Notes under the pieces: generated by a model | The model's database searches: none | Seen by the model: only the letters and a program-made list of their open reading frames with translations | Told to the model about the DNA's origin: nothing | Assembly: GCF_030378205.1 (NCBI RefSeq) | Contig: NZ_CP127385.1 | Coordinates: forward strand, 434,001-498,000 | From: Bradyrhizobium sp. NP1 | GTDB taxonomy: Bacteria > Pseudomonadota > Alphaproteobacteria > Rhizobiales > Xanthobacteraceae | Length of the DNA stretch: 64,000 nt | Direction: 5' to 3' | Shown: one piece after another, positions 1 through 64,000 of the stretch | Layout of the letters: the number at the start of each line of letters is the position of its first letter | How positions within the stretch are numbered: position 1 is the first letter of the stretch | Translations under genes and position numbers: made by a program

Positions 1-654
1 GCTCTTCGAGATCGAGCTTGCGCCCGACGTCGCGGTCACGCTCGCGGCGGCTGCATCGTTCTGCGTGAAGGTGACATATTCCACATTCCCGACCTGGGAA
101 GACTGGGCGCTCAGGCCGGGCCGCAGACCCTGGAAGCCGGATATTTCGCTGCTCATGCCGCTACGCTTGTCGAAAAAGCTCACGCCGTTCGGCCCGTTGA
201 TGGCCGTGCTGAAAGAACCGGTCGTGGCATTCGCCGATACTGAAATCGCGAAGCCGCCGAGGTTCACCTGCTTCGAAAAGCTCGTGGCCGGTTGCACCGG
301 CGCGGCGTCGTCCGGTCCGCTCAGCTGCGCCTGGCTGGCGGTCAGCTTCTGGAAGGCCACGTCGACGCCGCTCGCGGCGCCGTTGCCGGTCGCCGGCTGC
401 GCGGCGTTGCTGCCGTTGCCCTGCTCCCCTGCAACGAACGACCGTAGCCGCTCGGCCACGTCCTGATCGGCGTTGGCCCTGGCCAGAATGGCCTTCACCT
501 TGTCGGAGAGCTGGATTTGCGGCGCGGGCCCACGGTCGGTGCCGGCCGCTGCCGACGCGGGCGGAGAGGAAGTGTCGCTCGGTGCTGGAGAGGCGGCCCG
601 GATCAGGGCCGAAATGTCGTTGCCGTAGGACGACGCAGTTCCAATCGCGCTCAT
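1..654 (-). CDS. Hypothetical protein, 3' end beyond window
   Basis: A frame opened by ATG at 654 stays open to the left edge, so at least 218 residues are present and the C terminus is missing. The start is preceded by GGAAG seven bases upstream. The protein is rich in Ser, Ala, Thr and Asn, with a Pro/Ser/Ala-rich stretch at about residues 20-45, and has no signal peptide or membrane segment. A later section (KQVNLGGFAISVSANATTG) has a beta-rich look. I do not recognise a family. Codon use matches the neighbours, and the competing frames here are poorer. Confidence 0.6.
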   Translation of the reverse strand, partial: MSAIGTASSYGNDISALIRAASPAPSDTSSPPASAAAGTDRGPAPQIQLSDKVKAILARANADQDVAERLRSFVAGEQGNGSNAAQPATGNGAASGVDVAFQKLTASQAQLSGPDDAAPVQPATSFSKQVNLGGFAISVSANATTGSFSTAINGPNGVSFFDKRSGMSSEISGFQGLRPGLSAQSSQVGNVEYVTFTQNDAAAASVTATSGASSISKS

Positions 655-768
655 GGCTGTCTTCCGTTCTGCCGGGTTTATGGGCGAGTCGCGCGCCGCA
701 GAGTTTCCGCAGACAGTGTGAACAGATCGTTGCCAACGGGCGCGGATCGGCGCCCCTGCGACAATCGA

Positions 769-1278
769 TCACCGGGAGCCGGCGAGCCTGGAAAATTCCT
801 TGACCACGCGCTCATAGACCGGGCGCTTGAACGGCACGATCAGCTGCGGGAGGTTCTTCATCGGCTCCCAGCGCCAGCTCACGAATTCGGCCTTGTGGCC
901 GCCGCCACCGGGATTGGCGACGTTGATCTCGTCGTCGGCGCCGGTGAAGCGCAGCGCGAACCATTTCTGGCGCTGCCCGCGGTAGCGCCCTTTCCAGGCG
1001 CGCCCGGCCACGGTGCGCGGAATGTCATAGATCAGCCAGTCCGCGATCTCGCCGAGCTTCTCGACCGAGCGGACGCTGGTCTCCTCGTAGAGCTCGCGCT
1101 TGGCGGCCTCCCAGGTGTTCTCGCCCGGATCGACCCCGCCCTGCGGCATCTGCCAGACATGGGATTCGTCGACATGCTCGATGCCGCCGGCGCGGCGTCC
1201 GATGAAGACCAGCCCGTCCGTGTTGAGCAGCATCACGCCGACGCAGGTTCGGTAGGGCAGGTCTTCGTAGCGCGCCAT
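769..1278 (-). CDS. rppH: RNA pyrophosphohydrolase RppH (Nudix)
   Basis: Removes pyrophosphate from the 5' triphosphate end of RNA, which opens messages to RNase E-type decay; cytoplasmic. The 169-residue protein carries a complete Nudix box at residues 47-69 (G-x5-E-x7-REL-x-EE), with R61, E62, E65 and E66 present. The start [10 protein letters not shown] and the phrase WQMPQGGV are typical of the RppH/NudH branch rather than of general Nudix enzymes. Length is normal. It lies downstream of the polysaccharide deacetylase-like gene on the same strand, 79 bases apart, in a conserved rhizobial neighbourhood. Confidence 0.92.
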
Positions 1279-1357
1279 TCCGTCAGTGCCTCGTGCTGGT
1301 CCGCTCCAAACCGGTCTGTCTGGGCCGCGGGCAAAAATCCCGGTAGCCGATTGATCC

Positions 1358-2557
1358 TTAGCTGGATTTTGATTTCAGCATCGCGGTTGTCAATGGCACA
1401 AGCATGATGCCCCGGCCTTCCAGGCCCTTGATCCAGGCGCCGATCCGCTCGATCGAGACCGGCAGCGCGGAGGCCGTTCCGAGCGCGACGCCGCGCTCCC
1501 GGGCGAGGCTTTCGAGCTTGGCCAGCGCCCGCTCGATCTCGGCCGCGGTCGGCACCGCATCGATGGCGACGTCGCCCTTGGCGAAGGGCAGCGCCTGGCC
1601 CGATGCCAGCAGCGGGGCGACGCTGCGCGGCGAGGAGCCGTCGTCGAAATAGCCGAGGCCGCGCTTGGCGGCTTCGCGGATCACCGGCTGCATCACGGCG
1701 TCGGTCGCCACAAAGCGCGCGCCCATGAAGTTGGCGATCCCGGCATAGCCCTGGAAGCGGCTCAAATGCCAATACAGCCGGTCGAGATTCTGCTCGGGCC
1801 CCAGCGTTGCCAGCAGCGTCTGCGGTCCGGGATCGTTGTCGGGGTAGTCGAACGGCTCCATCGGGATCTGCAGGAAGATCTCGTGGCGCTGCGCCCGCGC
1901 CCGCTCGGCGAGCTTGCCGGGGTCGGAGCCATAGGGCGTGAACGCCAGCGTCACCGCCGACGGCAGCTTCATGATGGCGTCGGTGGTCTTGGCGGCACCG
2001 ACGCCGAGCCCGCCGATCACGATGGCGACCGCGGGCATCTTGGCGGCGCGGGCGCGGTCGGCCTCGGCGGCATAGGCGGTGAACGGCTTCAGCCCGTCGG
2101 CCATGATCGGGATCATGCCGTAGCGCGATTTCTCCAGCAGGCGCTGGTCGATGCCGGCCATCATGGCAGGCGCCGCCGCTTGATCGGCTTCGGCCTTCTC
2201 GGCGCCGCCGATCACCACGTCCTGCCGCTTGCCGCTGGAGCCGTCGATGATGGTGACGGTCTTCTGATCGCCCTTGGGCTCGCTGGCCTGCGGCGTCGCC
2301 TTGGTCTCGCTGGCGGCTGGCGCGGCCTCCGGCTTGCCCTGGTCGGGTGTGCCCTTCTGGCGGATGGCAACCCGGGCCATCGGCTCGCCGCCGAGCGGGT
2401 CGTCACTGAAGATGGCAAAGCCGGCAAAGGCGACCAGGAACAGGCCGAGCACCACGGCGAGGGCCTGCATGGCCGTAAAGGGCAGCCGGAACCGACGCTT
2501 CCGGGGCGCCGTGTCCTGTCCGAGCGGGGTGCTCAGGTCGTCGGCCGTGTCAGTCAT
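1358..2557 (-). CDS. Divergent polysaccharide deacetylase family protein (YibQ-like)
   Basis: A 399-residue membrane-anchored protein. After a short cytoplasmic N terminus rich in charged residues there is one transmembrane helix at about residues 27-48. A Pro/Ala/Lys-rich linker follows, then a C-terminal domain of about 250 residues with the phrases [24 protein letters not shown] and FLQIPMEP, typical of the divergent deacetylase (YibQ) family. Function is uncertain; the family is linked to cell-envelope polysaccharide or peptidoglycan. The start at 2557 follows GAAGGGTTC. A longer frame reaching 2749 runs back through the ctpA terminator and is not credible. It sits downstream of ctpA and envC. 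Confidence 0.82.
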
Positions 2558-2650
2558 GAACCCTTCCCGAATCACCGTCGAAGATAGCACGGCAGGAAAC
2601 GGCGGCAGCCCCGGCAATTGCCGGAACCGGACCACGGCGGCCCGGCGCAA

Positions 2651-2683
2651 ACAAAAAGGGCGGCCAAACGGCCGCCCTTTCTT
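2651..2683 (-). terminator. Rho-independent terminator after ctpA
   Basis: An 8-bp GC stem (2658-2665 with 2670-2677, loop AAAC) is extended by three A-T pairs. On the minus strand it is followed by TTTTTGTTTG. It starts 20 bases past the ctpA stop, so transcription of envC-ctpA probably ends here and the next gene needs its own promoter or read-through. Confidence 0.85.
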
Positions 2684-2702
2684 ATCGCTCAGGCAATGGC
2701 GC

Positions 2703-4073
2703 TCAGTTGGCCGCCTTGTTGGCGGGCTTGTCGACCTGCGCCTTGTCACCGGTTGCCGGCGTCGCGGGGGTCGGCGTCGAAGCGCTCGCCTTGATGCCGT
2801 GCAGGAGGTCGTCGGCCATCTTCAGCGCCTTGTCGTCCTTGGCATCCGGCGGCACGTAGGATTGCGAGCCGGTCTTCTCGTCGCCATCGGACTTCAGGTG
2901 GCCGCGCAGCGAGGCCTCGCCCTTGGTGTCGGTGCGCGCCTTCAGCTCTTCCGGCACGTCCTGCAGCACCTCGATGTCGGGCACGATGCCCTTGGCCTGG
3001 ATCGAGCGGCCGGACGGCGTGTAGTAGCGTGCCGTGGTCAGCCGCAGCGCGCCGTTGCCGCTGCCGAGCGGGATGATGGTCTGCACCGAGCCCTTGCCGA
3101 ACGAGCGCGTGCCGACCAGGGTGGCGCGCTTGTGGTCCTGCAGCGCGCCGGCGACGATTTCCGACGCCGAGGCCGAGCCGCCATTGATCAGCACGATGAC
3201 CGGCTTGCCCTTGGTCAGGTCGCCCGGATGGGCGGAGCGGCGCTGGGTTTCCTCGGCGTTGCGGCCGCGGGTCGAGACGATCTCGCCGCGCTCCAGGAAG
3301 GCGTCGGAGACCGTGACGGCCTCTTCGAGCAGGCCGCCGGGATTGTTGCGGAGATCGATGATGTAGCCCTTCAGCTTGTCGCCGATCTGGCTCGAGAGAT
3401 TGGCGACCTCCTTCTTCAGGCCCTCGGTGGTCTGCTCGTTGAAGGTGGTGATGCGGATATAGGCGATGTCGTCGGCCTCGACGCGCGCGCGCACCGAACG
3501 GACGCGGATGTTGTCGCGCACCAGCGTGACGTCGATCGGGTTGTCCTGGCCCTTGCGGACGATCTTCAGCTTGATCTTGGTGTTGACCGGCCCGCGCATC
3601 TTCTCGACGGCCTGGTTCAGCGTCAGGCCCTGCACCTGCTCGTCATCCAGCATGGTGATGATGTCGTTGGCCATGATGCCGGCCTTGGAGGCGGGCGTGT
3701 CGTCGATCGGCGAGACGACCTTGATCAGGCCGTCTTCCATCGTGACCTCGATGCCCAGCCCGCCGAACTCGCCGCGGGTCTGCACCTGCATGTCGCGGAA
3801 GCTCTTGGCGTCCATGTAGCTCGAATGCGGGTCGAGGCCGGCCAGCATGCCGGAGATCGCGGACTCCACCAGCTTCGAATCGTCGGGCTTCTCGACATAG
3901 TCGCTGCGCACCCGTTCGAACACGTCGCCGAACAGATTGAGCTGACGGTAGGTGTCGGAGGTCGCGGCGCGCGCGCTCGAACCCATCAGCACGGCGCGCG
4001 GCTGGGTCACGAAGAGCGTCAATGCCGCGCCGGTGGCGGCGCTAAGGAGGATTACTGAAGTCTTGCGCATCAT
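2703..4073 (-). CDS. ctpA: S41 family C-terminal processing peptidase
   Basis: A periplasmic serine protease of 456 residues that trims the C termini of envelope proteins. It has an N-terminal membrane/signal segment (residues 4-24), a PDZ domain (about 95-175, with GLGIEV and GIMANDII), and an S41 catalytic domain. The likely catalytic pair is Ser302 in NGGSASASE and Lys327 in SFGKGS, 25 residues apart as in known CtpA enzymes. The C terminus is an acidic, Ala/Lys-rich tail. Its ATG overlaps the envC stop by four bases (ATGA), which indicates translational coupling. CtpA-type proteases often work with a peptidoglycan hydrolase or activator, consistent with this pairing. Confidence 0.93.
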   Translation of the reverse strand: MMRKTSVILLSAATGAALTLFVTQPRAVLMGSSARAATSDTYRQLNLFGDVFERVRSDYVEKPDDSKLVESAISGMLAGLDPHSSYMDAKSFRDMQVQTRGEFGGLGIEVTMEDGLIKVVSPIDDTPASKAGIMANDIITMLDDEQVQGLTLNQAVEKMRGPVNTKIKLKIVRKGQDNPIDVTLVRDNIRVRSVRARVEADDIAYIRITTFNEQTTEGLKKEVANLSSQIGDKLKGYIIDLRNNPGGLLEEAVTVSDAFLERGEIVSTRGRNAEETQRRSAHPGDLTKGKPVIVLINGGSASASEIVAGALQDHKRATLVGTRSFGKGSVQTIIPLGSGNGALRLTTARYYTPSGRSIQAKGIVPDIEVLQDVPEELKARTDTKGEASLRGHLKSDGDEKTGSQSYVPPDAKDDKALKMADDLLHGIKASASTPTPATPATGDKAQVDKPANKAAN

Positions 4074-5443
4074 CCGCGAACCTTCTCGCCTTCATTTGCG
4101 GCCCACCATGGGCCTGGATCGATTGGAGTGCCGTCCTTACGGAACTCGACATAGAGCACTGGCTGGCTCGCATTAGCCGCGAGAATAGACGCAACCTGAG
4201 AGGTCGTCCCCATGGTCGCCACCGGCTCCCCAGCAAGCACGAATTGACCGATGCTGACCGAAATGCGCTCCATCCCGGCGATCAGCACATGATACCCGCC
4301 CCCGGCATTGAGGATCAAGAGTTGTCCATAGCTCCGGAATGGACCGGCGTAAACAACCCAGCCGTCACAAGGTGTTGTGACCTGCGCACCGGGTTTCGTT
4401 GCCAAAGAAATGCCTTTTTCTATGCCGCCCGCGCCGTCGGAATTGCCGAAATCCCGCAGCCTGGTGCCGTTAACCGGCAGTGCAAATAAGCCCTTGGCGG
4501 AGGCAAAGGCAATCGCCGGGCTTTTACGGGCGGGGTCCTTGAAGGCCGCCATGTTCGGCTTGCCGTCGACGGCGGCCGGCGCCCCCTTGAGGCTTGCGGT
4601 CGCCGCCGCCCGCGCGGCGCTCTTCAGGTCCTGCTCCATCTTGGCGATCAGGCCCTGCAGATTGTCGACCTGCTTCGACAGCGCCACCGCGCGCGTGGCT
4701 TCCGTATCGAGATCCTTTTCAATGCCGGCCTGCTGACGCTGCCGCTCGTCAACCAGCGCGGCGAGCCGGGTCTGGTCGCTCTGCAGCTTGTCACGGTCGG
4801 TTGCCAGGCGGTCGCGCTCGGCGGCGATGGTCTTGCGCAGGCCGATCAGTTCGCCGAGGTCGGCGGCAAGCTTCTCAGCGCGCGTGCGCAGCTCCGGAAC
4901 CACGGCCCCGAGCAGCATCGCGGTGCGTAGCGATTGCAGCGCATCCTCGGGGCGTACCAGGAGCGCCGGCGGGGTGCGGCGGCCGGCACGCTGCAGCGCC
5001 GCCAGCACCTCCACGATCTCGGAGCGGCGCGCCTCCAGCGCGGTTCGCGCCTGCTGCTCGCGCCCGTCGAGGACGCGCAGGCGCGCCTCGGCGTCGCTGA
5101 TCCGGGTCTCGACGCCGCGCACCTGGGCCGCGACGTCGATCAATTGCTGGTTGAACTTGCTGCGGTCCTGCCCGACCGCGGCGATCTCGGCCTTGAACTT
5201 GGCCTGCGCCTCGGCGGCGTTCTTCTGCTGCAGCCGCGCGGCCTCGAGCTCCTGCTCGCGCTGGCGGATCACGTCAGGCGAAATGGCGGACGCGGGCGCG
5301 GCGGTGGGCGTCGCGTTTTGTGCGGCGGCCTGTGAGGTGACGGCAGCGAGGGGGACCGTGGTCAGCAGGAGAGCGGGAAACGCAGCGCAAGCAAGCCGGC
5401 CCATGGCATCGGGAGCGAACCGGAAGCGCCGCGCTGACCGCAT
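4070..5443 (-). CDS. EnvC-like murein hydrolase activator (coiled coil plus LytM)
   Basis: An exported protein of 457 residues. It has a signal peptide (about residues 1-42), a long coiled-coil region (about 55-270) with heptad-like Glu/Gln/Arg/Ala patterns, and a C-terminal M23/LytM domain (about 325-450). The metal-binding H-x3-D and H-x-H motifs of active M23 enzymes are not intact: where HxGxD is expected the sequence is IEKGISLAT, and where HxH is expected it is HVLIAG. This suggests an activator of amidases, as with E. coli EnvC, rather than an endopeptidase. Coupled to ctpA; rlmH lies 30 bases upstream. Confidence 0.85.
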   Translation of the reverse strand: MRSARRFRFAPDAMGRLACAAFPALLLTTVPLAAVTSQAAAQNATPTAAPASAISPDVIRQREQELEAARLQQKNAAEAQAKFKAEIAAVGQDRSKFNQQLIDVAAQVRGVETRISDAEARLRVLDGREQQARTALEARRSEIVEVLAALQRAGRRTPPALLVRPEDALQSLRTAMLLGAVVPELRTRAEKLAADLGELIGLRKTIAAERDRLATDRDKLQSDQTRLAALVDERQRQQAGIEKDLDTEATRAVALSKQVDNLQGLIAKMEQDLKSAARAAATASLKGAPAAVDGKPNMAAFKDPARKSPAIAFASAKGLFALPVNGTRLRDFGNSDGAGGIEKGISLATKPGAQVTTPCDGWVVYAGPFRSYGQLLILNAGGGYHVLIAGMERISVSIGQFVLAGEPVATMGTTSQVASILAANASQPVLYVEFRKDGTPIDPGPWWAANEGEKVRG

Positions 5444-5472
5444 CGATCGTCCTGCTCTCTGGCTCGCGTTCT

Positions 5473-5961
5473 CTAGGCGCGGTGATAGGGATGGCCGGCG
5501 AGGATGGTCGCGGCCCGATATAGCTGTTCAAAAAGCATGACGCGCACCATCTGGTGCGGCCAGGTCGCCGCGCCGAAGGCGATGGTGAGGCTCGCCCTAC
5601 GCCGCAATTCGGGCGAAAGTCCGTCCGCGCCGCCAATGGCGAAAATCGCGTTATTGGTCCCGCCGTCGCGCCAGCGGGCGAGATAGCGGGAAAATGCTGC
5701 GCTGTCGACGTTCTCGCCGCGCTCGTCGAGCGTCACCAGCACCGATTTCTCCGGGATCGCCGCCGCGATTGCCGTGGCTTCTTCGGTCATCCGCGTCGCC
5801 GCGTCGCGCGCGCGGCTTTCCGCAATTTCATGAATCTCCAGGCCGCGAAAGCCGAGCTTGCGGCCGATCTCTTCGAAGCGCTCGCGATAGCGATCGGCGA
5901 GCTCCCGTTCGGGACCCTGTTTCAACCGGCCGATGGCGATGACGACGATGCGCACACGCAT
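5473..5961 (-). CDS. rlmH: 23S rRNA (pseudouridine1915-N3)-methyltransferase
   Basis: Methylates N3 of pseudouridine 1915 in helix 69 of 23S rRNA on assembled 70S ribosomes, using S-adenosylmethionine. The 162-residue SPOUT-family protein ends with the characteristic QMVRVMLFEQLYRA and HPYHRA. The glycine-rich FAIGGADGLS forms part of the knotted cofactor site. Length matches the family (about 155-160). It follows rsfS by 43 bases on the same strand, a very common pairing. Confidence 0.95.
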   Translation of the reverse strand: MRVRIVVIAIGRLKQGPERELADRYRERFEEIGRKLGFRGLEIHEIAESRARDAATRMTEEATAIAAAIPEKSVLVTLDERGENVDSAAFSRYLARWRDGGTNNAIFAIGGADGLSPELRRRASLTIAFGAATWPHQMVRVMLFEQLYRAATILAGHPYHRA

Positions 5962-6004
5962 ACCCTAGCATGCGCTCCGCCGATTCTCATCGGCACCGAG
6001 AGGC

Positions 6005-6427
6005 CTAGTTCGCCTTCGCCGCGGTCGGGCCTTGAGTCCACAACCTCTCGAGGTTGTAGAATTCGCGGACCTCGGGTCTGAACACGTGCACGATCACGTC
6101 GCCGGAATCGATCAGCACCCAGTCGCAGTTGGGCAAGCCCTCGACATGGAGGCTCTTGATGCCGTTTTCCTTCAGCGTCTTGGTGACGTTTTCCGCGATC
6201 GCGCCGACGTGCCGGTTGGCCCGGCCCGTGGTGATGATCATGTAGTCGGAAAATGCCGATTTGCCGCGAAGGTCGATGGTGACCGTTTCTTCCGCCTTCA
6301 TATCTTCGAGGCGGGAGAGGATCATATTCAGCGTCTTGTCGGCGTCGGGTTGCGCCTTCAAGGCCGCAGCTTGGGTCGATGTTTTACGCGCGGTCTTAGA
6401 CACCTTGGGTAAAACAGACTTGGACAA
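6005..6427 (-). CDS. rsfS: Ribosomal silencing factor RsfS
   Basis: Binds uL14 and blocks subunit joining, reducing translation when nutrients are scarce. The 140-residue product contains the whole RsfS domain from about residue 30 (ILSRLEDMKAEETVTIDL, then FSDYMIITTGRANRHVGAIA and DSGDVIVHVF). The open frame begins at a TTG codon with no convincing ribosome-binding site, so the first 10-30 residues are uncertain; the next in-frame ATG (residue 35) would cut into the domain. It lies between nadD and rlmH as in many alphaproteobacteria. Confidence 0.93.
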   Translation of the reverse strand: MSKSVLPKVSKTARKTSTQAAALKAQPDADKTLNMILSRLEDMKAEETVTIDLRGKSAFSDYMIITTGRANRHVGAIAENVTKTLKENGIKSLHVEGLPNCDWVLIDSGDVIVHVFRPEVREFYNLERLWTQGPTAAKAN

Positions 6428-6558
6428 TACAGATGTGGCCAGGGACCATTCCTTTCACTGTATCGCGGGCGGCCGAATCCTTGCCGCCCGGCTACCATAC
6501 TACGCATGTGGGGTTAAAGGTTTCAATATTCCAGAGATTGATCGCTTTAGCCCCGCAT

Positions 6559-7200
6559 TCAGCTGCCCGTGCGCCAGCTCCCGTCCGGGTTCCGCAGGCC
6601 TGACGACGACAGGTTCATTTTCAATCCGGTGAGGAATACCCAGGCCGGCGGAGGCAAATCGGCAAGCCGCCCGGCCTCGTTCTCGGGGATGCGGTAGGGC
6701 GCGAGCGCCTGCGCCGCAGGTGCGGCGAGAGCGCGGAAACTTTGCGGCGGGCGATCGATCACGGCGATCGGCATCTGGCCGGCGATGCGCTGCCAATGCT
6801 GCCAGCGATGGAATTGCGCGAGGTTGTCGGCGCCCATGATCCATACGAAGCGCAGGCCCGAAAGACGCCGGCGCAAATAGTTGACCGTGTCGACAGTGTA
6901 GCGGGTTCCGATGACGGATTCGAGACAGGTCACGTCGATCCGCGGATCGTCCGCGAGCGCGTGGGCGGCATCGCTGCGCGCCTGCAACTCGTGCAGCGCG
7001 CCGTTGTCCTTGAGCGGATTGCCGGGGGTGACCAGCCACCACACGCGGTCGAGCCTCAGCCGCTTGAGCGCGAACAGGCTGATGGCGCGGTGGGCGAGGT
7101 GCGGCGGGTTGAACGAGCCGCCGAGCAGCCCGATGCGCATCCCGTCGGTGTGGAGCGGAATGGCCTTGGCGACGACGGGCGCTTCTTTCAACGGAGCCAC
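6559..7200 (-). CDS. nadD: Nicotinate-nucleotide adenylyltransferase
   Basis: Adenylates nicotinate mononucleotide to deamido-NAD in NAD synthesis. The nucleotidyltransferase signature [10 protein letters not shown] is at residues 28-37 with both histidines present, and the C-terminal SSSGLR corresponds to the ISSTxIR motif. The frame begins with GTG at 7200, giving 213 residues. An internal ATG at 7140 (MRIGLLGG), directly before the first beta strand, is an alternative. ProA ends 31 bases upstream, so the two are probably cotranscribed. Confidence 0.92.
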
Positions 7201-7231
7201 CGCGGAGCTTCGCCTGAAAACGCTGCCGGGA

Positions 7232-8524
7232 TCACGGACGCGTCTGTCCGGTGCCGTGAACGCGGTATTTGAAGCTCGTCAGTTGCTCGGCGCCGACCGG
7301 GCCGCGGGCGTGGAATTTGCCGGTGGCGATGCCGATCTCGGCGCCGAAGCCGAACTCGCCGCCATCTGCGAACTGCGTCGAGGCGTTGTGCAGCACGATC
7401 GCGGAATCCACCTCGTTGAGGAATTTTTGTGCAGCCTTGGCGTCTTTCGCCACGATCGCGTCGGTGTGGTGCGAGCCGTGGTCGCGGATATGGGCGATGG
7501 CCGCATCGACGCCGTCGACGACGCGCGCCGCGATGATGGCATCGAGATATTCCGTGTCCCAGTCTTCCTCGGCTGCCGGCTTGACGCGCGTATCGGCGCG
7601 CTGCGCGGCCTCGTCGCCGCGCACCTCGCAGCCCGCGTCGATCAGCATGTCGATCAGCGGCTTGAGATTGCTGTCGGCGCCCGCGCGGTCGACCAGCAGC
7701 GTTTCGGCCGCGCCGCAGACGCCGGTGCGCCGCATCTTGGCGTTCAGCACGATCGACTTCGCCATGTCGAGATCGGCGGAGCGGTCGACATAGACGTGGT
7801 TGACGCCCTCGAGATGCGCGAACACCGGCACGCGCGCTTCCGCCTCGACGCGGGCGACGAGGCTCTTGCCGCCGCGCGGCACGATCACGTCGATCGCACC
7901 GTTCAGTCCGGTCAGCAAGAGCCCCACCGCCGCGCGGTCGCGAGTCGGAACCAGGGTGATGGAAGCTTCGGGCAGGCCCGCTTCGCGCAGGCCCTGCGCC
8001 AGGCATTGATGGATCGCGCGGCAGGAGCGGAAGCTGTCGGAGCCGCCGCGCAGGATCACGGCGTTGCCGGATTTCAGGCACAGCACGCCGGCATCGGCCG
8101 CGACATTGGGGCGGCTTTCGAAGATCACCGCGACCACGCCGAGCGGCACACGGACGCGCTCGATGGTCATGCCGTTGGGGCGCTGCCAGCTCGCGGTGAC
8201 GACGCCGACCGGATCGGGGATTTCGCGCACGGTTGCGATGCCGTCGGCCATCGCATCGATCCGTGCCGGCGTCAGCGTCAGGCGATCGATGAGGGCGCCA
8301 GTGGTGCCGGCGGCGCGCGCCTCGGCGACATCCTCGGCATTGGCTGCGAGGATCGCGTCCGCATGCTGTCGGATCGCGCGCTCCATGGCTTGCAGCGCCC
8401 GGTCCTTCTGCTCGGGCGGGGCGAGCGACAGCACCCGTGCGGCGGCGCGCGCGTTCGTCGCGAGCTCGGTCATCAGGGCCGTCAGGTCGGCATCGCCTTC
8501 AATGGCCTTCAGGGGCGCGGTCAT
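7232..8524 (-). CDS. proA: Gamma-glutamyl phosphate reductase
   Basis: The second enzyme of proline synthesis; reduces gamma-glutamyl phosphate to glutamate semialdehyde with NADPH. The 430-residue aldehyde-dehydrogenase-fold protein has the catalytic cysteine in [12 protein letters not shown], and the phrases [10 protein letters not shown] and ILRGGSDS typical of ProA. I chose ATG 8524 because AAGG lies about nine bases upstream; an in-frame ATG at 8548 would add eight residues. ProB is immediately upstream on the same strand, completing the first two steps. Confidence 0.95.
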
Positions 8525-8684
8525 GTCGTGGTGCCTTGTTAAGGTCATGTCCTAGCACGGAAATCGCACGCTTGGCGAGCCGCGGACCGGCATGGCAGGG
8601 CCGCGCATCCTCGGCCAATGGCCGACCGGGCCCCGCGGTTTGACGGCCAAAGACGCCGTTCGACCGCGGCTGCGGGGGTCGGAC

Positions 8685-9824
8685 TTACCCCGCCTTGGTG
8701 TGGCGCGGACCGATCACGAGGTCATCGCGGTGGATCATCTCGGCGCGGCCGGAAATGCCGAGGATCGCCATCACGTCCGGCGAGGATCGGCCCTTGATCT
8801 TCTCGGCGTCCTCGGCGTCGTAGGCGACGAGGCCGCGTCCGACCTCGTGGGTGTCGGGGCCGCGCACCACCACAGCATCGCCGCGGGCGAACTGGCCCTC
8901 GACGCGGATCACGCCGGCCGGCAGCAGGCTTTTGCCCGCGCGCAGTGCCGAGACCGCGCCGGCATCGATGGTCAGCGTGCCCTTCGGCTCCAGCGAGCCC
9001 GCGATCCAGCGCTTTCGCGCCGTCACGGGGTTTGCGGGGGTCAGGAACCAGGTGCAGCGTCCGCCGCCGGCGATCGCCCTCAACGGATGCTCGATCTTGC
9101 CCGAGGCGATCAGCATATGCGTGCCGCCGGTGGTCGCGATCTTCGCCGCCTCGATCTTGGTGCGCATGCCGCCACGCGACAATTCGGATTCCGCCTCGCC
9201 CGCCATCGCCTCGATCCCGGCGGTGATGCTTTCGACCACCGGCACCAGCTTCGCATCGGGATTGCTTCCGGGCGGGGCGTCGTAGAGCCCGTCGATGTCG
9301 GAGAGCAGGATCAAGAGGTCGGCGCTCGCCATGGTGGCGACGCGGGCGGCAAGCCGGTCGTTGTCGCCATAGCGGATTTCGGTGGTGGCGACCGTGTCGT
9401 TCTCGTTGATCACGGGCACCGCGCGCCACTCCAGAAGCTTGGCGATGGTCGAGCGCGCGTTGAGATAGCGGCGGCGCTCCTCGGTGTCCTGCAGCGTCAC
9501 CAGGATCTGGCCCGCGCCGATGCCGCGGGCACCCAGCACTTCCGACCAGATCCGCGCCAGCGCGATCTGTCCGACGGCGGCCGCGCCCTGGCTCTCTTCC
9601 AGCTTCAGGGCGCCGCGCGGCAGCTTGAGGCGGCTGCGGCCGAGCGCGATCGAGCCGGAGGAGACGATCAAGACCTCGCGGCCCTCGCGGTGCAATTCGG
9701 CGATGTCGTCGGCGAGCGCGGCGAGCCAGGACGAGCGCACGTCGCCGGCCTGCGAATCGATCAACAGCGAGGAGCCGACCTTGACGACGATGCGGCGGAA
9801 TTTCTTGAGCGAAGGACGGGCCAT
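8685..9824 (-). CDS. proB: Glutamate 5-kinase
   Basis: Phosphorylates glutamate with ATP as the first, normally proline-inhibited, step of proline synthesis. It has an amino-acid kinase domain ([12 protein letters not shown] at the start, [23 protein letters not shown]) and a C-terminal PUA domain (about residues 275-360, with [12 protein letters not shown]). The start at 9824 (MARPSLKKF) gives 379 residues. An upstream in-frame ATG at 9872 would add 16 residues. Neither has a strong ribosome-binding site, so the start is uncertain. It is followed by proA after 160 bases. Confidence 0.94.
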
Positions 9825-9948
9825 GGTGGCAGGAGAAGAGATGGTTTGGCTGGGAGCGTCAGTGTCTAGCATCCGCGTTCGGCGGCAGCTAGCGCCGAGC
9901 TTGGTTCATTGCGGCGGCTTCGGCCGGTTTACGGCCATTGGGGGAGGC

Positions 9949-10998
<1,050 letters not shown>

Positions 10999-11148
10999 TT
11001 AGGTAAGCCAGCGGCGGCGGCACGGCAACCCGGGCGGCGATGGAACATCGCGGAAAGCCTTAATTTTCGGCCTTTTTTGCGGGCCGGCGCGATATTCGGC
11101 GGCTCGGTCTGATATAGTTTGCCCAAGACGCATCGGGGCGGGGATCGA

Positions 11149-12138
11149 ATGGAGCGGCGCGCGGTTCTCCGGCTTGTCGGCGGCGCGGCGTTATGGCCGC
11201 ATCTGGCGCACGCCGATCCGCGGCCGCATCGGATCGCCTTCGCGCATTCCGGCATTGCCGCCGACAGCCTGACCGAGAGCGGCGGGCCATTCTGGGTGCG
11301 GCGCTTCTACGAGACCCTGCGCAAGCTCGGCGACGTCGAGGGCGGCAACCTGGTCGTCGAGCGGTTTTCGGCGGAGGGGCATTCCGAGCGCTTCGTGCCG
11401 GTTGTGGCCGAGGTCGTCGGCCGCAAGCCCGACGTGATCGTCGCCAACCTCAACGATTTCGTCAAAACCTTCATGGCGGCGACCACCAGCATCCCGATCG
11501 TTGCAATCACCGGCGATCCCATTGCGACCGGCATGGTGACGAGCCTGGCGCGGCCCGGCGGCAATCTGACCGGTGTCAGCATCAACGCGGGAATCGAAAT
11601 CTATGCCAAGCGGCTGCAGCTTCTCAGAGAGGCCGTGCCTTCGGCTGCGCACATCGGCCACCTGCTGTCGGGCTCATGGGACAATGGCGGCGCCGCGCTC
11701 GGCGAGGCGGCGGTGCGTCTCGGCATACCGGTGACGCCGTTCTTCATGCCGGTCGTGAACGAAGCGGAGCTCGGCCGCACCTTCGCCGACATCGCGCAGC
11801 AAAAGATCGACGGCATCGTTGTCGATGAGGGCGGCAGCTTCCTCGCGCTGCGCGCCATGATCGTGGCACTCGCGGCCAAACACCGCGTCCCGGTCATCTA
11901 CCCCTATCGCGACTATGTGGATGAGGGCGGGCTGATGGCGTTCGCGCCCGACCTCGGCGAGCTTGCCGAACGCATGGCGAGCGACGTGCACCAGATCTTC
12001 AACGGCACGAAGGCCGGCGACATCCCGTTCTATCAGCCGAGCAAATTCCAGCTTCTCTTCAACCTGAAGACGGCGAAGGCGATCGGCCTCGACCTCTCTG
12101 CCAACCTGATTGCGCGCGCCGACGAGGTGATCGAATGA
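11149..12138 (+). CDS. ABC-type substrate-binding protein (ABC_sub_bind family)
   Basis: An exported binding protein of 329 residues of the family abundant in Bradyrhizobium. The N terminus MERRAVLRLVGGAALWPHLAHA is a Tat-like or Sec signal ending at about residue 22. The body has FYETLRKLGDVEGGNLVVE, VVGRKPDVIVA, and TSLARPGGNLTGVS, characteristic of this family. The start at 11149 follows GGGG; a frame starting 30 bases earlier lacks support. No permease or ATPase gene is adjacent, so the transported compound is unknown. It is divergent from obgE. Confidence 0.85.
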   Translation: MERRAVLRLVGGAALWPHLAHADPRPHRIAFAHSGIAADSLTESGGPFWVRRFYETLRKLGDVEGGNLVVERFSAEGHSERFVPVVAEVVGRKPDVIVANLNDFVKTFMAATTSIPIVAITGDPIATGMVTSLARPGGNLTGVSINAGIEIYAKRLQLLREAVPSAAHIGHLLSGSWDNGGAALGEAAVRLGIPVTPFFMPVVNEAELGRTFADIAQQKIDGIVVDEGGSFLALRAMIVALAAKHRVPVIYPYRDYVDEGGLMAFAPDLGELAERMASDVHQIFNGTKAGDIPFYQPSKFQLLFNLKTAKAIGLDLSANLIARADEVIE

Positions 12139-12160
12139 GGCGGTGCCGAATACCTGCAGC

Positions 12161-12247
12161 CGTCATGCGCGGGCCTGACCCGCGCATCCATCAGGAGAGC
12201 GAATCTTTTTGAAATGATGGATTGCCGGGTCGAGCCCGGCAATGACG
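12161..12247. repeat. Interspersed palindromic repeat (CGTCAT...ATGACG)
   Basis: An imperfect palindrome of 87 bp bounded by CGTCAT and ATGACG, with GC-rich inner arms (GGGCctgaCCCGCGC; GCCGGGtcgaGCCCGGC). It lies between two convergent genes. The same family occurs at 12806-12894, with a related form at 58044-58117. It may act as a transcription end or RNA-stability element. Confidence 0.75.
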
Positions 12248-12254
12248 GAGAGAG

Positions 12255-12734
12255 CTAGCCAGGTCTTCTGCGGATCAGGAATTTCTGCAATCCCTCCAGC
12301 ACCAGCTCGCGGCGCTGGTTGAACACGGTGCTGCGCAGGGCGACGACCCCGGTCGTGCGGCCGGGCACGAGTTCGCTGACCTCGAGTGCCGGATAGATCG
12401 TGTCGTCGGCATAGACGGGTTTCAGGAAACGGCTCGACTGTTCGAGGAAGCCGACCAGCGATTCCTCGACCAGGAAAGGAAACAGCCCGGCGCCGGGTGC
12501 GGTGTGGATCAGCGTCTGGAAACCGTGGGCGAGCAGGTTCGGCATGCCGCGGGCGCGGCAATATTCGACGTCGTAATGCACCGGATGGGTGTCGCCGCTC
12601 GCGGTCTGGAACGCGGCGAATATCGCCGGTGTCATGGTGCGGCTCGGAATGGTGAAGCGCTCGCCGAGCACGAAATCCTCGAACCAGCGCTGCTTGGCCA
12701 CCATGCGATGCGTGGATGGATCGAATTGGGTCAT
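12255..12734 (-). CDS. MaoC-like dehydratase / hot-dog fold protein
   Basis: A 159-residue single hot-dog domain. The phrases GERFTIPSRTMTPAIFAAFQTASGDTHPVHYD (read here in two parts around residues 20-50) and LLAHGFQTL place the conserved D-x4-H catalytic pair of the MaoC/enoyl-hydratase family at the ASGDTHPVHYD segment. It probably hydrates an enoyl-CoA or related thioester, substrate unknown. The start at 12734 follows GAGAGCGGT. The frame could be read back to 12890, but that part is the palindromic repeat and is not credible protein. Confidence 0.82.
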   Translation of the reverse strand: MTQFDPSTHRMVAKQRWFEDFVLGERFTIPSRTMTPAIFAAFQTASGDTHPVHYDVEYCRARGMPNLLAHGFQTLIHTAPGAGLFPFLVEESLVGFLEQSSRFLKPVYADDTIYPALEVSELVPGRTTGVVALRSTVFNQRRELVLEGLQKFLIRRRPG

Positions 12735-12805
12735 ACCGCTCTCGTAGGCGATTTCGGTCAATTCATCGGTAACGCGGCACAGCCGCTGCGGCAATTGATA
12801 CAAAC

Positions 12806-12894
12806 CGTCATGCCCGGGCTTGTCGCGGGCATCCACGTCGTTAAAACGGTGCGGCGCCAAGGCGTGGATGGCCGGGCCAGGCCCGGCCATGACG
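12806..12894. repeat. Interspersed palindromic repeat, second copy
   Basis: An 89-bp copy of the element at 12161-12247: CGTCATGCCCGGGC at the left end, and GGCCCGGCCATGACG, approximately its inverse, at the right. It fills most of the gap between the divergently transcribed MaoC-like and DMT genes. Translated by chance it gives the PGHDG peptide seen at many misannotated starts in this genus. Confidence 0.75.
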
Positions 12895-12925
12895 AAAGAG
12901 CAAGAGAAAAGCGCCGCATCCGCCG

Positions 12926-13843
12926 ATGAGCCTCCTAGCCAAATTTTCCGCCGGCGCCGACGACCGCTCCGCCCGCCTTGCCGGCATCGGCCTGATGCTG
13001 CTCGCGATCTTCATGTTCTGCATGGGCGACGCGATCGGAAAATTCATGGTCGCGACCTATTCGGTGGGGCAATTGCTGCTGTTGCGCGCCTGCGCCGCCT
13101 TTGCCGTGCTGTCGCCGATCATCTGGCGTCAGCGCGCGCAATTCCGCAATCTCGAGCGGCCGCGCCTGCAGCTCCTGCGCGTGCTGTTGTCCTCGCTCGA
13201 GGTCGCGGCGTTCTTCCTCGCCACCGTCTATCTGCCGCTTGCCGACGTCACCACCTATTACCTCGCCTGCCCGATCTTCGTCACCGCGCTGTCGGCGATC
13301 GTGCTGCGCGAGCGCGTCGGCTGGCGGCGCTGGAGCGCGATCCTGATCGGCTTCTGCGGTGTGCTGATCGCGCTGCGACCCTCGACCCAGACGATAAGCT
13401 GGCCGGCGCTGATCGCGCTCGGCGGCAGCTTTTCATTTTCCGTGTTGTTGCTGATCACGCGCTCGCTGCGCGCGACCCCCGATGTGGTGATGGCCTCGGC
13501 GCAATTCGCCGGCACCTTCCTGCTCGGCGCGGTGATGGCGCCGTTCGGCTGGGTCACGCCCGACGCGGGCAGCCTCGCGCTGTTCGCGCTCGCCGGCTGC
13601 ATCGCGGTCGGCGCGCTGCTCTGCGTCAACCGCTCGCTGAAGCTCGCGCCGGCGAGCGTCGTCGTTCCCTATCAATATTCGATGATCGTGTGGGCGGTCC
13701 TGTTCGGCTTCGCGGTGTTCGGCGACGTGCCGTCACCCGCCACCATTGCCGGCGCCGCCATCATCATCGGCGCCGGGCTCTACATCTTCCTGCGTGAGCG
13801 CAGCATGGGACGCGAGGACACCGGCGTCAGCGCGCCGGGGTAA
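12926..13843 (+). CDS. DMT superfamily (EamA) transporter
   Basis: An inner-membrane protein of 305 residues with ten predicted hydrophobic helices arranged as two EamA repeats (about residues 15-145 and 155-290). The first repeat includes GIGLMLLAIFMFCMGDAIGKF; the second ends in the typical LGxxLI-like IAGAAIIIGAGLYIF. Such proteins usually export amino acids, nucleosides or small metabolites; the substrate cannot be read from the sequence. It ends three bases from the convergent GNAT gene. Confidence 0.88.
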   Translation: MSLLAKFSAGADDRSARLAGIGLMLLAIFMFCMGDAIGKFMVATYSVGQLLLLRACAAFAVLSPIIWRQRAQFRNLERPRLQLLRVLLSSLEVAAFFLATVYLPLADVTTYYLACPIFVTALSAIVLRERVGWRRWSAILIGFCGVLIALRPSTQTISWPALIALGGSFSFSVLLLITRSLRATPDVVMASAQFAGTFLLGAVMAPFGWVTPDAGSLALFALAGCIAVGALLCVNRSLKLAPASVVVPYQYSMIVWAVLFGFAVFGDVPSPATIAGAAIIIGAGLYIFLRERSMGREDTGVSAPG

Positions 13844-13846
13844 CCA

Positions 13847-14443
13847 CTATCGCGCTTTTCGCGTCGAGCTGGTCCAGTTCTTCAGCGACGACCAGACGCC
13901 GCGAGAGAGGCGGAAGCGGTCGACCGGGCTCGACGAGCCCAGCGCCTCGAAGCGGTGCAGCTCGACGCCGGTCCACTGGAAGCCGCACTTCTCGAGGATG
14001 TTGCGCGAGCCGGGATTGCTGACGCGGGCACCGGCATGGAGCTGGTCGACGTCGAACTCCTCGAAATAATAGTCGATCACCGCGCGCGCGGCCTCGGTGC
14101 CAAAGCCCTGGCCCCAATGCTCGACGCCAAGCCAGTAGCCGAGCTCGGCGATATCAGCCTCGCGCCAGTTAATGCCGACCATGCCGAGCGGCATGTGGTT
14201 GCTCTCGATCAGAAACGCGATTTCGCGCCGGTCGGCGGCCGTGGCACGCACGAATTCAACCGCATGATCCTGGTGGTAGGGATGCGGCAGGCGGCGCGTA
14301 TTCTCCGCGATGCGGCGATCGTTGGCGAGCCGCGTGATCGCTTTTACGTCCGCGAGCGTCGGCCGACGCAACGTCAGCCGGTCGGTCTCGAGGACGCAGC
14401 TACTTGCCTCGTGCAAGGTCGGGGGTGAGATATCCTGCAGCAT
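13847..14443 (-). CDS. GNAT family N-acetyltransferase (RimJ/RimL-like)
   Basis: A 198-residue acetyltransferase. It opens with LETDRLTLRRPTLAD, typical of the RimJ/RimL branch. The acetyl-CoA site is in GYWLGVEHWGQGFGTEAARAV, where QGFGTEA is the Q/RxxGxG/A loop, and NPGSRNILEKCGF is motif B. Target protein or small molecule unknown. I chose ATG 14443 because GGAG lies six bases upstream; earlier in-frame ATGs at 14455 and 14461 directly follow the rpmA terminator. It lies downstream of rpmA on the same strand. Confidence 0.85.
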   Translation of the reverse strand: MLQDISPPTLHEASSCVLETDRLTLRRPTLADVKAITRLANDRRIAENTRRLPHPYHQDHAVEFVRATAADRREIAFLIESNHMPLGMVGINWREADIAELGYWLGVEHWGQGFGTEAARAVIDYYFEEFDVDQLHAGARVSNPGSRNILEKCGFQWTGVELHRFEALGSSSPVDRFRLSRGVWSSLKNWTSSTRKAR

Positions 14444-14462
14444 GTCGGACTCCATCAGCATC

Positions 14463-14498
14463 AAAATCAAAAGGGGAGGCCGGTTTCCCGCCTCCCCT
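14463..14498 (-). terminator. Rho-independent terminator after rpmA
   Basis: A perfect 9-bp stem AGGGGAGGC / GCCTCCCCT (14472-14480 with 14490-14498) with a 9-base loop. It is followed on the minus strand by TTTGATTTTGA. It lies 67 bases after the rpmA stop and should end the rplU-rpmA transcript. Confidence 0.85.
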
Positions 14499-14564
14499 CT
14501 GGAGTCCTTCCATGAACTCCGCCGGTTCAACAGGATCCGGCGGACTTGGATTTTTTGTCCACCG

Positions 14565-14837
14565 TCACTCGGCCGCAACATCCGTCATCGGGCGAACCGA
14601 TATGAACGTACGGCCGTTGGCTTTGGCATGAAACTCGACGTGACCCTCGATCTTCGCGAAGAGAGTATGGTCGGTGCCCATGCCGACATTAAGGCCGGGA
14701 TGCCAGGTGGTGCCGCGCTGACGCGCAATGATGTTGCCGGGAATCACGCGCTCGCCGCCGAACGCCTTCAGGCCCAGGCGCTTCCCCTTGGAATCACGCC
14801 CGTTTCGCGATGAACCGCCTGCTTTTTTGTGAGCCAT
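14565..14837 (-). CDS. rpmA: 50S ribosomal protein L27
   Basis: A 90-residue ribosomal protein located near the peptidyl transferase centre. The N-terminal [16 protein letters not shown] is diagnostic of bL27; the sequence continues with [13 protein letters not shown] and [13 protein letters not shown]. There is no N-terminal extension needing cleavage of the kind seen in Firmicutes. It follows rplU by 85 bases, the near-universal order, and is closed by the terminator at 14463-14498. Confidence 0.98.
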
Positions 14838-14922
14838 GGCCCGTCTCCAAACTTGTCCGTATCTCTAGATCAATTCCTTGACGGAATCATCTCACTTTTT
14901 GTCACGCGAAATTTTCCGCGTC

Positions 14923-15453
14923 TTACGCCTTGTCGCCGTCGCCCTTGGCCTTTTTCGCCGCCGGCTTGGCCGCAGCCTTGCTCGTTGCGGCCTTGGCGCG
15001 CGGTTTCGCCGCAGCCTTGGTCTCGGTCTTGGCCGCCGCCTTCTTGGCGGGCGCCTTCTTCGCCTTCGGCGAATCGTCTTCGCCCTCGGCGACCTTTGCG
15101 ACCTTTTCCCTCTTCGGCCGCGGACCGATCGTCGGCTTGGCGTTGTCGGCGAGGATCTCGGTGATGCGAAGCACCGTGATCTCGTCGCGATAGCCGCGCT
15201 TGCGGCGCGAATTCTTGCGGCGACGCTTCTTGAACGCGATCACCTTTGGGCCGCGCTTGTGCTGCAGCACCTCGGCCGCAACGGAAGCACCCGCTACCGT
15301 GGGCGCGCCGAGCACCGGCGTATCGGCGCCGAGCACGAGAACTTCGCCAAGCTGCACGATCGTGCCGACGTCGCCGGCGATCTTGCCAATCTCGAGTACA
15401 TCATCCGGAACGACACGGTACTGCCGGCCGCCGGTCTTGATGACTGCGAACAT
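14923..15453 (-). CDS. rplU: 50S ribosomal protein L21 with Ala/Lys-rich C-terminal extension
   Basis: An early-assembling large-subunit protein. Residues 1-103 are a normal bL21 (MFAVIKTGGRQYRV, then FKKRRRKNSRRKRGYRD). The remaining 73 residues are a low-complexity tail built from KA, KAAAK and PAKKA units after an acidic EGEDDSPK stretch, bringing the total to 176 residues. Such tails are known in rhizobial L21 and probably bind RNA, but they are not conserved in detail. The start at 15453 follows AAGGA. A longer frame back to 16053 crosses the upstream intergenic region and is rejected. Confidence 0.96.
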   Translation of the reverse strand: MFAVIKTGGRQYRVVPDDVLEIGKIAGDVGTIVQLGEVLVLGADTPVLGAPTVAGASVAAEVLQHKRGPKVIAFKKRRRKNSRRKRGYRDEITVLRITEILADNAKPTIGPRPKREKVAKVAEGEDDSPKAKKAPAKKAAAKTETKAAAKPRAKAATSKAAAKPAAKKAKGDGDKA

Positions 15454-15790
15454 CGTTTGATTCCTTCGTGTTCGATCCCGTCCTCGGACCAGGTCCGGGC
15501 CGGCTTTTTGTTCAGTCGTTATGGATTTCCGAGTTTCGCGCGGGATGCGGGAGTGACCCCGGCCGATTCCACGCAAAAACAAGCGGCGCGAGAAATCCCG
15601 CGCCGGATGGAGCGGACTTATAGCGGCTGAACGGCGGGAGTCAAGGCAAACGGAGCGAAAAACCGGCCAAAACTGAGGGGTTTGGCTGACTTTGCGGCCT
15701 CCGGACCCCTTCGCCTGGGCCTGGGGCGGCCTGAAACAAAAGGGTTCCACGGCCGTTGTCACCCAAGCATTCCACGGGTCAGGGGTCCAG
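15454..15790. other. Intergenic region between rplU and ROK gene
   Basis: About 340 bases separating the two divergent genes. It must hold the rplU-rpmA promoter (minus strand) and the ROK gene promoter. I see the AAGGA ribosome-binding site of rplU at its left end and AGGGG before the ROK start, but no convincing promoter hexamers or stable hairpin, and no RNA gene. Confidence 0.4.
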
Positions 15791-16930
15791 ATGGCCGAAG
15801 ATGTCATTACCACCACGGGCATCGCCCGCCACGGCGCGGCGCGCCTGCCTTCAGTCGACGTTGATGGTTTCAATATCGAACTGAAGGACGAGGAGGGTTT
15901 TCTCGGCGACCGCGCCTCCAAGGGCGCATTCCGGAAGATCCTCGACCACTGGCGCAAGCCGCTGCGCAAGACCGGCAAGGACCCCTTCGGCGACGAGCCC
16001 TCCGACGAGATCAGCAAGAAGACGCTGGACGAGATACTGGTCGGCGACGACACTGAGGCTTCCGCCGTGGTCCACAGCGCGATCGAGGAATTCGCGCAGG
16101 AGCTCGCCTATGTGACGCGGCGGTTTTTGAAGACCAAGGCCTGGGCGAAGACCGAGCGCATCATCGTTGGCGGCGGCTTTCGCGAGAGCCGGCTCGGCGA
16201 GCTTGCGATCGCGCGCACCGAAATCATCCTCAAGGCGGAGGATTTCAAGGGCGACCTGCAGCCGATCCGCTTCCACCCGGACGAAGCGGCGCTGATCGGC
16301 GCGCTGCATCTGGCCCCGTCCTGGATCTTCGAGGGCCATGACAGCATCCTTGCCGTCGACATCGGCGGCACCAACATCCGCTGCGGCGTCGTCGATACCC
16401 GCTGGAAGAAGGCGCCGGATCTTTCGAAGGCGACGGTGTGGAAATCCGATCTATGGCGCCATGCCGATGACGAGCCGACCCGCGAGGGCGCGGTCAAGCG
16501 GCTGGTCAAGATGTTGAAGGGGCTGATCGAGCTCGCGGAGACGGACGGGCTGAAGCTCGCACCCTTTATCGGCATCGCCTGTCCCGGCGTGATCAACGAG
16601 GACGGCTCGATCGCGAAAGGTGCGCAGAACCTGCCGGGAAACTGGGAGAGCAGCAAGTTCAACCTGCCCGCGAGCCTTGCCGAAGCGATCCCCGAGATCG
16701 GCGGTCACGATACCGCGGTCGTGATGCACAATGACGGCGTGGTGCAGGGGCTTTCCGAGGTGCCGTTCATGCAGGACGTCGAGCGCTGGGGCGTCTTGAC
16801 CATCGGCACCGGGCTCGGCAACGCGCGCTTCACCAACCGGCACAAGGAGAACGGCAAGAAGAAGGATCGTGACGAAAAGGAGAAAGACAAGGAAAAGGAA
16901 AAAGAGAAGGAAAAAGAGAGGGCAAAATAG
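15791..16930 (+). CDS. ROK family protein with circularly permuted motif order
   Basis: A 379-residue sugar-kinase-like protein. The phosphate-1 motif DIGGTNIR is only at residues 190-197, followed by LPGNW (281-285), MHNDG (312-316, containing the expected catalytic Asp315) and GTGLGN (339-344). The parts that normally close a ROK protein, IIVGGGFRESRLGELAI (124-140) and DEAALIGALHLA (164-175), lie in front of DIGGT instead of behind GTGLG. The last 30 residues are an almost pure Lys/Glu/Asp tail. The start at 15791 follows AGGGG. It is presumably an ATP-dependent sugar kinase; the substrate is unknown. Confidence 0.8.
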   Translation: MAEDVITTTGIARHGAARLPSVDVDGFNIELKDEEGFLGDRASKGAFRKILDHWRKPLRKTGKDPFGDEPSDEISKKTLDEILVGDDTEASAVVHSAIEEFAQELAYVTRRFLKTKAWAKTERIIVGGGFRESRLGELAIARTEIILKAEDFKGDLQPIRFHPDEAALIGALHLAPSWIFEGHDSILAVDIGGTNIRCGVVDTRWKKAPDLSKATVWKSDLWRHADDEPTREGAVKRLVKMLKGLIELAETDGLKLAPFIGIACPGVINEDGSIAKGAQNLPGNWESSKFNLPASLAEAIPEIGGHDTAVVMHNDGVVQGLSEVPFMQDVERWGVLTIGTGLGNARFTNRHKENGKKKDRDEKEKDKEKEKEKEKERAK

Positions 16931-16931
16931 C

Positions 16932-17399
16932 TCAGGCCGCGTTCGGCTGGCGCGCGCCGGGTCCGGGGTGCACATGCACTCCCTTGGGGTCGAGCGGTTC
17001 GCCGCATTCCGAGCAGACCATGACAGGATCGAACAGCTTGCCGCATTTCCTGTGCTCGTGAAGCAACGGCCGGCCGCGCGAATCCACCATGTGGACGTTG
17101 CCCCAGTTCACGATCGCCATGATGATCGGGTAGAGGTCGAGCCCCTTCTGGGTCAGGATGTATTCATAGCGCTTCGGTGAATCCTGGTAGGGAATCCGCC
17201 GCAGCACGCCGAAGCGCACCAGCTTCTTCAGCCGTTCGGCGAGCAGGTGCCGCGTGATGCCGAGCGAGGTCTGGAACGCCTCGAAGCGCCGCTTGCGCAG
17301 GAAGCATTCGCGCAGGATGAGCAGGGTCCAGCGGTCGCCGATGACAGCGACGGTGCGTGCGAGCGAGCACGGCTCCTCCTCGAGCGCATCCCATTTCAT
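16932..17399 (-). CDS. HxlR family transcriptional regulator with zinc-ribbon tail
   Basis: A 155-residue winged-helix regulator. The HxlR core is at about residues 8-110 (CSLARTVAVIGDRWTLLILR, then RFEAFQTSLGITRHLLAERL as the recognition region). A C-terminal extension has cysteines in KCGKLFDPVMVCSECGE, likely a zinc ribbon. I chose ATG 17399 because GGAG lies six bases ahead; ATG 17405 abuts the GGAG. It is divergent from the five-gene catabolic operon, and both promoters carry the same 17-bp operator, so it probably represses itself and the operon. It faces the ROK gene tail to tail, one base apart. Confidence 0.9.
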   Translation of the reverse strand: MKWDALEEEPCSLARTVAVIGDRWTLLILRECFLRKRRFEAFQTSLGITRHLLAERLKKLVRFGVLRRIPYQDSPKRYEYILTQKGLDLYPIIMAIVNWGNVHMVDSRGRPLLHEHRKCGKLFDPVMVCSECGEPLDPKGVHVHPGPGARQPNAA

Positions 17400-17449
17400 C
17401 TTCATCTCCAGTCACTTGGGCGGACCGCGATCGGGACCCGATTCCTCAT

Positions 17450-17466
17450 AATTCTAAATCGGAACT
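17450..17466. promoter_or_regulatory. Operator copy 1, on the HxlR promoter
   Basis: AATTCTAAATCGGAACT matches the operator at 17527-17543 at 13 of 17 positions. On the minus strand it overlaps a good promoter for the HxlR gene: TTGAAG (17474-17479), a 17-base spacer, then TAGAAT (17451-17456). Binding here would block the -10 region. Confidence 0.75.
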
Positions 17467-17521
17467 GATGCCCCTTCAACCGGCCTCGTTCTGAAATTAT
17501 TATACGGCCGAAAGAGCGAGA

Positions 17522-17548
17522 TTGACAGTTCTAAAAAAGAACTATAGG
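17522..17548 (+). promoter_or_regulatory. Promoter with operator copy 2 for the catabolic operon
   Basis: A perfect -35 TTGACA (17522-17527) is followed by a palindrome AGTTCT-AAAAA-AGAACT (17527-17543) and a -10-like TATAGG at 17543-17548 (15-base spacer; TAGGCA at a 17-base spacer is the alternative). The palindrome occupies the spacer exactly. Its centre is 77 bases from that of copy 1. This is the expected layout for repression by the divergent HxlR protein. Confidence 0.75.
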
Positions 17549-17594
17549 CATTCCAAATAGCCCGCGTTCACCGCCCGGCCCGAGGGATCAAGCC

Positions 17595-18233
17595 ATGGCA
17601 AACCAGCTCAAGGTGGAATTCCATTTCGATTTCGGCAGCCCGAACGCCTATCTCGCCGCTCTCGTGCTGCCTGCGATCGAGGCGCGCACCGGCGTCAAGT
17701 TCGACTACGTGCCGGTGCTGCTTGGCGGCGTCTACAAGGCGACCGGCAACAAGTCGCCGGGCGAGACGCTGCGCGGCATCAAGAACAAGCCGGAATTCCA
17801 GCAGCTGGAGACGCAGCGCTTCATCCGCCGCCACGACATCACGACCTTCAAGTTCAACCCGTTTTTCCCGGTCAACACCTTGATGCTGATGCGCGGCGCG
17901 GTCGCCGCGCAGTTCGAGGGCGTGTTCGAGCCGTATTTCCGCGCCGGCTATCATCACATGTGGGAAGCGCCGAAGAAGATGGACGACCCCGCGGTGTTTC
18001 GGGACGCCTTCATCGCATCGGGGCTCGACGTCGACCGCCTGATCGCGCGTGCGCAGCAGGACGACGTCAAGAAGAAGCTGATCGACAACACCGGCGACGC
18101 GGTCGAGCGCGGCGAGTTCGGCTCGCCCACCTTCTTCGTCGGCAATGAGATGTTCTTCGGCAAGGACCAGCTCCGCGACGTCGAGGAGGAGATCGTGGCG
18201 CAGAGCCGTGGCGCTACCGGCAGGACGGCCTGA
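17595..18233 (+). CDS. DsbA-family isomerase (2-hydroxychromene-2-carboxylate isomerase-like)
   Basis: A 212-residue thioredoxin-fold protein of the kappa-GST/HCCA isomerase type. The N-terminal EFHFDFGSPNAYLAA supplies the active-site serine in place of the DsbA cysteine pair, and GEFGSPTFFVG near residue 177 is the cis-proline loop. Known members isomerise 2-hydroxychromene-2-carboxylate with glutathione in naphthalene-type degradation. The start follows GAGGGA. It is the first gene of the HxlR-controlled operon; the synthetase gene follows after 40 bases. Confidence 0.88.
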   Translation: MANQLKVEFHFDFGSPNAYLAALVLPAIEARTGVKFDYVPVLLGGVYKATGNKSPGETLRGIKNKPEFQQLETQRFIRRHDITTFKFNPFFPVNTLMLMRGAVAAQFEGVFEPYFRAGYHHMWEAPKKMDDPAVFRDAFIASGLDVDRLIARAQQDDVKKKLIDNTGDAVERGEFGSPTFFVGNEMFFGKDQLRDVEEEIVAQSRGATGRTA

Positions 18234-18273
18234 TCCGGATAAAGCCGTGTGCGCGCTGCGGCGGAGCCCCGAG

Positions 18274-19824
18274 ATGCGACCGATCGAAATCACACCAGCC
18301 GAGATCCTCGAAGGCCTGCCCGGCCGCATTCATGCGGTGATCGACGCCCACGTCGCCGCGGCGCCGGATCGCACGGCCCTGATCGAGGATGAGGAAAGCC
18401 TGAGCTACCGCGAGCTCGACCGCGCCGTGCGCGGCACTGCGGCTGCGCTCGCGGCGCTCGGCATCCGGGGCGGCGATCGCGTCATGATCGTGAGCGAGAA
18501 CTGCATCGCGCTCGCCTGCCTCCTGTTCGCGGCAAGCCGGCTCGACGCCTGGGCGATCGTCGCCAATCCGCGGCTGTCGCCGCGCGAGCTCGACCAGATC
18601 CGCGAGCACAGCGGCGCGCGCCGCATCTTCTTCACGGCTGATGTTTCGGCGGAAGCGGCCGCCCATGCGCAGCGCTATGACGCCGCGATCCGCGATGTCG
18701 GCCCGCTGTTCGGCATCGGCGTCTCGGCGCTCAATGAAGCGGCCGTGGCCGAGTCGGTCGAGCCCGATGGCGGCAGGCAGGTCGCGGTGCTGATCTACAC
18801 GTCGGGCACGACAGGGACGCCGAAGGGCGTGATGCTGACGCATCGCAATCTGCTGGTCAGCGCCGGGACGACCGCGGCGGTCCGCCGGATGACGCCGGAC
18901 GACGTGCAATATTGCGTGCTGCCGATCTCGCACATCGTCGGCATCTCGCTCCTCATCATGAGCCTGATGACCGGCGCGCAGGTGCGGCTCGCTGCCCGGT
19001 ACGACACCGCCGCGCTCGCGAAGGCGATCGCGGAAGAGGGCGTCACCATCGTCAATGGCGTGCCCGCGACCTATCAAAGGCTGCTGGAGTACAAGCGCCT
19101 CGCAGGGTTGGCGACGCTCGCGCGCGGCGCGCTGCGCCTGATCGCGGTCGCAGGCGCGCCGCTCGATCCCGACCTGAAGACGCGGGTCGAGGCCGAGCTC
19201 CACCTGCCGCTGCTCAACGGTTACGGCATCACCGAATGCGCGCCGGGGATTTCCGGCGTCCGCATCGATCACCCGCGACCCGACCATGGCGTCGGTCCCT
19301 TGCTGCCCGGCATTGAGGCGCGGCTGGCTGCTCGCGACGGCGCGCGCGTCGCAGGCGGCGAAGTCGGCGAACTCCATGTGCGCGGGCCCAATGTGATGCG
19401 CGGCTATTACCGCGCGCCGGAGCTCACCGCCAAGGCGATCGATGCGGATGGCTGGTTCAACACCGGCGATCTCGCCCGTTTCGAGGGTGATTGCCTGTTC
19501 ATCGTCGGACGCACCAAGGAAATGATCATCCGTTCCGGCTTCAACGTCTATCCCGCCGAGATCGAGGCGGTGATCGCGAGCCACGACGCCGTCGTGCAAT
19601 GCGCGGTGGTCGGCCGGCCGGTCGAGGGAAACGAGGAAGTGGTTGCGTTCGTGCAATTGCTCAAGGGCTCGCGTGCCGGCCCGCAGGAATTGATGGCGCA
19701 TATCGCGCCGCAGCTCACCTCCTACAAGCGGCCGTCGGAGATCATCGTGCTCGATGCGTTGCCGGCGACCTCCACGGGGAAAATCCTCAAGCACAAGCTT
19801 GCCGAATCGCTGCGCGGCGCTTGA
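18274..19824 (+). CDS. Acyl-CoA synthetase (AMP-forming)
   Basis: Activates a carboxylic acid to its CoA thioester via an acyl-adenylate. The 516-residue ANL enzyme has the P-loop YTSGTTGTPKGVM, the A5 motif NGYGITECAPG, the A7 region WFNTGDLARF, and the C-terminal domain with RSGFNVYPAEIE and the catalytic lysine in STGKILKHKL. Substrate class is not evident; the short ligands expected from aromatic ring cleavage fit the context. The start at 18274 follows GGAG. It is the second gene of the operon, 61 bases before the SDR gene. Confidence 0.9.
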   Translation: MRPIEITPAEILEGLPGRIHAVIDAHVAAAPDRTALIEDEESLSYRELDRAVRGTAAALAALGIRGGDRVMIVSENCIALACLLFAASRLDAWAIVANPRLSPRELDQIREHSGARRIFFTADVSAEAAAHAQRYDAAIRDVGPLFGIGVSALNEAAVAESVEPDGGRQVAVLIYTSGTTGTPKGVMLTHRNLLVSAGTTAAVRRMTPDDVQYCVLPISHIVGISLLIMSLMTGAQVRLAARYDTAALAKAIAEEGVTIVNGVPATYQRLLEYKRLAGLATLARGALRLIAVAGAPLDPDLKTRVEAELHLPLLNGYGITECAPGISGVRIDHPRPDHGVGPLLPGIEARLAARDGARVAGGEVGELHVRGPNVMRGYYRAPELTAKAIDADGWFNTGDLARFEGDCLFIVGRTKEMIIRSGFNVYPAEIEAVIASHDAVVQCAVVGRPVEGNEEVVAFVQLLKGSRAGPQELMAHIAPQLTSYKRPSEIIVLDALPATSTGKILKHKLAESLRGA

Positions 19825-19885
19825 GCAACAACCTTCTCGCGGCTGGAATGCACCATCGCTCGACCTGACGGATCTGGAGGCAACC

Positions 19886-20623
19886 ATGCAAAAGCGAAAT
19901 GCGACCGCAGCCGTGATCGGCGCCGGCGACTATATCGGCGGCGGGATCGCCAAGAAATTCGCGTCCGAAGGCTTTACGGTGTTCGCCGGACGGCGCAACG
20001 GCGACAAGCTCGCGCCGCTGGTCAAGGAGATCGAGGCTGCAGGCGGCGAGGTCCATGCGCGCTCGCTCGATGCGCGCAAGGAAGAGGAGATCACCGCCTT
20101 CCTCAACGATGCCGACAAGCACGCGCCACTCGAAGTCTGCATCTTCAATGTCGGCGCCAATGTCAATTTCCCGATTCTCGATACCACCGAGCGGGTGTTC
20201 CGCAAGGTCTGGGAGATGGCCTGCTATTCCGGTTTCCTGGCGGGGCGCGAGGCGGCGCGGCTGATGCTGCCGCGGGGCAGGGGCAATATCTTCTTCACCG
20301 GCGCCACCGCTTCCTTGCGTGGCGGTTCGGGCTATGCGGCTTTTGCCTCCGCCAAGTTCGGCCTGCGCGCGGTGGCGCAGGCGATGGCGCGCGAGCTCGG
20401 TCCGAAGCACATCCATGTCGCGCATCTGATCATCGATGCCGGCGTCGATACCGAATGGGTGCGGCAGCGGCGGCTGGAGGCGCTGGGGCCGAATGCGCTC
20501 GACGACCCCGATCTCCTGATGCCCCCGGATTCCGTCGCCGATTCCTACTGGCAGCTCTACCAGCAGCCCCAGAGCGCCTGGACATTCGAGCTTGAAATCC
20601 GCCCCTTTGGTGAGAAATGGTGA
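19886..20623 (+). CDS. SDR family NAD(P)-binding protein, catalytic Tyr replaced
   Basis: A 245-residue short-chain dehydrogenase fold. The N-terminal cofactor motif is AVIGAGDYIGGGIAKKF and the NAG-like element is FNVGANVNFP. At the active site the sequence is GYAAFASAKFGLRA: the lysine is present, but the residue four positions before it is Phe, not the usual Tyr. A tyrosine three residues earlier could substitute, or the protein may lack normal activity. Start at 19886 after GGAGG. Third gene of the operon. Confidence 0.87.
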   Translation: MQKRNATAAVIGAGDYIGGGIAKKFASEGFTVFAGRRNGDKLAPLVKEIEAAGGEVHARSLDARKEEEITAFLNDADKHAPLEVCIFNVGANVNFPILDTTERVFRKVWEMACYSGFLAGREAARLMLPRGRGNIFFTGATASLRGGSGYAAFASAKFGLRAVAQAMARELGPKHIHVAHLIIDAGVDTEWVRQRRLEALGPNALDDPDLLMPPDSVADSYWQLYQQPQSAWTFELEIRPFGEKW

Positions 20624-20661
20624 GGGTGCCGGTCTGGCGGCAGCGATAACGGGAGGACCAT

Positions 20662-21672
20662 GTGAAGACAGCGATCACCGAACTGTTCGGCATCCAGCAT
20701 CCGATCATCCAGGGCGGCATGCATTTTGTCGGCTTTGCCGAGCTGGCATCGGCCGTCTCCAATGCCGGCGGGCTCGGCATCATCACCGGCCTCACGCAGA
20801 AGACGCCGGAGCTGCTGGCGAAGGAGATCGCGCGCTGCCGCGACATGACCGACAAGCCGTTCGGCGTAAACCTGACCTTCCTGCCGACCTTCGCGGCGCC
20901 GCCTTACCCTGAATATATCCGCGCCATCGTCGAGGGCGGGGTGAAGATCGTCGAGACCGCCGGCCGCAGTCCGGAAGCCTACATGCCGGCACTGAAGGCG
21001 GCCGGCATCAAGGTGATCCACAAATGCACCTCGGTGCGGCATTCGCTGAAGGCCGAGAGGATCGGCTGCGACGCGGTCTCGGTCGATGGCTTTGAATGCG
21101 GCGGCCATCCCGGCGAGGACGATATCCCGAACATGATCCTGTTGCCGCGCGCGGCGGAGGAATTGAAGATTCCGTTCGTCGCCTCCGGCGGCATGGCGGA
21201 TGCGCGCAGCCTGGTCGCGGCGCTGGCGCTCGGCGCGTCCGGCATGAACATGGGCACGCGCTTCATCGCGACCAGGGAAGCGCCGGTGCATGACAATGTG
21301 AAGCAGGCGCTGGTCAAGGCGTCCGAGCTCGACACCCGCCTGATCATGCGCGCACTGCGCAACACCGAGCGCGTGCTCGACAACGCCAATGTCGACCGCC
21401 TGCTCGAAATCGAGCGCGAGAAGGGGACGAGCCTCAAGATCGAGGACATCCACGACCAGGTCGCCGGCATCTATCCCAAGGTGATGATCGAGGGCGACAT
21501 GGATGCGGGCGCCTGGAGCTGCGGCATGGTGGTCGGGCTGATCCACGACATTCCGAGCGCGAAGGAGCTGATCGACCGCATCATGGCGGACGCGGACCGC
21601 ATCATCCGAACCCGCCTGATGGGCTTTCTCGACGGCTCCGTGGGATCGCAGTTGCGCGCGGCCGCTTCGTGA
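20662..21672 (+). CDS. Nitronate monooxygenase family flavoprotein
   Basis: A 336-residue FMN TIM-barrel enzyme that oxidises alkyl nitronates to carbonyl compounds and nitrite. Visible signatures are HPIIQGGMHFVG at the start, GGLGIITG, the glycine-rich phosphate loop FVASGGMADARSLVAALALGA (residues ~172-192), and GFECGGHPGED. The last probably carries the catalytic histidine. It starts with GTG at 20662, because the overlapping ATG at 20660 is followed at once by TGA; GGGAGG precedes it. It is the fourth gene of the operon. Family members also act on other substrates, so the nitro chemistry is likely but not certain. Confidence 0.88.
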   Translation: MKTAITELFGIQHPIIQGGMHFVGFAELASAVSNAGGLGIITGLTQKTPELLAKEIARCRDMTDKPFGVNLTFLPTFAAPPYPEYIRAIVEGGVKIVETAGRSPEAYMPALKAAGIKVIHKCTSVRHSLKAERIGCDAVSVDGFECGGHPGEDDIPNMILLPRAAEELKIPFVASGGMADARSLVAALALGASGMNMGTRFIATREAPVHDNVKQALVKASELDTRLIMRALRNTERVLDNANVDRLLEIEREKGTSLKIEDIHDQVAGIYPKVMIEGDMDAGAWSCGMVVGLIHDIPSAKELIDRIMADADRIIRTRLMGFLDGSVGSQLRAAAS

Positions 21673-21729
21673 GCACCGCCGGGTCTCGGGCGTGAGGTCA
21701 AAGCGGAGCGACGTTCCAGGGAGCAACCA

Positions 21730-22890
21730 ATGCGCAACGCCGGCAGCTATCAGTACCCGCAGATGGACTCGGTCGTCTACGGCAAGCCCGCCGCCGAGGC
21801 GTTGCGCGAGGAGGCCGAGCGTCTCGGCGCCCATCGCGTCTTCCTGATCGCAAGCCGCACGCTGAACACGCAGACCGACGAGATCGAGAAGATCCGAGCC
21901 GGCCTTGGCGATCGATATGCCGCGACCTTCGATGGCGTCCCGCAGCACACCACGCGCGAGGTGGTGGTCGAGGTGGCGTCGCAGGCAAAGCAGGCGGCCG
22001 CCGACCTCGTCGTCGCGGTCGGCGGCGGCTCGGTGGTCGATGCGGCGAAGATCGTGCTGATGTGCATGGAGCACGATATCTTCGAGCAGGACGGGCTCGA
22101 CGGCTTCGAGACCACCCCGGAGCGCCGCTTCGGCGCATTCCGCAATCCGAAGGTCCGCATGATTGCGATCCCGAGCACGCTGTCCGGCGGTGAGTACAAT
22201 TCCGGCGCGCTGGTGACCGACGCGCGTCGCAAGCTCAAGCAGATATTCAATCATCCGATGATGATGCCGCGCACCATCATCCTCGATCCCGCCATCACCC
22301 GATATACGCCGGAACCGTTGTGGCTCGGCTCCGGCACGCGCGCGATGGACCACGGCATCGAGGCGATCTGCTCGATCCGCGGCAACGCGCTGGTCGACAA
22401 CGTCTGCCTTGCCGGGCTGCGCTATCTCCATGATGGTCTGCTGCGGAGCAGGGAAAATCCCGACGACGCGCAGGCGCGCATCGACTGCCAGCTCGGATCT
22501 TGGCTGTCGGCGTTTGGTCTGCAGGCGCGCGTTCCGATGGGCGCGAGCCACGCCATCGGCCATGTGCTCGGCGGCACCTGCGACGTGCCGCATTATTTCT
22601 GCACGGCGGTGATGATGCCGAGCGTGCTGCGCTACAATCGGCCTGCGACCGAACAGGCGCAACGGCGGATTGCGGAAGCGCTGGGCTCGCCGGGCATCGA
22701 GGCGAGCGAAGCGTTTGCCGGCTTCATCGCCAGGCTCGGCCTGCCGCGGCGGCTTTCCGATGTCGGCGTGCGCGAGGATCGCTTCGCCTTGATCGGCAAC
22801 AACGCGATGCTCTCGATCTTCACGCGGTCCAACCCGCAGCCGATCCGCGCGGCGGACGACGTCGTCGAAATCCTGAAACTCGCGGCGTAA
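21730..22890 (+). CDS. Iron-containing alcohol dehydrogenase / maleylacetate reductase-like
   Basis: A 386-residue group III dehydrogenase. The NAD(P)-binding GGGSVVDAAK is at about residue 97. Metal ligands are expected in RAMDHGIEAI and in GASHAIGHVLGG, which provide the Asp/His/His set. The SHAIGHVLGG form is closer to maleylacetate reductases than to fermentative alcohol dehydrogenases, which fits an operon for aromatic or chloro/nitro-aromatic degradation. Fifth and last gene of the HxlR-controlled operon; the start follows a weak GGGAGC. Confidence 0.85.
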   Translation: MRNAGSYQYPQMDSVVYGKPAAEALREEAERLGAHRVFLIASRTLNTQTDEIEKIRAGLGDRYAATFDGVPQHTTREVVVEVASQAKQAAADLVVAVGGGSVVDAAKIVLMCMEHDIFEQDGLDGFETTPERRFGAFRNPKVRMIAIPSTLSGGEYNSGALVTDARRKLKQIFNHPMMMPRTIILDPAITRYTPEPLWLGSGTRAMDHGIEAICSIRGNALVDNVCLAGLRYLHDGLLRSRENPDDAQARIDCQLGSWLSAFGLQARVPMGASHAIGHVLGGTCDVPHYFCTAVMMPSVLRYNRPATEQAQRRIAEALGSPGIEASEAFAGFIARLGLPRRLSDVGVREDRFALIGNNAMLSIFTRSNPQPIRAADDVVEILKLAA

Positions 22891-22896
22891 GGCGGC

Positions 22897-22922
22897 AAGG
22901 TTAACGGTTCCGTCGTAACCTT
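22897..22922. other. Inverted repeat after the catabolic operon
   Basis: AAGGTTA (22897-22903) and TAACCTT (22916-22922) form a 7-bp inverted repeat seven bases past the last operon stop. There is no T-run, so it is at best a weak end signal. The rest of the gap to 23128 shows no gene. Confidence 0.35.
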
Positions 22923-23128
22923 GATAGGTTAGGTTAAAATCGCAATCGCGTTGCGGCTGCCGCACTGCGCGCTACCGTCGTTTCGTCGCATCAACCTGAC
23001 CGGCGAAGCCGCCCTTCCCCGGCCAGCATTTCAATGACGCGGCACGGGACCGCCAGTTTTTACCGCGTCTGGCGGTCCCACCAGCCGCGCATCGCTTTTC
23101 ATCCATGACAGCGAAAAGGCGCGCGCCT

Positions 23129-23992
23129 TCAGCGCCAGCCGATCCGCGTGAAGAAGCGCGCGATCTCCTCCGCCGCGCGGCCGGGATCTTCCCGATGCGG
23201 AAAATGCCCGACGCCGGCAAGCATCGAAAGGTCGAGGTCGGCGAAGGTCTCGTGCAGGCGATCGGTCCAGGCATAGGGAAACAGCGGATCGTGCTCGGCC
23301 CAGCGCACGCAGGTCGGCACGGTGATCGGCGGAAGCGGCGGCACTTCGTCCTTCATCATCGCGACGCGTCCGGCATGGGCCGCCCGGTAGTGCGCAAAGC
23401 CGCCTGCGAGGTTGCCGGGCTTGAGGAAATTGTCGGTGAAGCCGTCGAGCACGTCGTCGAAGGCGTGCTTTTGATACGACCAGTCTTTCAGGAAGTGCCC
23501 GATATAGAGACGGCAGCTCTCGCGCGTCGCGCCGACCAGCGCGGGCGCCATCGCCATCTGGTGGAAGGATTGATACCAGATGTGGTTGAGCCGGTCCGGC
23601 GCGCCCATGCGCGCGCCAATGCCTGGATAGACGAAGTCGAAGAAGAACAGCCCCTTGATTCGATTGGACGCGCCGCGCGCGAGCGGCTGCATGGCCGCGC
23701 CGCCAACATCATGGCCGACGATGCCGGCGGCCTCGATGCCGAGCGCGTCCATCAGCGCCAGCATGTCGCTCGCATGCTGGTCCGGACCGTAGGGGCCGTC
23801 CGGCTTGTCGCTGTCGCCGAAGCCGCGCAGGTCGGGCGCCAACAGCGTGAAGCGGTCGGCGAGATGCTGCATCACCGGTTCCCAGGTCAGCCAGAATTCC
23901 GGCCAGCCATGCAGGAGCAGCAGCGGTGCACCGCTCCCGGTTCGCGCAACATGGAATGCGGCGCCGTTGGCGCGGATGGTCAGATGCTCCAT
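23129..23992 (-). CDS. Alpha/beta hydrolase (haloacetate dehalogenase / epoxide hydrolase-like)
   Basis: A 287-residue soluble hydrolase. The oxyanion-hole HGWPEF is at about residue 29, the nucleophile elbow GHDVGG has Asp rather than Ser, and the closing histidine is in GVGHFPHRED. An Asp nucleophile and HGWPE are features of haloalkane/haloacetate dehalogenases and epoxide hydrolases. The start at 23992 follows GAAGGGAG; the frame continues upstream to 24079 without support. It converges on the HxlR-regulated operon with a gap of about 240 bases. Confidence 0.86.
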   Translation of the reverse strand: MEHLTIRANGAAFHVARTGSGAPLLLLHGWPEFWLTWEPVMQHLADRFTLLAPDLRGFGDSDKPDGPYGPDQHASDMLALMDALGIEAAGIVGHDVGGAAMQPLARGASNRIKGLFFFDFVYPGIGARMGAPDRLNHIWYQSFHQMAMAPALVGATRESCRLYIGHFLKDWSYQKHAFDDVLDGFTDNFLKPGNLAGGFAHYRAAHAGRVAMMKDEVPPLPPITVPTCVRWAEHDPLFPYAWTDRLHETFADLDLSMLAGVGHFPHREDPGRAAEEIARFFTRIGWR

Positions 23993-24152
23993 GGCGGGCT
24001 CCCTTCGCTTCCCGTGGCTTTCCGTGCGTTGATTTTCCTCACCAAATTCTGGCCGCGATGAGCGGAAATCTCCATTCACCGCCTTGTGTCATCAGCCATC
24101 CTCGCCTAGAACACGGCCCCGACCACCGGGGGTAGCCCCGATTTGGCGCCTT

Positions 24153-24242
24153 GGAGAGGTGGCAGAGTGGTTGAATGCACCGCACTCGAAATGCGGCATA
24201 GGTGCAAGCCTATCGGGGGTTCGAATCCCTCCCTCTCCGCCA
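24153..24242 (+). tRNA. tRNA-Ser (anticodon CGA)
   Basis: The acceptor stem GGAGAGG (24153-24159) pairs with CCTCTCC (24232-24238); CCA is encoded at 24240-24242. The anticodon stem CCGCA/TGCGG encloses loop CTCGAAA with anticodon CGA at 24187-24189. A long variable arm (ATAGGTGCAAGCCTAT) and T-loop GGTTCGAATCC confirm a serine tRNA that reads UCG. Confidence 0.97.
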
Positions 24243-24713
24243 GTCCTTCGCGCAGCTGAGACCTGTCGAGCACCTGAGAGAGGGGCAGGACTCAAGGCAA
24301 GGCCATCAAGCGCAAGCTGCTGCGCCGCCGTGCCCCATTGACCCCATCCCGGCACGTCGACCCTCGAAAGCCCGATCGCTCACGAATTTTTCCGCCAGTT
24401 GCGCCGTCCCGTAATGGAGCCGGGCAAATCTCCCCGAACCCGACGAACTGGTTGGCGGTAGTTGCGCGACACCGACATGCCCGACCTCGCGAAGGGGGCG
24501 ACATGAAATTGCGACCTGTATCCCTCCTCAGTCGGCCCCTTGCACTGGCTGTCAAGTATAATATGATCATCGTCATATAAGGCGTGCCCGCCGGTGCGGG
24601 CCCCGGGGATGGTCGCTGTGAAACAGCCCTCAAGGTGAGGGCCGCCCGCGGTTTGGCCGGTAATAGTTGCAGTATCCGCCCCGTGCGGATTCTGTGGCGA
24701 CTTGGAAAATTCG
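24243..24713. other. Gene-free stretch between tRNA-Ser and LysR gene
   Basis: About 470 bases without a convincing gene. No integrase, direct repeat of the tRNA end, or other island mark is visible, although tRNA-Ser genes are common integration sites. A TATAAT at 24557-24562 has no matching -35. The section 24545-24580 is AT-richer than its surroundings. Confidence 0.4.
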
Positions 24714-25616
24714 ATGAAGAAGCAGCGTCTGCCTCCGCTCAATGCGCTGCGTGCTTTCGAGGCAACGGCCAAGCATCTGTCCGTCAAGAAGGCGGCCGAG
24801 GAATTGTACGTCAGTGCGGGCGCAGTCAGCCAAATGCTGAAAGCGCTCGAACTGCATCTGGGGGTGACGCTCTTCAAGCGAGTCAATCGCGGCATCCTCC
24901 TCACCGATGCGGGCGCGGAATATCTCCCGGCCATCCGCAACGCGTTTCGGCAGATCGCAGAAGCGACGTCCTCCCTTGCCACCGCTTCGGGCGCAGGAAC
25001 ACTGAAAATCAGCACGACGGCGGCGTTCGCCTCGTCCTGGCTGGTGCCTCGCCTCAAGCACTTCCAGGAGCAATACCCGGAAATCGACCTGCAGGTGCAG
25101 ACCGGCCAGGCGCTGGCTGACTTTGCGCGAGGCGGGGTCGATCTCGCCGTGCGGCATGGCCTTGGACGTTATCCGAACCTGCGCAGCGAGCGTCTTTTCG
25201 CGATCGAGGTCGTCCCGGTCGCTTCGCCCGAGCTGGTCGCCGAGCTCGGGCTTCCTGCCGAGCCGTCGGCGCTCGCGCGCTGGCCACACGTCCACGATGC
25301 CGGACGCAGGGATTGGCAGCTCTGGCTGGAGGCGCAGGGCGTGCCCATGACTGGTCCGCCCCGCGGACCGGCCTTCGACGACTCTGGCCTGCTGCTTGCG
25401 GCCGTGCGCGACGGGCAGGGCGCAGGCCTGTTGCCGGCGGCGATCGTCGCGCAGGACCTCGCCCGCGGCCGCCTCGTCAAGCTCGCCGAGATCGTCTGGC
25501 CCGAGGCATTCGCCTATTATTTGGTTTATCCCGAATCCAACGGCGAGCTGCCGAAAGTCGCGGCTTTTCGCTCGTGGATTCTCGATGTGGCTACGGACGA
25601 GAACCTCGCTGCGTGA
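24714..25616 (+). CDS. LysR family regulator, GcvA-like
   Basis: A 300-residue regulator. The N-terminal winged helix-turn-helix begins RLPPLNALRAFEATAKH and continues LSVKKAAEELYVSAGAVSQ, the form seen in GcvA-type proteins. An effector-binding domain follows from about residue 95. I use ATG 24714, preceded by GGAA eight bases upstream; an in-frame TTG at 24702 is possible. It is oriented with the following transport operon (gap 164 bases) and is the likely controller of it. Confidence 0.9.
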   Translation: MKKQRLPPLNALRAFEATAKHLSVKKAAEELYVSAGAVSQMLKALELHLGVTLFKRVNRGILLTDAGAEYLPAIRNAFRQIAEATSSLATASGAGTLKISTTAAFASSWLVPRLKHFQEQYPEIDLQVQTGQALADFARGGVDLAVRHGLGRYPNLRSERLFAIEVVPVASPELVAELGLPAEPSALARWPHVHDAGRRDWQLWLEAQGVPMTGPPRGPAFDDSGLLLAAVRDGQGAGLLPAAIVAQDLARGRLVKLAEIVWPEAFAYYLVYPESNGELPKVAAFRSWILDVATDENLAA

Positions 25617-25780
25617 AAACCTCTGTGCTTCGCCGATCGCTGGCGCTCGCCTTGAGCGCCCGTTCGCGATGCCGGCGCAGCTTCACACGAGCTAACGCGA
25701 ACGTTTAGAAATTCTCCGTTGTCAATCGGCGACCACGAAACGACTGTGCGGCCAACAAAATCCGAGACAGGGAGGTTGGA

Positions 25781-26326
25781 TTGCACGCGCTTCGTCAAAA
25801 TCTATCGACAGCTCCAGACATCAAGGCCGCTCCGCTCCAGGCTTATCGGCATCGGCCGGTTCGCTTCATTGAACTGTGGCGTCCGGTCGACGACTGGAGC
25901 CTGAAGGTCTACGGCATCAATGCCGATCAGGCACGCAACACCGGAGCGACGATCCTGGATGCGCAGCTTCTGGCCGCGGCCAAGAGCGTGATCGCCGGAA
26001 CACTTCGACGCCAGGAATTCGCAAGCGAGAGCATCCACAAGGCCGGCTACGTCATCCTGCACCAGGGCGTGCTCGGCAACTGGCTCCTGCTCGACTGGTG
26101 GTCGCACCATATCCTCTGGAATCAGCTCCTGTTCAGGTCTGAGACCGTCAAGGCGCCAACCTTCACGCCGGTGACGAACGGCATCACCGGCTGCGTCTGG
26201 GAGATCGGCCTCATGGCGTTCGAGCGCGACGCCTGGGTTCGTCTGGTTCTGCAGGCGGGCGAAGCGGTCTCGCGCGGAGAGGCACTCAAGGCCTATTTCG
26301 CCACGACCTTCAACGGCGACATCTAG
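25781..26326 (+). CDS. Conserved hypothetical protein, first gene of transport operon
   Basis: A 181-residue soluble protein of unknown family. It starts with TTG at 25781, supported by GGGAGG about eight bases upstream. It is rich in aromatic residues, notably NWLLLDWWSHHILWNQ in the middle and FIELWRPVDDWSLKVYGI near the N terminus. No signal peptide or transmembrane helix is clear. It precedes an NTF2-like gene, a DUF485 gene and a symporter gene, so a role linked to the imported compound is inferred only from position. Confidence 0.7.
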   Translation: MHALRQNLSTAPDIKAAPLQAYRHRPVRFIELWRPVDDWSLKVYGINADQARNTGATILDAQLLAAAKSVIAGTLRRQEFASESIHKAGYVILHQGVLGNWLLLDWWSHHILWNQLLFRSETVKAPTFTPVTNGITGCVWEIGLMAFERDAWVRLVLQAGEAVSRGEALKAYFATTFNGDI

Positions 26327-26397
26327 GCATCGGCCATCGCCGTCCCAGCGGCGAACCCGATTTTTGCGGCTTTGGGAAAACAGGAGTTGGAGAGAAC

Positions 26398-26832
26398 ATG
26401 TCATCGATCGCAGTGGCAAACGAAGCAGCGTCGCACGTCCTGACCGAGCAGGACGCGGCCACGATCCTGCGGCGCTATCAGGAGCTCTGGAATCGCGCAG
26501 CGCTCGACGAGCTGATGGAAGGATTTACCGACGACATCGTCGTGGAGTTCGCGGACCTGCCGACGATCCGCGGCAGGAGTGAATTGGAGAAAGTGCTGCG
26601 CGCCCGCCTCGCCCGACAGAAGGGCTATCGTCTCACAAAGGCGGTTCGCTTCGTGTCGCAGGCGACGATTGTCGGCTCGTGGACGGCCGACTGGACCGAC
26701 AGCACGACCGGACGCCAGATGAAGGGCAGAGGCATCGAGTTCATCGAGATGCGAGGCAGCAAGTGCGCGCGCTGGGAAGCCACGTTCAACGCGTGGGATG
26801 CGGAGGCACCGGTGCGCTCGATGTTCACCTAG
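26398..26832 (+). CDS. Nuclear transport factor 2-like (SnoaL-type) protein
   Basis: A 144-residue cone-shaped alpha+beta barrel protein of the NTF2-like superfamily. ILRRYQELWNRAALDELMEGFTDD and the following EFADLPTIRGRSEL match the N-terminal helix and first strands; the C-terminal FIEMRGSKCARWEATFNAW is the last sheet. Such proteins may be small enzymes or binding proteins; no catalytic set can be assigned. The start follows GGAGAG. Same strand as, and 71 bases after, the unknown gene at 25781. Confidence 0.8.
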   Translation: MSSIAVANEAASHVLTEQDAATILRRYQELWNRAALDELMEGFTDDIVVEFADLPTIRGRSELEKVLRARLARQKGYRLTKAVRFVSQATIVGSWTADWTDSTTGRQMKGRGIEFIEMRGSKCARWEATFNAWDAEAPVRSMFT

Positions 26833-26967
26833 GTCGCCGAACAGGCGGCCGATTTCCGGCAAATTGTTTCGATCGGAACAGGCCCGGGGCGAGGACGCGG
26901 CGTGCGTCCGCGCGCCGAGCCTTGATCGAGCGCGAGATTTCGGGTTTCAGACGGGAGCAGTCTTTCA

Positions 26968-27252
26968 ATGCAAGAGAGCATCGGTCCGGACATTGCGGAC
27001 GGCGCCGCCAGAGCGGCCCGACATCGCTTCAGGCGTGGTTCGGCGTTCGCCGGAGGCCTGCTGCTGATCTATTTCACATTCATCTCGTTTATCGGATTTG
27101 CGCCGCAGCTTGCCGGCGCCCTGCTGCAGCCCGGCTTGAGCGTCGCCTTGCTTCTCGGCGTCGCGGTGATCCTGTTCATGTGTGTCCTGAGTTTTGCCTA
27201 CGCCGCGACGACCAATGCCGACGATCGGGCGATCGCGGAGCTGGAGCGATGA
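26968..27252 (+). CDS. DUF485 small membrane protein (YjcH-like)
   Basis: A 94-residue inner-membrane protein with two hydrophobic helices (about residues 28-48 and 56-80). The order of basic N terminus, helix, short loop, helix and acidic C terminus is that of the DUF485 family, whose members sit before acetate-type symporters (E. coli yjcH-actP). Its stop overlaps the start of the symporter gene by three bases, so the two are translationally coupled. Confidence 0.85.
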   Translation: MQESIGPDIADGAARAARHRFRRGSAFAGGLLLIYFTFISFIGFAPQLAGALLQPGLSVALLLGVAVILFMCVLSFAYAATTNADDRAIAELER

Positions 27253-28829
27253 ACACGGCGGAAGGCTTCGCACAAATCTCGATCGTGCTGTTCCTGGCGA
27301 TCGTCGGGGCAACGCTTGTCGTCACCTATTGGGCGTTCCGGAAGTCTGCCGGCGTGGAGTCCTTCCTCACCGCGGAGAACCGCATCACGGGCTTCCAGAA
27401 CTCGCTGGCGCTCGCCGGAGACTATCTCAGTGCCGCAAGCTTCCTCGGCATTGCGGGCATGGTCTCCCTGTCCGGCTTCGACGGCCTGGTTTATTCCGCC
27501 GCCGCGCTGGTGGGCTGGCCGATCATGCTGTTCCTGATCGCGGAGAACATGCGCCGGCTCGGCCGATACACGTTTGCCGATGTGGTCGCTTACCGGTTTC
27601 GGCAGGCGCCGGTACGAATTGCCGCCGGGCTCACGACGCTGATCATCATCGCGTTCTACACGATCGTGCAGATGGTTGGCGGCGGCTACCTGATCAGGCT
27701 TCTGTTCGATCTCGACTACGAGCTCGCCGAGCTGATCGTGGGCGTCGTCATGCTGGCTTACGTCCTGTTCGGCGGCATGCTCGCGACGACATGGGTGCAG
27801 ATCATCAAGGCCGTGTTGCTGCTCGCCGGTGCGACGGGGCTGGCTGTTCTGGTGCTGGCCCAGTTCGGCTTCAATCCGGTCGAGCTGTTCCGGTCGGCGG
27901 CGGAGAGCTACGGCGAAGGCGTGCTCGGCCCCGGACGCTTCCTGCCGAACCCATGGGACACGGTGTCGCTCGCATTGGGCTACGTCTTCGGCGTGGCGGC
28001 GCTGCCGCATGTCCTGATGCGTTTCTATACCGTGCCCGACACAAGGCAGGCCCGTCTCTCCGTCGTCTTTGCAACCGGGTGGATCGGCTACTTCTACCTG
28101 CTGACCTTCGTCCTCGGATTCGGCGCGATGACGCTGGTCGGAATGGACGCGATCAAGGTCGTCGACAAGGGCGGCAACATGGCCGCGCCGCTGCTGGCTG
28201 CTGTGGTCGGCGGGGCCGGATACATGGCGTTCATCTCGGCGGTGGCATTCGCAACGGTGCTCGCCGTGGTCGCCGGACTGACGCTTGCGGGGGCGGCCGC
28301 CGTTTCGCACGACCTCTGGACCATCGTCATCAGGAAGGGTGCCGCTTCGCCGAAGGAGCAGATGCTGGTCGCGCGACTGACCGCGATCGGGCTCGCCGTT
28401 CTTGCGGTCGCATTCGGCATCCTCTTCAAGGAACAGAACGTCGGCTTCATGGCGGGGCTGGCGATCGCCATCGCCGCCGCGGCGAATTTCCCCGCACTGG
28501 TCCTCGCCCTGTTCTGGCGCAACTGCACGACGCAGGGAATCGTCGCCAGCGTCGTGACAGGATGCCTGAGCTCGATCCTTCTCATCTGTCTTTCGCCGAC
28601 CGTGCAGATCGACATCCTGCACCACGCGGAGGCCTACTTTCCGCTGCGAAATCCCGGCCTGCTGGCGATTCCCCTGTCTTTCGTGGTCGGGGTCGTGACT
28701 TCAATCTGCACGCGCGACCGGCAGGCGCGAGAGCGGTTCGATGAAATGCAGTCCGTCGGTGCGGGGAATAGTCCGCGGATGGCCGGTGTCGTCGCGGGCC
28801 CCGCCGATCGGGCGAGGACAGTCACCTGA
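27249..28829 (+). CDS. Sodium:solute symporter family protein (ActP-like)
   Basis: A 526-residue inner-membrane carrier with about 13 hydrophobic helices of the LeuT-type SSS family. FLTAENRITGFQNSLALAGDYLSAASFLG at residues ~36-65 is the family signature region, and the paired DUF485 protein points to the acetate/glycolate-type ActP branch. The substrate is probably a short monocarboxylate, but the neighbours (unknown protein and NTF2-like protein, GcvA-like regulator) differ from acs-yjcH-actP, so another acid is possible. Start at 27249 (ATGA overlap with the previous stop). Confidence 0.9.
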   Translation: MNTAEGFAQISIVLFLAIVGATLVVTYWAFRKSAGVESFLTAENRITGFQNSLALAGDYLSAASFLGIAGMVSLSGFDGLVYSAAALVGWPIMLFLIAENMRRLGRYTFADVVAYRFRQAPVRIAAGLTTLIIIAFYTIVQMVGGGYLIRLLFDLDYELAELIVGVVMLAYVLFGGMLATTWVQIIKAVLLLAGATGLAVLVLAQFGFNPVELFRSAAESYGEGVLGPGRFLPNPWDTVSLALGYVFGVAALPHVLMRFYTVPDTRQARLSVVFATGWIGYFYLLTFVLGFGAMTLVGMDAIKVVDKGGNMAAPLLAAVVGGAGYMAFISAVAFATVLAVVAGLTLAGAAAVSHDLWTIVIRKGAASPKEQMLVARLTAIGLAVLAVAFGILFKEQNVGFMAGLAIAIAAAANFPALVLALFWRNCTTQGIVASVVTGCLSSILLICLSPTVQIDILHHAEAYFPLRNPGLLAIPLSFVVGVVTSICTRDRQARERFDEMQSVGAGNSPRMAGVVAGPADRARTVT

Positions 28830-28874
28830 TGCACTCCCGTCGGTCGTCGCGTTCCGCTCGGCTGGCAGCTATGT

Positions 28875-29501
28875 TCAAAATTGCCTCGCCAGCTCTACCG
28901 CCTGTCTCTTTCCGGCGTCGATCATGTCCACCGCGCGGCCGTCCCAACTGTGTTCGACGGTAAGATTTACGACACTGCGAACGCCTATGAACCGCAGCCA
29001 AAATTCAACGTAACCGCTGAGATATTCGAAGCCTGGCTGAGAGACAGTTTTGAAGCCGGCCGCGTCGCTTTGTCCCCTGACATACGCAACGAAAGCCTTA
29101 TCAATGCTCAATGACGGCCCATAGAACTCTCCGTCGAACGTAAACAGCATGTTTCTTTGACAAGACAGATCAATCAGCTGCTTGAGTTTGTAAGGGACAG
29201 AGAAATTCCACATCGGCACGCCCAGGACGATGCGGTCCGCCCGTTGGAAGCGTGAGGCCAGCTCTCTGATCTTTTCCCATGTTGCCGCTTCGACTGGCGT
29301 CATCGATTCGCCGGAGACACCCTTGTATTTTGCGTCGATTGCTTCCGCGTCGAACTCGGGAAGTTGCTCTTGCCAGATATCCAACCTGTCAATTGTGACG
29401 TCGCGAACGCGCTCTTTATATTCCGAGAGGAATGCATTGACGACAGCGGTGGACGCAGATTTTTCCTTTCGCGGCGAGGTCACTATGTTCAAGATATTCA
29501 T
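28875..29501 (-). CDS. FMN-dependent NADH-azoreductase / NAD(P)H oxidoreductase
   Basis: A 208-residue flavodoxin-fold quinone/azo reductase. It begins MNILNIVTSPRKEKSAST (FMN phosphate loop). PMWNFSVPYKLKQLIDL is the diagnostic AzoR motif, and FDGEFYGPS with the following Ser/Lys region fits the family. It would perform two-electron reduction of quinones or azo bonds, protecting from electrophile stress. The start at 29501 has GAAGGG upstream. It is last in a minus-strand series with tautomerase, OsmC and hydrolase genes. Confidence 0.9.
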   Translation of the reverse strand: MNILNIVTSPRKEKSASTAVVNAFLSEYKERVRDVTIDRLDIWQEQLPEFDAEAIDAKYKGVSGESMTPVEAATWEKIRELASRFQRADRIVLGVPMWNFSVPYKLKQLIDLSCQRNMLFTFDGEFYGPSLSIDKAFVAYVRGQSDAAGFKTVSQPGFEYLSGYVEFWLRFIGVRSVVNLTVEHSWDGRAVDMIDAGKRQAVELARQF

Positions 29502-29583
29502 TTTCGTTGCCCTTCTCACGTAGGATGTACAGATCTCAAGCTATTCCGGCCGAGCTCAACCCGTGGAGACATCTGCGGCAGGC

Positions 29584-29970
29584 TCAGCCGCGTGGCCTGA
29601 TCGACGCAGCAGGAAAGCGCGGGAGATTCGGTTCCACCTCGTGCAAGACGAACAGGATGTCCTGAGGCGCGAGGTGCAGGCGCTCGCCGAACAGTCTGAC
29701 CGCTTGGTCCGCAAGGGTGGCGGCGGTTGCTGTCGGCCTCCCGCTGGAGATGACGACCTCAACGACCATGAACCGATCGGTTCTGTCCGTTGCGTAGTCG
29801 GGGAAGCGGGGATCTACCAGGAGGTCATCCCGGTCGACCTCGAGAAAGCGGTGAAAGCGGTCGGCTCGGTGATAGCCGGCAGCCACCCGAGCTTCCAACA
29901 TTGCCTCCGATAAGCGGGACTTGTCGGTTGCGCTGAGGCCGCGCCGGACGGTGAATGTTACAAAAGGCAT
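29584..29970 (-). CDS. Tautomerase family protein
   Basis: A 128-residue member of the 4-oxalocrotonate tautomerase superfamily, in the longer single-chain form. After removal of Met the protein begins Pro-Phe-Val-Thr-Phe, giving the catalytic N-terminal proline. Residues ~68-100 contain TDRFMVVEVVISSGR. The frame continues upstream of 29970, but GGAGACTGGAG directly before this ATG and the required Pro-1 decide the start. The substrate is unknown. Between azoR and osmC-like genes on the same strand. Confidence 0.85.
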   Translation of the reverse strand: MPFVTFTVRRGLSATDKSRLSEAMLEARVAAGYHRADRFHRFLEVDRDDLLVDPRFPDYATDRTDRFMVVEVVISSGRPTATAATLADQAVRLFGERLHLAPQDILFVLHEVEPNLPRFPAASIRPRG

Positions 29971-30112
29971 CTCCAGTCTCCACGGTTTAGGATGTACCAA
30001 CTGCGTTGATGCGCTGAGTGAGCGCCCGCCTTGGCCCAAGCCTGATCTCATCTCGCTCCAATAAGAGGCGCGCAGCGCGGCGATCCACCCTGCGCGCCCC
30101 TTCAGCGCGGAC

Positions 30113-30538
30113 TCACGAGAGGAGCGTGGCCCCGAAGCCAATCTCGACCTTCATCAGTTTGGAGACAGGGCAACCGGTCTTTGCTTTTGCGGCGATTGAC
30201 TGAAACGCGGCCTGGTTGATTCCTGGTATCTTCGCGGTGACGGTGAGATGGACTGAGGTGATGGAAAAGCCGTCGCCGTCCTTGTCGATGACAACTTCCG
30301 ATTTGCTGTCGATTTGCTCCGGCACGAAGTGCGCCATGCCGAGTAGTCTAACGAACGACATGGTGAAGCAGGCGGCGTGAGCCGCCCCAAGCAGTTCCTC
30401 CGGATTGGTGCCCGGGTTTTCACCGTAGCGGCTGAAGAGCGTGTACGGATAGGTTTCCAGCGCACGGCTCTCGGTCGAGACCGAGCCCTTGCCTTCTCGT
30501 AGGTCGCCGTTCCAGGTGGCAGATCCAAAGCGTCTCAT
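30113..30538 (-). CDS. OsmC family peroxiredoxin
   Basis: A 141-residue thiol peroxidase that reduces organic hydroperoxides. The two active cysteines are in AAHAACFTMSF (about residue 57) and KTGCPVSKLM (about 123), spaced as in OsmC. The sequence begins MRRFGSATWNGDLREGKG, as in the OsmC subgroup proper. The start follows AGGAGC. The upstream hydrolase gene is 40 bases away, so the two are likely one transcript. Confidence 0.92.
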   Translation of the reverse strand: MRRFGSATWNGDLREGKGSVSTESRALETYPYTLFSRYGENPGTNPEELLGAAHAACFTMSFVRLLGMAHFVPEQIDSKSEVVIDKDGDGFSITSVHLTVTAKIPGINQAAFQSIAAKAKTGCPVSKLMKVEIGFGATLLS

Positions 30539-30578
30539 GGCTCCTTGCTCCTTTCGTGCTGTGCATGTGCTGGATTCG

Positions 30579-31358
30579 TCAGGCTTGCTGGCCGGCCGCT
30601 TCCAGGATCAGCCGCGCAATTTCGTCGGGGTGGGAGATCAGCGAGAGATGGCTCGCCCTCACCTCGATGGTTTTCGCGCCCATTCGCTTGGCCATGAAGC
30701 GTTCGAGATCCGCATTGATGGTGCGGTCTTCGGTTGAGACTGCGTAGTAGCTCGGCTTCGAGCGCCACGCCGCGTGCGTGGTCTTGCCCGTGAGCAGAGC
30801 CTTGTGGAACGGCTCCTGCACGGCGTAAAGCACTCTGGCCTTCGCCTCCGGCAGGTCGCCGGCGAAATCGCGCAGGAAAGCCTCCTCGGAAAGCCGTCCT
30901 TCATCGCCATCGAAGACGATGCCGGCGCTCGCGGGCGGCGTCGGATAGGTCTTGGCCAGCGCCGTGTAATCCTCGTTCGCATCCGGCGCCCGCGCCGCCA
31001 CGTAGACCAGCGCCGAAACGTTCGGATGCATGCCCGCCTCCGTGACGATCATGCCGGAAAAGGAATGGCCGACCAGAACGGTCGGGCCATCCTGGCGCGC
31101 CAGCACGCGCTCGGCGGAAGCGACCGCTTCGGGCAGCGTCGTCAGCGGGTTTTGCACGGCGGTGGCATTGAGTCCCGCCGCCTGCAGCCGTGCGATCACC
31201 TCCGACCAGCACGATCCGTCGGCAAACAGACCATGCACGAGCACGACGTTGCGGGCCTTCGCTGGCGTTGAGTTTGCGGCCATGCCACGTGCGGAGATCA
31301 GCGAAGCTGCAGCACCGGTCACGAGGGCGGCGGAAAAAGCGCGTCTGTTGATCATCAT
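30579..31358 (-). CDS. Exported alpha/beta hydrolase
   Basis: A 259-residue hydrolase with a Tat-type leader (MMINRRAFSAALVTGAAASL, cleaved near GMAA). The oxyanion region is VLVHGLFADGSCW and the nucleophile elbow is GHSFSG, with the general histidine in RASHLSLISHP. This resembles the small signal-bearing hydrolases often annotated as esterases in rhizobia. The start at 31358 follows GGAAGAG; the longer frame reaching 31496 overlaps the malonyl-CoA decarboxylase gene end and is rejected. Confidence 0.86.
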   Translation of the reverse strand: MMINRRAFSAALVTGAAASLISARGMAANSTPAKARNVVLVHGLFADGSCWSEVIARLQAAGLNATAVQNPLTTLPEAVASAERVLARQDGPTVLVGHSFSGMIVTEAGMHPNVSALVYVAARAPDANEDYTALAKTYPTPPASAGIVFDGDEGRLSEEAFLRDFAGDLPEAKARVLYAVQEPFHKALLTGKTTHAAWRSKPSYYAVSTEDRTINADLERFMAKRMGAKTIEVRASHLSLISHPDEIARLILEAAGQQA

Positions 31359-31492
31359 GATATCTCTTCCTTCAAAGGATAGGTGAGAATGTCTGGTTGC
31401 ATGGCGTGGCGGCGCAGAGCGGCGCCGGACGCCTGAGATTCCGATATCGTGTCGCCGTTCACCGCCTTTCTGTCGCCCTGCCCTGCATGGGC

Positions 31493-32767
31493 TCAAGCTT
31501 TGAGCAGCGTGTCGACCTCGGGCGAACGCACGATGGTCCCGTCACGCACGAAGGCGTCGTGGTTGTCCTCGATGCTGTCGTGGTCGTAGAGATAGTTGAC
31601 CATGATGCCGAAGGATTCCTGGATGCCGCGTGGCGCGTTGTTGCCGAGCCAGTTGACACGTTCGAGCCGCGCGCCGTTGCCGAGGTGAAAGCGCGCTACC
31701 GGGTCGATGCGTATCGAGGGTCGCCGCGTCAGATAGCGGGCGCAAAGCCGCAGCAAGGGCGCGCGTAGCTTCTCGCTCCGCGCCGGGTCATGCCACCAGC
31801 CGTCGCGTTCGAGTTCGGGCAACAACGCGGCGTCGGGATCGCTTCCTTCCGCAAGCCGCTGCATGAGCCAGCGCCGGAAGCCCGGCACCGGCGACAGGGT
31901 GGAGAAGCGCGTTAGTTGCGGAAACTCCGCCTGCAGCTCTTCGACCACCTGCTTGATCAGGAAATTGCCGAACGATATGCCGCGCAGGCCGTCCTGGCAG
32001 TTGGAGATCGAATAGAAAATCGCGGTGTCGGCGCGCGCAGCCTGCATCCGTGCGGCCTCTTCATCCGTCTCGAGTGCGAGCAGCGGCGGCATGGCTGTGG
32101 CCAAGCCCTGCACCAGTGCGACTTCGACGAAGATCAGCGGCTCGCCGGGAAGTGCCGGATGGAAGAATGCGAAGCAGCGGCGGTCGGGCGCGAGACGCCG
32201 CCGCAAATCATCCCAGCCCTTGATCTCATGCACCGCCTCGTAGGCAATCAGTTTTTCCAGCACCGCTGCCGGTGACTGCCAGTCGATGCGCCGCAGCTCG
32301 AGAAAGCCGCGGTTGAACCAGGAGGCGAAGAGATGCTTGAGGTCGGCATCGAGCAGCTTCAACTCCGGCTCGTCGTGCAGACGCGCGGTGAGTTCGCTGC
32401 GCATCGCGATGAGCGCGCCGGTGCCGCCGGGCGCCATGTTCATGCGCCGCAGCAGCTCCTGCCGGGGCGGATCGGCGGCCCGCGCGAGAGCGGCTGCGGC
32501 TTCCGCCGTGCCATCGGCGAGATAGCGCTCCGCCGCCGCGCGCAGCGCCGCTCTATCGGGCTGAAACTCCGTCGCAAGATAGCGCTGGAAGCTGTGCCGG
32601 TCGTCTGCATCGAGAGCGCGCAGAACGTGGTGAAGTTCGCGGGAGACCTGCGCGCCGGACGCCTCGCTGCGTTCCGATTGCAGTGTCGCCGCGAGCTGTT
32701 TCGCGCGATCGACCGGCGCGGGATTCGCGTTCGACAGGCCGCTTGAGGTTTGCATCTTCTGGCTCAT
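31493..32767 (-). CDS. Malonyl-CoA decarboxylase
   Basis: Converts malonyl-CoA to acetyl-CoA and CO2. At 424 residues it has the helical N-terminal part (about 1-150) and the C-terminal GNAT-like catalytic part. NCQDGLRGISFGNFLIK, FSTLSPVPGFRRWL and HLGNGARLERVNWLGN match the MCD/MatA family, including the conserved Ser (SPVPGF) and His (FHLGNGA). It begins 15 bases after the mdcA-like stop, so a shared message is likely. No matB-type malonyl-CoA synthetase is present; the upstream MdcA protein could supply malonyl-CoA instead. Confidence 0.92.
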   Translation of the reverse strand: MSQKMQTSSGLSNANPAPVDRAKQLAATLQSERSEASGAQVSRELHHVLRALDADDRHSFQRYLATEFQPDRAALRAAAERYLADGTAEAAAALARAADPPRQELLRRMNMAPGGTGALIAMRSELTARLHDEPELKLLDADLKHLFASWFNRGFLELRRIDWQSPAAVLEKLIAYEAVHEIKGWDDLRRRLAPDRRCFAFFHPALPGEPLIFVEVALVQGLATAMPPLLALETDEEAARMQAARADTAIFYSISNCQDGLRGISFGNFLIKQVVEELQAEFPQLTRFSTLSPVPGFRRWLMQRLAEGSDPDAALLPELERDGWWHDPARSEKLRAPLLRLCARYLTRRPSIRIDPVARFHLGNGARLERVNWLGNNAPRGIQESFGIMVNYLYDHDSIEDNHDAFVRDGTIVRSPEVDTLLKA

Positions 32768-32782
32768 GGTTGTCTCCCGTCT

Positions 32783-34435
32783 TCAACCGTGGAGGACTGT
32801 GGCGGGGCGGAATCTCGCCGGCGGCACGTAAAGTCCGCCTGACGCCGTCACGAGGTCCTCGATGGTTTGGGCCGCGAGCCAGTCGCGGGTTGCGGTGCTG
32901 ACGTCGATGCCGAGATCGGAGGGGAACATCGCGATGCCGCGGCGACGCAGGACGTCGGTTATTTCGGACGACTGTCGCTTGCCGAACTCGGTATCGCCGG
33001 CGACGGCGCGCAATGCCGCTTCGCGTTCCTGCGGCGATCGGCAACGCAAAAGGTTGGCCACGCCACGTTCGGTCACGACGTGGGTGACGTCGTCGCCATA
33101 GATCATCACCGGCGGTAGCGCGAAACCGGCCGAGGCTGCGAGGTCGAACGCGTCGAGCCGGTCGACAAAGCTCGGTGCGCCATTCGGCTGATGGGTCTGA
33201 ACCATCTGCACCACGAGCTTGCGTCCGCGCAGGCTCTCGCCCGCTTCCTGGCCGGCGCGCAGCCAGGTGGGACTGTCGTGGCGGCGGCCGCGTGGGTCGG
33301 CACCCATGTTCGGCGCGCCGCCGAAGCCCGTGATGCGGCCCTTGGTAGCCGTCGAGCTATTGCCCTGCGCGTCGATCTGCAGCGTGCCGCCAATGAAGAG
33401 GTCGCAGGCATATTGACCGGCGGCCTGGGCGAGCGCGCGGTTGGACCGCAGATTGCCGTCGGCGCCAACCGGGAATATATCGGCGCGGCTCGAGACATAG
33501 CGTTCCATACCCAGCTCGGAGCCGAAGCAATAGACGCTGTCGACGAAGCCGGCTTCGATCGCGGGGATCAGGGTCGGGTGCGGGTTGAGCACGAAATGCC
33601 TGGCGACCTTCCCCTTCAGCCCGCGCTGCGCGGCGTAGGTTGGCAGGATCAGCTCGATCGCCGCGGTTGCATAGCCGATGCCGTGATTGAGCCGTCGCAC
33701 CTGGTAGGGCTCGTAGACGGCAGCGATCGCCATCATCGCCATCAGCACGTTCTCGTTCCTGATCTTGGCGGGATCGCGCGTGAACAGCGGATCGATCAGA
33801 TACGGCTTCGGGCTCGGCACGACGACATCGATCCAGTCGCCGGGTACGTCGACCCGCGGCAGGCGGTCCACGATCTCGTTGACCTGCGCGACCACGATGC
33901 CGCCGCGGAACGCCGTCGCCTCGGTGATGGTCGGCGTGTCTTCGGTGTTGGGGCCGGTGTAAAGGTTGCCGTTGCGATCGGCCTTGTCGGCGACGATCAG
34001 CGCCACCCGTGGCGTCAAGTCCACCAGCATGCGGGCGTAGAGTTCGAGATAGGTGTGGATGGCGCCGATCCTGACCGCGTTCGCAGCGACGAGTTCGGCA
34101 AGCTTGCGGCTTTGCGGCCCCGCATAGGAGAAATCCAGGCGGTTCGCGATACCGCGCTCGAACACGGCGAGATGGTCGGGCAGCGCCAGCACAGACTGCA
34201 CCATGTGCAGGTCGTGCACCCGCGCAGGATCCACCTTCGCCAGGGCTGAGGCGAGAAAATCCGCCTGCTTCTGATTGTCGCCTTCGATCGTCACCCGGTC
34301 GCCGGGTTCGATAATTGCCTCGAGCAGCCGCGTGGCGAGATCGGCGGGGCAGACTTTTCCGTTCGTGCCTCTGAGCGCGGCAACCCGCGCGAGACGGGAA
34401 GCGCGATCCGTTCCGCGTCGTACCGTGTCCAACAT
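32783..34435 (-). CDS. mdcA: Malonate decarboxylase alpha subunit-like CoA transferase (MdcA)
   Basis: A 550-residue protein matching MdcA, the subunit that transfers the CoA or ACP thiol between acetate and malonate. Visible features are GDRVTIEGDNQKQADFLA near the N terminus, LIVADKADRNGNLYTGPNTED, IGGTLQIDAQGNSSTATKG, and the C-terminal GVANLLRC. The start at 34435 follows GGAGG. None of the other malonate decarboxylase genes (mdcC, D, E, G, H) is nearby. Paired with malonyl-CoA decarboxylase, it could act as acetyl-CoA:malonate CoA transferase. The divergent LysR gene probably controls it. Confidence 0.88.
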   Translation of the reverse strand: MLDTVRRGTDRASRLARVAALRGTNGKVCPADLATRLLEAIIEPGDRVTIEGDNQKQADFLASALAKVDPARVHDLHMVQSVLALPDHLAVFERGIANRLDFSYAGPQSRKLAELVAANAVRIGAIHTYLELYARMLVDLTPRVALIVADKADRNGNLYTGPNTEDTPTITEATAFRGGIVVAQVNEIVDRLPRVDVPGDWIDVVVPSPKPYLIDPLFTRDPAKIRNENVLMAMMAIAAVYEPYQVRRLNHGIGYATAAIELILPTYAAQRGLKGKVARHFVLNPHPTLIPAIEAGFVDSVYCFGSELGMERYVSSRADIFPVGADGNLRSNRALAQAAGQYACDLFIGGTLQIDAQGNSSTATKGRITGFGGAPNMGADPRGRRHDSPTWLRAGQEAGESLRGRKLVVQMVQTHQPNGAPSFVDRLDAFDLAASAGFALPPVMIYGDDVTHVVTERGVANLLRCRSPQEREAALRAVAGDTEFGKRQSSEITDVLRRRGIAMFPSDLGIDVSTATRDWLAAQTIEDLVTASGGLYVPPARFRPATVLHG

Positions 34436-34485
34436 GATGGACCTCCTTCGCTGTCCTTGAAGCGAGAGGTAGGAGGCCGTCATTG

Positions 34486-34509
34486 ATTATAGGAGCGATA
34501 TTTTATAAT
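34486..34509. promoter_or_regulatory. Candidate LysR-type operator between mdcA and lysR
   Basis: ATTATA (34486-34491) and TATAAT (34504-34509) form an AT-rich interrupted dyad in the 103-base gap between the divergent genes, the layout expected of a LysR regulatory site. TATAAT may also serve as the -10 of a promoter. Confidence 0.5.
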
Positions 34510-34511
34510 AT

Positions 34512-34536
34512 GATTGATCGCAAAACAGGATCAATC
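34512..34536 (+). promoter_or_regulatory. Inverted repeat enclosing the lysR ribosome-binding site
   Basis: GATTGATC (34512-34519) and GATCAATC (34529-34536) are perfect 8-bp arms around a 9-base loop that includes CAGGA. The right arm ends two bases before the LysR ATG at 34539. In DNA it may be an operator; in RNA the hairpin would hide the ribosome-binding site. Confidence 0.5.
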
Positions 34537-34538
34537 GC

Positions 34539-35399
34539 ATGCTGGATTTCGAGCTGTTGCGCGCCTTCGTTGCCGTCGCTGATTGCGGCGGCTTCCACCG
34601 TGCCGCGGAGCGGCTCAACCTGACCCAGTCGACGGTGAGCCAGCAGATCAAGCGGCTTGAGCTCGAGACCAAACGGCCCTTGTTCCGGCGGACCACGCGT
34701 AGTGTCGCACTGACCGACGATGGCGAGATGCTGCTCGGCGACGCGCGGCGCCTGTTGCAGCTCGAGGAAGCGGCCCGTCATCGACTGGCGGCGCCGCGGC
34801 TGTCTGGTACCGTGCGTCTTGGCGTGGTCGAGGAGGTCGCCGGCGGCTCGCTGCCTTCGGCGCTCGGCCGCTTCGCCACGCTCAATCCGGGCGTGAAGCT
34901 CGAGGTGCAGATCGGCGTCAGCGCGGAGTTGATCGAGCAACTCAATGCGGGGCGGCTTGACGTCGTGTTCGCGAAGCGCCCGGTCGGAACCTCGAAAGGG
35001 CGTCTGGTGTGGCGTGAGCCGCTGGTCTGGGCCGCGGCCGAGACGTTTGACCTTGTTCGTGGTGCGGCGCTGCCGCTGGCCCTGTATCGCGAGCGATCGG
35101 TTTCTCGCGAGATTGCGCTCGCCGCGCTCAATGACAAGGAGGTGATCTGGGAGATCGTCTATACCAGCCCCAGTTTGACAGGCGTGCGCGCGGCGGCGCT
35201 CGCGGGCCTCGCCATCACTCCGCTTCCCGTCAGCGCGCTGATCGCGGGCTTGCGCATTCTCGGTGCGGAGGAGGGGCTGCCGCCTCTTCCTGACCTTGAG
35301 TTCGCGATCTACGAGAAGGCGCGGCCCGACAAGGCCGCCGCGGCACTTGCTGCGGTTCTGCTGACGCTTGCACAGGGACCCTCACGCCCGGCGATCTGA
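34539..35399 (+). CDS. LysR family transcriptional regulator
   Basis: A 286-residue regulator. The helix-turn-helix is MLDFELLRAFVAVADCGGFHRAAERLNLTQSTVSQQIKRLE (residues 1-41, read in parts), with a periplasmic-binding-like effector domain from about residue 90. Divergent from the mdcA-malonyl-CoA decarboxylase genes, it is the obvious candidate activator of malonate use. The ribosome-binding site AGGA lies inside an inverted repeat, so its own translation or binding may be self-limiting. Confidence 0.92.
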   Translation: MLDFELLRAFVAVADCGGFHRAAERLNLTQSTVSQQIKRLELETKRPLFRRTTRSVALTDDGEMLLGDARRLLQLEEAARHRLAAPRLSGTVRLGVVEEVAGGSLPSALGRFATLNPGVKLEVQIGVSAELIEQLNAGRLDVVFAKRPVGTSKGRLVWREPLVWAAAETFDLVRGAALPLALYRERSVSREIALAALNDKEVIWEIVYTSPSLTGVRAAALAGLAITPLPVSALIAGLRILGAEEGLPPLPDLEFAIYEKARPDKAAAALAAVLLTLAQGPSRPAI

Positions 35400-35695
35400 G
35401 ATGAACCGGCACTGCAATCGTCGAGAGCCGGCTGTGGGACAATCGCGTCCTTGCGGGGACGCCCGGCTCTGGCACGAAGCGGTCATTCAACAAAATTGGC
35501 GATGTCGGTTATGTGGCATCGACGGAAGTCCGGCAACCCGGCATCCCTTTTGAATTTGCCGGCGTTCAGGCTGCATTCACTGACCACGGTCCACGCTCGG
35601 CGTAGGAATCCGCGAGCCCGCAGCCGGAGCCATCATTCAGCCTGATAGGCGGCTATCCTGTCGCCCGCGACTGATCAAGCCAAGGAGCCATCACA
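35400..35695. other. Gene-free stretch before the YXWGXW gene
   Basis: About 300 bases. Short open frames here have no ribosome-binding site or recognisable product. The right end carries CAAGGAG, the ribosome-binding site for the gene at 35696. No stable hairpin or repeat was seen. Confidence 0.4.
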
Positions 35696-36916
35696 ATGAA
35701 GCCCCTTCGATCATCGCTTTTCGCGCTCATGCTGGGCGCGGCCATCCCTGCGCATCTGATCGTGCCGGCCCACGCCCAGGTCGCGGTCGATGTCAGCGTC
35801 GAGATCGCGCCGCCGCCGCTTCCCTATTACGAGCAGCCGATCATTCCGGCGGAGGGCTATATCTGGGTGCCGGGCTACTGGGCCTGGGATCCGGCCGAGG
35901 GTGACTACTACTGGGTGCCCGGCACCTGGGTCGAGCCGCCGCAGCCCGAGCTGTTATGGACGCCGGCCTATTGGGGCTGGGTCGGCGGCCGCTACCTCTT
36001 CCATCCCGGCTATTGGGGACGCGAGGTCGGCTTCTACGGCGGCATCGACTATGGCTACGGCTACACCGGCGAAGGCTATTACGGCGGTCGCTGGGACCGC
36101 GGCGTGTTCTTCTACAACCGCACCGTCAACAACGTCACCAATGTGAGGATCACCAACGTCTACAATCAGACGGTGGTCGTCAACAACACCGTCAATCGCG
36201 TCAGCTTCAACGGCGGCAATGGCGGCACCACGGTGCGGCCGACGCCGCAGCAGGAAGCCGTCGCCCGCGAGCGCCATGTCGAGGCGACGCCTGTGCAGCG
36301 CCAGCATGTCGAGGCCGCGAGCAAGGACCGCGCGCTGTTTGCCAAGCAAAACCACGGCGAGCCCGCGGTGGCGGCGACGCCGCGCGCCGGCACGCTGCAA
36401 GGCGAAGGCGTCACGCGCGCGAGCCGCACACCGGTCGGGCCTGCGACTGCGCCCAACCGCGAGCCGGGCCGCACCGAGCAGCCGTCGCCTCAGGGGCATG
36501 AACTGCCGCGTCCGGGCCAGGACCTGCCGCGCCCGGCGGAAGCAGGCAAGGAACTTCCGAAGGCGGAAGGGCGTCCACCGGCCGAAGAGCCGCGTCGTCT
36601 GCCGCAGCAAATGCCGAAGGGGGAACCCGCGCGTCCGGCCGAGATCAATCGCGAGGCGCCAAAGGTAGCGCCGGGGCGTCCGGCTGAAATGAACCGCGAG
36701 CCGTCGCGGGTCGAGCCGCGACCCGAGCCGAGGGTCGAGCCGCGCCGGCCCGAGGAACGGCCGATGGCACCCGCGCCGAGAGTCGAAGAGCGGCGGCCAC
36801 CGTCGCCTCCGCCGCAGGCCGCACGGCCGCCCGCCGAGCCGCCGCGCATGGCGCCGCCGCCGCGGCCCGCCGCACCGCCGCCGCGTCCACCGGCCCGCGA
36901 GGAAGAGAAGCGCTAG
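35696..36916 (+). CDS. Exported YXWGXW-repeat protein with Pro-rich tail
   Basis: A 406-residue secreted or surface protein. The signal peptide ends at about residue 28 (AHAQ). Residues ~50-125 have aromatic repeats of the YxWVPGYW / YYWVPGTW / LWTPAYWGW / YLFHPGYW kind (YXWGXW family). An Asn/Val/Thr-rich segment follows at 145-180, and the rest, from about 190, is strongly Pro/Glu/Arg-rich. Probably a cell-surface or envelope structural protein; role unknown. The start follows AAGGAG. It is followed by an interspersed repeat. Confidence 0.86.
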   Translation: MKPLRSSLFALMLGAAIPAHLIVPAHAQVAVDVSVEIAPPPLPYYEQPIIPAEGYIWVPGYWAWDPAEGDYYWVPGTWVEPPQPELLWTPAYWGWVGGRYLFHPGYWGREVGFYGGIDYGYGYTGEGYYGGRWDRGVFFYNRTVNNVTNVRITNVYNQTVVVNNTVNRVSFNGGNGGTTVRPTPQQEAVARERHVEATPVQRQHVEAASKDRALFAKQNHGEPAVAATPRAGTLQGEGVTRASRTPVGPATAPNREPGRTEQPSPQGHELPRPGQDLPRPAEAGKELPKAEGRPPAEEPRRLPQQMPKGEPARPAEINREAPKVAPGRPAEMNREPSRVEPRPEPRVEPRRPEERPMAPAPRVEERRPPSPPPQAARPPAEPPRMAPPPRPAAPPPRPPAREEEKR

Positions 36917-37018
36917 AGCATGATCCGGAAAAGTGTGTAGCGGTTTTCCCTCGCGACAAACGCGGAACGCGTTTGCGTGGAGATCATGCTCAATCAAGAA
37001 CCTAAAGCGCGATGACGA
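36916..37018. repeat. Interspersed repeat (AGCATGATC family), copy 1
   Basis: AGCATGATC (36916-36924) pairs with GATCATGCT (36981-36989), and CTAAAGCGCGATGACG follows. The sequence between contains CGGAAAAGTG and GGTTTTCC. The same element is at 56181-56276. This is a common intergenic repeat of Bradyrhizobium-type genomes. Confidence 0.8.
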
Positions 37019-37055
37019 TTCAACCCGGGACATGCGCAACGCCTGTCCGCACGGC

Positions 37056-37409
37056 TTATTGAGCGAGCAGATCCTGCCAGTCAGCGGGCACCTTTCCACG
37101 CGGCCCGGGGACCGGCTGATCCGGGGGATGCGATGAAGGGGGACGCAGCTCAGGGCCGGCGAAGAACTCGTTCGTCCGGTAATCGTAGAACCACTCCTCG
37201 CCGGGCTCGAAGCTGCAGATGACCGGATGACCGGTTGCCCGAAAGTGCTTCGTGGCGTGCTGGTTCGGCGAGTTGTCGCAGCACCCGACATGCCCGCATT
37301 CGGCGCAGCGACGCAGATGCAGCCACCATTTGCCTGTTCTCAGGCATTCCGCGCAACCCGTGCCGCTCGGCTCCGCATCGAGATTGATGCCTCTGTCGCT
37401 GGACGTCAT
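37056..37409 (-). CDS. UBP-type zinc finger protein
   Basis: A 117-residue protein with a single ubiquitin-protease-type zinc finger. Ligand pattern: CAEC, RCAECGHVGCC, HATKHF and GHPV, then GEEWFYDYRTNEFF, the family hallmark. Bacterial members bind no known ubiquitin, and the function is unknown. The start at 37409 is fixed by AGGAGG nine bases upstream; the frame reaching 37556 is unsupported. Confidence 0.88.
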   Translation of the reverse strand: MTSSDRGINLDAEPSGTGCAECLRTGKWWLHLRRCAECGHVGCCDNSPNQHATKHFRATGHPVICSFEPGEEWFYDYRTNEFFAGPELRPPSSHPPDQPVPGPRGKVPADWQDLLAQ

Positions 37410-37677
37410 GGCTGGCCTCCTAGTTCGGTCATGAGCGATGATAGCGTCATTCGCGTCCGCCGGCCATGGAGACGGCGCCGCCAGCACGCAGCGTGTCGGT
37501 GTCGATCCCGCGACACCATCGGCCAACGAAAATTTCGTTACCCGGATGCACTTCATTGTGAAGCGGCGGCCCGCCGCCCCCGCGTAACGGTCCGCGCGGC
37601 TCTCGCGTAGGAGCTGTCACGAACGCAGTGCGCAGCGATGCACTGCGATGATCTTGTCGAGGGAAGAAGTGGTTCAC

Positions 37678-38160
37678 ATGAAACCGTCGTTCAACATCGC
37701 CGAGAGAGGCGAGGGGTCTTACGCCCTGCTGGCGATCCTGCGCTGGGTCATCGTCGTGATCTTCGTGTCGTTCGGCATGCAGAAGTTCACGCTGCAGTCG
37801 GCCCAGGGCATCGTCCAGTTCATCAGCAACAGTCCGTTCATCTCCTGGCTGTCGGTATTCGGCTTAAGGGGCGAAGCCTATGTGCTCGGTGTCGCCGAGC
37901 TCGGCATCGCGGCGCTGCTTGTGGCGGGCGCGTTCAGCCCGATCCTGTCGGCCGCCGGTGCGCTGATGGGGGTGATCACCTTTGCGATCACCTGGTCGTT
38001 CTTCTTCACGACGCCGGGCGTCGTGCAATGGAGCTGGTCGACCGACCCGATGGCCTGGAATCTGGCCGGCGAGTTCATCTTCAAGGATATCGTTCTGCTC
38101 TGCGTCTGTGCGGTGCTGTTGCTGGCCTCGCTGCCGCGGCGCCACCGCGCTTTGGCGTGA
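37678..38160 (+). CDS. DUF417 (YkgB/RclC-like) inner-membrane protein
   Basis: A 160-residue membrane protein with four hydrophobic helices (ILRWVIVVIFVSFGMQKF, YVLGVAELGIAALLVAGAF, LMGVITFAITWSFFFT, DIVLLCVCAVLLLASL). SFGMQKFTLQSAQGI and NSPFISWL are typical of the DUF417 family, which includes the reactive-chlorine stress protein RclC. I chose ATG 37678; an in-frame ATG at 37648 would add ten residues. Ribosome-binding GGGAAG is rather far from either. Confidence 0.87.
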   Translation: MKPSFNIAERGEGSYALLAILRWVIVVIFVSFGMQKFTLQSAQGIVQFISNSPFISWLSVFGLRGEAYVLGVAELGIAALLVAGAFSPILSAAGALMGVITFAITWSFFFTTPGVVQWSWSTDPMAWNLAGEFIFKDIVLLCVCAVLLLASLPRRHRALA

Positions 38161-38168
38161 AAAGAGAG

Positions 38169-38190
38169 CCGCGGGTCGCTCGACCCGCGG
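38169..38190. terminator. Strong hairpin between convergent genes
   Basis: CCGCGGGTCG and CGACCCGCGG form a perfect 10-bp stem (38169-38178 with 38181-38190), nine bases past the DUF417 stop. It faces the convergent exported-protein gene. No T-run follows on either side, so termination is likely but not certain. Confidence 0.55.
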
Positions 38191-38227
38191 TCCGTATCAT
38201 GCACGAGGCGGCGCCGGCCGTGCTCGC

Positions 38228-39814
38228 TCAGTCTTCCCGCTCGAAATGCGGCGGCGAGAAGTAGCCGGGCGGGAAGTGGAGCTGGAAGCGGCCGATCGAA
38301 CGGTAGTCGCCCAGATTGTTGCTGGGCTGCGGCGTGTTGTAGCCGGCGAACACGATCGTCACGGTCCGCTCGTCGGTATAGACGGCTTGCGGATCATAGG
38401 CGCGGCCGGAGAAGAAGTTCGTGGTGAAGCCTTCGCCCGGCGGCACGAACGGCGCGACCTGCGCCGCGGTCAACGCGTCGGCGCCGCCCGCGTTTACCAG
38501 CGGCGCGTTCAGCGGATATTTGCGCGGGCCTGCCGGATCGACCACCATGTCGGTGGACAGGATCGGATTGTCGAAGCCGCGCACCACATGCCACTTCAGA
38601 AGGTCCTGCGCCGAGCGAACCGGACCGTCGGTCTCGGCGTAACCGATGAAGTGGAAGCCGTCGGAGTCGTTGTCGAGGCAGTTGCCGGCGCCGAAGAACA
38701 TGCCGTAACGGCCGTCCGCGATGCGCAGGATGCTGCCGCTGCCGAGCCAGCGGATGCCGTTGAGCGCGACCGTGGTCGGGTCCTGCAGGCCGTTCGCCGC
38801 ACCCGCATCGGTGAAGTTGATGCCGTCGGTCGTGGTGGCGACGCGGATCGTGATCACGTCGTGGTTCGTCTTGCGCGGCTTCTTGTTGACCAGGTTGGTC
38901 AGGGCGAAGGCGGGCGTCGACGGGCACACCTGGCTCGGCGGGAAGCCGGCGTCGCCCGGCGTCAGGCTCTTGGCCACATAGATGACCGCGGTCTTGTCCT
39001 CCATGTGCACCGCGCCGAGGATCGCGTCCGGCGTGACGAGGCCGGCGGTCGTGGTGGCGCTGGCTTCCAGTTTCGGATAGCCGGCGGAGCCGAGCGGGCT
39101 GACATAGCCGAAATCAGGCAGGCCGCGCAGCGGCTCTTCGGATTCGCGATGCAGGCGGTGGACGACAAGCTGGTCGCTGTCGATATGGCCGTTGGCGCGG
39201 TTCAGATGATAGATGTGCTGGGTGCCCTTGACGCGAAGGACGAAGGCGTGGCCGAGGCCGTTGTCGGCGGCGTTGGCGTTCGACGAGCCGTACGGCGTCT
39301 TCTGGCCGTTGACGTTCACGTTCAGATTGTCGGGATCGGTCGCATCGAACGGGCAGTAGGGATTGAGCGCCAGCGCCTTGCCGGTGAAGATCCAGCTCTC
39401 GCCCCAGTCGGTCGAGATCGCCGACACCGTCGCCTCTTCCTGGTTGCGCGGACGATAGTCGAAGAAGCCTTCGAGCACGTCGCCGCGACGGCGCACGAAC
39501 GGGAAATAATAGGGCTGCATCACGCTTCGCTCGTGATTGATCGTGTGCTCGCCGTTCACCGCGCACAAGTCCGCATAGGGCGTGCCCGACAGCGCGGGAT
39601 TATAGGGCGGCGTCAGCCCGGCCGCCGGCACGATGCCGGAGGCATCATGGTGGAAATGCCGGCCCGCTTCATGCAGCGTCCACGGTCCGCGGTGAATCGA
39701 CGATTGCCTGAGGCTGTTCGGAACGTAGGAAATCGTGGGGTCTGCGGCCGCCGCCGATGCGGCGGCAAGCAGTGCAATGGCGGCTGCCGTGCCAAGGCGC
39801 AAGCTTGTCATCAT
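38228..39814 (-). CDS. Large exported protein of unknown function
   Basis: A 528-residue secreted protein with a clear Sec signal peptide (MMTSLRLGTAAAIALLAAASAAAA, cleavage near residue 24). The body contains several blocks of the form SWIFTGKAL, STDWGESW, and TTTDGINFTDAG, suggesting a sialidase-like or five-bladed beta-propeller fold. I cannot match it to a characterised enzyme. Four cysteines may form disulfides. The start follows GAAGGA; ATG at 39811 is equally possible. It faces the DUF417 gene convergently. Confidence 0.75.
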   Translation of the reverse strand: MMTSLRLGTAAAIALLAAASAAAADPTISYVPNSLRQSSIHRGPWTLHEAGRHFHHDASGIVPAAGLTPPYNPALSGTPYADLCAVNGEHTINHERSVMQPYYFPFVRRRGDVLEGFFDYRPRNQEEATVSAISTDWGESWIFTGKALALNPYCPFDATDPDNLNVNVNGQKTPYGSSNANAADNGLGHAFVLRVKGTQHIYHLNRANGHIDSDQLVVHRLHRESEEPLRGLPDFGYVSPLGSAGYPKLEASATTTAGLVTPDAILGAVHMEDKTAVIYVAKSLTPGDAGFPPSQVCPSTPAFALTNLVNKKPRKTNHDVITIRVATTTDGINFTDAGAANGLQDPTTVALNGIRWLGSGSILRIADGRYGMFFGAGNCLDNDSDGFHFIGYAETDGPVRSAQDLLKWHVVRGFDNPILSTDMVVDPAGPRKYPLNAPLVNAGGADALTAAQVAPFVPPGEGFTTNFFSGRAYDPQAVYTDERTVTIVFAGYNTPQPSNNLGDYRSIGRFQLHFPPGYFSPPHFERED

Positions 39815-40290
39815 GAAAAATCCTTCGGGGAGTTGCGTGACGCCACGGCGAGACTTCGCCGAGCAGGGCGCTTCCTAGCAGCCACGACCCACGGGCCTGT
39901 GACAGTTTGTCGTAGCCGCCGTCTTGTCCACGCAAAGTGCGGCGTCAGCGCCTCGATGTCGTCAAATCTTCATCGCTTTATCGCGCCTGCTTCACACCGT
40001 CGTCAAACGCGAGCCGCGCGTGCCCGACGGCGCGAATGCCGCAGTCATCCTTCCGAAAATGGCCATCGACTATTTCAGTGATCGCTGGTCGCGGTCACCA
40101 TGGGAAATAGGCGCCAGATCACGCAGCGGAACCCGCCCCGGCGTGAAGGTCGCGCGCGAAACATGGGCCGCCGGTCCCGCCGAACACGGCCCTCAATCAC
40201 GGAATATCACCACCCTGATTTGCTTCGTTCACATTTCGTTTTGTCCCGCTAGACACGGTCGGCCCGTGCCCTACTTGCCCTGCCAAGAGA
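39815..40290. other. Gene-free stretch upstream of the HbpS-like remnant
   Basis: Nearly 480 bases without a supported gene. Open frames here are short, lack ribosome-binding sites and have no recognisable product. The left end should contain the promoter of the exported-protein gene at 39814. Confidence 0.4.
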
Positions 40291-40420
40291 GCCATCTGCC
40301 AGAGCCATCTGCCCATTGTCGTCGACGGGCAGGTCGTCGGCGGCGTTGGCGCCAGCTTCGACGCCGCGGACCATGACGCGGAGATTGCGCGCACGGGCCT
40401 TGCGGCACCGACGCCGCAAG
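40291..40420 (+). pseudogene. Fragment of a GlcG/HbpS-type heme-binding protein
   Basis: Read in the frame of position 40309, the sequence gives LPIVVDGQVVGGVGAS, then DAEIARTGLAA, which is the conserved C-terminal end of GlcG/HbpS proteins. The preceding 100 residues of the family are missing, and the frame has no start codon back to a stop at 40216-40218. A short duplication (GCCATCTGCCAGAGCCATCTGCCC) marks the left junction. The frame continues open into the DUF4142 gene. Confidence 0.6.
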
Positions 40421-40512
40421 ACAGCGGCGCGATCGATCGCGGCAGGCGGCGCTCTGCAGCGGTCCCGGAGGGTCGTCGAACCAATGCGTGTACGCTTAGA
40501 AGGAAAACTCAC

Positions 40513-41187
40513 ATGTCGTCAGAGAACCAGTTGCCCGATCAAAATCACCGACCTGCCGCCGCGCAAGCCGACAGCGAAACGCGCGGCGCGGATAGCCGTG
40601 CCTTAATGACACGGTGTGCCGTGAGCGCATGCGTCGCTATCGTCTCGACGCTGCTTTTTGTAGGGTCGCAGGCCGCCTGGGCGCAGAGCGCCGGCGCGTC
40701 GGCGGCCAATTCAGCCGCTTCGGAGCTGACGGCCGTGGATTACAATTTCGTGGCCGAGGCCAATCTCGGTGCGCCCTTTCAGATCGACTCAGGGCGGGTT
40801 GCCGAAGCAAAGGCGACCACCGGCAGCATTCGCGATTATGCTCATCTGATGGTGGTCACCCACATCCCGGTCGTCGATGCCCTCAACAAGATCCTTCAGC
40901 AGAGGCATATCAGCGCTCCCGCCAACACGCTGCTGGATGGCGCCTATCACGCCATGGTCGCGTCACTGAAGGCCGACGATGGCGCCGCGCTGGATCGCGA
41001 CTATGTCGAGGGCCAGGTTGAATATCAGAAGGGTAACGCGGCCCTGTTCCGGAACGAGATCCAGAACGGTTACGACCCGCAGCTCAAGGAATTTGCGCGG
41101 GCGACATTGCCGAAGATCGAAGACCATCTGCAGCGCGCCCTGGTGCTGGCCAGGGATGCCAAGCTCGGCAAGGCTGCGTCGGGCTGA
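40513..41187 (+). CDS. DUF4142 exported protein
   Basis: A 224-residue protein. A basic, hydrophilic N terminus of about 33 residues precedes a hydrophobic segment (CAVSACVAIVSTLLFVGSQAAWA, ~residues 35-57), likely a signal peptide. The mature part is the all-helical DUF4142 domain: DYNFVAEANLGAPFQIDSG, YAHLMVVTHIPVVDALNKI and LPKIEDHLQRAL. In many rhizobia this is an abundant stress-linked periplasmic or outer-membrane protein of unknown function. The start at 40513 follows AAGGA. The HbpS-like fragment upstream is in the same frame. Confidence 0.82.
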   Translation: MSSENQLPDQNHRPAAAQADSETRGADSRALMTRCAVSACVAIVSTLLFVGSQAAWAQSAGASAANSAASELTAVDYNFVAEANLGAPFQIDSGRVAEAKATTGSIRDYAHLMVVTHIPVVDALNKILQQRHISAPANTLLDGAYHAMVASLKADDGAALDRDYVEGQVEYQKGNAALFRNEIQNGYDPQLKEFARATLPKIEDHLQRALVLARDAKLGKAASG

Positions 41188-41214
41188 ATTGTCCAGCGCG
41201 GGGCGCCGGCGCGC

Positions 41215-42729
41215 TCAAAAGCGAAAGCGCACGCCAACGGTTGGATCGATGTTGTTGCGCTGGAGGAAGCCGAAGGCCAGGCCGCCATTCACCTGGTTGA
41301 ACATCACGCCGAAATAGGCATCCCATTTCGGCGCAAACCGCCAATCGACCGCAGCGGAAATCGCGTCATAGGTCCCGGCGCATTGCGCATGCTGGCTGCC
41401 GAAGCACGGAGCCGGCCCGCCGGCGGCGGTGCCGAAATAGGAATTCTGGATGTAGTGGTAGTAGCCGCCGATCACGTCGAGCTGGTCGGTCACGGCGTAT
41501 TTCGTGCCGATCCACATCACCTGCAGGATCTTGTTGCCGAGCCCGTTCACGCCGAAGGCTGCATTGTTGATGTTGGTGTTGTTGAACGCGGTGCAGCCCG
41601 CGCAAATGAAGTTGCCTGAGACATCCGTGAAAGCGGCCTGCGGATCGTTGGGCGCGGAATAGCGGATATATTCGTAGCCGGCGAACAGCTTCAGCGCGCC
41701 GGCCGTATATTTGGCGACGAACATGCCGGCATCGTTGTTGGAAATTGTCGCGGTCAGGGTCTGCGGCAGGAACGGCGGGATGGGAGTGCCGAACGCGTCA
41801 TTGCTGCCCGGCGCGAGCCCGATCGCCGCGGAATCGCGCACATGGCTGAAGATGGCATCGACCGCGAGCACGCCCCTGCCCCAGGTCGGGATGTCGGCGC
41901 CGACGCCGAACTGATAGGCGCCGTTGGAGCCGTTGTTCTCGGCATAGCCGCCGACCTGCCACAGCGCAGCCATCCGGAAATTGTTGAAATTGACCCGGTA
42001 TTTCACCGAGGTCGAATGCCTGCAGTTTTCGGTGTTGCCGCCGCCGCAGGTTATTCCCTGGAAGCCGATCGGCGAGAAGGCATAGGAGGCGCCGAACGGA
42101 TCGTAGTCGAACACCGCATCCAGCGTCAGCGAGTTCTGTCGGAAGAAGGTCAGCGTTCCGTAAGTGGGCGAGCTGACGCCGACATAGCCCTGGCCGTTGT
42201 AAAACTGGCCCGCGCGACTCGAACTGGCGAAGGCGGTTTGCTGGTTTTGCGGGATGCCGGCGTTCGCGGCAACCGATCCCGGCCCGTCCGAGAGCCGCAG
42301 CGAATAGGGGTCGAAGCCGGCGTCCAGATCGAATACGACGGAAAAGTCTCCGCCGATCGATTCCTTTCCCTTGATGCCGATCGTGGAGTTGCTCAATGCG
42401 TTGGGCGCAAGGCTCCATTGCGCGGACCTGTTCTGCTTCTGGATCACGTAGGAGGCGCCGACCGCGGATCGCGAGTCGAACGGCGCGCCGTGGCTCTGCC
42501 AGCCGCCGCCCATGTCGACGATGCCGAACAGCGTGATGCCGTGCCAGGTGAGCTGGCAGTTGGTCGTGATGAAGTCTTCGGGATTGGCGCATGGAGGCGG
42601 CGTGGCCGCCAGATCCGTCGCCGCTGCCGGCGTCTTGGTCGGCAGGGCGTCGGCGGCCCACGCATCCACGGCGGTCAGGAGGGCGACGGCTGCGAAAAGC
42701 AACGTGACACAAAAACCACGCCTTGCCAC
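41215..42729 (-). CDS. Outer-membrane porin
   Basis: A 504-residue beta-barrel protein. Signal peptide to about residue 26 (AWAADA), then a Pro/Ala linker. The barrel begins WHGITLFGIVDMGGGWQ and has alternating hydrophobic strands with aromatic girdle residues, for example WSLAPNALSNSTIGIKGKE. It ends VGVRFRF with the required C-terminal Phe. It resembles Gram-negative porins of the type made in several copies by Bradyrhizobium. Permeant unknown. The start at 42729 has AGGGAG upstream. Confidence 0.87.
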   Translation of the reverse strand: MARRGFCVTLLFAAVALLTAVDAWAADALPTKTPAAATDLAATPPPCANPEDFITTNCQLTWHGITLFGIVDMGGGWQSHGAPFDSRSAVGASYVIQKQNRSAQWSLAPNALSNSTIGIKGKESIGGDFSVVFDLDAGFDPYSLRLSDGPGSVAANAGIPQNQQTAFASSSRAGQFYNGQGYVGVSSPTYGTLTFFRQNSLTLDAVFDYDPFGASYAFSPIGFQGITCGGGNTENCRHSTSVKYRVNFNNFRMAALWQVGGYAENNGSNGAYQFGVGADIPTWGRGVLAVDAIFSHVRDSAAIGLAPGSNDAFGTPIPPFLPQTLTATISNNDAGMFVAKYTAGALKLFAGYEYIRYSAPNDPQAAFTDVSGNFICAGCTAFNNTNINNAAFGVNGLGNKILQVMWIGTKYAVTDQLDVIGGYYHYIQNSYFGTAAGGPAPCFGSQHAQCAGTYDAISAAVDWRFAPKWDAYFGVMFNQVNGGLAFGFLQRNNIDPTVGVRFRF

Positions 42730-42975
42730 GAGAAAGCTCCCTGTGACCGGGAATCAGGCCGATATTCAAGCCTGCCTCGCTGATTAGTTGCTCGCAAGCA
42801 ACGTTTGCCCGCGCCTCCCGCGCACCAAGAAAATTTTCGTGACCGTGATCGCCGCGCCACTATTGGAACCCGAGGCGTTCCGGCGGCTTTTGCGCTGACG
42901 CAAACCTTACGCCGGTTCCTGCGACTAATCTGCGTCAAGATCGTTTGTTGCTTTGGACCGTGTGGGAGCGCGCGT

Positions 42976-43167
42976 ATGAAGAAGGACGATGTGACATGTT
43001 CCGAATGCGGGGCCGGCTTTCGCCGGCTCGAATTGTCATCTGAGCCTGGAAACAAGGGCGAATACCGCTGCCCGGCCTGCGGCGAGGTTCTGGAGGTGTT
43101 CGACGGAAGCCATTTCGTTGCGTACCGCCTCACGATCGAGCCTTGCGCGCGCGCAATGAAAGACTAG
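42976..43167 (+). CDS. Small zinc-ribbon protein
   Basis: A 63-residue protein with two CxxC knuckles, CSEC and CPAC, 24 residues apart, the spacing of a zinc ribbon. The C-terminal part is FDGSHFVAYRLTIEPC. The start at 42976 follows GGGAG. A longer frame from 42805 crosses the gap behind the porin gene. Similar short proteins are frequent in rhizobia; function unknown. Confidence 0.75.
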   Translation: MKKDDVTCSECGAGFRRLELSSEPGNKGEYRCPACGEVLEVFDGSHFVAYRLTIEPCARAMKD

Positions 43168-43225
43168 ACGCCGGGGCAGCCGCGGGCCCCATCGAGGGAA
43201 CCAACCAGGCGGATTCCGGCGTCCG

Positions 43226-44122
43226 TCAGCGCCTTCGCGCCGCGAAGCGTGCGCGCAAGGCGCTCGCGAAAGCGTCCGCCACCGGCTCGAGCCGGCCGAG
43301 CGGATGGCTGCGGATCATCACCACGTCGAGATGCATCTGATGTCCGCGCAGCGAGAGGCTGCGCAGCGCCTTGTTGCGCGGATGCCGCGCGACCGAGCGG
43401 CGGGTGGCGAGCGCAAGCCCGAGCCCGCGCGCCACCAGCGATAGCTGCAGGTTCTCGTCCCTGACCTCGGAGTGCTCGCCGAGCGCGAGGCTCTCGCGCT
43501 GCAGCGCCGCGTCCAGCACCTCGCGCGTGCCGGTTCCCTTCGGCTTGACGATCCAGGGCAGGCGCGCGAGCGCGGCGAGTGTCGGCCGTCCACCGATCGC
43601 GGAACCCTTTGCGGCGACGAAGACAAGCGGCTCGCGTCCGACGATCGCCCCCCTGACCTCGACCGGCAGCGGCAGGTCCGGCCGGGTCGGAATCACCGCG
43701 ATGTCGAGGCCGCCCTGCCGCACCATCTCGATCAGCGCGGGGTGCCAGTCGGTCCGCAGGCTGATCGAGACATTCGGAAAGTCCTGCCCGATGCCGTGCA
43801 CGCAGGCGGCGATCTCGTCGTCGGCCAGCACATAGCCGACGCCGATGCGAAAGTTTCCGGACGGTGGATGGTCCGGCGCGAGGCCGGCCTTGAGGTCGGC
43901 GACATCGCGCAGGATCGCGCGGCAGCGCTGCAACAGCGCGCGGCCGGCCGGTGTGATCGCGGGCGGCTTGGTCCGCCGGTCGAGCAGCGCGGTGCCGAGC
44001 TGCTGTTCGAGCCGCTGCAGCTGACGCGTCACCGCCGACTGCGTCAGGTTGAGCCGCGCCGCCGTGGCCTGCACGGTGCCGGCATCGGTGAAGGCGACGA
44101 AGGCGCGCATCTCGCTGAGCAT
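43226..44122 (-). CDS. LysR family transcriptional regulator
   Basis: A 298-residue regulator. The N terminus is MLSEMRAFVAFTDAGTVQATAARLNLTQSAVTRQLQRLE (residues 1-39, read in parts); the effector domain has FRIGVGYVLADDEIAACVHG. Start at 44122; the frame reaching 44227 has no support. It is divergent from the tautomerase-like gene at 44251, with a 24-bp dyad (44136-44159) in between, so it probably controls that gene and itself. Confidence 0.92.
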   Translation of the reverse strand: MLSEMRAFVAFTDAGTVQATAARLNLTQSAVTRQLQRLEQQLGTALLDRRTKPPAITPAGRALLQRCRAILRDVADLKAGLAPDHPPSGNFRIGVGYVLADDEIAACVHGIGQDFPNVSISLRTDWHPALIEMVRQGGLDIAVIPTRPDLPLPVEVRGAIVGREPLVFVAAKGSAIGGRPTLAALARLPWIVKPKGTGTREVLDAALQRESLALGEHSEVRDENLQLSLVARGLGLALATRRSVARHPRNKALRSLSLRGHQMHLDVVMIRSHPLGRLEPVADAFASALRARFAARRR

Positions 44123-44135
44123 GATTGCCGTTCCG

Positions 44136-44159
44136 GAATAATCATCATGAGTATTATTC
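44136..44159. promoter_or_regulatory. Candidate LysR operator, dyad GAATAAT-N10-ATTATTC
   Basis: Perfect 7-bp arms at 44136-44142 and 44153-44159 around a 10-base centre. The position, 13 bases before the LysR start and about 90 before the divergent gene, suits autorepression plus activation of the divergent gene. Confidence 0.6.
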
Positions 44160-44250
44160 GCTTTGAACATAGCGGCGCAGGCGGCAGGATGGCAACCGCC
44201 GTCAGCCGGTGAGGTCAATCCGGTCAAACGCCGGCGGAAAGGCTATTGCG

Positions 44251-44625
44251 ATGCTCGTTCAGGTCGCGTTGAAAAGGTTGACGAACGCGCCACCGCGGAT
44301 CGCCTCGGTCGTCGAGGCCGCGATCGAGCAGGCGCTGCCGGAGGAGACGGCGTTCTGCTTCGTCCAGGGGGCGCTCGAAGGCGAGGCAGGGGTGCAAGCC
44401 GCCCCTGGCGGCCCGCATCTCGCGGTTCTGATCCATGCCGGGCGGGGCTATGCGGCGCGCGACAAGCGGCGCCTGTTCGGGCGCATTCTCGACGGGCTCG
44501 AGTGTGAACTGGCGATCGCGCGCGCAGATGTCGTGATCGGCATCGTCGAGACGCCCGCTGTCAACTGGTCGGCAGGTTATGCCGAGCGGCAATGGCTGGA
44601 AGGGTTGAGCTACCGCCTGCCCTGA
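44251..44625 (+). CDS. Tautomerase-like protein lacking Pro-1
   Basis: A 124-residue protein. The N-terminal beta strand VQVALKRLT, the helix PRIASVVEAAIEQALPEE and the closing IVETPAVNWSAGYAERQW follow the tautomerase superfamily pattern, in which the end usually reads as an Asn-Trp-Ser segment. The first residues are Met-Leu-Val, so the catalytic N-terminal proline is absent. GGAAAGG lies ahead of the ATG at 44251. Its last 65 bases overlap the convergent LysR gene at 44561-45583. Confidence 0.7.
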   Translation: MLVQVALKRLTNAPPRIASVVEAAIEQALPEETAFCFVQGALEGEAGVQAAPGGPHLAVLIHAGRGYAARDKRRLFGRILDGLECELAIARADVVIGIVETPAVNWSAGYAERQWLEGLSYRLP

Positions 44626-45583
44626 CAAGGGGTTCGTGGCGCCTCACGGTCTTGTGCGAGAACAGCGCAACGCAGGCCTGCCGCAGCCAGCGGTGGCCGG
44701 CGTCGCGGTGGTAGCGCTCGTGCCAATATTGCGCGACCATGATCGGCGGCATCGACAGCGGGGGGCGGAAGGCGACGAGCCTGAGCCGTTCCTTGAGCGC
44801 TTCGGCGAGATTGGATGGAATGGTGGCGATGCCGTCGCTGCCGGCGGCGACCAGCGCCGCGGCGATGAAGCTCGGCAGTTTCAAGAGCACGCGCTCGGGC
44901 GCGATCGCGGCTTCGATGCTCTGCTGCGCGATCTGATGCGCGGCATGTCCGGTTTCCGAGGCGGTGACGAGGATGTGCTGCGCGGCGCGGAATTCGCCTG
45001 GCCGCGCGAGGTGGTCGCGCCTGGGATGGTTGCGCCGCGCCACGCTGGTGTAGCCGTCGGTGTAGAGAAGCTGACGGCGCAGGTCGCGCGGCGCCTTTGC
45101 ATAGGCGCCGAGCGCGAGGTCGGCTTCGCCGGTCGAGAGCCGTGCCTCGAAATGACGGGAGTCGAGCGGCAGCGCCTCGAGCTTCAGCCTCGGTCCGCTG
45201 GCCGCCAGATGCGCGGTCACGGCGGGGAGGAACAGCAGCATGCCGACGTCGCTGACCAGCAGCCGGAACAGGCGGCTGGAAAGGCGCGGGTCGAACGGCG
45301 CATGCTCGGGATCGAGCAGGCCCCTGGCGCCGCTCAGGAGATTGTTCAGGGGCGCGAGCAGCTCTGCGGCCTTGGGCGTCGGCCGCATCATTTGCCCGTC
45401 GCGCACCAGCAAGGGATCGTCGAGCTGGGCCCGCAGCCGCGCCAACGCCTTGCTCAAGGTCGGTTGCGTGACGCCCAGCCGCGCGGCCGCCCGGGTCAGG
45501 CTGCCTTCGCCCAGCATCGCCTGCAGCAAATGCAGGTCGCGAAGCTGCAGGTCGAGATAATTCCCGTTGGGCATGGACGTCAT
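44561..45583 (-). CDS. LysR family transcriptional regulator
   Basis: A 340-residue regulator, longer than average through a C-terminal extension of about 30 residues. DNA-binding region: LQLRDLHLLQAMLGEGSLTRAAARLGVTQPTLSKALARL. The effector domain is typical (residues ~105-300, with FRLLVSDVGMLLFLP). ATG at 45574 is an alternative start. It is divergent from the THI5-like binding protein gene at 45711 and probably regulates it. Its end overlaps the tautomerase-like gene in antisense. Confidence 0.9.
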   Translation of the reverse strand: MTSMPNGNYLDLQLRDLHLLQAMLGEGSLTRAAARLGVTQPTLSKALARLRAQLDDPLLVRDGQMMRPTPKAAELLAPLNNLLSGARGLLDPEHAPFDPRLSSRLFRLLVSDVGMLLFLPAVTAHLAASGPRLKLEALPLDSRHFEARLSTGEADLALGAYAKAPRDLRRQLLYTDGYTSVARRNHPRRDHLARPGEFRAAQHILVTASETGHAAHQIAQQSIEAAIAPERVLLKLPSFIAAALVAAGSDGIATIPSNLAEALKERLRLVAFRPPLSMPPIMVAQYWHERYHRDAGHRWLRQACVALFSHKTVRRHEPLVRAGGSSTLPAIAARHNLPTS

Positions 45584-45710
45584 TCCCGATTAGGCATCGC
45601 GGCATCGTGGTCCGCGCTCTAGGCTTGGTCAAGGCCGCCGGCGACGCATCGCGGGCCAGCGAAGGAAGACATCAAGGGGACGAAGACGTCACAGGAACAA
45701 GGAGCGGACC

Positions 45711-46589
45711 ATGCCGAAATTCAAGATCGAGCCGCATTTCCGGTTGCAGGAATGGGTCGCCGAGGAAAAGGGCTATTTCCGCGACGAAGGTCTCGACTAC
45801 GAGTTCAAGGAATTCATCCGGTCGAGCGACGGGGCGCACCACGCCACCCACGGGCAGAGCGGCGCTTTCCAGAGCATCGAGAAGGGCCGCGAATCCAACA
45901 TCACCTGCGCCTGCCATTGGACCGTCAACGTCGCCGCCTCGCGCGGCCACACCAAACTGTTCGCGGATGCCTATTCGGTGGCGCCATCGGGCATCTTTGT
46001 CGCGGCGGACGGCGCGATCGCCTCGCCCGCCGATCTCGCGCACGTGCCGATCTCGGTCGGCTACCAGTCGGGCAGCCACTACGCGACCATCCAGGCGCTG
46101 GAGGGTTACCTTTCGCGCGAGGAGATCAACCTGTCGTTCGACGAGGGCATGCTGTTCAGCCGCATGGAGGCGTTCTTCGAGGGCGGGACGAAGGCCGCGA
46201 CGCTGTTCGGCGGTCCCTATTACTTTGCCGAGCAGCTCGGCTACCGCAAGATCATCGACACCACCTTCATGATCGGCGCGATGGTCAACGGCGATCCCGA
46301 CATGGAAGACGTGCGGCGCTACTTCCAGGCGCTGCGCCGCGCCCAGCGCGACATCGATCTGCGGCCAGAGCTCTATACGCATTACTACAAGATGGAATTC
46401 CCCGAACGCTTCCACGCTCGAATGGATACGCGGCGCTGGGGCCCGGGCGAGCGCATCGTGTTCGAGCCTTACAGCCGCCAGGTCTTCGAACGCTCCTTCG
46501 GCTGGATCGCCGAGCACGGCATCTTCGAGCCCGGCAGCATGGGCGCGGGCGACTACGACAAGGCGGTGGTCTCGCTCAGTGCCGGCTGA
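45711..46589 (+). CDS. THI5/NMT1-like substrate-binding protein, no signal peptide
   Basis: A 292-residue protein with the type-II periplasmic-binding fold: HFRLQEWVAEEKGYFRDEGLDYEF is the usual entry into NMT1/THI5-like domains, followed by PISVGYQSGSHYATIQAL. It starts MPKFKIEPHF with no leader, so it stays in the cytoplasm unless the start is wrong. GGAGCGG precedes the ATG, and no upstream signal-like coding is present. It may be an enzyme or a cytoplasmic binding protein rather than an ABC partner. Divergent from a LysR gene. Confidence 0.78.
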   Translation: MPKFKIEPHFRLQEWVAEEKGYFRDEGLDYEFKEFIRSSDGAHHATHGQSGAFQSIEKGRESNITCACHWTVNVAASRGHTKLFADAYSVAPSGIFVAADGAIASPADLAHVPISVGYQSGSHYATIQALEGYLSREEINLSFDEGMLFSRMEAFFEGGTKAATLFGGPYYFAEQLGYRKIIDTTFMIGAMVNGDPDMEDVRRYFQALRRAQRDIDLRPELYTHYYKMEFPERFHARMDTRRWGPGERIVFEPYSRQVFERSFGWIAEHGIFEPGSMGAGDYDKAVVSLSAG

Positions 46590-46664
46590 TGCAGCCACGC
46601 GCGGCTGCGGTTCGGCCCCGTGCGCGGCGCGCGGGGCTGAACCGGGTTTTCTTGCGAGAAGCGG

Positions 46665-47087
46665 TTACTGCGCGATCGCCTTGTCGTGCGCGGCAAGCCC
46701 GACCGCCTTGTAGTCGTAGGTCGGATAGAACTCGGTGCGATAGGCGCCCCAGGCCATGGTCTCGAAGATGCGGTTGACCTCGCGCAGCCGCGAGGCCGGC
46801 AGGCGCAGCGTCACCACCTGGCCGATCCCCATCATCACATACCAGCTCACCACTTCGACGCCGGCGGGCGGAAACGCCTTGTAGTAGCCCTGCCGCTCGA
46901 GCTGCGCGTTGAGTTCGCCGAGCGGACGCGACTGGTCGTGCTTGAGGAAGATCGTGAGCATCACTGCGTTGTCGGGTGTCGGCGTCGCCGCGTCGGTCGG
47001 CGTGGTCTGTGTCCGTGCCGATGAGGTCAGGGTCAGGCCTCCGGCCAGTACGGCCATCGCCAGCAACAATCCGCGTCTGCCACGCAT
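46665..47087 (-). CDS. Exported hypothetical protein
   Basis: A 140-residue protein with a signal peptide (MRGRRGLLLAMAVLAGGLTLTSSA, cleavage at about residue 24). The mature part has TIFLKHDQSRPLGELNAQL, GVEVVSWYVMMGIGQVVTL and RIFETMAWGAYRTEFYPTYD. I do not know the family, but similar proteins occur across Bradyrhizobium. AGGGAGAAT precedes the start. It is convergent with the THI5-like gene. Confidence 0.75.
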   Translation of the reverse strand: MRGRRGLLLAMAVLAGGLTLTSSARTQTTPTDAATPTPDNAVMLTIFLKHDQSRPLGELNAQLERQGYYKAFPPAGVEVVSWYVMMGIGQVVTLRLPASRLREVNRIFETMAWGAYRTEFYPTYDYKAVGLAAHDKAIAQ

Positions 47088-47214
47088 CGCTATTCTCCCT
47101 TGGGAATGTCCCCCGCCTCCAGGGTCTTTTTAGGCGATCATTGCGACAGAACGCCTGCCTGTAAACGCCGAACCGTCTTCGCGGTGCCGGCGATCAGAGA
47201 GGAGCTGCCCAATC

Positions 47215-47475
47215 TTGTCGCAGCGCGATTGTGAGACAGCTCACAAGGGATTGGTGGCCGCGGCGCTATGGATGGGGACGGCAGGGCCAGTCAGCTTCGA
47301 GGGCCGGGCGATGAACATGCGGCGAATGGCGTATTGGTGGTTCAGGTTCGTCGTCTCGGGCCGCTTCATCGCGACGTTCTTCAACCTGCGGCGCACACGG
47401 AGCCTCGAGAGCTCGGTCCGGCAGCCCGGTGAAGCGGCCGAATCGAGCGCCGCTAGCTCTGGCCGATCAGCTTGA
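47215..47475 (+). CDS. Possible small protein, uncertain
   Basis: An open frame beginning TTG (AGGAG upstream), with in-frame ATGs at 47272 and 47311. The segment from 47311 (MNMRRMAYWWFRFVVSGRF) is basic and aromatic with GC-rich third positions, so a small protein of about 54 residues is possible. No family was recognised. It overlaps the convergent gene at 47453 by 23 bases. The bases 47088-47214 show nothing. Confidence 0.3.
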   Translation: MSQRDCETAHKGLVAAALWMGTAGPVSFEGRAMNMRRMAYWWFRFVVSGRFIATFFNLRRTRSLESSVRQPGEAAESSAASSGRSA

Positions 47476-48673
47476 GGCAGGAATTCACGGAATGGCTCAC
47501 CGCGTCGCGCCCGCGCCATGCCAGATGGCCGAGGCGGCGCATCAGCGACCCGCCGCCGCGCAGGCTGCGCGATCCCAGCACGTGGCCGACCTCGGGCGGG
47601 AAGCGGCTCACCTCGGATTCGATCAGCGCGGCGATGCTGTCCATCAGGTGGCGCAGGCGCCGACCCCAGTCGGAATCGTCGAGCTCGTTGATCCGGGTCT
47701 GCAACGCGTATTCGGCCTCATAGATCGCGACCAGGATCTCGCGCGCCACCAGCACGCGGTTCCGGCGCAGCGCCATGCGCAGCGTCGAACGCGCATCCTC
47801 GATCTGGTCGAGCGCCATCGAGACGGTGATGGCATAGGGCGTCGTGGCGATGTCGGCCGCTTTCTTGCTGGCGGCCGCCCGGGTCGCCAGGAAGATCAGT
47901 TGCCACGGCGTCTTCAGCCGCCTGGCGACCATCGCGAGCCCGAACGGCAGCGCGTCGGCATGCTCCTTCTTCAGGCCGTTCAGCAGCGTTCCGACCTTGC
48001 CCTGGATCGCCTCGTCGAAATTGTCGATCTTCACCGGCAGCGCCGCGTCGAATTTCGTCAGCGTCTCGCGCGCACGCAGCACGATCATCATCTTGGTGAG
48101 GTCGCGATAGGCTGATTGTGCGGCCGTGTAGGTCGCGAGCTTGGCGCGCGTCTGCTCGGCGCTGTCAGGCGAGGCGAGCGCGTTCTCCAGATATTTGACG
48201 ACCTTGGTCTGGAAGGTCGCTGCCGCCTTGCGCAGCTCCTTCGGCTTGTCGGAGGTGGCGAGCTTGCCGACCTCGTCGACATAGTCGCGCGCCATCGTCG
48301 GCAGATCGCGGATGATCCACTCCCAGATCGGCAGCAGCGAGCCGCGCGGTATCCTGCCGGCATTGTCGTGCTCGGGCGCGCCATCGACCAGCACCGGCTC
48401 GAGCGGCGCGAAGAACAGGCGCGCGGGATCGCTGATGCGGCTCTGGCTGCTGCCGTCCTTGCGGAATTCGGCGCGCAGCTTGGCCTGGATGTCGCTGGAG
48501 CCCGAGATCTCGACGCCGCAATGTTCGAGCCGCTCCAGCTCCGCGAGCAGACAACTCCGCGTCAGCGGACTGAGCCGCTGCAGGAAGTCCCAGATCCGCT
48601 CGGTTTGCTTCATGGCGCGCGAGGTCCGCAGCTCGATGGCGACCGGGAGTGGTCGGCCGATGCGTGGAGGCAT
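47453..48673 (-). CDS. Conserved hypothetical protein, 406 residues
   Basis: A soluble, largely helical protein. It begins MPPRIGRPLPVAIELRTSRAM and has WDFLQRLSPLTRSCLLAEL, then a long alpha-helical body rich in Ala, Leu, Lys and Arg, with no membrane segment. Function is unknown; similar genes lie near flagellin or LuxR-type genes in this genus, as far as I can tell only from this context. The start at 48673 follows GGGAG five bases upstream; an internal ATG at 48613 has a poor site. A CCGTA-N4-TACGG palindrome lies 62 bases upstream. Confidence 0.75.
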   Translation of the reverse strand: MPPRIGRPLPVAIELRTSRAMKQTERIWDFLQRLSPLTRSCLLAELERLEHCGVEISGSSDIQAKLRAEFRKDGSSQSRISDPARLFFAPLEPVLVDGAPEHDNAGRIPRGSLLPIWEWIIRDLPTMARDYVDEVGKLATSDKPKELRKAAATFQTKVVKYLENALASPDSAEQTRAKLATYTAAQSAYRDLTKMMIVLRARETLTKFDAALPVKIDNFDEAIQGKVGTLLNGLKKEHADALPFGLAMVARRLKTPWQLIFLATRAAASKKAADIATTPYAITVSMALDQIEDARSTLRMALRRNRVLVAREILVAIYEAEYALQTRINELDDSDWGRRLRHLMDSIAALIESEVSRFPPEVGHVLGSRSLRGGGSLMRRLGHLAWRGRDAVSHSVNSCLKLIGQS

Positions 48674-48735
48674 TTGCGCGCTCCCAACCGCAACAGCAGC
48701 CAACGGTAATTTCGTAAATATTGGCTTTAGCCGTA

Positions 48736-48749
48736 CCGTAAAAATACGG
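48736..48749. promoter_or_regulatory. Palindrome CCGTA-AAAA-TACGG (site 1)
   Basis: A perfect 14-bp palindrome in the gap between the divergent genes at 48673 (62 bases away) and 48896 (146 bases away). An extra CCGTA half-site is directly adjacent at 48731-48735. It belongs to the family described for 49851, 50832, 52595 and 54749. Confidence 0.7.
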
Positions 48750-48895
48750 AATGCAGGCGACCTCGCGCGCACCGGATGGAGCGGCAGGGCGGTCAACAGG
48801 CGGGCTCGCCGAGGGCGCGGCGGCACGGGAACACCGTAATCTTACTGGGCACGAATTTAACTGCGGATCCGCCTCAGTTCCGTTAAACAACTGAG

Positions 48896-49480
48896 ATGCC
48901 GCACGAAAAGCGCTTGCCCGATTCGACCGTCGCGAAGTGGATCGAATCCGGCACGCCTCTCAGCGAGGCAGACCTTGCCAATTTGCCGCTCGCCGTGCCG
49001 CTCACCGGTGAAACCGCCGCGGCGATCCTGCGCGAGCTCAACGGGCCGCTGACGGCACTGTTGCTCTATATGGGCGAAATCAAGCTGCACAGCCGGCGAC
49101 TGATCGAGGCCGACGGCGATCGCAGCTATTTGCAGCAGATCATCGAGAATGCGCTGCAGCAAACCATGCGTGTCTGTGCCTTTGTCGAGCGGCTTTCCGG
49201 GGCGCAGCTTGGGGCGGCGCGTCCCGCTGCAACCGGCGATGACGATCGCAATGTTCCGCGCGCAGCACCGGCATCAGTCGCCGGCCGCAAGCCGCTCACC
49301 CGGCGCGAGCGCGAGGTCTTGAAGCTGATCAGCGAGGGGCACACCAACAAGCAGGGCGCCTTGCGCATGCGCATCAGCCCGCGAACCTTCGAGAGCCATC
49401 GCGCCGAGGTGATGCGCAAGCTCGGCGCGCGCAATACTGCGGATCTGGTCCGCGCGGCGCTGCTCTACCGCGAGGATTGA
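48896..49480 (+). CDS. LuxR-type regulator with histidine-kinase-like helical N terminus
   Basis: A 194-residue protein. The C-terminal GerE/LuxR helix-turn-helix (about residues 128-190) reads PLTRREREVLKLISEGHTN and RISPRTFESHRAEVMRKLGA. Residues ~36-98 resemble the dimerisation helices of a histidine kinase: LRELNGPLTALLLYMGEI corresponds to the H-box HELNQPLTAL, but the phospho-accepting His is Arg. A short Ala/Pro linker joins the two. It is likely a dimeric DNA-binding protein with a pseudo-kinase helix bundle. It lies next to palindrome site 1. Confidence 0.8.
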   Translation: MPHEKRLPDSTVAKWIESGTPLSEADLANLPLAVPLTGETAAAILRELNGPLTALLLYMGEIKLHSRRLIEADGDRSYLQQIIENALQQTMRVCAFVERLSGAQLGAARPAATGDDDRNVPRAAPASVAGRKPLTRREREVLKLISEGHTNKQGALRMRISPRTFESHRAEVMRKLGARNTADLVRAALLYRED

Positions 49481-49535
49481 GGGCCCGCGGTCGGCCGGCG
49501 GTCGATGCGCAGCGGTCCGCGACGGCTTGACGATT

Positions 49536-49787
49536 TCAGCAATAATCTTCGGCGAACAGGCGTTCGGGCGGCACGAGCCGTGCGCTCGACGGCGGGGTTT
49601 GCTTCGGCGCGCTCGGAACGATCGTGATGGTCCAGCGCGGCGGAATGCTCGCGTTCATCTCCCGCACGGATCGAACATAGCCTGTCACGGTGGCGCCGCC
49701 GCTCCTGACCGTGGTGGTCCTGCCGTTGAACTGAGCGATACGGAAACGACGGGCTTCCTTCTGGTCGGCCGTCTCGAACGTGAACAT
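49536..49787 (-). CDS. Small conserved hypothetical protein
   Basis: An 83-residue basic, beta-rich protein: MFTFETADQKEARRFRIAQF, then GRTTTVRSGGATVTGYVRSV and a Pro-rich end. No known family. The start at 49787 follows AGGAGAGC; 49820 is a poorer start. A CCGTA-N4-TACGG palindrome lies 63 bases upstream, nearly the same distance as for the genes at 48673 and 54687. Confidence 0.65.
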   Translation of the reverse strand: MFTFETADQKEARRFRIAQFNGRTTTVRSGGATVTGYVRSVREMNASIPPRWTITIVPSAPKQTPPSSARLVPPERLFAEDYC

Positions 49788-49850
49788 GATGCTCTCCTGT
49801 GGCGGCGGCATCATCGTCATTCATGGTTAGCCATGTATGAAAATCACCAG

Positions 49851-49864
49851 CCGTAGAAGTACGG
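49851..49864. promoter_or_regulatory. Palindrome CCGTA-GAAG-TACGG (site 2)
   Basis: A perfect-arm copy 63 bases ahead of the minus-strand gene at 49787. The next plus-strand gene (50337) is 472 bases away, so the minus-strand gene is the likely target. Confidence 0.7.
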
Positions 49865-50029
49865 CCGCAATCGTCCGCGGGGGGCCGGCTCATGGCGTCG
49901 GCAGCCGCCGCCGATACGCGGTCTGACGGCCTCGTGGCATTCCCAGGCGGAGCGCCGCAGCGCCGCGCTGATGATCTCGATATGTCCGCGGCAAGCTCGT
50001 GCGGATCAGAAGGTTGCGCATGGCTGCAC

Positions 50030-50207
50030 TGCGATCGGCCACAAGGCGGAACTCCGCGAGGTCCCACTATGCGGCAGGAACACCTGCGAGGGAACCGCGC
50101 CGGCTTCGATCAGCATCGCGTTCCCGGCGCTTGAGATGCGGCTGCAGCGCGCGGAAATCGGTGTCGCAGAGCGCTTGCAGCAGGTGGTTGGGCGGACGCT
50201 TCGACAT
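50030..50207 (-). pseudogene. Remnant of a Crp/Fnr family regulator N terminus
   Basis: From ATG 50207 the frame reads MSKRPPNHLLQALCDTDF, then ALQPHLKR, as in the first helix of Bradyrhizobium Crp-like proteins, and stops at 50067. A second frame, shifted at about 50110, continues the homology with LIEAGAVPSQVFLPHSG. The cNMP domain after that and the helix-turn-helix are lost. This reads as a frameshifted, truncated gene. The rest of 49865-50336 shows no functional gene. Confidence 0.55.
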
Positions 50208-50336
50208 CGTTGTATTTTCGCAAGTATGCAATTCGGATAAAGCCTATACATTGTACCGGGCAGACACGCGGGTCGCTTTGCAGCCGAAATGGGATTACGC
50301 AGCGATTCACCGCAGCAATCATGAGCGGAGGGAAGC

Positions 50337-50747
50337 ATGCCGCGTATTCTCGTCGTCGATGACGATCCGCTGGTCTGCAGCGCGGTCCAACTCTGCCTGG
50401 AGCGTCAGGATTTCGAAGTTGTGATCGCTGATGGCGGGGAAGCGGGACTGCGCGCGCTTGAGGGCCAAGCCTTCGACCTGATGCTGGTCGACATCTTCAT
50501 GCCGCACATGCGTGGCTTCGAGTCGATCAGGATCTTTCACGAACGCGCCCCGGCGGTTCCGCTGGTGGCGATGTCCGGCTACGCCTTCGCCAGTCTCAAT
50601 GCGCCGGCGCCCGATTTCCTGAAGATGGCGCTCGAGCTCGGCGCGTCGCGATGCCTGCGCAAGCCGTTCACGCCGGCGGCGCTGCTGATGGCGGTGAGGG
50701 AGTGCCTGTCGGAGACGGACGCGCGCGGGCAGCGCGACGCCGGCTGA
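50337..50747 (+). CDS. Single-domain response regulator
   Basis: A 136-residue receiver domain without output domain. It has the acidic pair in LVVDDDPLV, the phospho-accepting Asp in LMLVDIFMP, Ser in MSGYA, and Lys in LRKPFTP. A stretch between the Ser and Lys (APDFLKMALELGA) has the same unusual form as in the regulator at 55479-55907, so the two are close paralogues. GGAGGG precedes the start. Likely signals to a separate protein in the motility/LuxR cluster. Confidence 0.9.
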   Translation: MPRILVVDDDPLVCSAVQLCLERQDFEVVIADGGEAGLRALEGQAFDLMLVDIFMPHMRGFESIRIFHERAPAVPLVAMSGYAFASLNAPAPDFLKMALELGASRCLRKPFTPAALLMAVRECLSETDARGQRDAG

Positions 50748-50831
50748 GCGGAGCCGCGCCGCCTCGCACGTGCGCATGCCGGTCTGCCGCGCCGGTAGGC
50801 CCCGGGCCGGTGCGTCGATCCTCCGTTGCTG

Positions 50832-50845
50832 CCGTAGTTGTACGG
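50832..50845. promoter_or_regulatory. Palindrome CCGTA-GTTG-TACGG (site 3), upstream of flagellin
   Basis: A perfect-arm copy 105 bases before the flagellin start. It is followed after seven bases by CTTAAC, an arrangement shared with site 5 read toward its minus-strand gene. Confidence 0.7.
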
Positions 50846-50950
50846 ACCGCGGCTTAACCAGTCGGTAGGGTTAAGTGTGCAGGGTGGCCGGCGCGCTGCA
50901 CATGTAACCGTGCAGCGGTTCTAGTTGCGTCTGTCCAGAAGGATATGAGT

Positions 50951-52516
50951 ATGACCGGCATTGTGCTTTCGGCCTCGGTTCGCCAGAACCTGCTTTCGCT
51001 GCAGTCCACCGCTTCGCTGCTTGCTACCACTCAGAATGACCTCGCCACCGGCAACAAGGTCAATTCGGCCCTCGACAACCCCACCAACTTCTTCACCGCC
51101 CAGTCACTGAACAACCGCGCCAGCGACATCGGCAACCTGCTCGACGGCATCGGCAACGGCGTCCAGGTGCTGCAGGCCGCCAATAGCGGCATCACCTCGC
51201 TGCAGAGCCTCGTCGACAGCGCCAAGTCGATCGCCAACCAGGTGCTGCAGAGCCCGCTCGGCTACTCCGCCAAGTCCAGCATCACCTCGGCCGCCATCAC
51301 CGGCGCCACCGCCAACAACCTGCTCGGCACCACCGGCACCAACGCCACCGTGACCGGCACCGCCGTCAACAACAACCTGACCTCGGCCGTCGCCATCACC
51401 AGCGCCACCACGCTGTCGGGCGCCGCCAACACCGACTCGCTGTCGTCAGCCATCTCCACCGGCGACACCCTGGTCGTCAACGGCACCACCTTCTCCTTCG
51501 TTGCCGGCTCGACCTCCACGGGCACCAATATCGGCGTCGGCGACACCGTTGCCCACCTGCTCTCCGCGATCGATACGGTGACCGGCGCCACCACCGCCTC
51601 CAGCGTCAACAGCGGCAAGATCACGCTGTCCACCGGCACCAGCCAGAACCTGGTGATCTCCGGCACCGCGCTTGGCAAGCTCGGCTTGACCGCCGGCACC
51701 ACCAATGTCGGGCCGCCCGCCTTGTCCGGCGAGACCTTGACGATCAACCCCACGGGCGGGGGAACGGCGACCTCGATCACCTTCGGCACCGGCAACGGCC
51801 AGGTCTCGACGCTGAACGGATTGAACGCGGCGCTGGCCGGCAACAATCTGCAGGCGACGATCGATGCCGCGACCGGCAAGATCAGCATCACCACGACCAA
51901 CGACGAGGCATCCTCGACGATCGGCACGATCGGCGGCTCGGCGACCTTGAGCGGCGCGGCCTTCAACGGGTTGACCCCGGCGGCGCCGGTGGCCGATCCG
52001 AACTCGCAGGCGCAGCGTGCGAGCCTGGTCGCGCAGTACAACAACGTGCTGGCGCAGATCAACACCACGGCGCAGGACGCCTCGTTCAACGGCGTCAACC
52101 TGCTGAACGGCGACACGCTGAAGCTCGTGTTCAACGAGACCGGCAAGTCGACGCTGAGCATCTCCGGCGTGACCTTCAACGCCGTTGGCCTTGGGCTGTC
52201 GACGCTGACGGCAGGCACCGACTTCCTGGACAACGCCTCGGCCAATAAGGCGCTGACCACGCTGACGACGGCCTCCTCGACGCTGCGCTCGGAAGCTTCG
52301 ACGCTGGGTTCGAACCTGTCGATCGTGCAGATCCGCCAGGACTTCTCCAAGAACCTGATCAACGTGCTGCAGACCGGTTCGTCGAACCTGACGCTCGCCG
52401 ACACCAACGAGGAAGCGGCCAACAGCCAGGCGCTGTCGACCCGCCAGTCGATCGCGGTCTCGGCGCTGTCGCTCGCCAACCAGGCCCAGGCCAGCGTGCT
52501 GCAGCTGCTGCGCTAA
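50951..52516 (+). CDS. Flagellin
   Basis: The filament subunit, 521 residues. The conserved N-terminal D0/D1 helix region is GIVLSASVRQNLLSLQSTAS to about residue 110, and the C-terminal D1/D0 helices (~410-521) include NEEAANSQALSTRQSIAVSA and end QASVLQLLR. The middle (~110-400) is a Thr/Gly/Asn-rich surface domain like those in alphaproteobacterial flagellins. I chose ATG 50951 because AAGGA is seven bases upstream; ATG 50945 is only one base from it. A CCGTA palindrome lies 105 bases upstream, and a strong terminator follows. Secreted through the flagellar channel, so no signal peptide. Confidence 0.95.
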   Translation: MTGIVLSASVRQNLLSLQSTASLLATTQNDLATGNKVNSALDNPTNFFTAQSLNNRASDIGNLLDGIGNGVQVLQAANSGITSLQSLVDSAKSIANQVLQSPLGYSAKSSITSAAITGATANNLLGTTGTNATVTGTAVNNNLTSAVAITSATTLSGAANTDSLSSAISTGDTLVVNGTTFSFVAGSTSTGTNIGVGDTVAHLLSAIDTVTGATTASSVNSGKITLSTGTSQNLVISGTALGKLGLTAGTTNVGPPALSGETLTINPTGGGTATSITFGTGNGQVSTLNGLNAALAGNNLQATIDAATGKISITTTNDEASSTIGTIGGSATLSGAAFNGLTPAAPVADPNSQAQRASLVAQYNNVLAQINTTAQDASFNGVNLLNGDTLKLVFNETGKSTLSISGVTFNAVGLGLSTLTAGTDFLDNASANKALTTLTTASSTLRSEASTLGSNLSIVQIRQDFSKNLINVLQTGSSNLTLADTNEEAANSQALSTRQSIAVSALSLANQAQASVLQLLR

Positions 52517-52540
52517 ACCGCATAATATTGAATCGAAAGC

Positions 52541-52569
52541 CAAACGGCGGGGGAAACCCCGCCGTTTTT
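52541..52569 (+). terminator. Rho-independent terminator after flagellin
   Basis: AAACGGCGGGG (52541-52551) and CCCCGCCGTTT (52556-52566) form an 11-bp stem with a GAAA tetraloop, ending in a T-run. It is 24 bases after the flagellin stop. Confidence 0.92.
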
Positions 52570-52594
52570 GCGTTGGCCGCACCGTGCGCGCCCC

Positions 52595-52608
52595 TCCGTA
52601 TTTCCACG
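52595..52608. promoter_or_regulatory. Near-palindrome CCGTA-TTTC-CACGG (site 4), upstream of cheY-like gene
   Basis: One mismatch from the CCGTA-N4-TACGG consensus (T to C in the right arm). It lies between the flagellin terminator and the cheY-like gene, 95 bases ahead of that start. Confidence 0.5.
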
Positions 52609-52703
52609 GACCATGAAATTAACGGAAATGAACAAGCCGGGCCGCTATCGCTTAGCCGAGGCGCAATCCGTCCGCCGCATGAGATCGGCAAGGAGGGTCA
52701 AAC

Positions 52704-53090
52704 ATGAAAACATGCCTCGTGGTCGACGATTCCCGTGTCGTGCGAAAGATCGCCCGGCAGATCCTGGAGAAACTCGATTTCGCGATCATCGAAGCCGCCG
52801 ATGGCGAGCAGGCGCTGCAAGCCTGCAGGGATGCCCTGCCGGACGCCATCCTGCTCGACTGGAACATGCCCGTGATGGATGGCTACGAATTTCTCGGCCG
52901 TCTGCGCGACCTGCCAGGCGGCGAGGGGCCGAAGGTGGTGTTCTGCACCACCGAAAACAACATCGAACATATCTCGCTGGCGCTGCGCGCGGGTGCCGAC
53001 GAGTACATCATGAAGCCGTTCGACAAGGAAATCGTCGCCGCGAAATTCATGGAAGTCGGCTTGCTGCAATCCGCCGGCCCGTCCGCCTGA
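52704..53090 (+). CDS. CheY-like response regulator
   Basis: A 128-residue receiver with the acidic DDSR pair, the phospho-accepting Asp in LLDWNMPVMDG, Thr in CTTENN and Lys in MKPFDK. This is the CheY form with WNMP. It is the first gene of a short operon with cheR (31-base gap) and a PilZ gene, so it probably controls motility or flagellar output. AGGAGG at 52691-52696 precedes the start. Confidence 0.93.
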   Translation: MKTCLVVDDSRVVRKIARQILEKLDFAIIEAADGEQALQACRDALPDAILLDWNMPVMDGYEFLGRLRDLPGGEGPKVVFCTTENNIEHISLALRAGADEYIMKPFDKEIVAAKFMEVGLLQSAGPSA

Positions 53091-53121
53091 ATCCGAAGCG
53101 TTTGCGTCAAGAGAGGCCGTC

Positions 53122-53997
53122 GTGATCCCGTCCGACTATGAGTATCTGCGCAAGTTTCTCAAGGAACGTTCCGGTCTCGATTTGTCGGATGACAAGCAGT
53201 ACCTGATCGAGAGCCGCCTGCTTCCGCTCGCGCGCAAGTCCGGCCTGCCCGGGATCGGCGAGCTGGTGCAGGCGATCCGCGGCGGCGCCGCGCCGCTCGC
53301 AGGCCAGGCGGTCGAAGCCATGACCACCAACGAGACGTTCTTCTTCCGCGACAAGGCGCCGTTCGACCATTTCCGCGAGCTGATCATGCCGGAGTTGTTG
53401 CGGGCGCGCACATCCCGCAAGAGCATCCGGATCTGGTGTGCTGCATCTTCGACCGGCCAGGAGCCCTATTCGCTCGCGATGTGCATCAAGGAGATGGGGC
53501 TGGCCATGGCCGGGTTCCGCGTCGAGATCGTCGCGACCGACCTCTCCGAGGGCGTGCTCGAAAAGTCGAAGGCGGGCCTGTACAGCCAGTTCGAGGTGCA
53601 GCGCGGCCTGCCGATCCAGCTTCTCGTCAAATACTTCAAGCAGAGCGGCGAGCTGTGGCAGATCAGCCCGGATATCCGCGCGATGGTCCATCACCGGCGT
53701 TTCAATCTGCTGCACGACTTCACGCAACTCGGCACGTTCGACGTGATCTTCTGTCGCAACGTGCTGATCTATTTCGATCAGCCGACCAAGGACAACATCT
53801 TCCGACGGCTTGCCGGAACCATCGAGCGCGACGGTTTCCTGGTGCTCGGCGCGGCCGAGACGGTGGTGGGCCTGACCGGGGCGTTCGAGCCGCAGCCGGA
53901 ACGCCGCGGCGTCTATCGGCCGAGCGCGACGCAGTCGGCAAGGCTGGCGGGCAAGCCCGCGGCCGCGCCGCAACTGGCAGCGCTGGCGGGGATCTAA
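53122..53997 (+). CDS. Chemotaxis methyltransferase CheR
   Basis: Methylates glutamates of chemoreceptors with S-adenosylmethionine. The 291 residues contain the N-terminal helical CheR_N (about 1-70, with TTNETFFFRD) and the catalytic domain with the cofactor motif AASSTGQEPYSLAM, the ATDLSEGVL acidic loop, and CRNVLIYFD. There is an Ala/Pro tail. It starts with GTG at 53122; GAGAGG is upstream. No C-terminal receptor-binding pentapeptide system or TPR is visible. Confidence 0.95.
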   Translation: MIPSDYEYLRKFLKERSGLDLSDDKQYLIESRLLPLARKSGLPGIGELVQAIRGGAAPLAGQAVEAMTTNETFFFRDKAPFDHFRELIMPELLRARTSRKSIRIWCAASSTGQEPYSLAMCIKEMGLAMAGFRVEIVATDLSEGVLEKSKAGLYSQFEVQRGLPIQLLVKYFKQSGELWQISPDIRAMVHHRRFNLLHDFTQLGTFDVIFCRNVLIYFDQPTKDNIFRRLAGTIERDGFLVLGAAETVVGLTGAFEPQPERRGVYRPSATQSARLAGKPAAAPQLAALAGI

Positions 53998-54000
53998 GTG

Positions 54001-54306
54001 ATGGCGGAGGACGGCAAGATTCTCGACCGCGTGACCTTCAGCCGCGGCTACGACGTTTGCATCATGGCCATCGACGGCACCTGGCGGCGCAATTGCCAGC
54101 TCAACGCGATCTCCGACAACGACGCCATGCTGAGCGTCGAGGGTTCGATCCAGGGACTCAATCTGAAGGAGTTCTTCCTGCTGCTGTCGTCGACCGGCCT
54201 TGCCTATCGTCGCTGCGAATTGATCAAGGTCAACGGCGCGGAGATGGACGTTCAGTTTCTGAAAGCCCGGCAGGGAAAGCGGAAGGTGCGCGAGGCCGAC
54301 GCATAA
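54001..54306 (+). CDS. PilZ domain protein
   Basis: A 101-residue single PilZ-like domain. The sequence is RGYDVCIMAIDGTWRRNCQL and NDAMLSVEGSIQGLNLKEFFLLLSSTGLAYRRC, consistent with the family. The cyclic-di-GMP motif RxxxR and D/NxSxxG are incomplete: only weak equivalents are visible, so nucleotide binding is not assured. It follows cheR by three bases (GTG at 53998 is an alternative start), so they are co-transcribed. A role at the flagellum is plausible. Confidence 0.78.
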   Translation: MAEDGKILDRVTFSRGYDVCIMAIDGTWRRNCQLNAISDNDAMLSVEGSIQGLNLKEFFLLLSSTGLAYRRCELIKVNGAEMDVQFLKARQGKRKVREADA

Positions 54307-54399
54307 CGCGCGCGTGAGCACGGCGTGAGCGGCTGATGGAGATAATTGTGCCCCGGCGGCGGTGGCCGGCCACCGGCGCGACCGGCCTTGACGTCGGAT

Positions 54400-54687
54400 T
54401 CACGCGGTTCCCGCGTTCCTCAGGAAATGCAGTGCGGCGGTGAGGCGCTCGTCCGACATCTTCAACGCTGCGTGAGCCTTCTCGTAAGGCAGCGTGAGAT
54501 CATCAAGCACGAAGACGTCGGCCGGTTCCTCGGCAGCCGCGGCTTCGCGCGCAATAGTCATTTCGACCAATGCGAGGCTGGCCTGCACGCGGCCGACCAG
54601 AGAGGTCAGATCGGCGACCACCGATCGGTGGCTGGCATCTGGCCGTCCATCCGCCGGCTCGGTCGATTTGTCTCGCTTTTCTTGCAT
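54400..54687 (-). CDS. Small conserved hypothetical protein
   Basis: A 95-residue acidic protein with a helical middle: SVVADLTSLVGRVQASLALVE. A Pro/Ala/Glu-rich segment follows, then LPYEKAHAALKMSDERL. No family recognised. The palindrome CCGTA-N4-TACGG lies 61 bases upstream of its start, on the divergent side of the FixJ-like gene. It converges on the PilZ gene. Confidence 0.7.
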   Translation of the reverse strand: MQEKRDKSTEPADGRPDASHRSVVADLTSLVGRVQASLALVEMTIAREAAAAEEPADVFVLDDLTLPYEKAHAALKMSDERLTAALHFLRNAGTA

Positions 54688-54748
54688 CGATGCGCTCCGA
54701 TCTCGCGTTGTATGGCGTGCGTTGCTACTTGTGCGTTAAGTCGTGCTC

Positions 54749-54762
54749 CCGTACAAATACGG
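54749..54762. promoter_or_regulatory. Palindrome CCGTA-CAAA-TACGG (site 5)
   Basis: A perfect-arm copy between the divergent genes at 54687 (61 bases away) and 54833 (70 bases away). Read toward the minus-strand gene it is followed after eight bases by CTTAAC. Confidence 0.7.
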
Positions 54763-54832
54763 ACACGCCGAATTCCGCACGGCGAGCGGGTCGGCAGTGC
54801 GTCTGATTTTCGCTGTCTATGGGCGGTGGCAC

Positions 54833-55465
54833 ATGGCCGAAAAAGCAGCCTCGCGTGGTGAGGTCTTCGTCGTCGACGATGATCCTGCGGTTCGCGACAC
54901 CCTATCCCTGGTGCTGAAGGCGGCGGGCTATGATGTGATTTGCTTTGCGGACGGCGCGGCGTTGCTCGCGGTGGCAAGGAGCCGAACCCCGGCCTGCATC
55001 CTGCTCGACGTGCACATTCCCGGCAAATCCGGTCTCGACATCCTGAAGGAACTGCACGGCGAGGAGTATCCGGCGCCGATCTTCATCATCTCCGGACAGG
55101 GCGACATCCCGATGGCGGTCAGCGCCATCAAGCACGGCGCGCTTGATTTCGTCGAGAAGCCGTTTCGCGGTAGCGAGATCGTGATGCGTCTCAATGAGGC
55201 GATCACCGCCTATCAGCGCCGCCAGCAGGAAGCCGCGATGCCGAAAGTCGCGTCGCTGCATTTTCCGGGACGCGAGCCGTTGACGCGGCGCGAGCGCGAG
55301 GTGCTGGAACAGTTCACCGCCGGCGCGTCGAACAAGGAAGCCGGCCGCCAGCTCGGCATCAGCCCGCGCACCATCGAGGACCACCGCGCCAACATCATGA
55401 AGAAGCTCGGCGCCCGCAACGCCGCCGACCTGATCCGAATCGTGATGACTGCCCAGCGCGCCTGA
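54833..55465 (+). CDS. FixJ-like two-component response regulator
   Basis: A 210-residue regulator. The receiver domain (residues 1-125) has VFVVDDDPAV, Asp in CILLDVHIPG, IISGQGD and VEKPF. The LuxR-type output domain (about 143-205) reads PLTRREREVLEQFTAGASNKE and GISPRTIEDHRANIMKKLGARNAADLI, close to the output domain of the gene at 48896. The start at 54833 has no strong ribosome-binding site (GGTGGCAC); in-frame starts further upstream read through palindrome site 5. It is a candidate for binding the CCGTA palindromes. Confidence 0.9.
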   Translation: MAEKAASRGEVFVVDDDPAVRDTLSLVLKAAGYDVICFADGAALLAVARSRTPACILLDVHIPGKSGLDILKELHGEEYPAPIFIISGQGDIPMAVSAIKHGALDFVEKPFRGSEIVMRLNEAITAYQRRQQEAAMPKVASLHFPGREPLTRREREVLEQFTAGASNKEAGRQLGISPRTIEDHRANIMKKLGARNAADLIRIVMTAQRA

Positions 55466-55478
55466 GGGCGCGTCGCGC

Positions 55479-55907
55479 TCACTCCGCGAACGGCCGCTTC
55501 GGCGCTTCGAGGCAGCCTTTGACCGCGGCAAGCAGATCCGCCGGCTTGAACGGCTTCGGCAGGCTTGCGATCGCCCCGAGCCGCGTCGCTATTTTCAGGA
55601 AATCGGGCGCCGTCGCCGGATCCCAGGACAGCGGCCGGCCGGATACCATCAGGATCGGAAGCTGCGGCCGGCGTTCGAGGATGTGGCGCATCGTCTCCAG
55701 CCCGTCCATTCCCGGCATGAAGATATCGAGGATGAGCAGGTCGAACGGCTCGGCCTCGCATAGCGCAAGGCCGCGCGATCCGTCGTCGGCCGCCACCACG
55801 CGATGGCCGGCACGCTCCAGCACGATCCGGATGGTGGCCTGCACCGCCGGCTCGTCGTCCACGATCAGGATATCCGCCAACGCCAATTTTCTCCGGGGTC
55901 GTCCCAT
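55479..55907 (-). CDS. Single-domain response regulator, paralogue of 50337 gene
   Basis: A 142-residue receiver. DILIVDDEPAV, phospho-accepting Asp in LLILDIFMPGMDG, MVSGRP, and Lys in LPKPFKP. The insert APDFLKIATRLGA, between the Ser and Lys, is shared with the protein at 50337. The start ATG 55907 lacks a clear ribosome-binding site; GGAG at 55890-55893 could instead serve TTG codons inside. It converges on the FixJ-like gene, 13 bases apart. Confidence 0.85.
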   Translation of the reverse strand: MGRPRRKLALADILIVDDEPAVQATIRIVLERAGHRVVAADDGSRGLALCEAEPFDLLILDIFMPGMDGLETMRHILERRPQLPILMVSGRPLSWDPATAPDFLKIATRLGAIASLPKPFKPADLLAAVKGCLEAPKRPFAE

Positions 55908-56180
55908 CGCCGGCAGGTTGCAGCATTGCACTGAAACCGGCGACGCGCGCAAGCGCGAACGCGTTCGACCATCGTCGCGTTGCCAAGTTCGCGGACTTTG
56001 CTTTCCTGTACAAGCTGCCGGGCAGACGCATGCCACCGCCGAGGGGTGCGCGATTTGGCTTCGATGGCGCCAGCTGCGAACGCTCGCGCTCCCCTCATGA
56101 TGCAGCGCACCAGGAGCCGCGCCTCACCCCGCACCGCCGGGCTTGCCCGCTTCCAACCCCTGTGGGATGACGCCTGCTAA

Positions 56181-56276
56181 AGCATGATCCGGAAAAGTGG
56201 GTACCGGTTTTCCGAAGAAGATCATGCTCAATAAAGAGCTAAAGTGTGATGGCGATTTGAAGCCATCGCGCTTTAG
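56181..56276. repeat. Interspersed repeat (AGCATGATC family), copy 2
   Basis: AGCATGATC (56181-56189) pairs with GATCATGCT (56220-56228); a second hairpin CTAAAGTGTGATGGC / GCCATCGCGCTTTAG lies at 56239-56276. It is the fuller copy of the element at 36916-37018. It fills the end of the gap between the response regulator gene and the IlvD/Edd gene; the bases 55908-56180 hold nothing else. Confidence 0.8.
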
Positions 56277-56286
56277 GCCCTCGACG

Positions 56287-58038
<1,752 letters not shown>

Positions 58039-58043
58039 CCGCC

Positions 58044-58117
58044 CGTCATTCCGGGGCGCGCGCAGCGCGAACCCGGAACCTCGAGATTCCGGGTTCGCTT
58101 CGCGCCCCGGAATGACA
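58044..58117. repeat. Interspersed palindromic repeat (CGTCATTCC...GGAATGAC)
   Basis: A 74-bp near-perfect palindrome: CGTCATTCCGGGGCGCG on the left and CGCGCCCCGGAATGAC on the right. It lies between the dehydratase and RraA-like genes. Related in form to the repeats at 12161 and 12806. Confidence 0.75.
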
Positions 58118-58131
58118 GCAGGATCAGCCAA

Positions 58132-58851
58132 ATGTCAAAACTCAGCGACGCCACCCGCAACAAACTGAAGACCGTGTCGACCGCGACGGTCGCGACCGCG
58201 CTCTACAAGCGCGGCTTCCGCATCCAGTGCATCCAGGATGTCCACCCCTTGAGTCCCGATCAACCGACCATGGTGGGGGAAGCCTTCACGCTGCGCTACA
58301 TGCCCGCGCGCGAAGACCTCAACAAGCTCGAGGTGTTCCGCGACCGGTCGCATCCGCAGCGCAAGGCGATCGAGGATTGCCCGCCCGGCGCGGTGCTGGT
58401 CATGGACAGCCGGAAAGATGCCCGCGCCGCTTCCGCCGGCGCGATCCTGGTGACGCGCTTGAAGCAGCGGGGCTGTGCCGGCGTCGTCACCGATGGCGGC
58501 TTTCGCGATGCGGCGGAGATCGCCAGGCTCGGCTTTCCCGCCTTTCACCATCGGCCGAGTGCGCCCACCAATCTGACGCTGCACCAGGCGATCGAGATCA
58601 ACTGCCCGATTGCTTGCGGCGACGCGCCGGTGTTTCCCGGCGACGTCATCCTCGGCGACAGCGATGGGGTGATCGTGATCCCCGCGCATCTCGCGGACGA
58701 GATCGCGGATGAGACCTTCGAGATGACGGCGTTCGAGGATTTCGTCACCGAGGAGGTGCGCAAGGGCCGCGGCATTTTCGGACTCTATCCCGCCACCGAC
58801 GAGCAGACGCTGAAGGATTTTGCCGAGTGGCGGAAGAAGATGGGAAGGTGA
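58132..58851 (+). CDS. RraA-like family protein (HMG/CHA aldolase-like)
   Basis: A 239-residue protein of the RraA/HMG aldolase fold. The catalytic-type loop GVVTDGGFRDAAEI, preceded by GAVLVMDSRKDARAASAGAI, is the G-D-x20-R-D pattern of 4-hydroxy-4-methyl-2-oxoglutarate aldolases, which make pyruvate. Bacterial RraA itself inhibits RNase E, but the gene next to a sugar-acid dehydratase suggests an aldolase or decarboxylase role here. ATG 58132. Convergent with the ptrB gene. Confidence 0.82.
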   Translation: MSKLSDATRNKLKTVSTATVATALYKRGFRIQCIQDVHPLSPDQPTMVGEAFTLRYMPAREDLNKLEVFRDRSHPQRKAIEDCPPGAVLVMDSRKDARAASAGAILVTRLKQRGCAGVVTDGGFRDAAEIARLGFPAFHHRPSAPTNLTLHQAIEINCPIACGDAPVFPGDVILGDSDGVIVIPAHLADEIADETFEMTAFEDFVTEEVRKGRGIFGLYPATDEQTLKDFAEWRKKMGR

Positions 58852-58862
58852 TACTTACTTCA

Positions 58863-58886
58863 CCTCTCCCCGCGTGCGGGGAGAGG
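58863..58886. terminator. Perfect hairpin between convergent genes
   Basis: CCTCTCCCCGC and GCGGGGAGAGG form an 11-bp stem with a two-base centre. It lies between the stops of the RraA-like gene (58851) and ptrB (58893). No T-run is present; it may work as a shared end signal or be a common interspersed repeat. Confidence 0.5.
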
Positions 58887-58892
58887 GAGAAC

Positions 58893-61004
58893 TCACACCT
58901 CGCCCCGTTCCGCCATCCCGACCGCCCACAGCGCAAACGCATAGACGATCGCGACCTCGTCGAGCCGGTCGAACCGCCCCGACGCGCCGCCATGGCCCGC
59001 GCCCATGTTGGTGCGCAGCGCGACCGGGCCGCCGCCGGTCATGGTGGCGCGCAGCCGCGCGATCCATTTCGCCGGCTCCCAATAGGTGACGCGCGGATCG
59101 GCGAGCCCGCCCATCGCGAGGATGGCCGGGTAGCTTTTGGCCGCGACATTGTCGTAGGGCGAGTAGGAGAGGATGGTGCGGAAATCCTTCTCGCTCTGGA
59201 TCGGATTGCCCCACTCCGGCCATTCCGGTGGCGTCAGCGGCAGCGAATCGTCCAGCATGGTGTTGAGCACGTCGACGAACGGCACTTCGGCGACGATGCC
59301 GCCGAACAACTCGCCCGCCCGGTTGGCGACTGCGCCCATCAGCATGCCGCCGGCGCTGCCGCCATGGGCGACGAGGCGCTTTTCGCTGGTATAGCCGGCA
59401 TCGATCAGCGCACGGGCGCAGGCCGCGAAATCATCGAAGGTGTTGGTCTTCTTGTCGCGCTTGCCGTCGAGATACCAGCCCCAGCCCTTGTCGGTGCCGC
59501 CCCTGACATGCGCGATGGCGTAGGTGAAGCCGCGATCGACCAGCGACAGGCGGTTGGCGTTGAAGGACGCCGGCATCGCGACGCCATAGGAGCCGTAGCC
59601 ATAGAGCAGCAGCGGCGCCTTGCCGTCGCGCGTGAAGTCGCGCCGGTGCAACAGCGAGACCGGCACCTCGGCGCCGTCATGGGACTTCGCCATGATCCGC
59701 GTGGTGACGTAGTCGGAAGGGTTGTGTCCGGAAGGGATCTCCTGCCGCTTGCGCAAGGTACGCGTGCGCTTGGCCATGTCGTAGTCGTAGACTTCGAGCG
59801 GCGTCGTCATCGAGGAATAGGAGAAGCGCAAATTCGTCGTCTCGAATTCGTAGGAGCCGAGCGTATCGAGCGAATAGGCGGCCTCGTCAAAGGCGATGGC
59901 GTGCTCCTCGCCCGTCCTGAGATCGCGGATGACGATGGAGGGCAGCGCATTGGCGCGCTCCAGCCGCACCATGTATCCCGAATAGAGGTCGTGATCGATC
60001 ACATAGATGCCGGGGCGATAGGGAATCAGGTCGCGCCAGTTCTTGCGTTCGGGCGAGCGAAGCGGCGCGGTGACGATCTTGAAATCGATCGCGTTGTCGG
60101 CATTGGTGAGGATGAACAGCTCTTCGCCGCGGTCGGCGATTGCATATTGCACGCCGGTCTCGCGCGGCGCGATCAGCCGCGGCGGTGCGTCGGGATTTTC
60201 GAGATCGATGATGCGCTGCTCCGATGTCTCGTGGTCGCCGCCGGCGATCACGCAGAAGCGGCCGCTGGTCGACTCATGCAGATGGGTGAACCAGCCGGGG
60301 TCCTTTTCCTCGTAGACGAGGATGTCGTCCGATTGCAGCGTGGCGAGGCGATGGCGCCAGACCTGCATCGGGCGGTGGTTGTCGTCGAGCTTGACATAGA
60401 AGAAGCTCTTGCAGTCCGCGCTCCACACCACGCCTCCGTCGGTTTCCTCGACGAGGTCGTCGTGGTCCTTCTTGCCCTCCCAGTCGCGCACGCGGATCGA
60501 GAAATATTCCGAGCCCTTGGTGTCGGCGCTCCAGGCCACGAGGCGATGATCCGGCGAATGGCGGCTGCCGCCGAACTTGAAATAGTCGTGGCCTTTCGCA
60601 AGCTCGTCGCCGTCGAGCGCGATGGTCGCCTCGCCGCCGTCGCGCGGCATGCGCGCAAACAGCTCGTGCTGGCCGCCCTCGCGGAATTTGCGGAAATAGG
60701 CGAACGGGCCATCCGGCGATGGCACGCTGGAATCGTCCTCCTTGATGCGGCCGCGCATTTCCGCAACCAGCTTCTTCTGCAGGGCAGCGGTATGGCCGAG
60801 CAGGCCTTCGGTAAAGGCGTTCTCGGCCTCCAGGTATTTGCGGATGTCGGGATCGAGCACCGCGGGATCGTGCAGAACCTCCTGCCAGTTCGGGTCCTTC
60901 AGCCAGGCGTAATCATCCGTGATCGTGATGCCGTGGCGGCTGAAGGAATGCGGCCGGCGCGGCGCGACGGGTACCGGGGTCTGTTTTTGCAGGGTTTCTG
61001 TCAC
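58893..61004 (-). CDS. ptrB: Oligopeptidase B (S9 family)
   Basis: A cytoplasmic serine peptidase that cuts short peptides after Arg or Lys. The 703 residues have an N-terminal beta-propeller (about 70-420, with YAWLKDPNWQEVL and SPDHRLVAWSADTKGSEY) and a C-terminal alpha/beta hydrolase domain with the catalytic Ser in AHGGSAGGMLMG and the closing His in MGAGHGGASGRF. YGYGSYG and RGGTDKGWGWY are hallmarks of the family. Length matches. It lies downstream of the iron-type permease gene, 87 bases apart. Confidence 0.95.
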   Translation of the reverse strand: MTETLQKQTPVPVAPRRPHSFSRHGITITDDYAWLKDPNWQEVLHDPAVLDPDIRKYLEAENAFTEGLLGHTAALQKKLVAEMRGRIKEDDSSVPSPDGPFAYFRKFREGGQHELFARMPRDGGEATIALDGDELAKGHDYFKFGGSRHSPDHRLVAWSADTKGSEYFSIRVRDWEGKKDHDDLVEETDGGVVWSADCKSFFYVKLDDNHRPMQVWRHRLATLQSDDILVYEEKDPGWFTHLHESTSGRFCVIAGGDHETSEQRIIDLENPDAPPRLIAPRETGVQYAIADRGEELFILTNADNAIDFKIVTAPLRSPERKNWRDLIPYRPGIYVIDHDLYSGYMVRLERANALPSIVIRDLRTGEEHAIAFDEAAYSLDTLGSYEFETTNLRFSYSSMTTPLEVYDYDMAKRTRTLRKRQEIPSGHNPSDYVTTRIMAKSHDGAEVPVSLLHRRDFTRDGKAPLLLYGYGSYGVAMPASFNANRLSLVDRGFTYAIAHVRGGTDKGWGWYLDGKRDKKTNTFDDFAACARALIDAGYTSEKRLVAHGGSAGGMLMGAVANRAGELFGGIVAEVPFVDVLNTMLDDSLPLTPPEWPEWGNPIQSEKDFRTILSYSPYDNVAAKSYPAILAMGGLADPRVTYWEPAKWIARLRATMTGGGPVALRTNMGAGHGGASGRFDRLDEVAIVYAFALWAVGMAERGEV

Positions 61005-61090
61005 GTTGGTTCTCGTCTTTTCCCGCTTGCTCTCAGCCGGCCTGATATGGGCTCAAACCGCGGAAATTGCCAGAGCGCGGGGCGGGCGGG

Positions 61091-62815
61091 TCAGTTGTTC
61101 CGCAGTCGCGCACCCGCATTGGCGCCGAACATCGGAATGCGGTTCACCGCCAGCACCACCACGAAGGTGATCACCAGCATGGCGATGCCGAGCACGGCGA
61201 TGGCGGCGAGGTCGCCGCTTTCGTTGAGATCGTAGATCAGGACCGAGATCACCTTGGTCTGCGAGGTGAACAGCACGATTGCGGCGGACAGCTCGCGCAT
61301 CACGCCGATGAAGATGAAGCACCAGGTCGCGATCACGCCGGTGCGCAGCAGCGGCGCGGTGATCTGCACCAGCGAGCGCAGCCGGGTGGCGCCGAGGATG
61401 CGGCTTGCGTCTTCCAGCTCGGGGTGGATGGTCGTGAACGCCGCCTGCAATTGCTGATAGGCGGAGGGCAGGTTGATGGTGAGGAACGCGATCAGGAGGA
61501 TCCACAGCGTGCCGTAGAGCACGAAGGGTGGCCGCGTGTAGCTTAGGAACAGTCCGACGCCGAGCACGATGCCGGGCACGGCGACGGGTGCGGTGGCGAG
61601 GAAGCCGAGCGCGCGCCAGCCGGCAATCACACGCCGCGTCGTCACATAGGCAATGATGAGCGCGAGCGCCGTGCCGATGGTCGCGGTCGCGGCGCCCAGG
61701 ATCACGGTGTTCTTCAGTGCCAGCCCGGTCGACGACAATTCGGTGAAGACGAAGACGATGTTGTGCAGGGTCAGTGTCGAAGGCGTCGCGAGCGTGGTGG
61801 CGTTCGGCGAGAACGCGGCGTTGAGCAGCGCGAAATAGGGCAGGAACACCGGGCTGAGCAGCAGCAGGAGGCAGAACGCCAGCGCGGCCCACCGCCACGC
61901 CTTCAACTCGACGCGGCGGGGCGCGCCATATTTGCCGCCGACCACCGAGTAGCCGCGGCGTCCGAGGATGAATTTCTGCGCCTGCAGGAGCAGGATGGTG
62001 AGGAGCAGCAGCGGCACCGCGGCGGCCGCGGCCAGCTCCAGCTTCGGCGGATACTGGAACAGGCTCCAGATCTTCGTGGTCATGGTGTGGAAGCCGGCCG
62101 GCAGCGCCAGGATCGCCGGCGAGCCGAACAGCGTCATCGCCTGCAGGAAGGCGATCAGCGCACCCGCCACCAGCGCCGGCAACGCCAGCGGAATGGTCAC
62201 GCGCCGCGCCGTGGTCCAAGCCTTGCCGCCGAGGATCGCGGAAGCGTCCTCCAGTTCGCCCGGCATGGTGTCGAGCGCGTTCGCAACCAGCACGAACACA
62301 AAAGGAAAGGTGTAGCAGGAGATCACGAAGACGATCCCCGCCATCGAATAGATGTTGAAGAGATAGGTGTCGGACTCCGCGCCCGTCAGCGTCCGGTAGA
62401 GCTGATTGAGCAGGCCCGAGTTCGGTGCGGCGAGCAGCTCCCAGGCGACCGCGCCGAGGAAGGGCGGCGTCACGAAGGAAGCCGTCACCAGCGCACGGAT
62501 GATCTGCCGCCCGGGCATGTCGGTGCGCGACACCAGCCAGCTGAGGGGAGCAGCGACCACGCAGCAGATCACGGCCGAGCTCACGGCGATGATCGCGGTC
62601 GTTGCCAGCGGATCGAGGAAGTCGGGATCGGTGAACAGCGTGACGAAGTTTTGCAGCGTGAAGTGCCGCGCCTTGTCGGTGAGGCTGAACACGCCCAGCC
62701 ACGACATGGGTAGCGCAATCAGGATGATCAGGCAGGCGGCCACCAGCCAAAGCACCGGCTTTGTGAAGTCGATGCGGGGTTTTGCAGGCCGCTCTGTTAT
62801 CTGGATTGTTGTCAT
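61091..62815 (-). CDS. Iron-type ABC transporter permease (two fused permease domains)
   Basis: A 574-residue inner-membrane protein with about 12 hydrophobic helices. Two BPD-type permease domains are fused in tandem, each with an EAA-like loop: ELEDASAILGGKAWTTARRV and ELEDASRILGATRLRSLVQI. Such fused permeases serve FbpABC-like iron(III) and aminoethylphosphonate importers. The binding protein gene lies upstream. An ATPase gene is not in the window, so either it lies beyond the right edge or a distant ATPase is shared. The start at 62815 follows GAAGGCGACGAG. Confidence 0.92.
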   Translation of the reverse strand: MTTIQITERPAKPRIDFTKPVLWLVAACLIILIALPMSWLGVFSLTDKARHFTLQNFVTLFTDPDFLDPLATTAIIAVSSAVICCVVAAPLSWLVSRTDMPGRQIIRALVTASFVTPPFLGAVAWELLAAPNSGLLNQLYRTLTGAESDTYLFNIYSMAGIVFVISCYTFPFVFVLVANALDTMPGELEDASAILGGKAWTTARRVTIPLALPALVAGALIAFLQAMTLFGSPAILALPAGFHTMTTKIWSLFQYPPKLELAAAAAVPLLLLTILLLQAQKFILGRRGYSVVGGKYGAPRRVELKAWRWAALAFCLLLLLSPVFLPYFALLNAAFSPNATTLATPSTLTLHNIVFVFTELSSTGLALKNTVILGAATATIGTALALIIAYVTTRRVIAGWRALGFLATAPVAVPGIVLGVGLFLSYTRPPFVLYGTLWILLIAFLTINLPSAYQQLQAAFTTIHPELEDASRILGATRLRSLVQITAPLLRTGVIATWCFIFIGVMRELSAAIVLFTSQTKVISVLIYDLNESGDLAAIAVLGIAMLVITFVVVLAVNRIPMFGANAGARLRNN

Positions 62816-62853
62816 CTCGTCGCCTTCGATCCAGAGCTCGCGCAATGTCTCTG

Positions 62854-62951
62854 ACTCCCTCCCCCTGAAAGGGGGAGGGGGGCAGCCGAGACGATACACG
62901 GTGACCCCCTCCCGTCGCTTTGCGACGACCTCCCCCTTTCAGGGGGAAGTT
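62854..62951. repeat. Interspersed repeat (CTCCCCCT...GGGGGA), two opposed arms
   Basis: CCCTCCCCCTGAAAGGGGGAGGG forms one hairpin (62857-62879), and CCTCCCCCTTTCAGGGGG a matching arm near 62929-62946. Between them are GGCAGCCGAGACGATACACGG and CCCTCCCGTCGCTTTGCGACG. It separates the permease and binding-protein genes and may lower permease expression relative to the binding protein. Confidence 0.65.
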
Positions 62952-62984
62952 AAGAACGTCCGGTCGCACGGCTGTCTACATTCC

Positions 62985-64000
62985 TCACACCCGAAACAGC
63001 TTCGCATAACGCGCCTTGATCTCCTCGGCGGCAGCCTCGACGCCTGCCGGGTCCTCCTGCATCAGCTTGATGTCGGAAAGCTTGCGCCGGCCGGGCTTCG
63101 AGGTGACCTGCGCATGGACGGAATATTGCGCGGTGAAGTCGGTGAGGAACTGCTGGGTTTCGCGCGTGTGCAGCCAGGCCTGCAGCAGCCGCGCGGCGCT
63201 CGGATGCGGCGCGGAGGCAAAGACGCCTGTCGGTCCCGAGACGGTCGGCGTGCCCTCCGTCGGATAGACCGGCTCGACCGGCTGGCCTGCTTCCTTCAGC
63301 AGCACGACATTATATTCATTGCCGTCGGCCATGACGCCGCGCTCGCCGAGCGCGAGCTTTTTCGGCGGATCGGTCGAGGACTGCACCTGCATCACGCGCT
63401 GTTTCGCCAGCTTCTCGTAATAGCCCCAGCCGAGCGCCCTTATCGTCTGGAAGGTCGCGGTCATGATGGTGCCGCTATAGGCGGGATGGCCCTTCACCAT
63501 CTTGCCTGCCCATTTGGGATCGAGCAGGTCGGCGAAGCTCTTCGGCGCCTCCTCCGGCTTCACGAGGCTGGTGTTGTAGGCGATCGAGGACAGCCATATC
63601 CTCGTGGTCGCGAACATGCCGTCGGCGTCGCGATAGTTGTCGGCAAAGAATTTCGCGACGTCCTCCGGGACGAACGGCGCGAGCCATCCGCTCTTCTTCC
63701 ACGGAATGAAGTGCGAGGCGTCGGCGCTGTTGACGACGTCGGCGGCGTGGATGTCGGAGGCAAATTCCTGCGCGATGCGCTGGAACAGCCGCTCGGAGCC
63801 GGCACGCTCGATCTGCACGGCGACGCCGGGATAGGCCGCCTCGAACGCCTTGCCGAGCTTCTCGCCGATCGGCAGGTCCATCGCCGAGTAGAGCACGACC
63901 CGGCCTTCCTTCTTCGCGGCCTCGACAAGCTCCGGCGTGATCGCGACCGGCGGCGGCGCCTCTGCGCGCGCAGGTTCGGCGAACACGGTGCCGAGCGCGA
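62985..64000 (-). CDS. Iron-type ABC transporter substrate-binding protein, N terminus beyond window
   Basis: A periplasmic binding protein (extracellular solute-binding family 1/FbpA-like). At least 338 residues are present. The frame is open to the right edge, and the outermost residues ALGTVFAEPARA are the end of a signal peptide, so the GTG at 63986 is not the true start. Key phrases: VVLYSAMDLPIGEKLGKAFE, GSERLFQRIAQEF, GTIMTATFQTIRALGWGYY. The likely ligand is iron(III) or another small anionic ion. The permease gene follows after the interspersed repeat. Confidence 0.9.
   Translation of the reverse strand, partial: ALGTVFAEPARAEAPPPVAITPELVEAAKKEGRVVLYSAMDLPIGEKLGKAFEAAYPGVAVQIERAGSERLFQRIAQEFASDIHAADVVNSADASHFIPWKKSGWLAPFVPEDVAKFFADNYRDADGMFATTRIWLSSIAYNTSLVKPEEAPKSFADLLDPKWAGKMVKGHPAYSGTIMTATFQTIRALGWGYYEKLAKQRVMQVQSSTDPPKKLALGERGVMADGNEYNVVLLKEAGQPVEPVYPTEGTPTVSGPTGVFASAPHPSAARLLQAWLHTRETQQFLTDFTAQYSVHAQVTSKPGRRKLSDIKLMQEDPAGVEAAAEEIKARYAKLFRV

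What the first reader, a model, noticed from the sequence alone, without database searches (positions are those of the whole stretch)
48736..54762. Repeated palindrome CCGTA-N4-TACGG marks a probable local regulon in the motility/LuxR cluster
The exact form occurs at 48736-48749, 49851-49864, 50832-50845 and 54749-54762, and with one mismatch at 52595-52608. All are intergenic and inside 6 kb; I found no other copy in the window. Distances to the three minus-strand unknown genes are 62, 63 and 61 nt (starts 48673, 49787, 54687), strikingly constant. Other candidate targets are the flagellin gene (105 nt), cheY-like (95 nt), FixJ-like (70 nt) and LuxR-type gene (146 nt). A five-base inverted half-site with four-base centre suits a dimeric LuxR/NarL-type regulator, and two such proteins with similar helix-turn-helix (48896, 54833) are encoded in the same cluster. 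This could be an undescribed motility or surface-lifestyle regulon.
Basis: seen in the sequence. Interest (0 to 1): 0.88.

Follow-up and report, generated by a model that had tools for sequence, protein, structure and literature searches.

The report
Shared control site for chemotaxis genes
A short mirrored DNA word sits in front of chemotaxis and flagellum genes in Bradyrhizobium and some relatives, next to what looks like a binding site for the cell-cycle regulator CtrA, and probably marks an undescribed switch that decides when these soil bacteria build their navigation system.

Summary
The copy before the FixJ-like gene is kept in 80 of 80 loci (74 exact) inside a diverged promoter. In relatives the site precedes cheA operons, chemoreceptor genes, luxR, small unknown genes and, weaker, flagellin. 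Mostly 8-9 bases on lies TTMA, with a second TTAA-like half at N7: the CtrA box layout. Likeliest binder: the FixJ-like response regulator 54833. Its recognition helix changes in step with the site across genera, and the site occurs where no close LuxR 48896 relative was found. LuxR 48896 joins FixL-type dimerisation helices, phospho-histidine mostly arginine, to a FixJ-type DNA-binding domain; it probably shares the sites. In this strain the regulon is essentially local: the main cheA lacks the site and 1 of 15 chemoreceptor hits has a clear one. Binding, direction of control and CtrA involvement are inferred.

The parts
48736..48749 (-). Exact palindrome, 62 nt before hyp406 (47453-48673, -); no TTAAC box follows it
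   Evidence: A site within one mismatch lies at a similar place in some relatives only (L024; L214, L216, L219, L221, L223, judged by position)
48834..48847 (+).
   Evidence: site within 1 mismatch before luxR in 23 of 24 loci that reach it
48857..48861 (+). TTAAC, 9 nt after the luxR palindrome (first half of a CtrA-like box; second half poor here)
48896..49480 (+). luxR: FixL-type DHp helix pair (helices 38-70 and 76-106) with Arg46 at the phospho-His position, plus GerE/LuxR DNA-binding domain (133-188)
49851..49864 (-). Exact palindrome, 63 nt before hyp83
   Evidence: a site within 1 mismatch at this position in 25 of 25 luxR loci
49837..49841 (-). TTCAT 9 nt after the hyp83 palindrome, then CTAA at N7
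49536..49787 (-). hyp83, unknown 83-aa protein, candidate target
   Evidence: no Pfam family at E<=0.001
50832..50845 (+). Exact palindrome, 99 nt before flagellin
   Evidence: a two-mismatch form (GGGTATTTGTACGG or TGGTATTTGTACGG) at -113/-114 before 4 of 10 flagellin genes in 9 related loci, a three-mismatch form by eye in three more (L041, L054, L088), not in L014 or L035
50854..50858 (+). TTAAC 8 nt after the flagellin palindrome, with GTAG at N7 (50865-50868)
50945..52516 (+). flagellin gene (Flagellin_N, Flagellin_C)
52596..52609 (+). One-mismatch palindrome CCGTATTTCCACGG, 94 nt before cheY-like 52704; in several relatives the same site precedes cheA-cheW-cheY-cheR
52619..52623 (+). TTAAC 9 nt after the che palindrome
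52704..53090 (+). CheY-like receiver protein, first gene of the local che unit
53122..53997 (+). cheR methyltransferase
54749..54762 (.). Exact palindrome between hyp95 (61 nt, -) and the FixJ-like gene (70 nt, +)
   Evidence: 80 of 80 loci, 74 exact and 6 with one mismatch; footprint
54735..54739 (-). TTAAC 9 nt after the palindrome on the hyp95 side, with GTAG at N7; part of the conserved block GCTACTTGTGCGTTAAG on the + strand
54400..54687 (-). hyp95, unknown 95-aa protein, divergent from the FixJ-like gene
   Evidence: no Pfam family at E<=0.001
54833..55465 (+). FixJ-like response regulator (receiver + GerE), likeliest binder of the palindrome; recognition helix SPRTIEDHRANIM

Best explanation
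The palindrome is the operator of the FixJ-like response regulator 54833. A dimer binds CCGTA-N4-TACGG just upstream of a CtrA-type box (TTAA-N7-TTAA), which stands where the -35 region should be. If the weak -10 element is right, the palindrome is centred near -55 and the CtrA box begins near -39. The two regulators together would activate chemotaxis, flagellin and accessory genes, so that the navigation system is built only when an external signal (through the FixJ-like protein) and the cell-cycle state (through CtrA) agree. The regulator's own gene and luxR carry the site too. LuxR 48896 has a similar DNA-binding domain but no receiver domain; it probably binds the same sites and tunes or limits the response. 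Shown: sites, conservation, neighbouring genes, spacing, co-variation of recognition helix and site. Inferred: who binds, activation, CtrA occupancy, start sites.
For: Clustering beyond chance. Conservation before the FixJ-like gene in 80 of 80 loci within diverged flanks (window and 37 of the 80 loci aligned). Sites at the luxR and hyp83 positions in 23 of 24 and 25 of 25 loci. Outside the main set, 16 of the 26 composite hits were examined (not chosen at random); 14 of the 16 lie beside cheA operons, chemoreceptors, luxR or the FixJ-like gene. cheA upstreams: 13 of 14 distinct ones have it, or 10 of the 11 that were not found through the composite itself. Exact composite in 99 of 107 Bradyrhizobium genomes, 9 of 16 of genus g44 and 4 of 268 others; the reversed pattern hits 6 of the 391 genomes. 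Helix-site co-variation: 80 of 80 Bradyrhizobium-type loci have the helix SPRTIEDHR with the CCGTA site; seven orthologs of other genera have SPRTIEYHR, six of them with YCGTA-N4-TACG sites; of 18 more distant orthologs (IEV or IEI) 16 have no GTA-N4-TAC core within 260 nt. Among 36 offsets tested, the best further TTAA match lies at N7 from the first TTAA (z 3.4). CtrA is encoded. S. meliloti FixJ protects -69 to -44 at fixK (PMC4999443, passages), a similar position.
Against: The palindrome alone is not over-represented genome-wide (12 against 16 for the reversed pattern); with two mismatches the composite is hardly more frequent than its control in this genome (17 against 14), and with one mismatch in the eight genomes it gives 26 against 15. 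G006 keeps luxR, hyp83, flagellin and cheA sites although no FixJ-like ortholog was found (best E 4.8e-41); its contig ends 510 bases past the che site, so the absence is unsafe. The main cheA of this genome lacks the site and only 1 of 15 chemoreceptor hits has a clear one. L071 keeps cheA without the site. The flagellin site is within two mismatches in only 4 of 10 related genes. hyp406 and the FixJ-facing side have no TTAAC. The second CtrA half and the -10 element are weak (z 3.4 and 2.7; the runners-up, at offset 20, reach 2.3 and 2.5), and 25 of the 35 promoters were found with TTAAC or TTMAC in the pattern. Published FixJ motifs differ. Loci are related, so counts are not independent.
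Confidence: 0.6

Rival explanations
1. LuxR 48896, not the FixJ-like protein, is the main binder of the palindrome in Bradyrhizobium. It would act as a phosphorylation-independent dimer held together by its FixL-type helix pair, with autoregulation through 48834.
For: LuxR is encoded in 25 of 25 Bradyrhizobium genomes searched, including G006, which keeps the sites and in which no FixJ-like ortholog was found. A site before its own gene is conserved. Its DNA-binding domain resembles that of the FixJ-like protein.
Against: In seven genomes of other genera that have the FixJ-like ortholog, only G089 and G085 have a more than domain-level LuxR match (47% and 43%), yet 6 of 7 have the site before the FixJ-like gene. 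Helix-site co-variation points to the FixJ-like protein. The G006 absence may be an assembly gap.
Confidence: 0.2
2. A third, unlinked regulator (another GerE, Crp/Fnr or CtrA-partner protein) binds the palindrome; both linked HTH proteins are only its targets.
For: Linkage and co-variation are indirect. The 5-4-5 layout also fits the FNR-type geometry (recalled). The FixJ-like protein has 71 matches at E<=0.001 in this genome, so other family members exist.
Against: The two genera with clearly enriched exact composites, g1 and g44, have FixJ-like orthologs with the IED or IEY helix. The site is kept before the FixJ-like gene in 80 of 80 loci.
Confidence: 0.15
3. The sites are operators of a repressor, holding chemotaxis genes off, rather than activator sites (compatible with either binder).
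For: Direction of control cannot be read from sequence; the hyp83, hyp95 and luxR sites lie 48-63 nt from start codons.
Against: The palindrome lies upstream of the presumed -35/CtrA box at fixed spacing, as expected for an activator, and does not overlap the presumed -10.
Confidence: 0.15
4. Chance palindromes, or a structural (terminator-like) repeat without regulatory role.
For: The genome-wide count is at background. Some distant copies look incidental: 6 nt after what reads as rpoC, or in coding sequence in relatives.
Against: Clustering, conservation and fixed spacing to a second motif.
Confidence: 0.03

Closest known systems
FixJ of FixLJ (NarL/FixJ response regulators)
   Same: Receiver plus GerE domains; best solved relative is FixJ of 5xso/5xt2 (E 1.5e-44; B. 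japonicum); the fixK footprint -69 to -44 (PMC4999443 passages) resembles the position inferred here (about -62 to -49)
   Different: Scores 195 bits against a cut-off of 255 for the FixJ equivalog. FixJ sites in that paper (GTAMGTAG, TAAGTAATTTCCCTTA) and targets (fixK, nifA) differ from CCGTA-N4-TACGG and chemotaxis genes
CtrA-activated promoters of Caulobacter
   Same: TTAA-N7-TTAA with its 5' nucleotide near -35, at -39 in ctrA P2 (PMC4287350 passages); here TTAA begins near -39 if the weak -10 is right
   Different: An extra palindrome at fixed spacing upstream, not the SciP motif of that paper (GCGNC-N5-GNCGC); the second TTAA is degenerate (often GTAG)
VisN/VisR of Sinorhizobium (LuxR-type motility regulators; recalled)
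   Same: LuxR-type proteins at the top of motility and chemotaxis control (recalled)
   Different: Not compared by sequence here; LuxR 48896 has a FixL-type helix pair before the HTH and a CtrA-like box in its promoter
FixL sensor kinase (DHp domain; structures 4gcz, 8a7f)
   Same: Profile positions 15-113 of the LuxR alignment match the FixL part of these chains at E about 4e-5; NCBIfam FixL model matches residues 37-100 at E 4.1e-4; predicted two-helix hairpin
   Different: No ATPase domain match, phospho-His position mostly Arg, fused to a DNA-binding domain; the 50 rows shown by Foldseek were HTH-type regulators, none a kinase

Membership tests
NarL/FixJ response regulator (54833) | Receiver domain plus GerE helix-turn-helix | tested here: met
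   PF00072 6.9e-26, PF00196 1.2e-19
NarL/FixJ response regulator (54833) | Conserved phospho-acceptor Asp | tested here: met
   Asp59 in LLDVHIPG is invariant in 12 of 12 aligned orthologs; its role as phospho-acceptor is by family knowledge
FixJ proper (equivalog) | Score over the NCBIfam FixJ cut-off | tested here: not met
   195.3 bits against 255
FixLJ regulon | FixJ boxes and fixK/nifA targets | tested here: not met
   The sites studied read CCGTA-N4-TACGG and precede mainly chemotaxis and signalling genes; FixJ motifs from PMC4999443 passages
CtrA-controlled promoters | TTAA-N7-TTAA near -35 | tested here: inconclusive
   First TTMA in 8 of 10 promoters not selected for it; second half best at N7 (z 3.4) but degenerate; no mapped start sites
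CtrA-controlled promoters | CtrA present | tested here: met
   G000 6658878-6659549, 421.7 bits, over the cut-off of 350
CtrA-controlled promoters | CtrA occupies the promoters | not testable with these tools
   Needs ChIP
Quorum-sensing LuxR receptor (48896) | Autoinducer-binding domain before GerE | tested here: not met
   Pfam at E<=10 lists GerE and other HTH-type or sigma-70 region 4 families only for this protein
Histidine kinase (48896) | Phospho-acceptor His and ATPase domain | tested here: not met
   Arg in 45 of 53 aligned sequences, His in 2; no HATPase match
VisN/VisR | Sequence membership in the VisN/VisR subfamilies | not tested
   No VisN/VisR sequence was compared

The most novel reading that the evidence does not exclude
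Bradyrhizobium chemotaxis runs on a two-key promoter, CtrA plus a FixJ-like response regulator, and carries a built-in phosphorylation-blind rival: LuxR 48896, a fusion of FixL's dimerisation helices (phospho-His lost) with a FixJ-type DNA-binding domain. LuxR would occupy the same palindromes and perhaps dock receiver domains through its kinase-like helix, so that the output no longer depends on phosphorylation.
Probability: 0.3. Interest if true: 0.78.

Novelty: new variant of a known kind. Interest (0 to 1): 0.62.

Why it matters
A 2026 study of B. diazoefficiens chemotaxis reports that two near-identical CheA proteins differ in importance because of regulation or operon partners, and that what drives the differential regulation is not known (PMC13390405, passages and discussion section). 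The composite site gives a concrete, testable candidate: most cheA upstreams seen here have it (13 of 14, or 10 of 11 not found through it), while the cheA near ctrA in this strain does not. I did not look at the two USDA 110 operons themselves. It would also tie chemoreceptor expression to the cell cycle, and add a regulator made of a kinase's dimerisation part and a response regulator's DNA-binding part. The listings of my searches showed no paper that by title or abstract describes this site; that library lacks most subscription papers, and I saw 15 of 67 hits.

Tried and rejected
Rejected: the palindrome as a genome-wide motif by count alone (12 exact against 16 for the reversed pattern). 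Rejected: 48736 as the luxR operator; 48834 is at the conserved place. Not upheld: a prmA site. The exact copy 60 nt before prmA (L012) was compared with same-spacer copies in G002 and G022, which lie in repetitive coding-like sequence elsewhere. Left open: copies before DUF1223 genes (L002, L123, L142; the 3 genomes looked at) and after a 195-205-aa unknown gene (L008, L132, L150; the same 3), which lack the TTAAC box. No site within two mismatches was found in 350 nt before the receiver gene 50337 or its three relatives. Structure search of the LuxR model had no match at E<=0.001, and the 50 rows shown were HTH-type regulators; the DHp assignment rests on sequence profiles and the predicted hairpin.

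Selections and drops: L315, L319, L320 (luxR relatives), L328, L329 and L332 of the 20 loci were left out; flagellin and MCP_L010 were shifted by one base by hand because their spacer is 8 nt. The 20 loci were hand-picked as unusual sequences from the capped list. Of the 26 hits, 16 were examined, chosen by eye. One search aligned the window and 37 of the 80 loci and printed 20 rows. In one search I labelled L282 a chemoreceptor target, and that wrong label also stands in the tables; one search shows that its site points at cheA at the contig edge.


Full report
OBSERVATION. The palindrome CCGTA-N4-TACGG is at the four exact places named. One-mismatch copies lie at 52596-52609 (reader: 52595) and at 48834-48847 (not reported). 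Six matches at one mismatch or fewer compare with 0.47 expected, and 0 of 100 shuffles reach six. The window lies in a 7,712,921-base genome (positions 434001-498000) with 12 exact copies, four of them here; the reversed pattern has 16. So the signal is clustering, not abundance. In my simple gene of the 12 were intergenic; the other two fall in what I take to be over-extended ORF starts.

THE CLUSTER. Genes: hyp406 (47453-48673, -), luxR (48896-49480, +), hyp83 (49536-49787, -), a receiver protein (50337-50747, +), flagellin (50945-52516, +), CheY-like (52704-53090, +), CheR (53122-53997, +), a 102-aa unknown (53998-54306, +), hyp95 (54400-54687, -), a FixJ-like response regulator (54833-55465, +).

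CONSERVATION. A scan for the FixJ-like protein returned 80 loci, mostly named Bradyrhizobium. The site stands before the FixJ-like gene in 80 of 80, exact in 74 and with one mismatch in 6, 79-141 nt upstream of the match start. In an alignment of the window and 37 of these loci the palindrome and GCTACTTGTGCGTTAAG are the conserved blocks, while the stretch towards the FixJ-like start has diverged. A site within one mismatch also stands before luxR in 23 of 24 loci that reach it (not in L209) and at the hyp83 position in 25 of 25. The flagellin site is kept less well: within two mismatches at -113/-114 before 4 of 10 related flagellin genes, with a three-mismatch form by eye in three more. In several relatives the cheY site is the promoter site of a cheA-cheW-cheY-cheR operon. 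Of 14 distinct cheA upstreams 13 have it within two mismatches, followed by TTAAC; three of the 14 had been found through the composite, so the fair count is 10 of 11, L071 being the exception.

A SECOND ELEMENT. Read towards the genes, 8 of 10 promoters not selected for it have TTMA 8-9 nt after the palindrome (hyp83, hyp95, cheY, luxR, flagellin and three chemoreceptor genes; not STAS, not hyp406). In 35 promoters (25 of them found with TTAAC or TTMAC in the pattern) the best further match to TTAA over 36 offsets is at offset 21, exactly N7 from the first (1.91 of 4 letters against a mean of 0.89, z 3.4; offset 20 follows with z 2.3). The best match to TATAAT starts at offset 37 (z 2.7; offset 20 follows with 2.5). 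TTAA-N7-TTAA is the CtrA layout; in Caulobacter its 5' base lies near -35, at -39 in ctrA P2 (PMC4287350, passages read). If offset 37 is the -10 element, TTAA here starts near -39 and the palindrome spans about -62 to -49. No start site is mapped, so these numbers are inference. CtrA is encoded in this genome (421.7 bits).

REACH. The exact composite YCGTA-N4-TACGG-N9-TTAAC was sought in 391 genomes of the family: 112 have it, by my count from the table 99 of 107 Bradyrhizobium-genus genomes, 9 of 16 of genus g44 and 4 of 268 others; the reversed control hits 6 genomes. In eight genomes (one of the same genus, seven of three other genera) a one-mismatch search gave 26 hits, the reversed control 15. 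I examined 16 of the 26, chosen by eye: 14 lie beside cheA operons, chemoreceptor genes, luxR or the FixJ-like gene, two (L272, L273) are unassigned. Of 20 hand-picked unusual hits, 7 precede chemoreceptor genes (six by BLAST, L333 by its N-terminus), 3 luxR relatives, and one each a STAS protein, a receiver, a GGDEF-EAL protein and a DUF2336 protein; two precede likely hybrid kinases (L317 by Pfam, L322 by BLAST only); four (L328, L329, L331, L332) are unassigned.

LIMITS IN THIS STRAIN. With two mismatches the composite is hardly commoner than its control in this genome (17 against 14); its four hits within one mismatch all lie in the cluster. The only CheA match at E<=1e-20, at 6665077-6667839 about 5.5 kb from ctrA, has no such site in the 17-kb stretch around it. 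Of 15 chemoreceptor-domain hits one has an exact palindrome with TTAAC upstream (at 2732793); the next gene has a three-mismatch candidate, and one more candidate (L354) is on the wrong strand. The shuffled expectation over the same 57.8 kb is 1.75 candidates.

WHO BINDS. In 80 of 80 loci the FixJ-like protein has the recognition helix SPRTIEDHR together with the CCGTA site. Seven orthologs of other genera (76-78% identical) have SPRTIEYHRANIM, and six of the seven have YCGTA-N4-TACG sites with the core 55-61 nt upstream. Of 18 more distant orthologs (16 with IEV, two with IEI) 16 have no GTA-N4-TAC within 260 nt; L202 and L203 have a core. LuxR 48896 has relatives in 25 of 25 genomes of the genus, but in the seven other-genus genomes with the FixJ-like ortholog only G089 and G085 have more than a domain-level match at E<=1e-12. 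Against this, G006 keeps the sites and luxR while no FixJ-like ortholog was found; its contig ends 510 bases past the che site, so this cannot decide.

THE LUXR PROTEIN. No autoinducer domain was found. A profile of 53 relatives matches FixL-containing solved chains at E about 4e-5, the NCBIfam FixL model matches residues 37-100 at 4.1e-4, and Pfam HisKA appears below threshold in the G006 ortholog (E 0.11) and as a precomputed domain in one of 120 listed relatives (P0016). AlphaFold2 predicts two long helices, 38-70 and 76-106 (overall pLDDT 71.5, block means over the helices mostly 83-97). The phospho-histidine position is Arg in 45 of 53 and His in 2. The single sequence gives only E 0.037 and the fold search had no match at E<=0.001 and no kinase in the 50 rows shown. 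I read it as a FixL-type dimerisation part fused to a FixJ-type DNA-binding part.

CANDIDATE KINASE. In two other-genus genomes the site beside the FixJ-like gene points, through TTAAC, towards a dCache-HisKA-HATPase-receiver-Hpt hybrid kinase (L278, L284); in BTAi1 a PAS hybrid kinase lies just downstream of the FixJ-like gene. Pairing is a guess.

LITERATURE. PMC13390405 (passages and discussion section) says what sets che1 and che2 expression apart is unknown. PMC4999443 (passages) gives FixJ motifs that differ from this one and the -69 to -44 footprint. PMC13327599 and PMC3029386 were seen in passages only. The listings of my searches showed no paper that by title or abstract describes this site.

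VERDICT. A real, conserved regulatory site of a chemotaxis and motility regulon; most likely the operator of the FixJ-like protein, placed beside a CtrA-like box, with LuxR as a second binder. New variant of a known kind.

Noticed in passing
window 52596-54306 and G000 6665077-6667839: The che unit of this cluster lacks the cheA and cheW found at the same place in several relatives; the genome's only CheA match at E<=1e-20 (84% identical to that of BTAi1) lies about 5.5 kb from ctrA and has no palindrome upstream.
   Followed up: partly
L002, L123, L142 (DUF1223); L008, L132, L150 (195-205-aa unknown gene): Exact palindromes with varying spacers sit 42-58 nt before DUF1223 genes and 39-68 nt after a small unknown gene in the three genomes looked at, without the TTAAC box; possibly a second promoter class.
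   Followed up: no
L131, L154, L130, L146: Exact palindromes near a GGDEF protein gene and near HD-GYP and STAS protein genes in two Bradyrhizobium-genus genomes, hinting at links to c-di-GMP signalling; the labels of these genes are mine from the sequences.
   Followed up: partly
window 54400-54687: hyp95 has a sub-threshold match to the RcsC alpha-beta-loop domain (E 0.021); it may be a small phosphorelay partner.
   Followed up: no
L013-L092: Many draft contigs break 2-3 kb upstream of the FixJ-like gene, perhaps at repeated flagellin or che genes, so absence calls in drafts are unsafe.
   Followed up: no
L315, L319: Longer luxR relatives (ORFs of 225 and 237 aa) with the composite site at the ORF start.
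   Followed up: no
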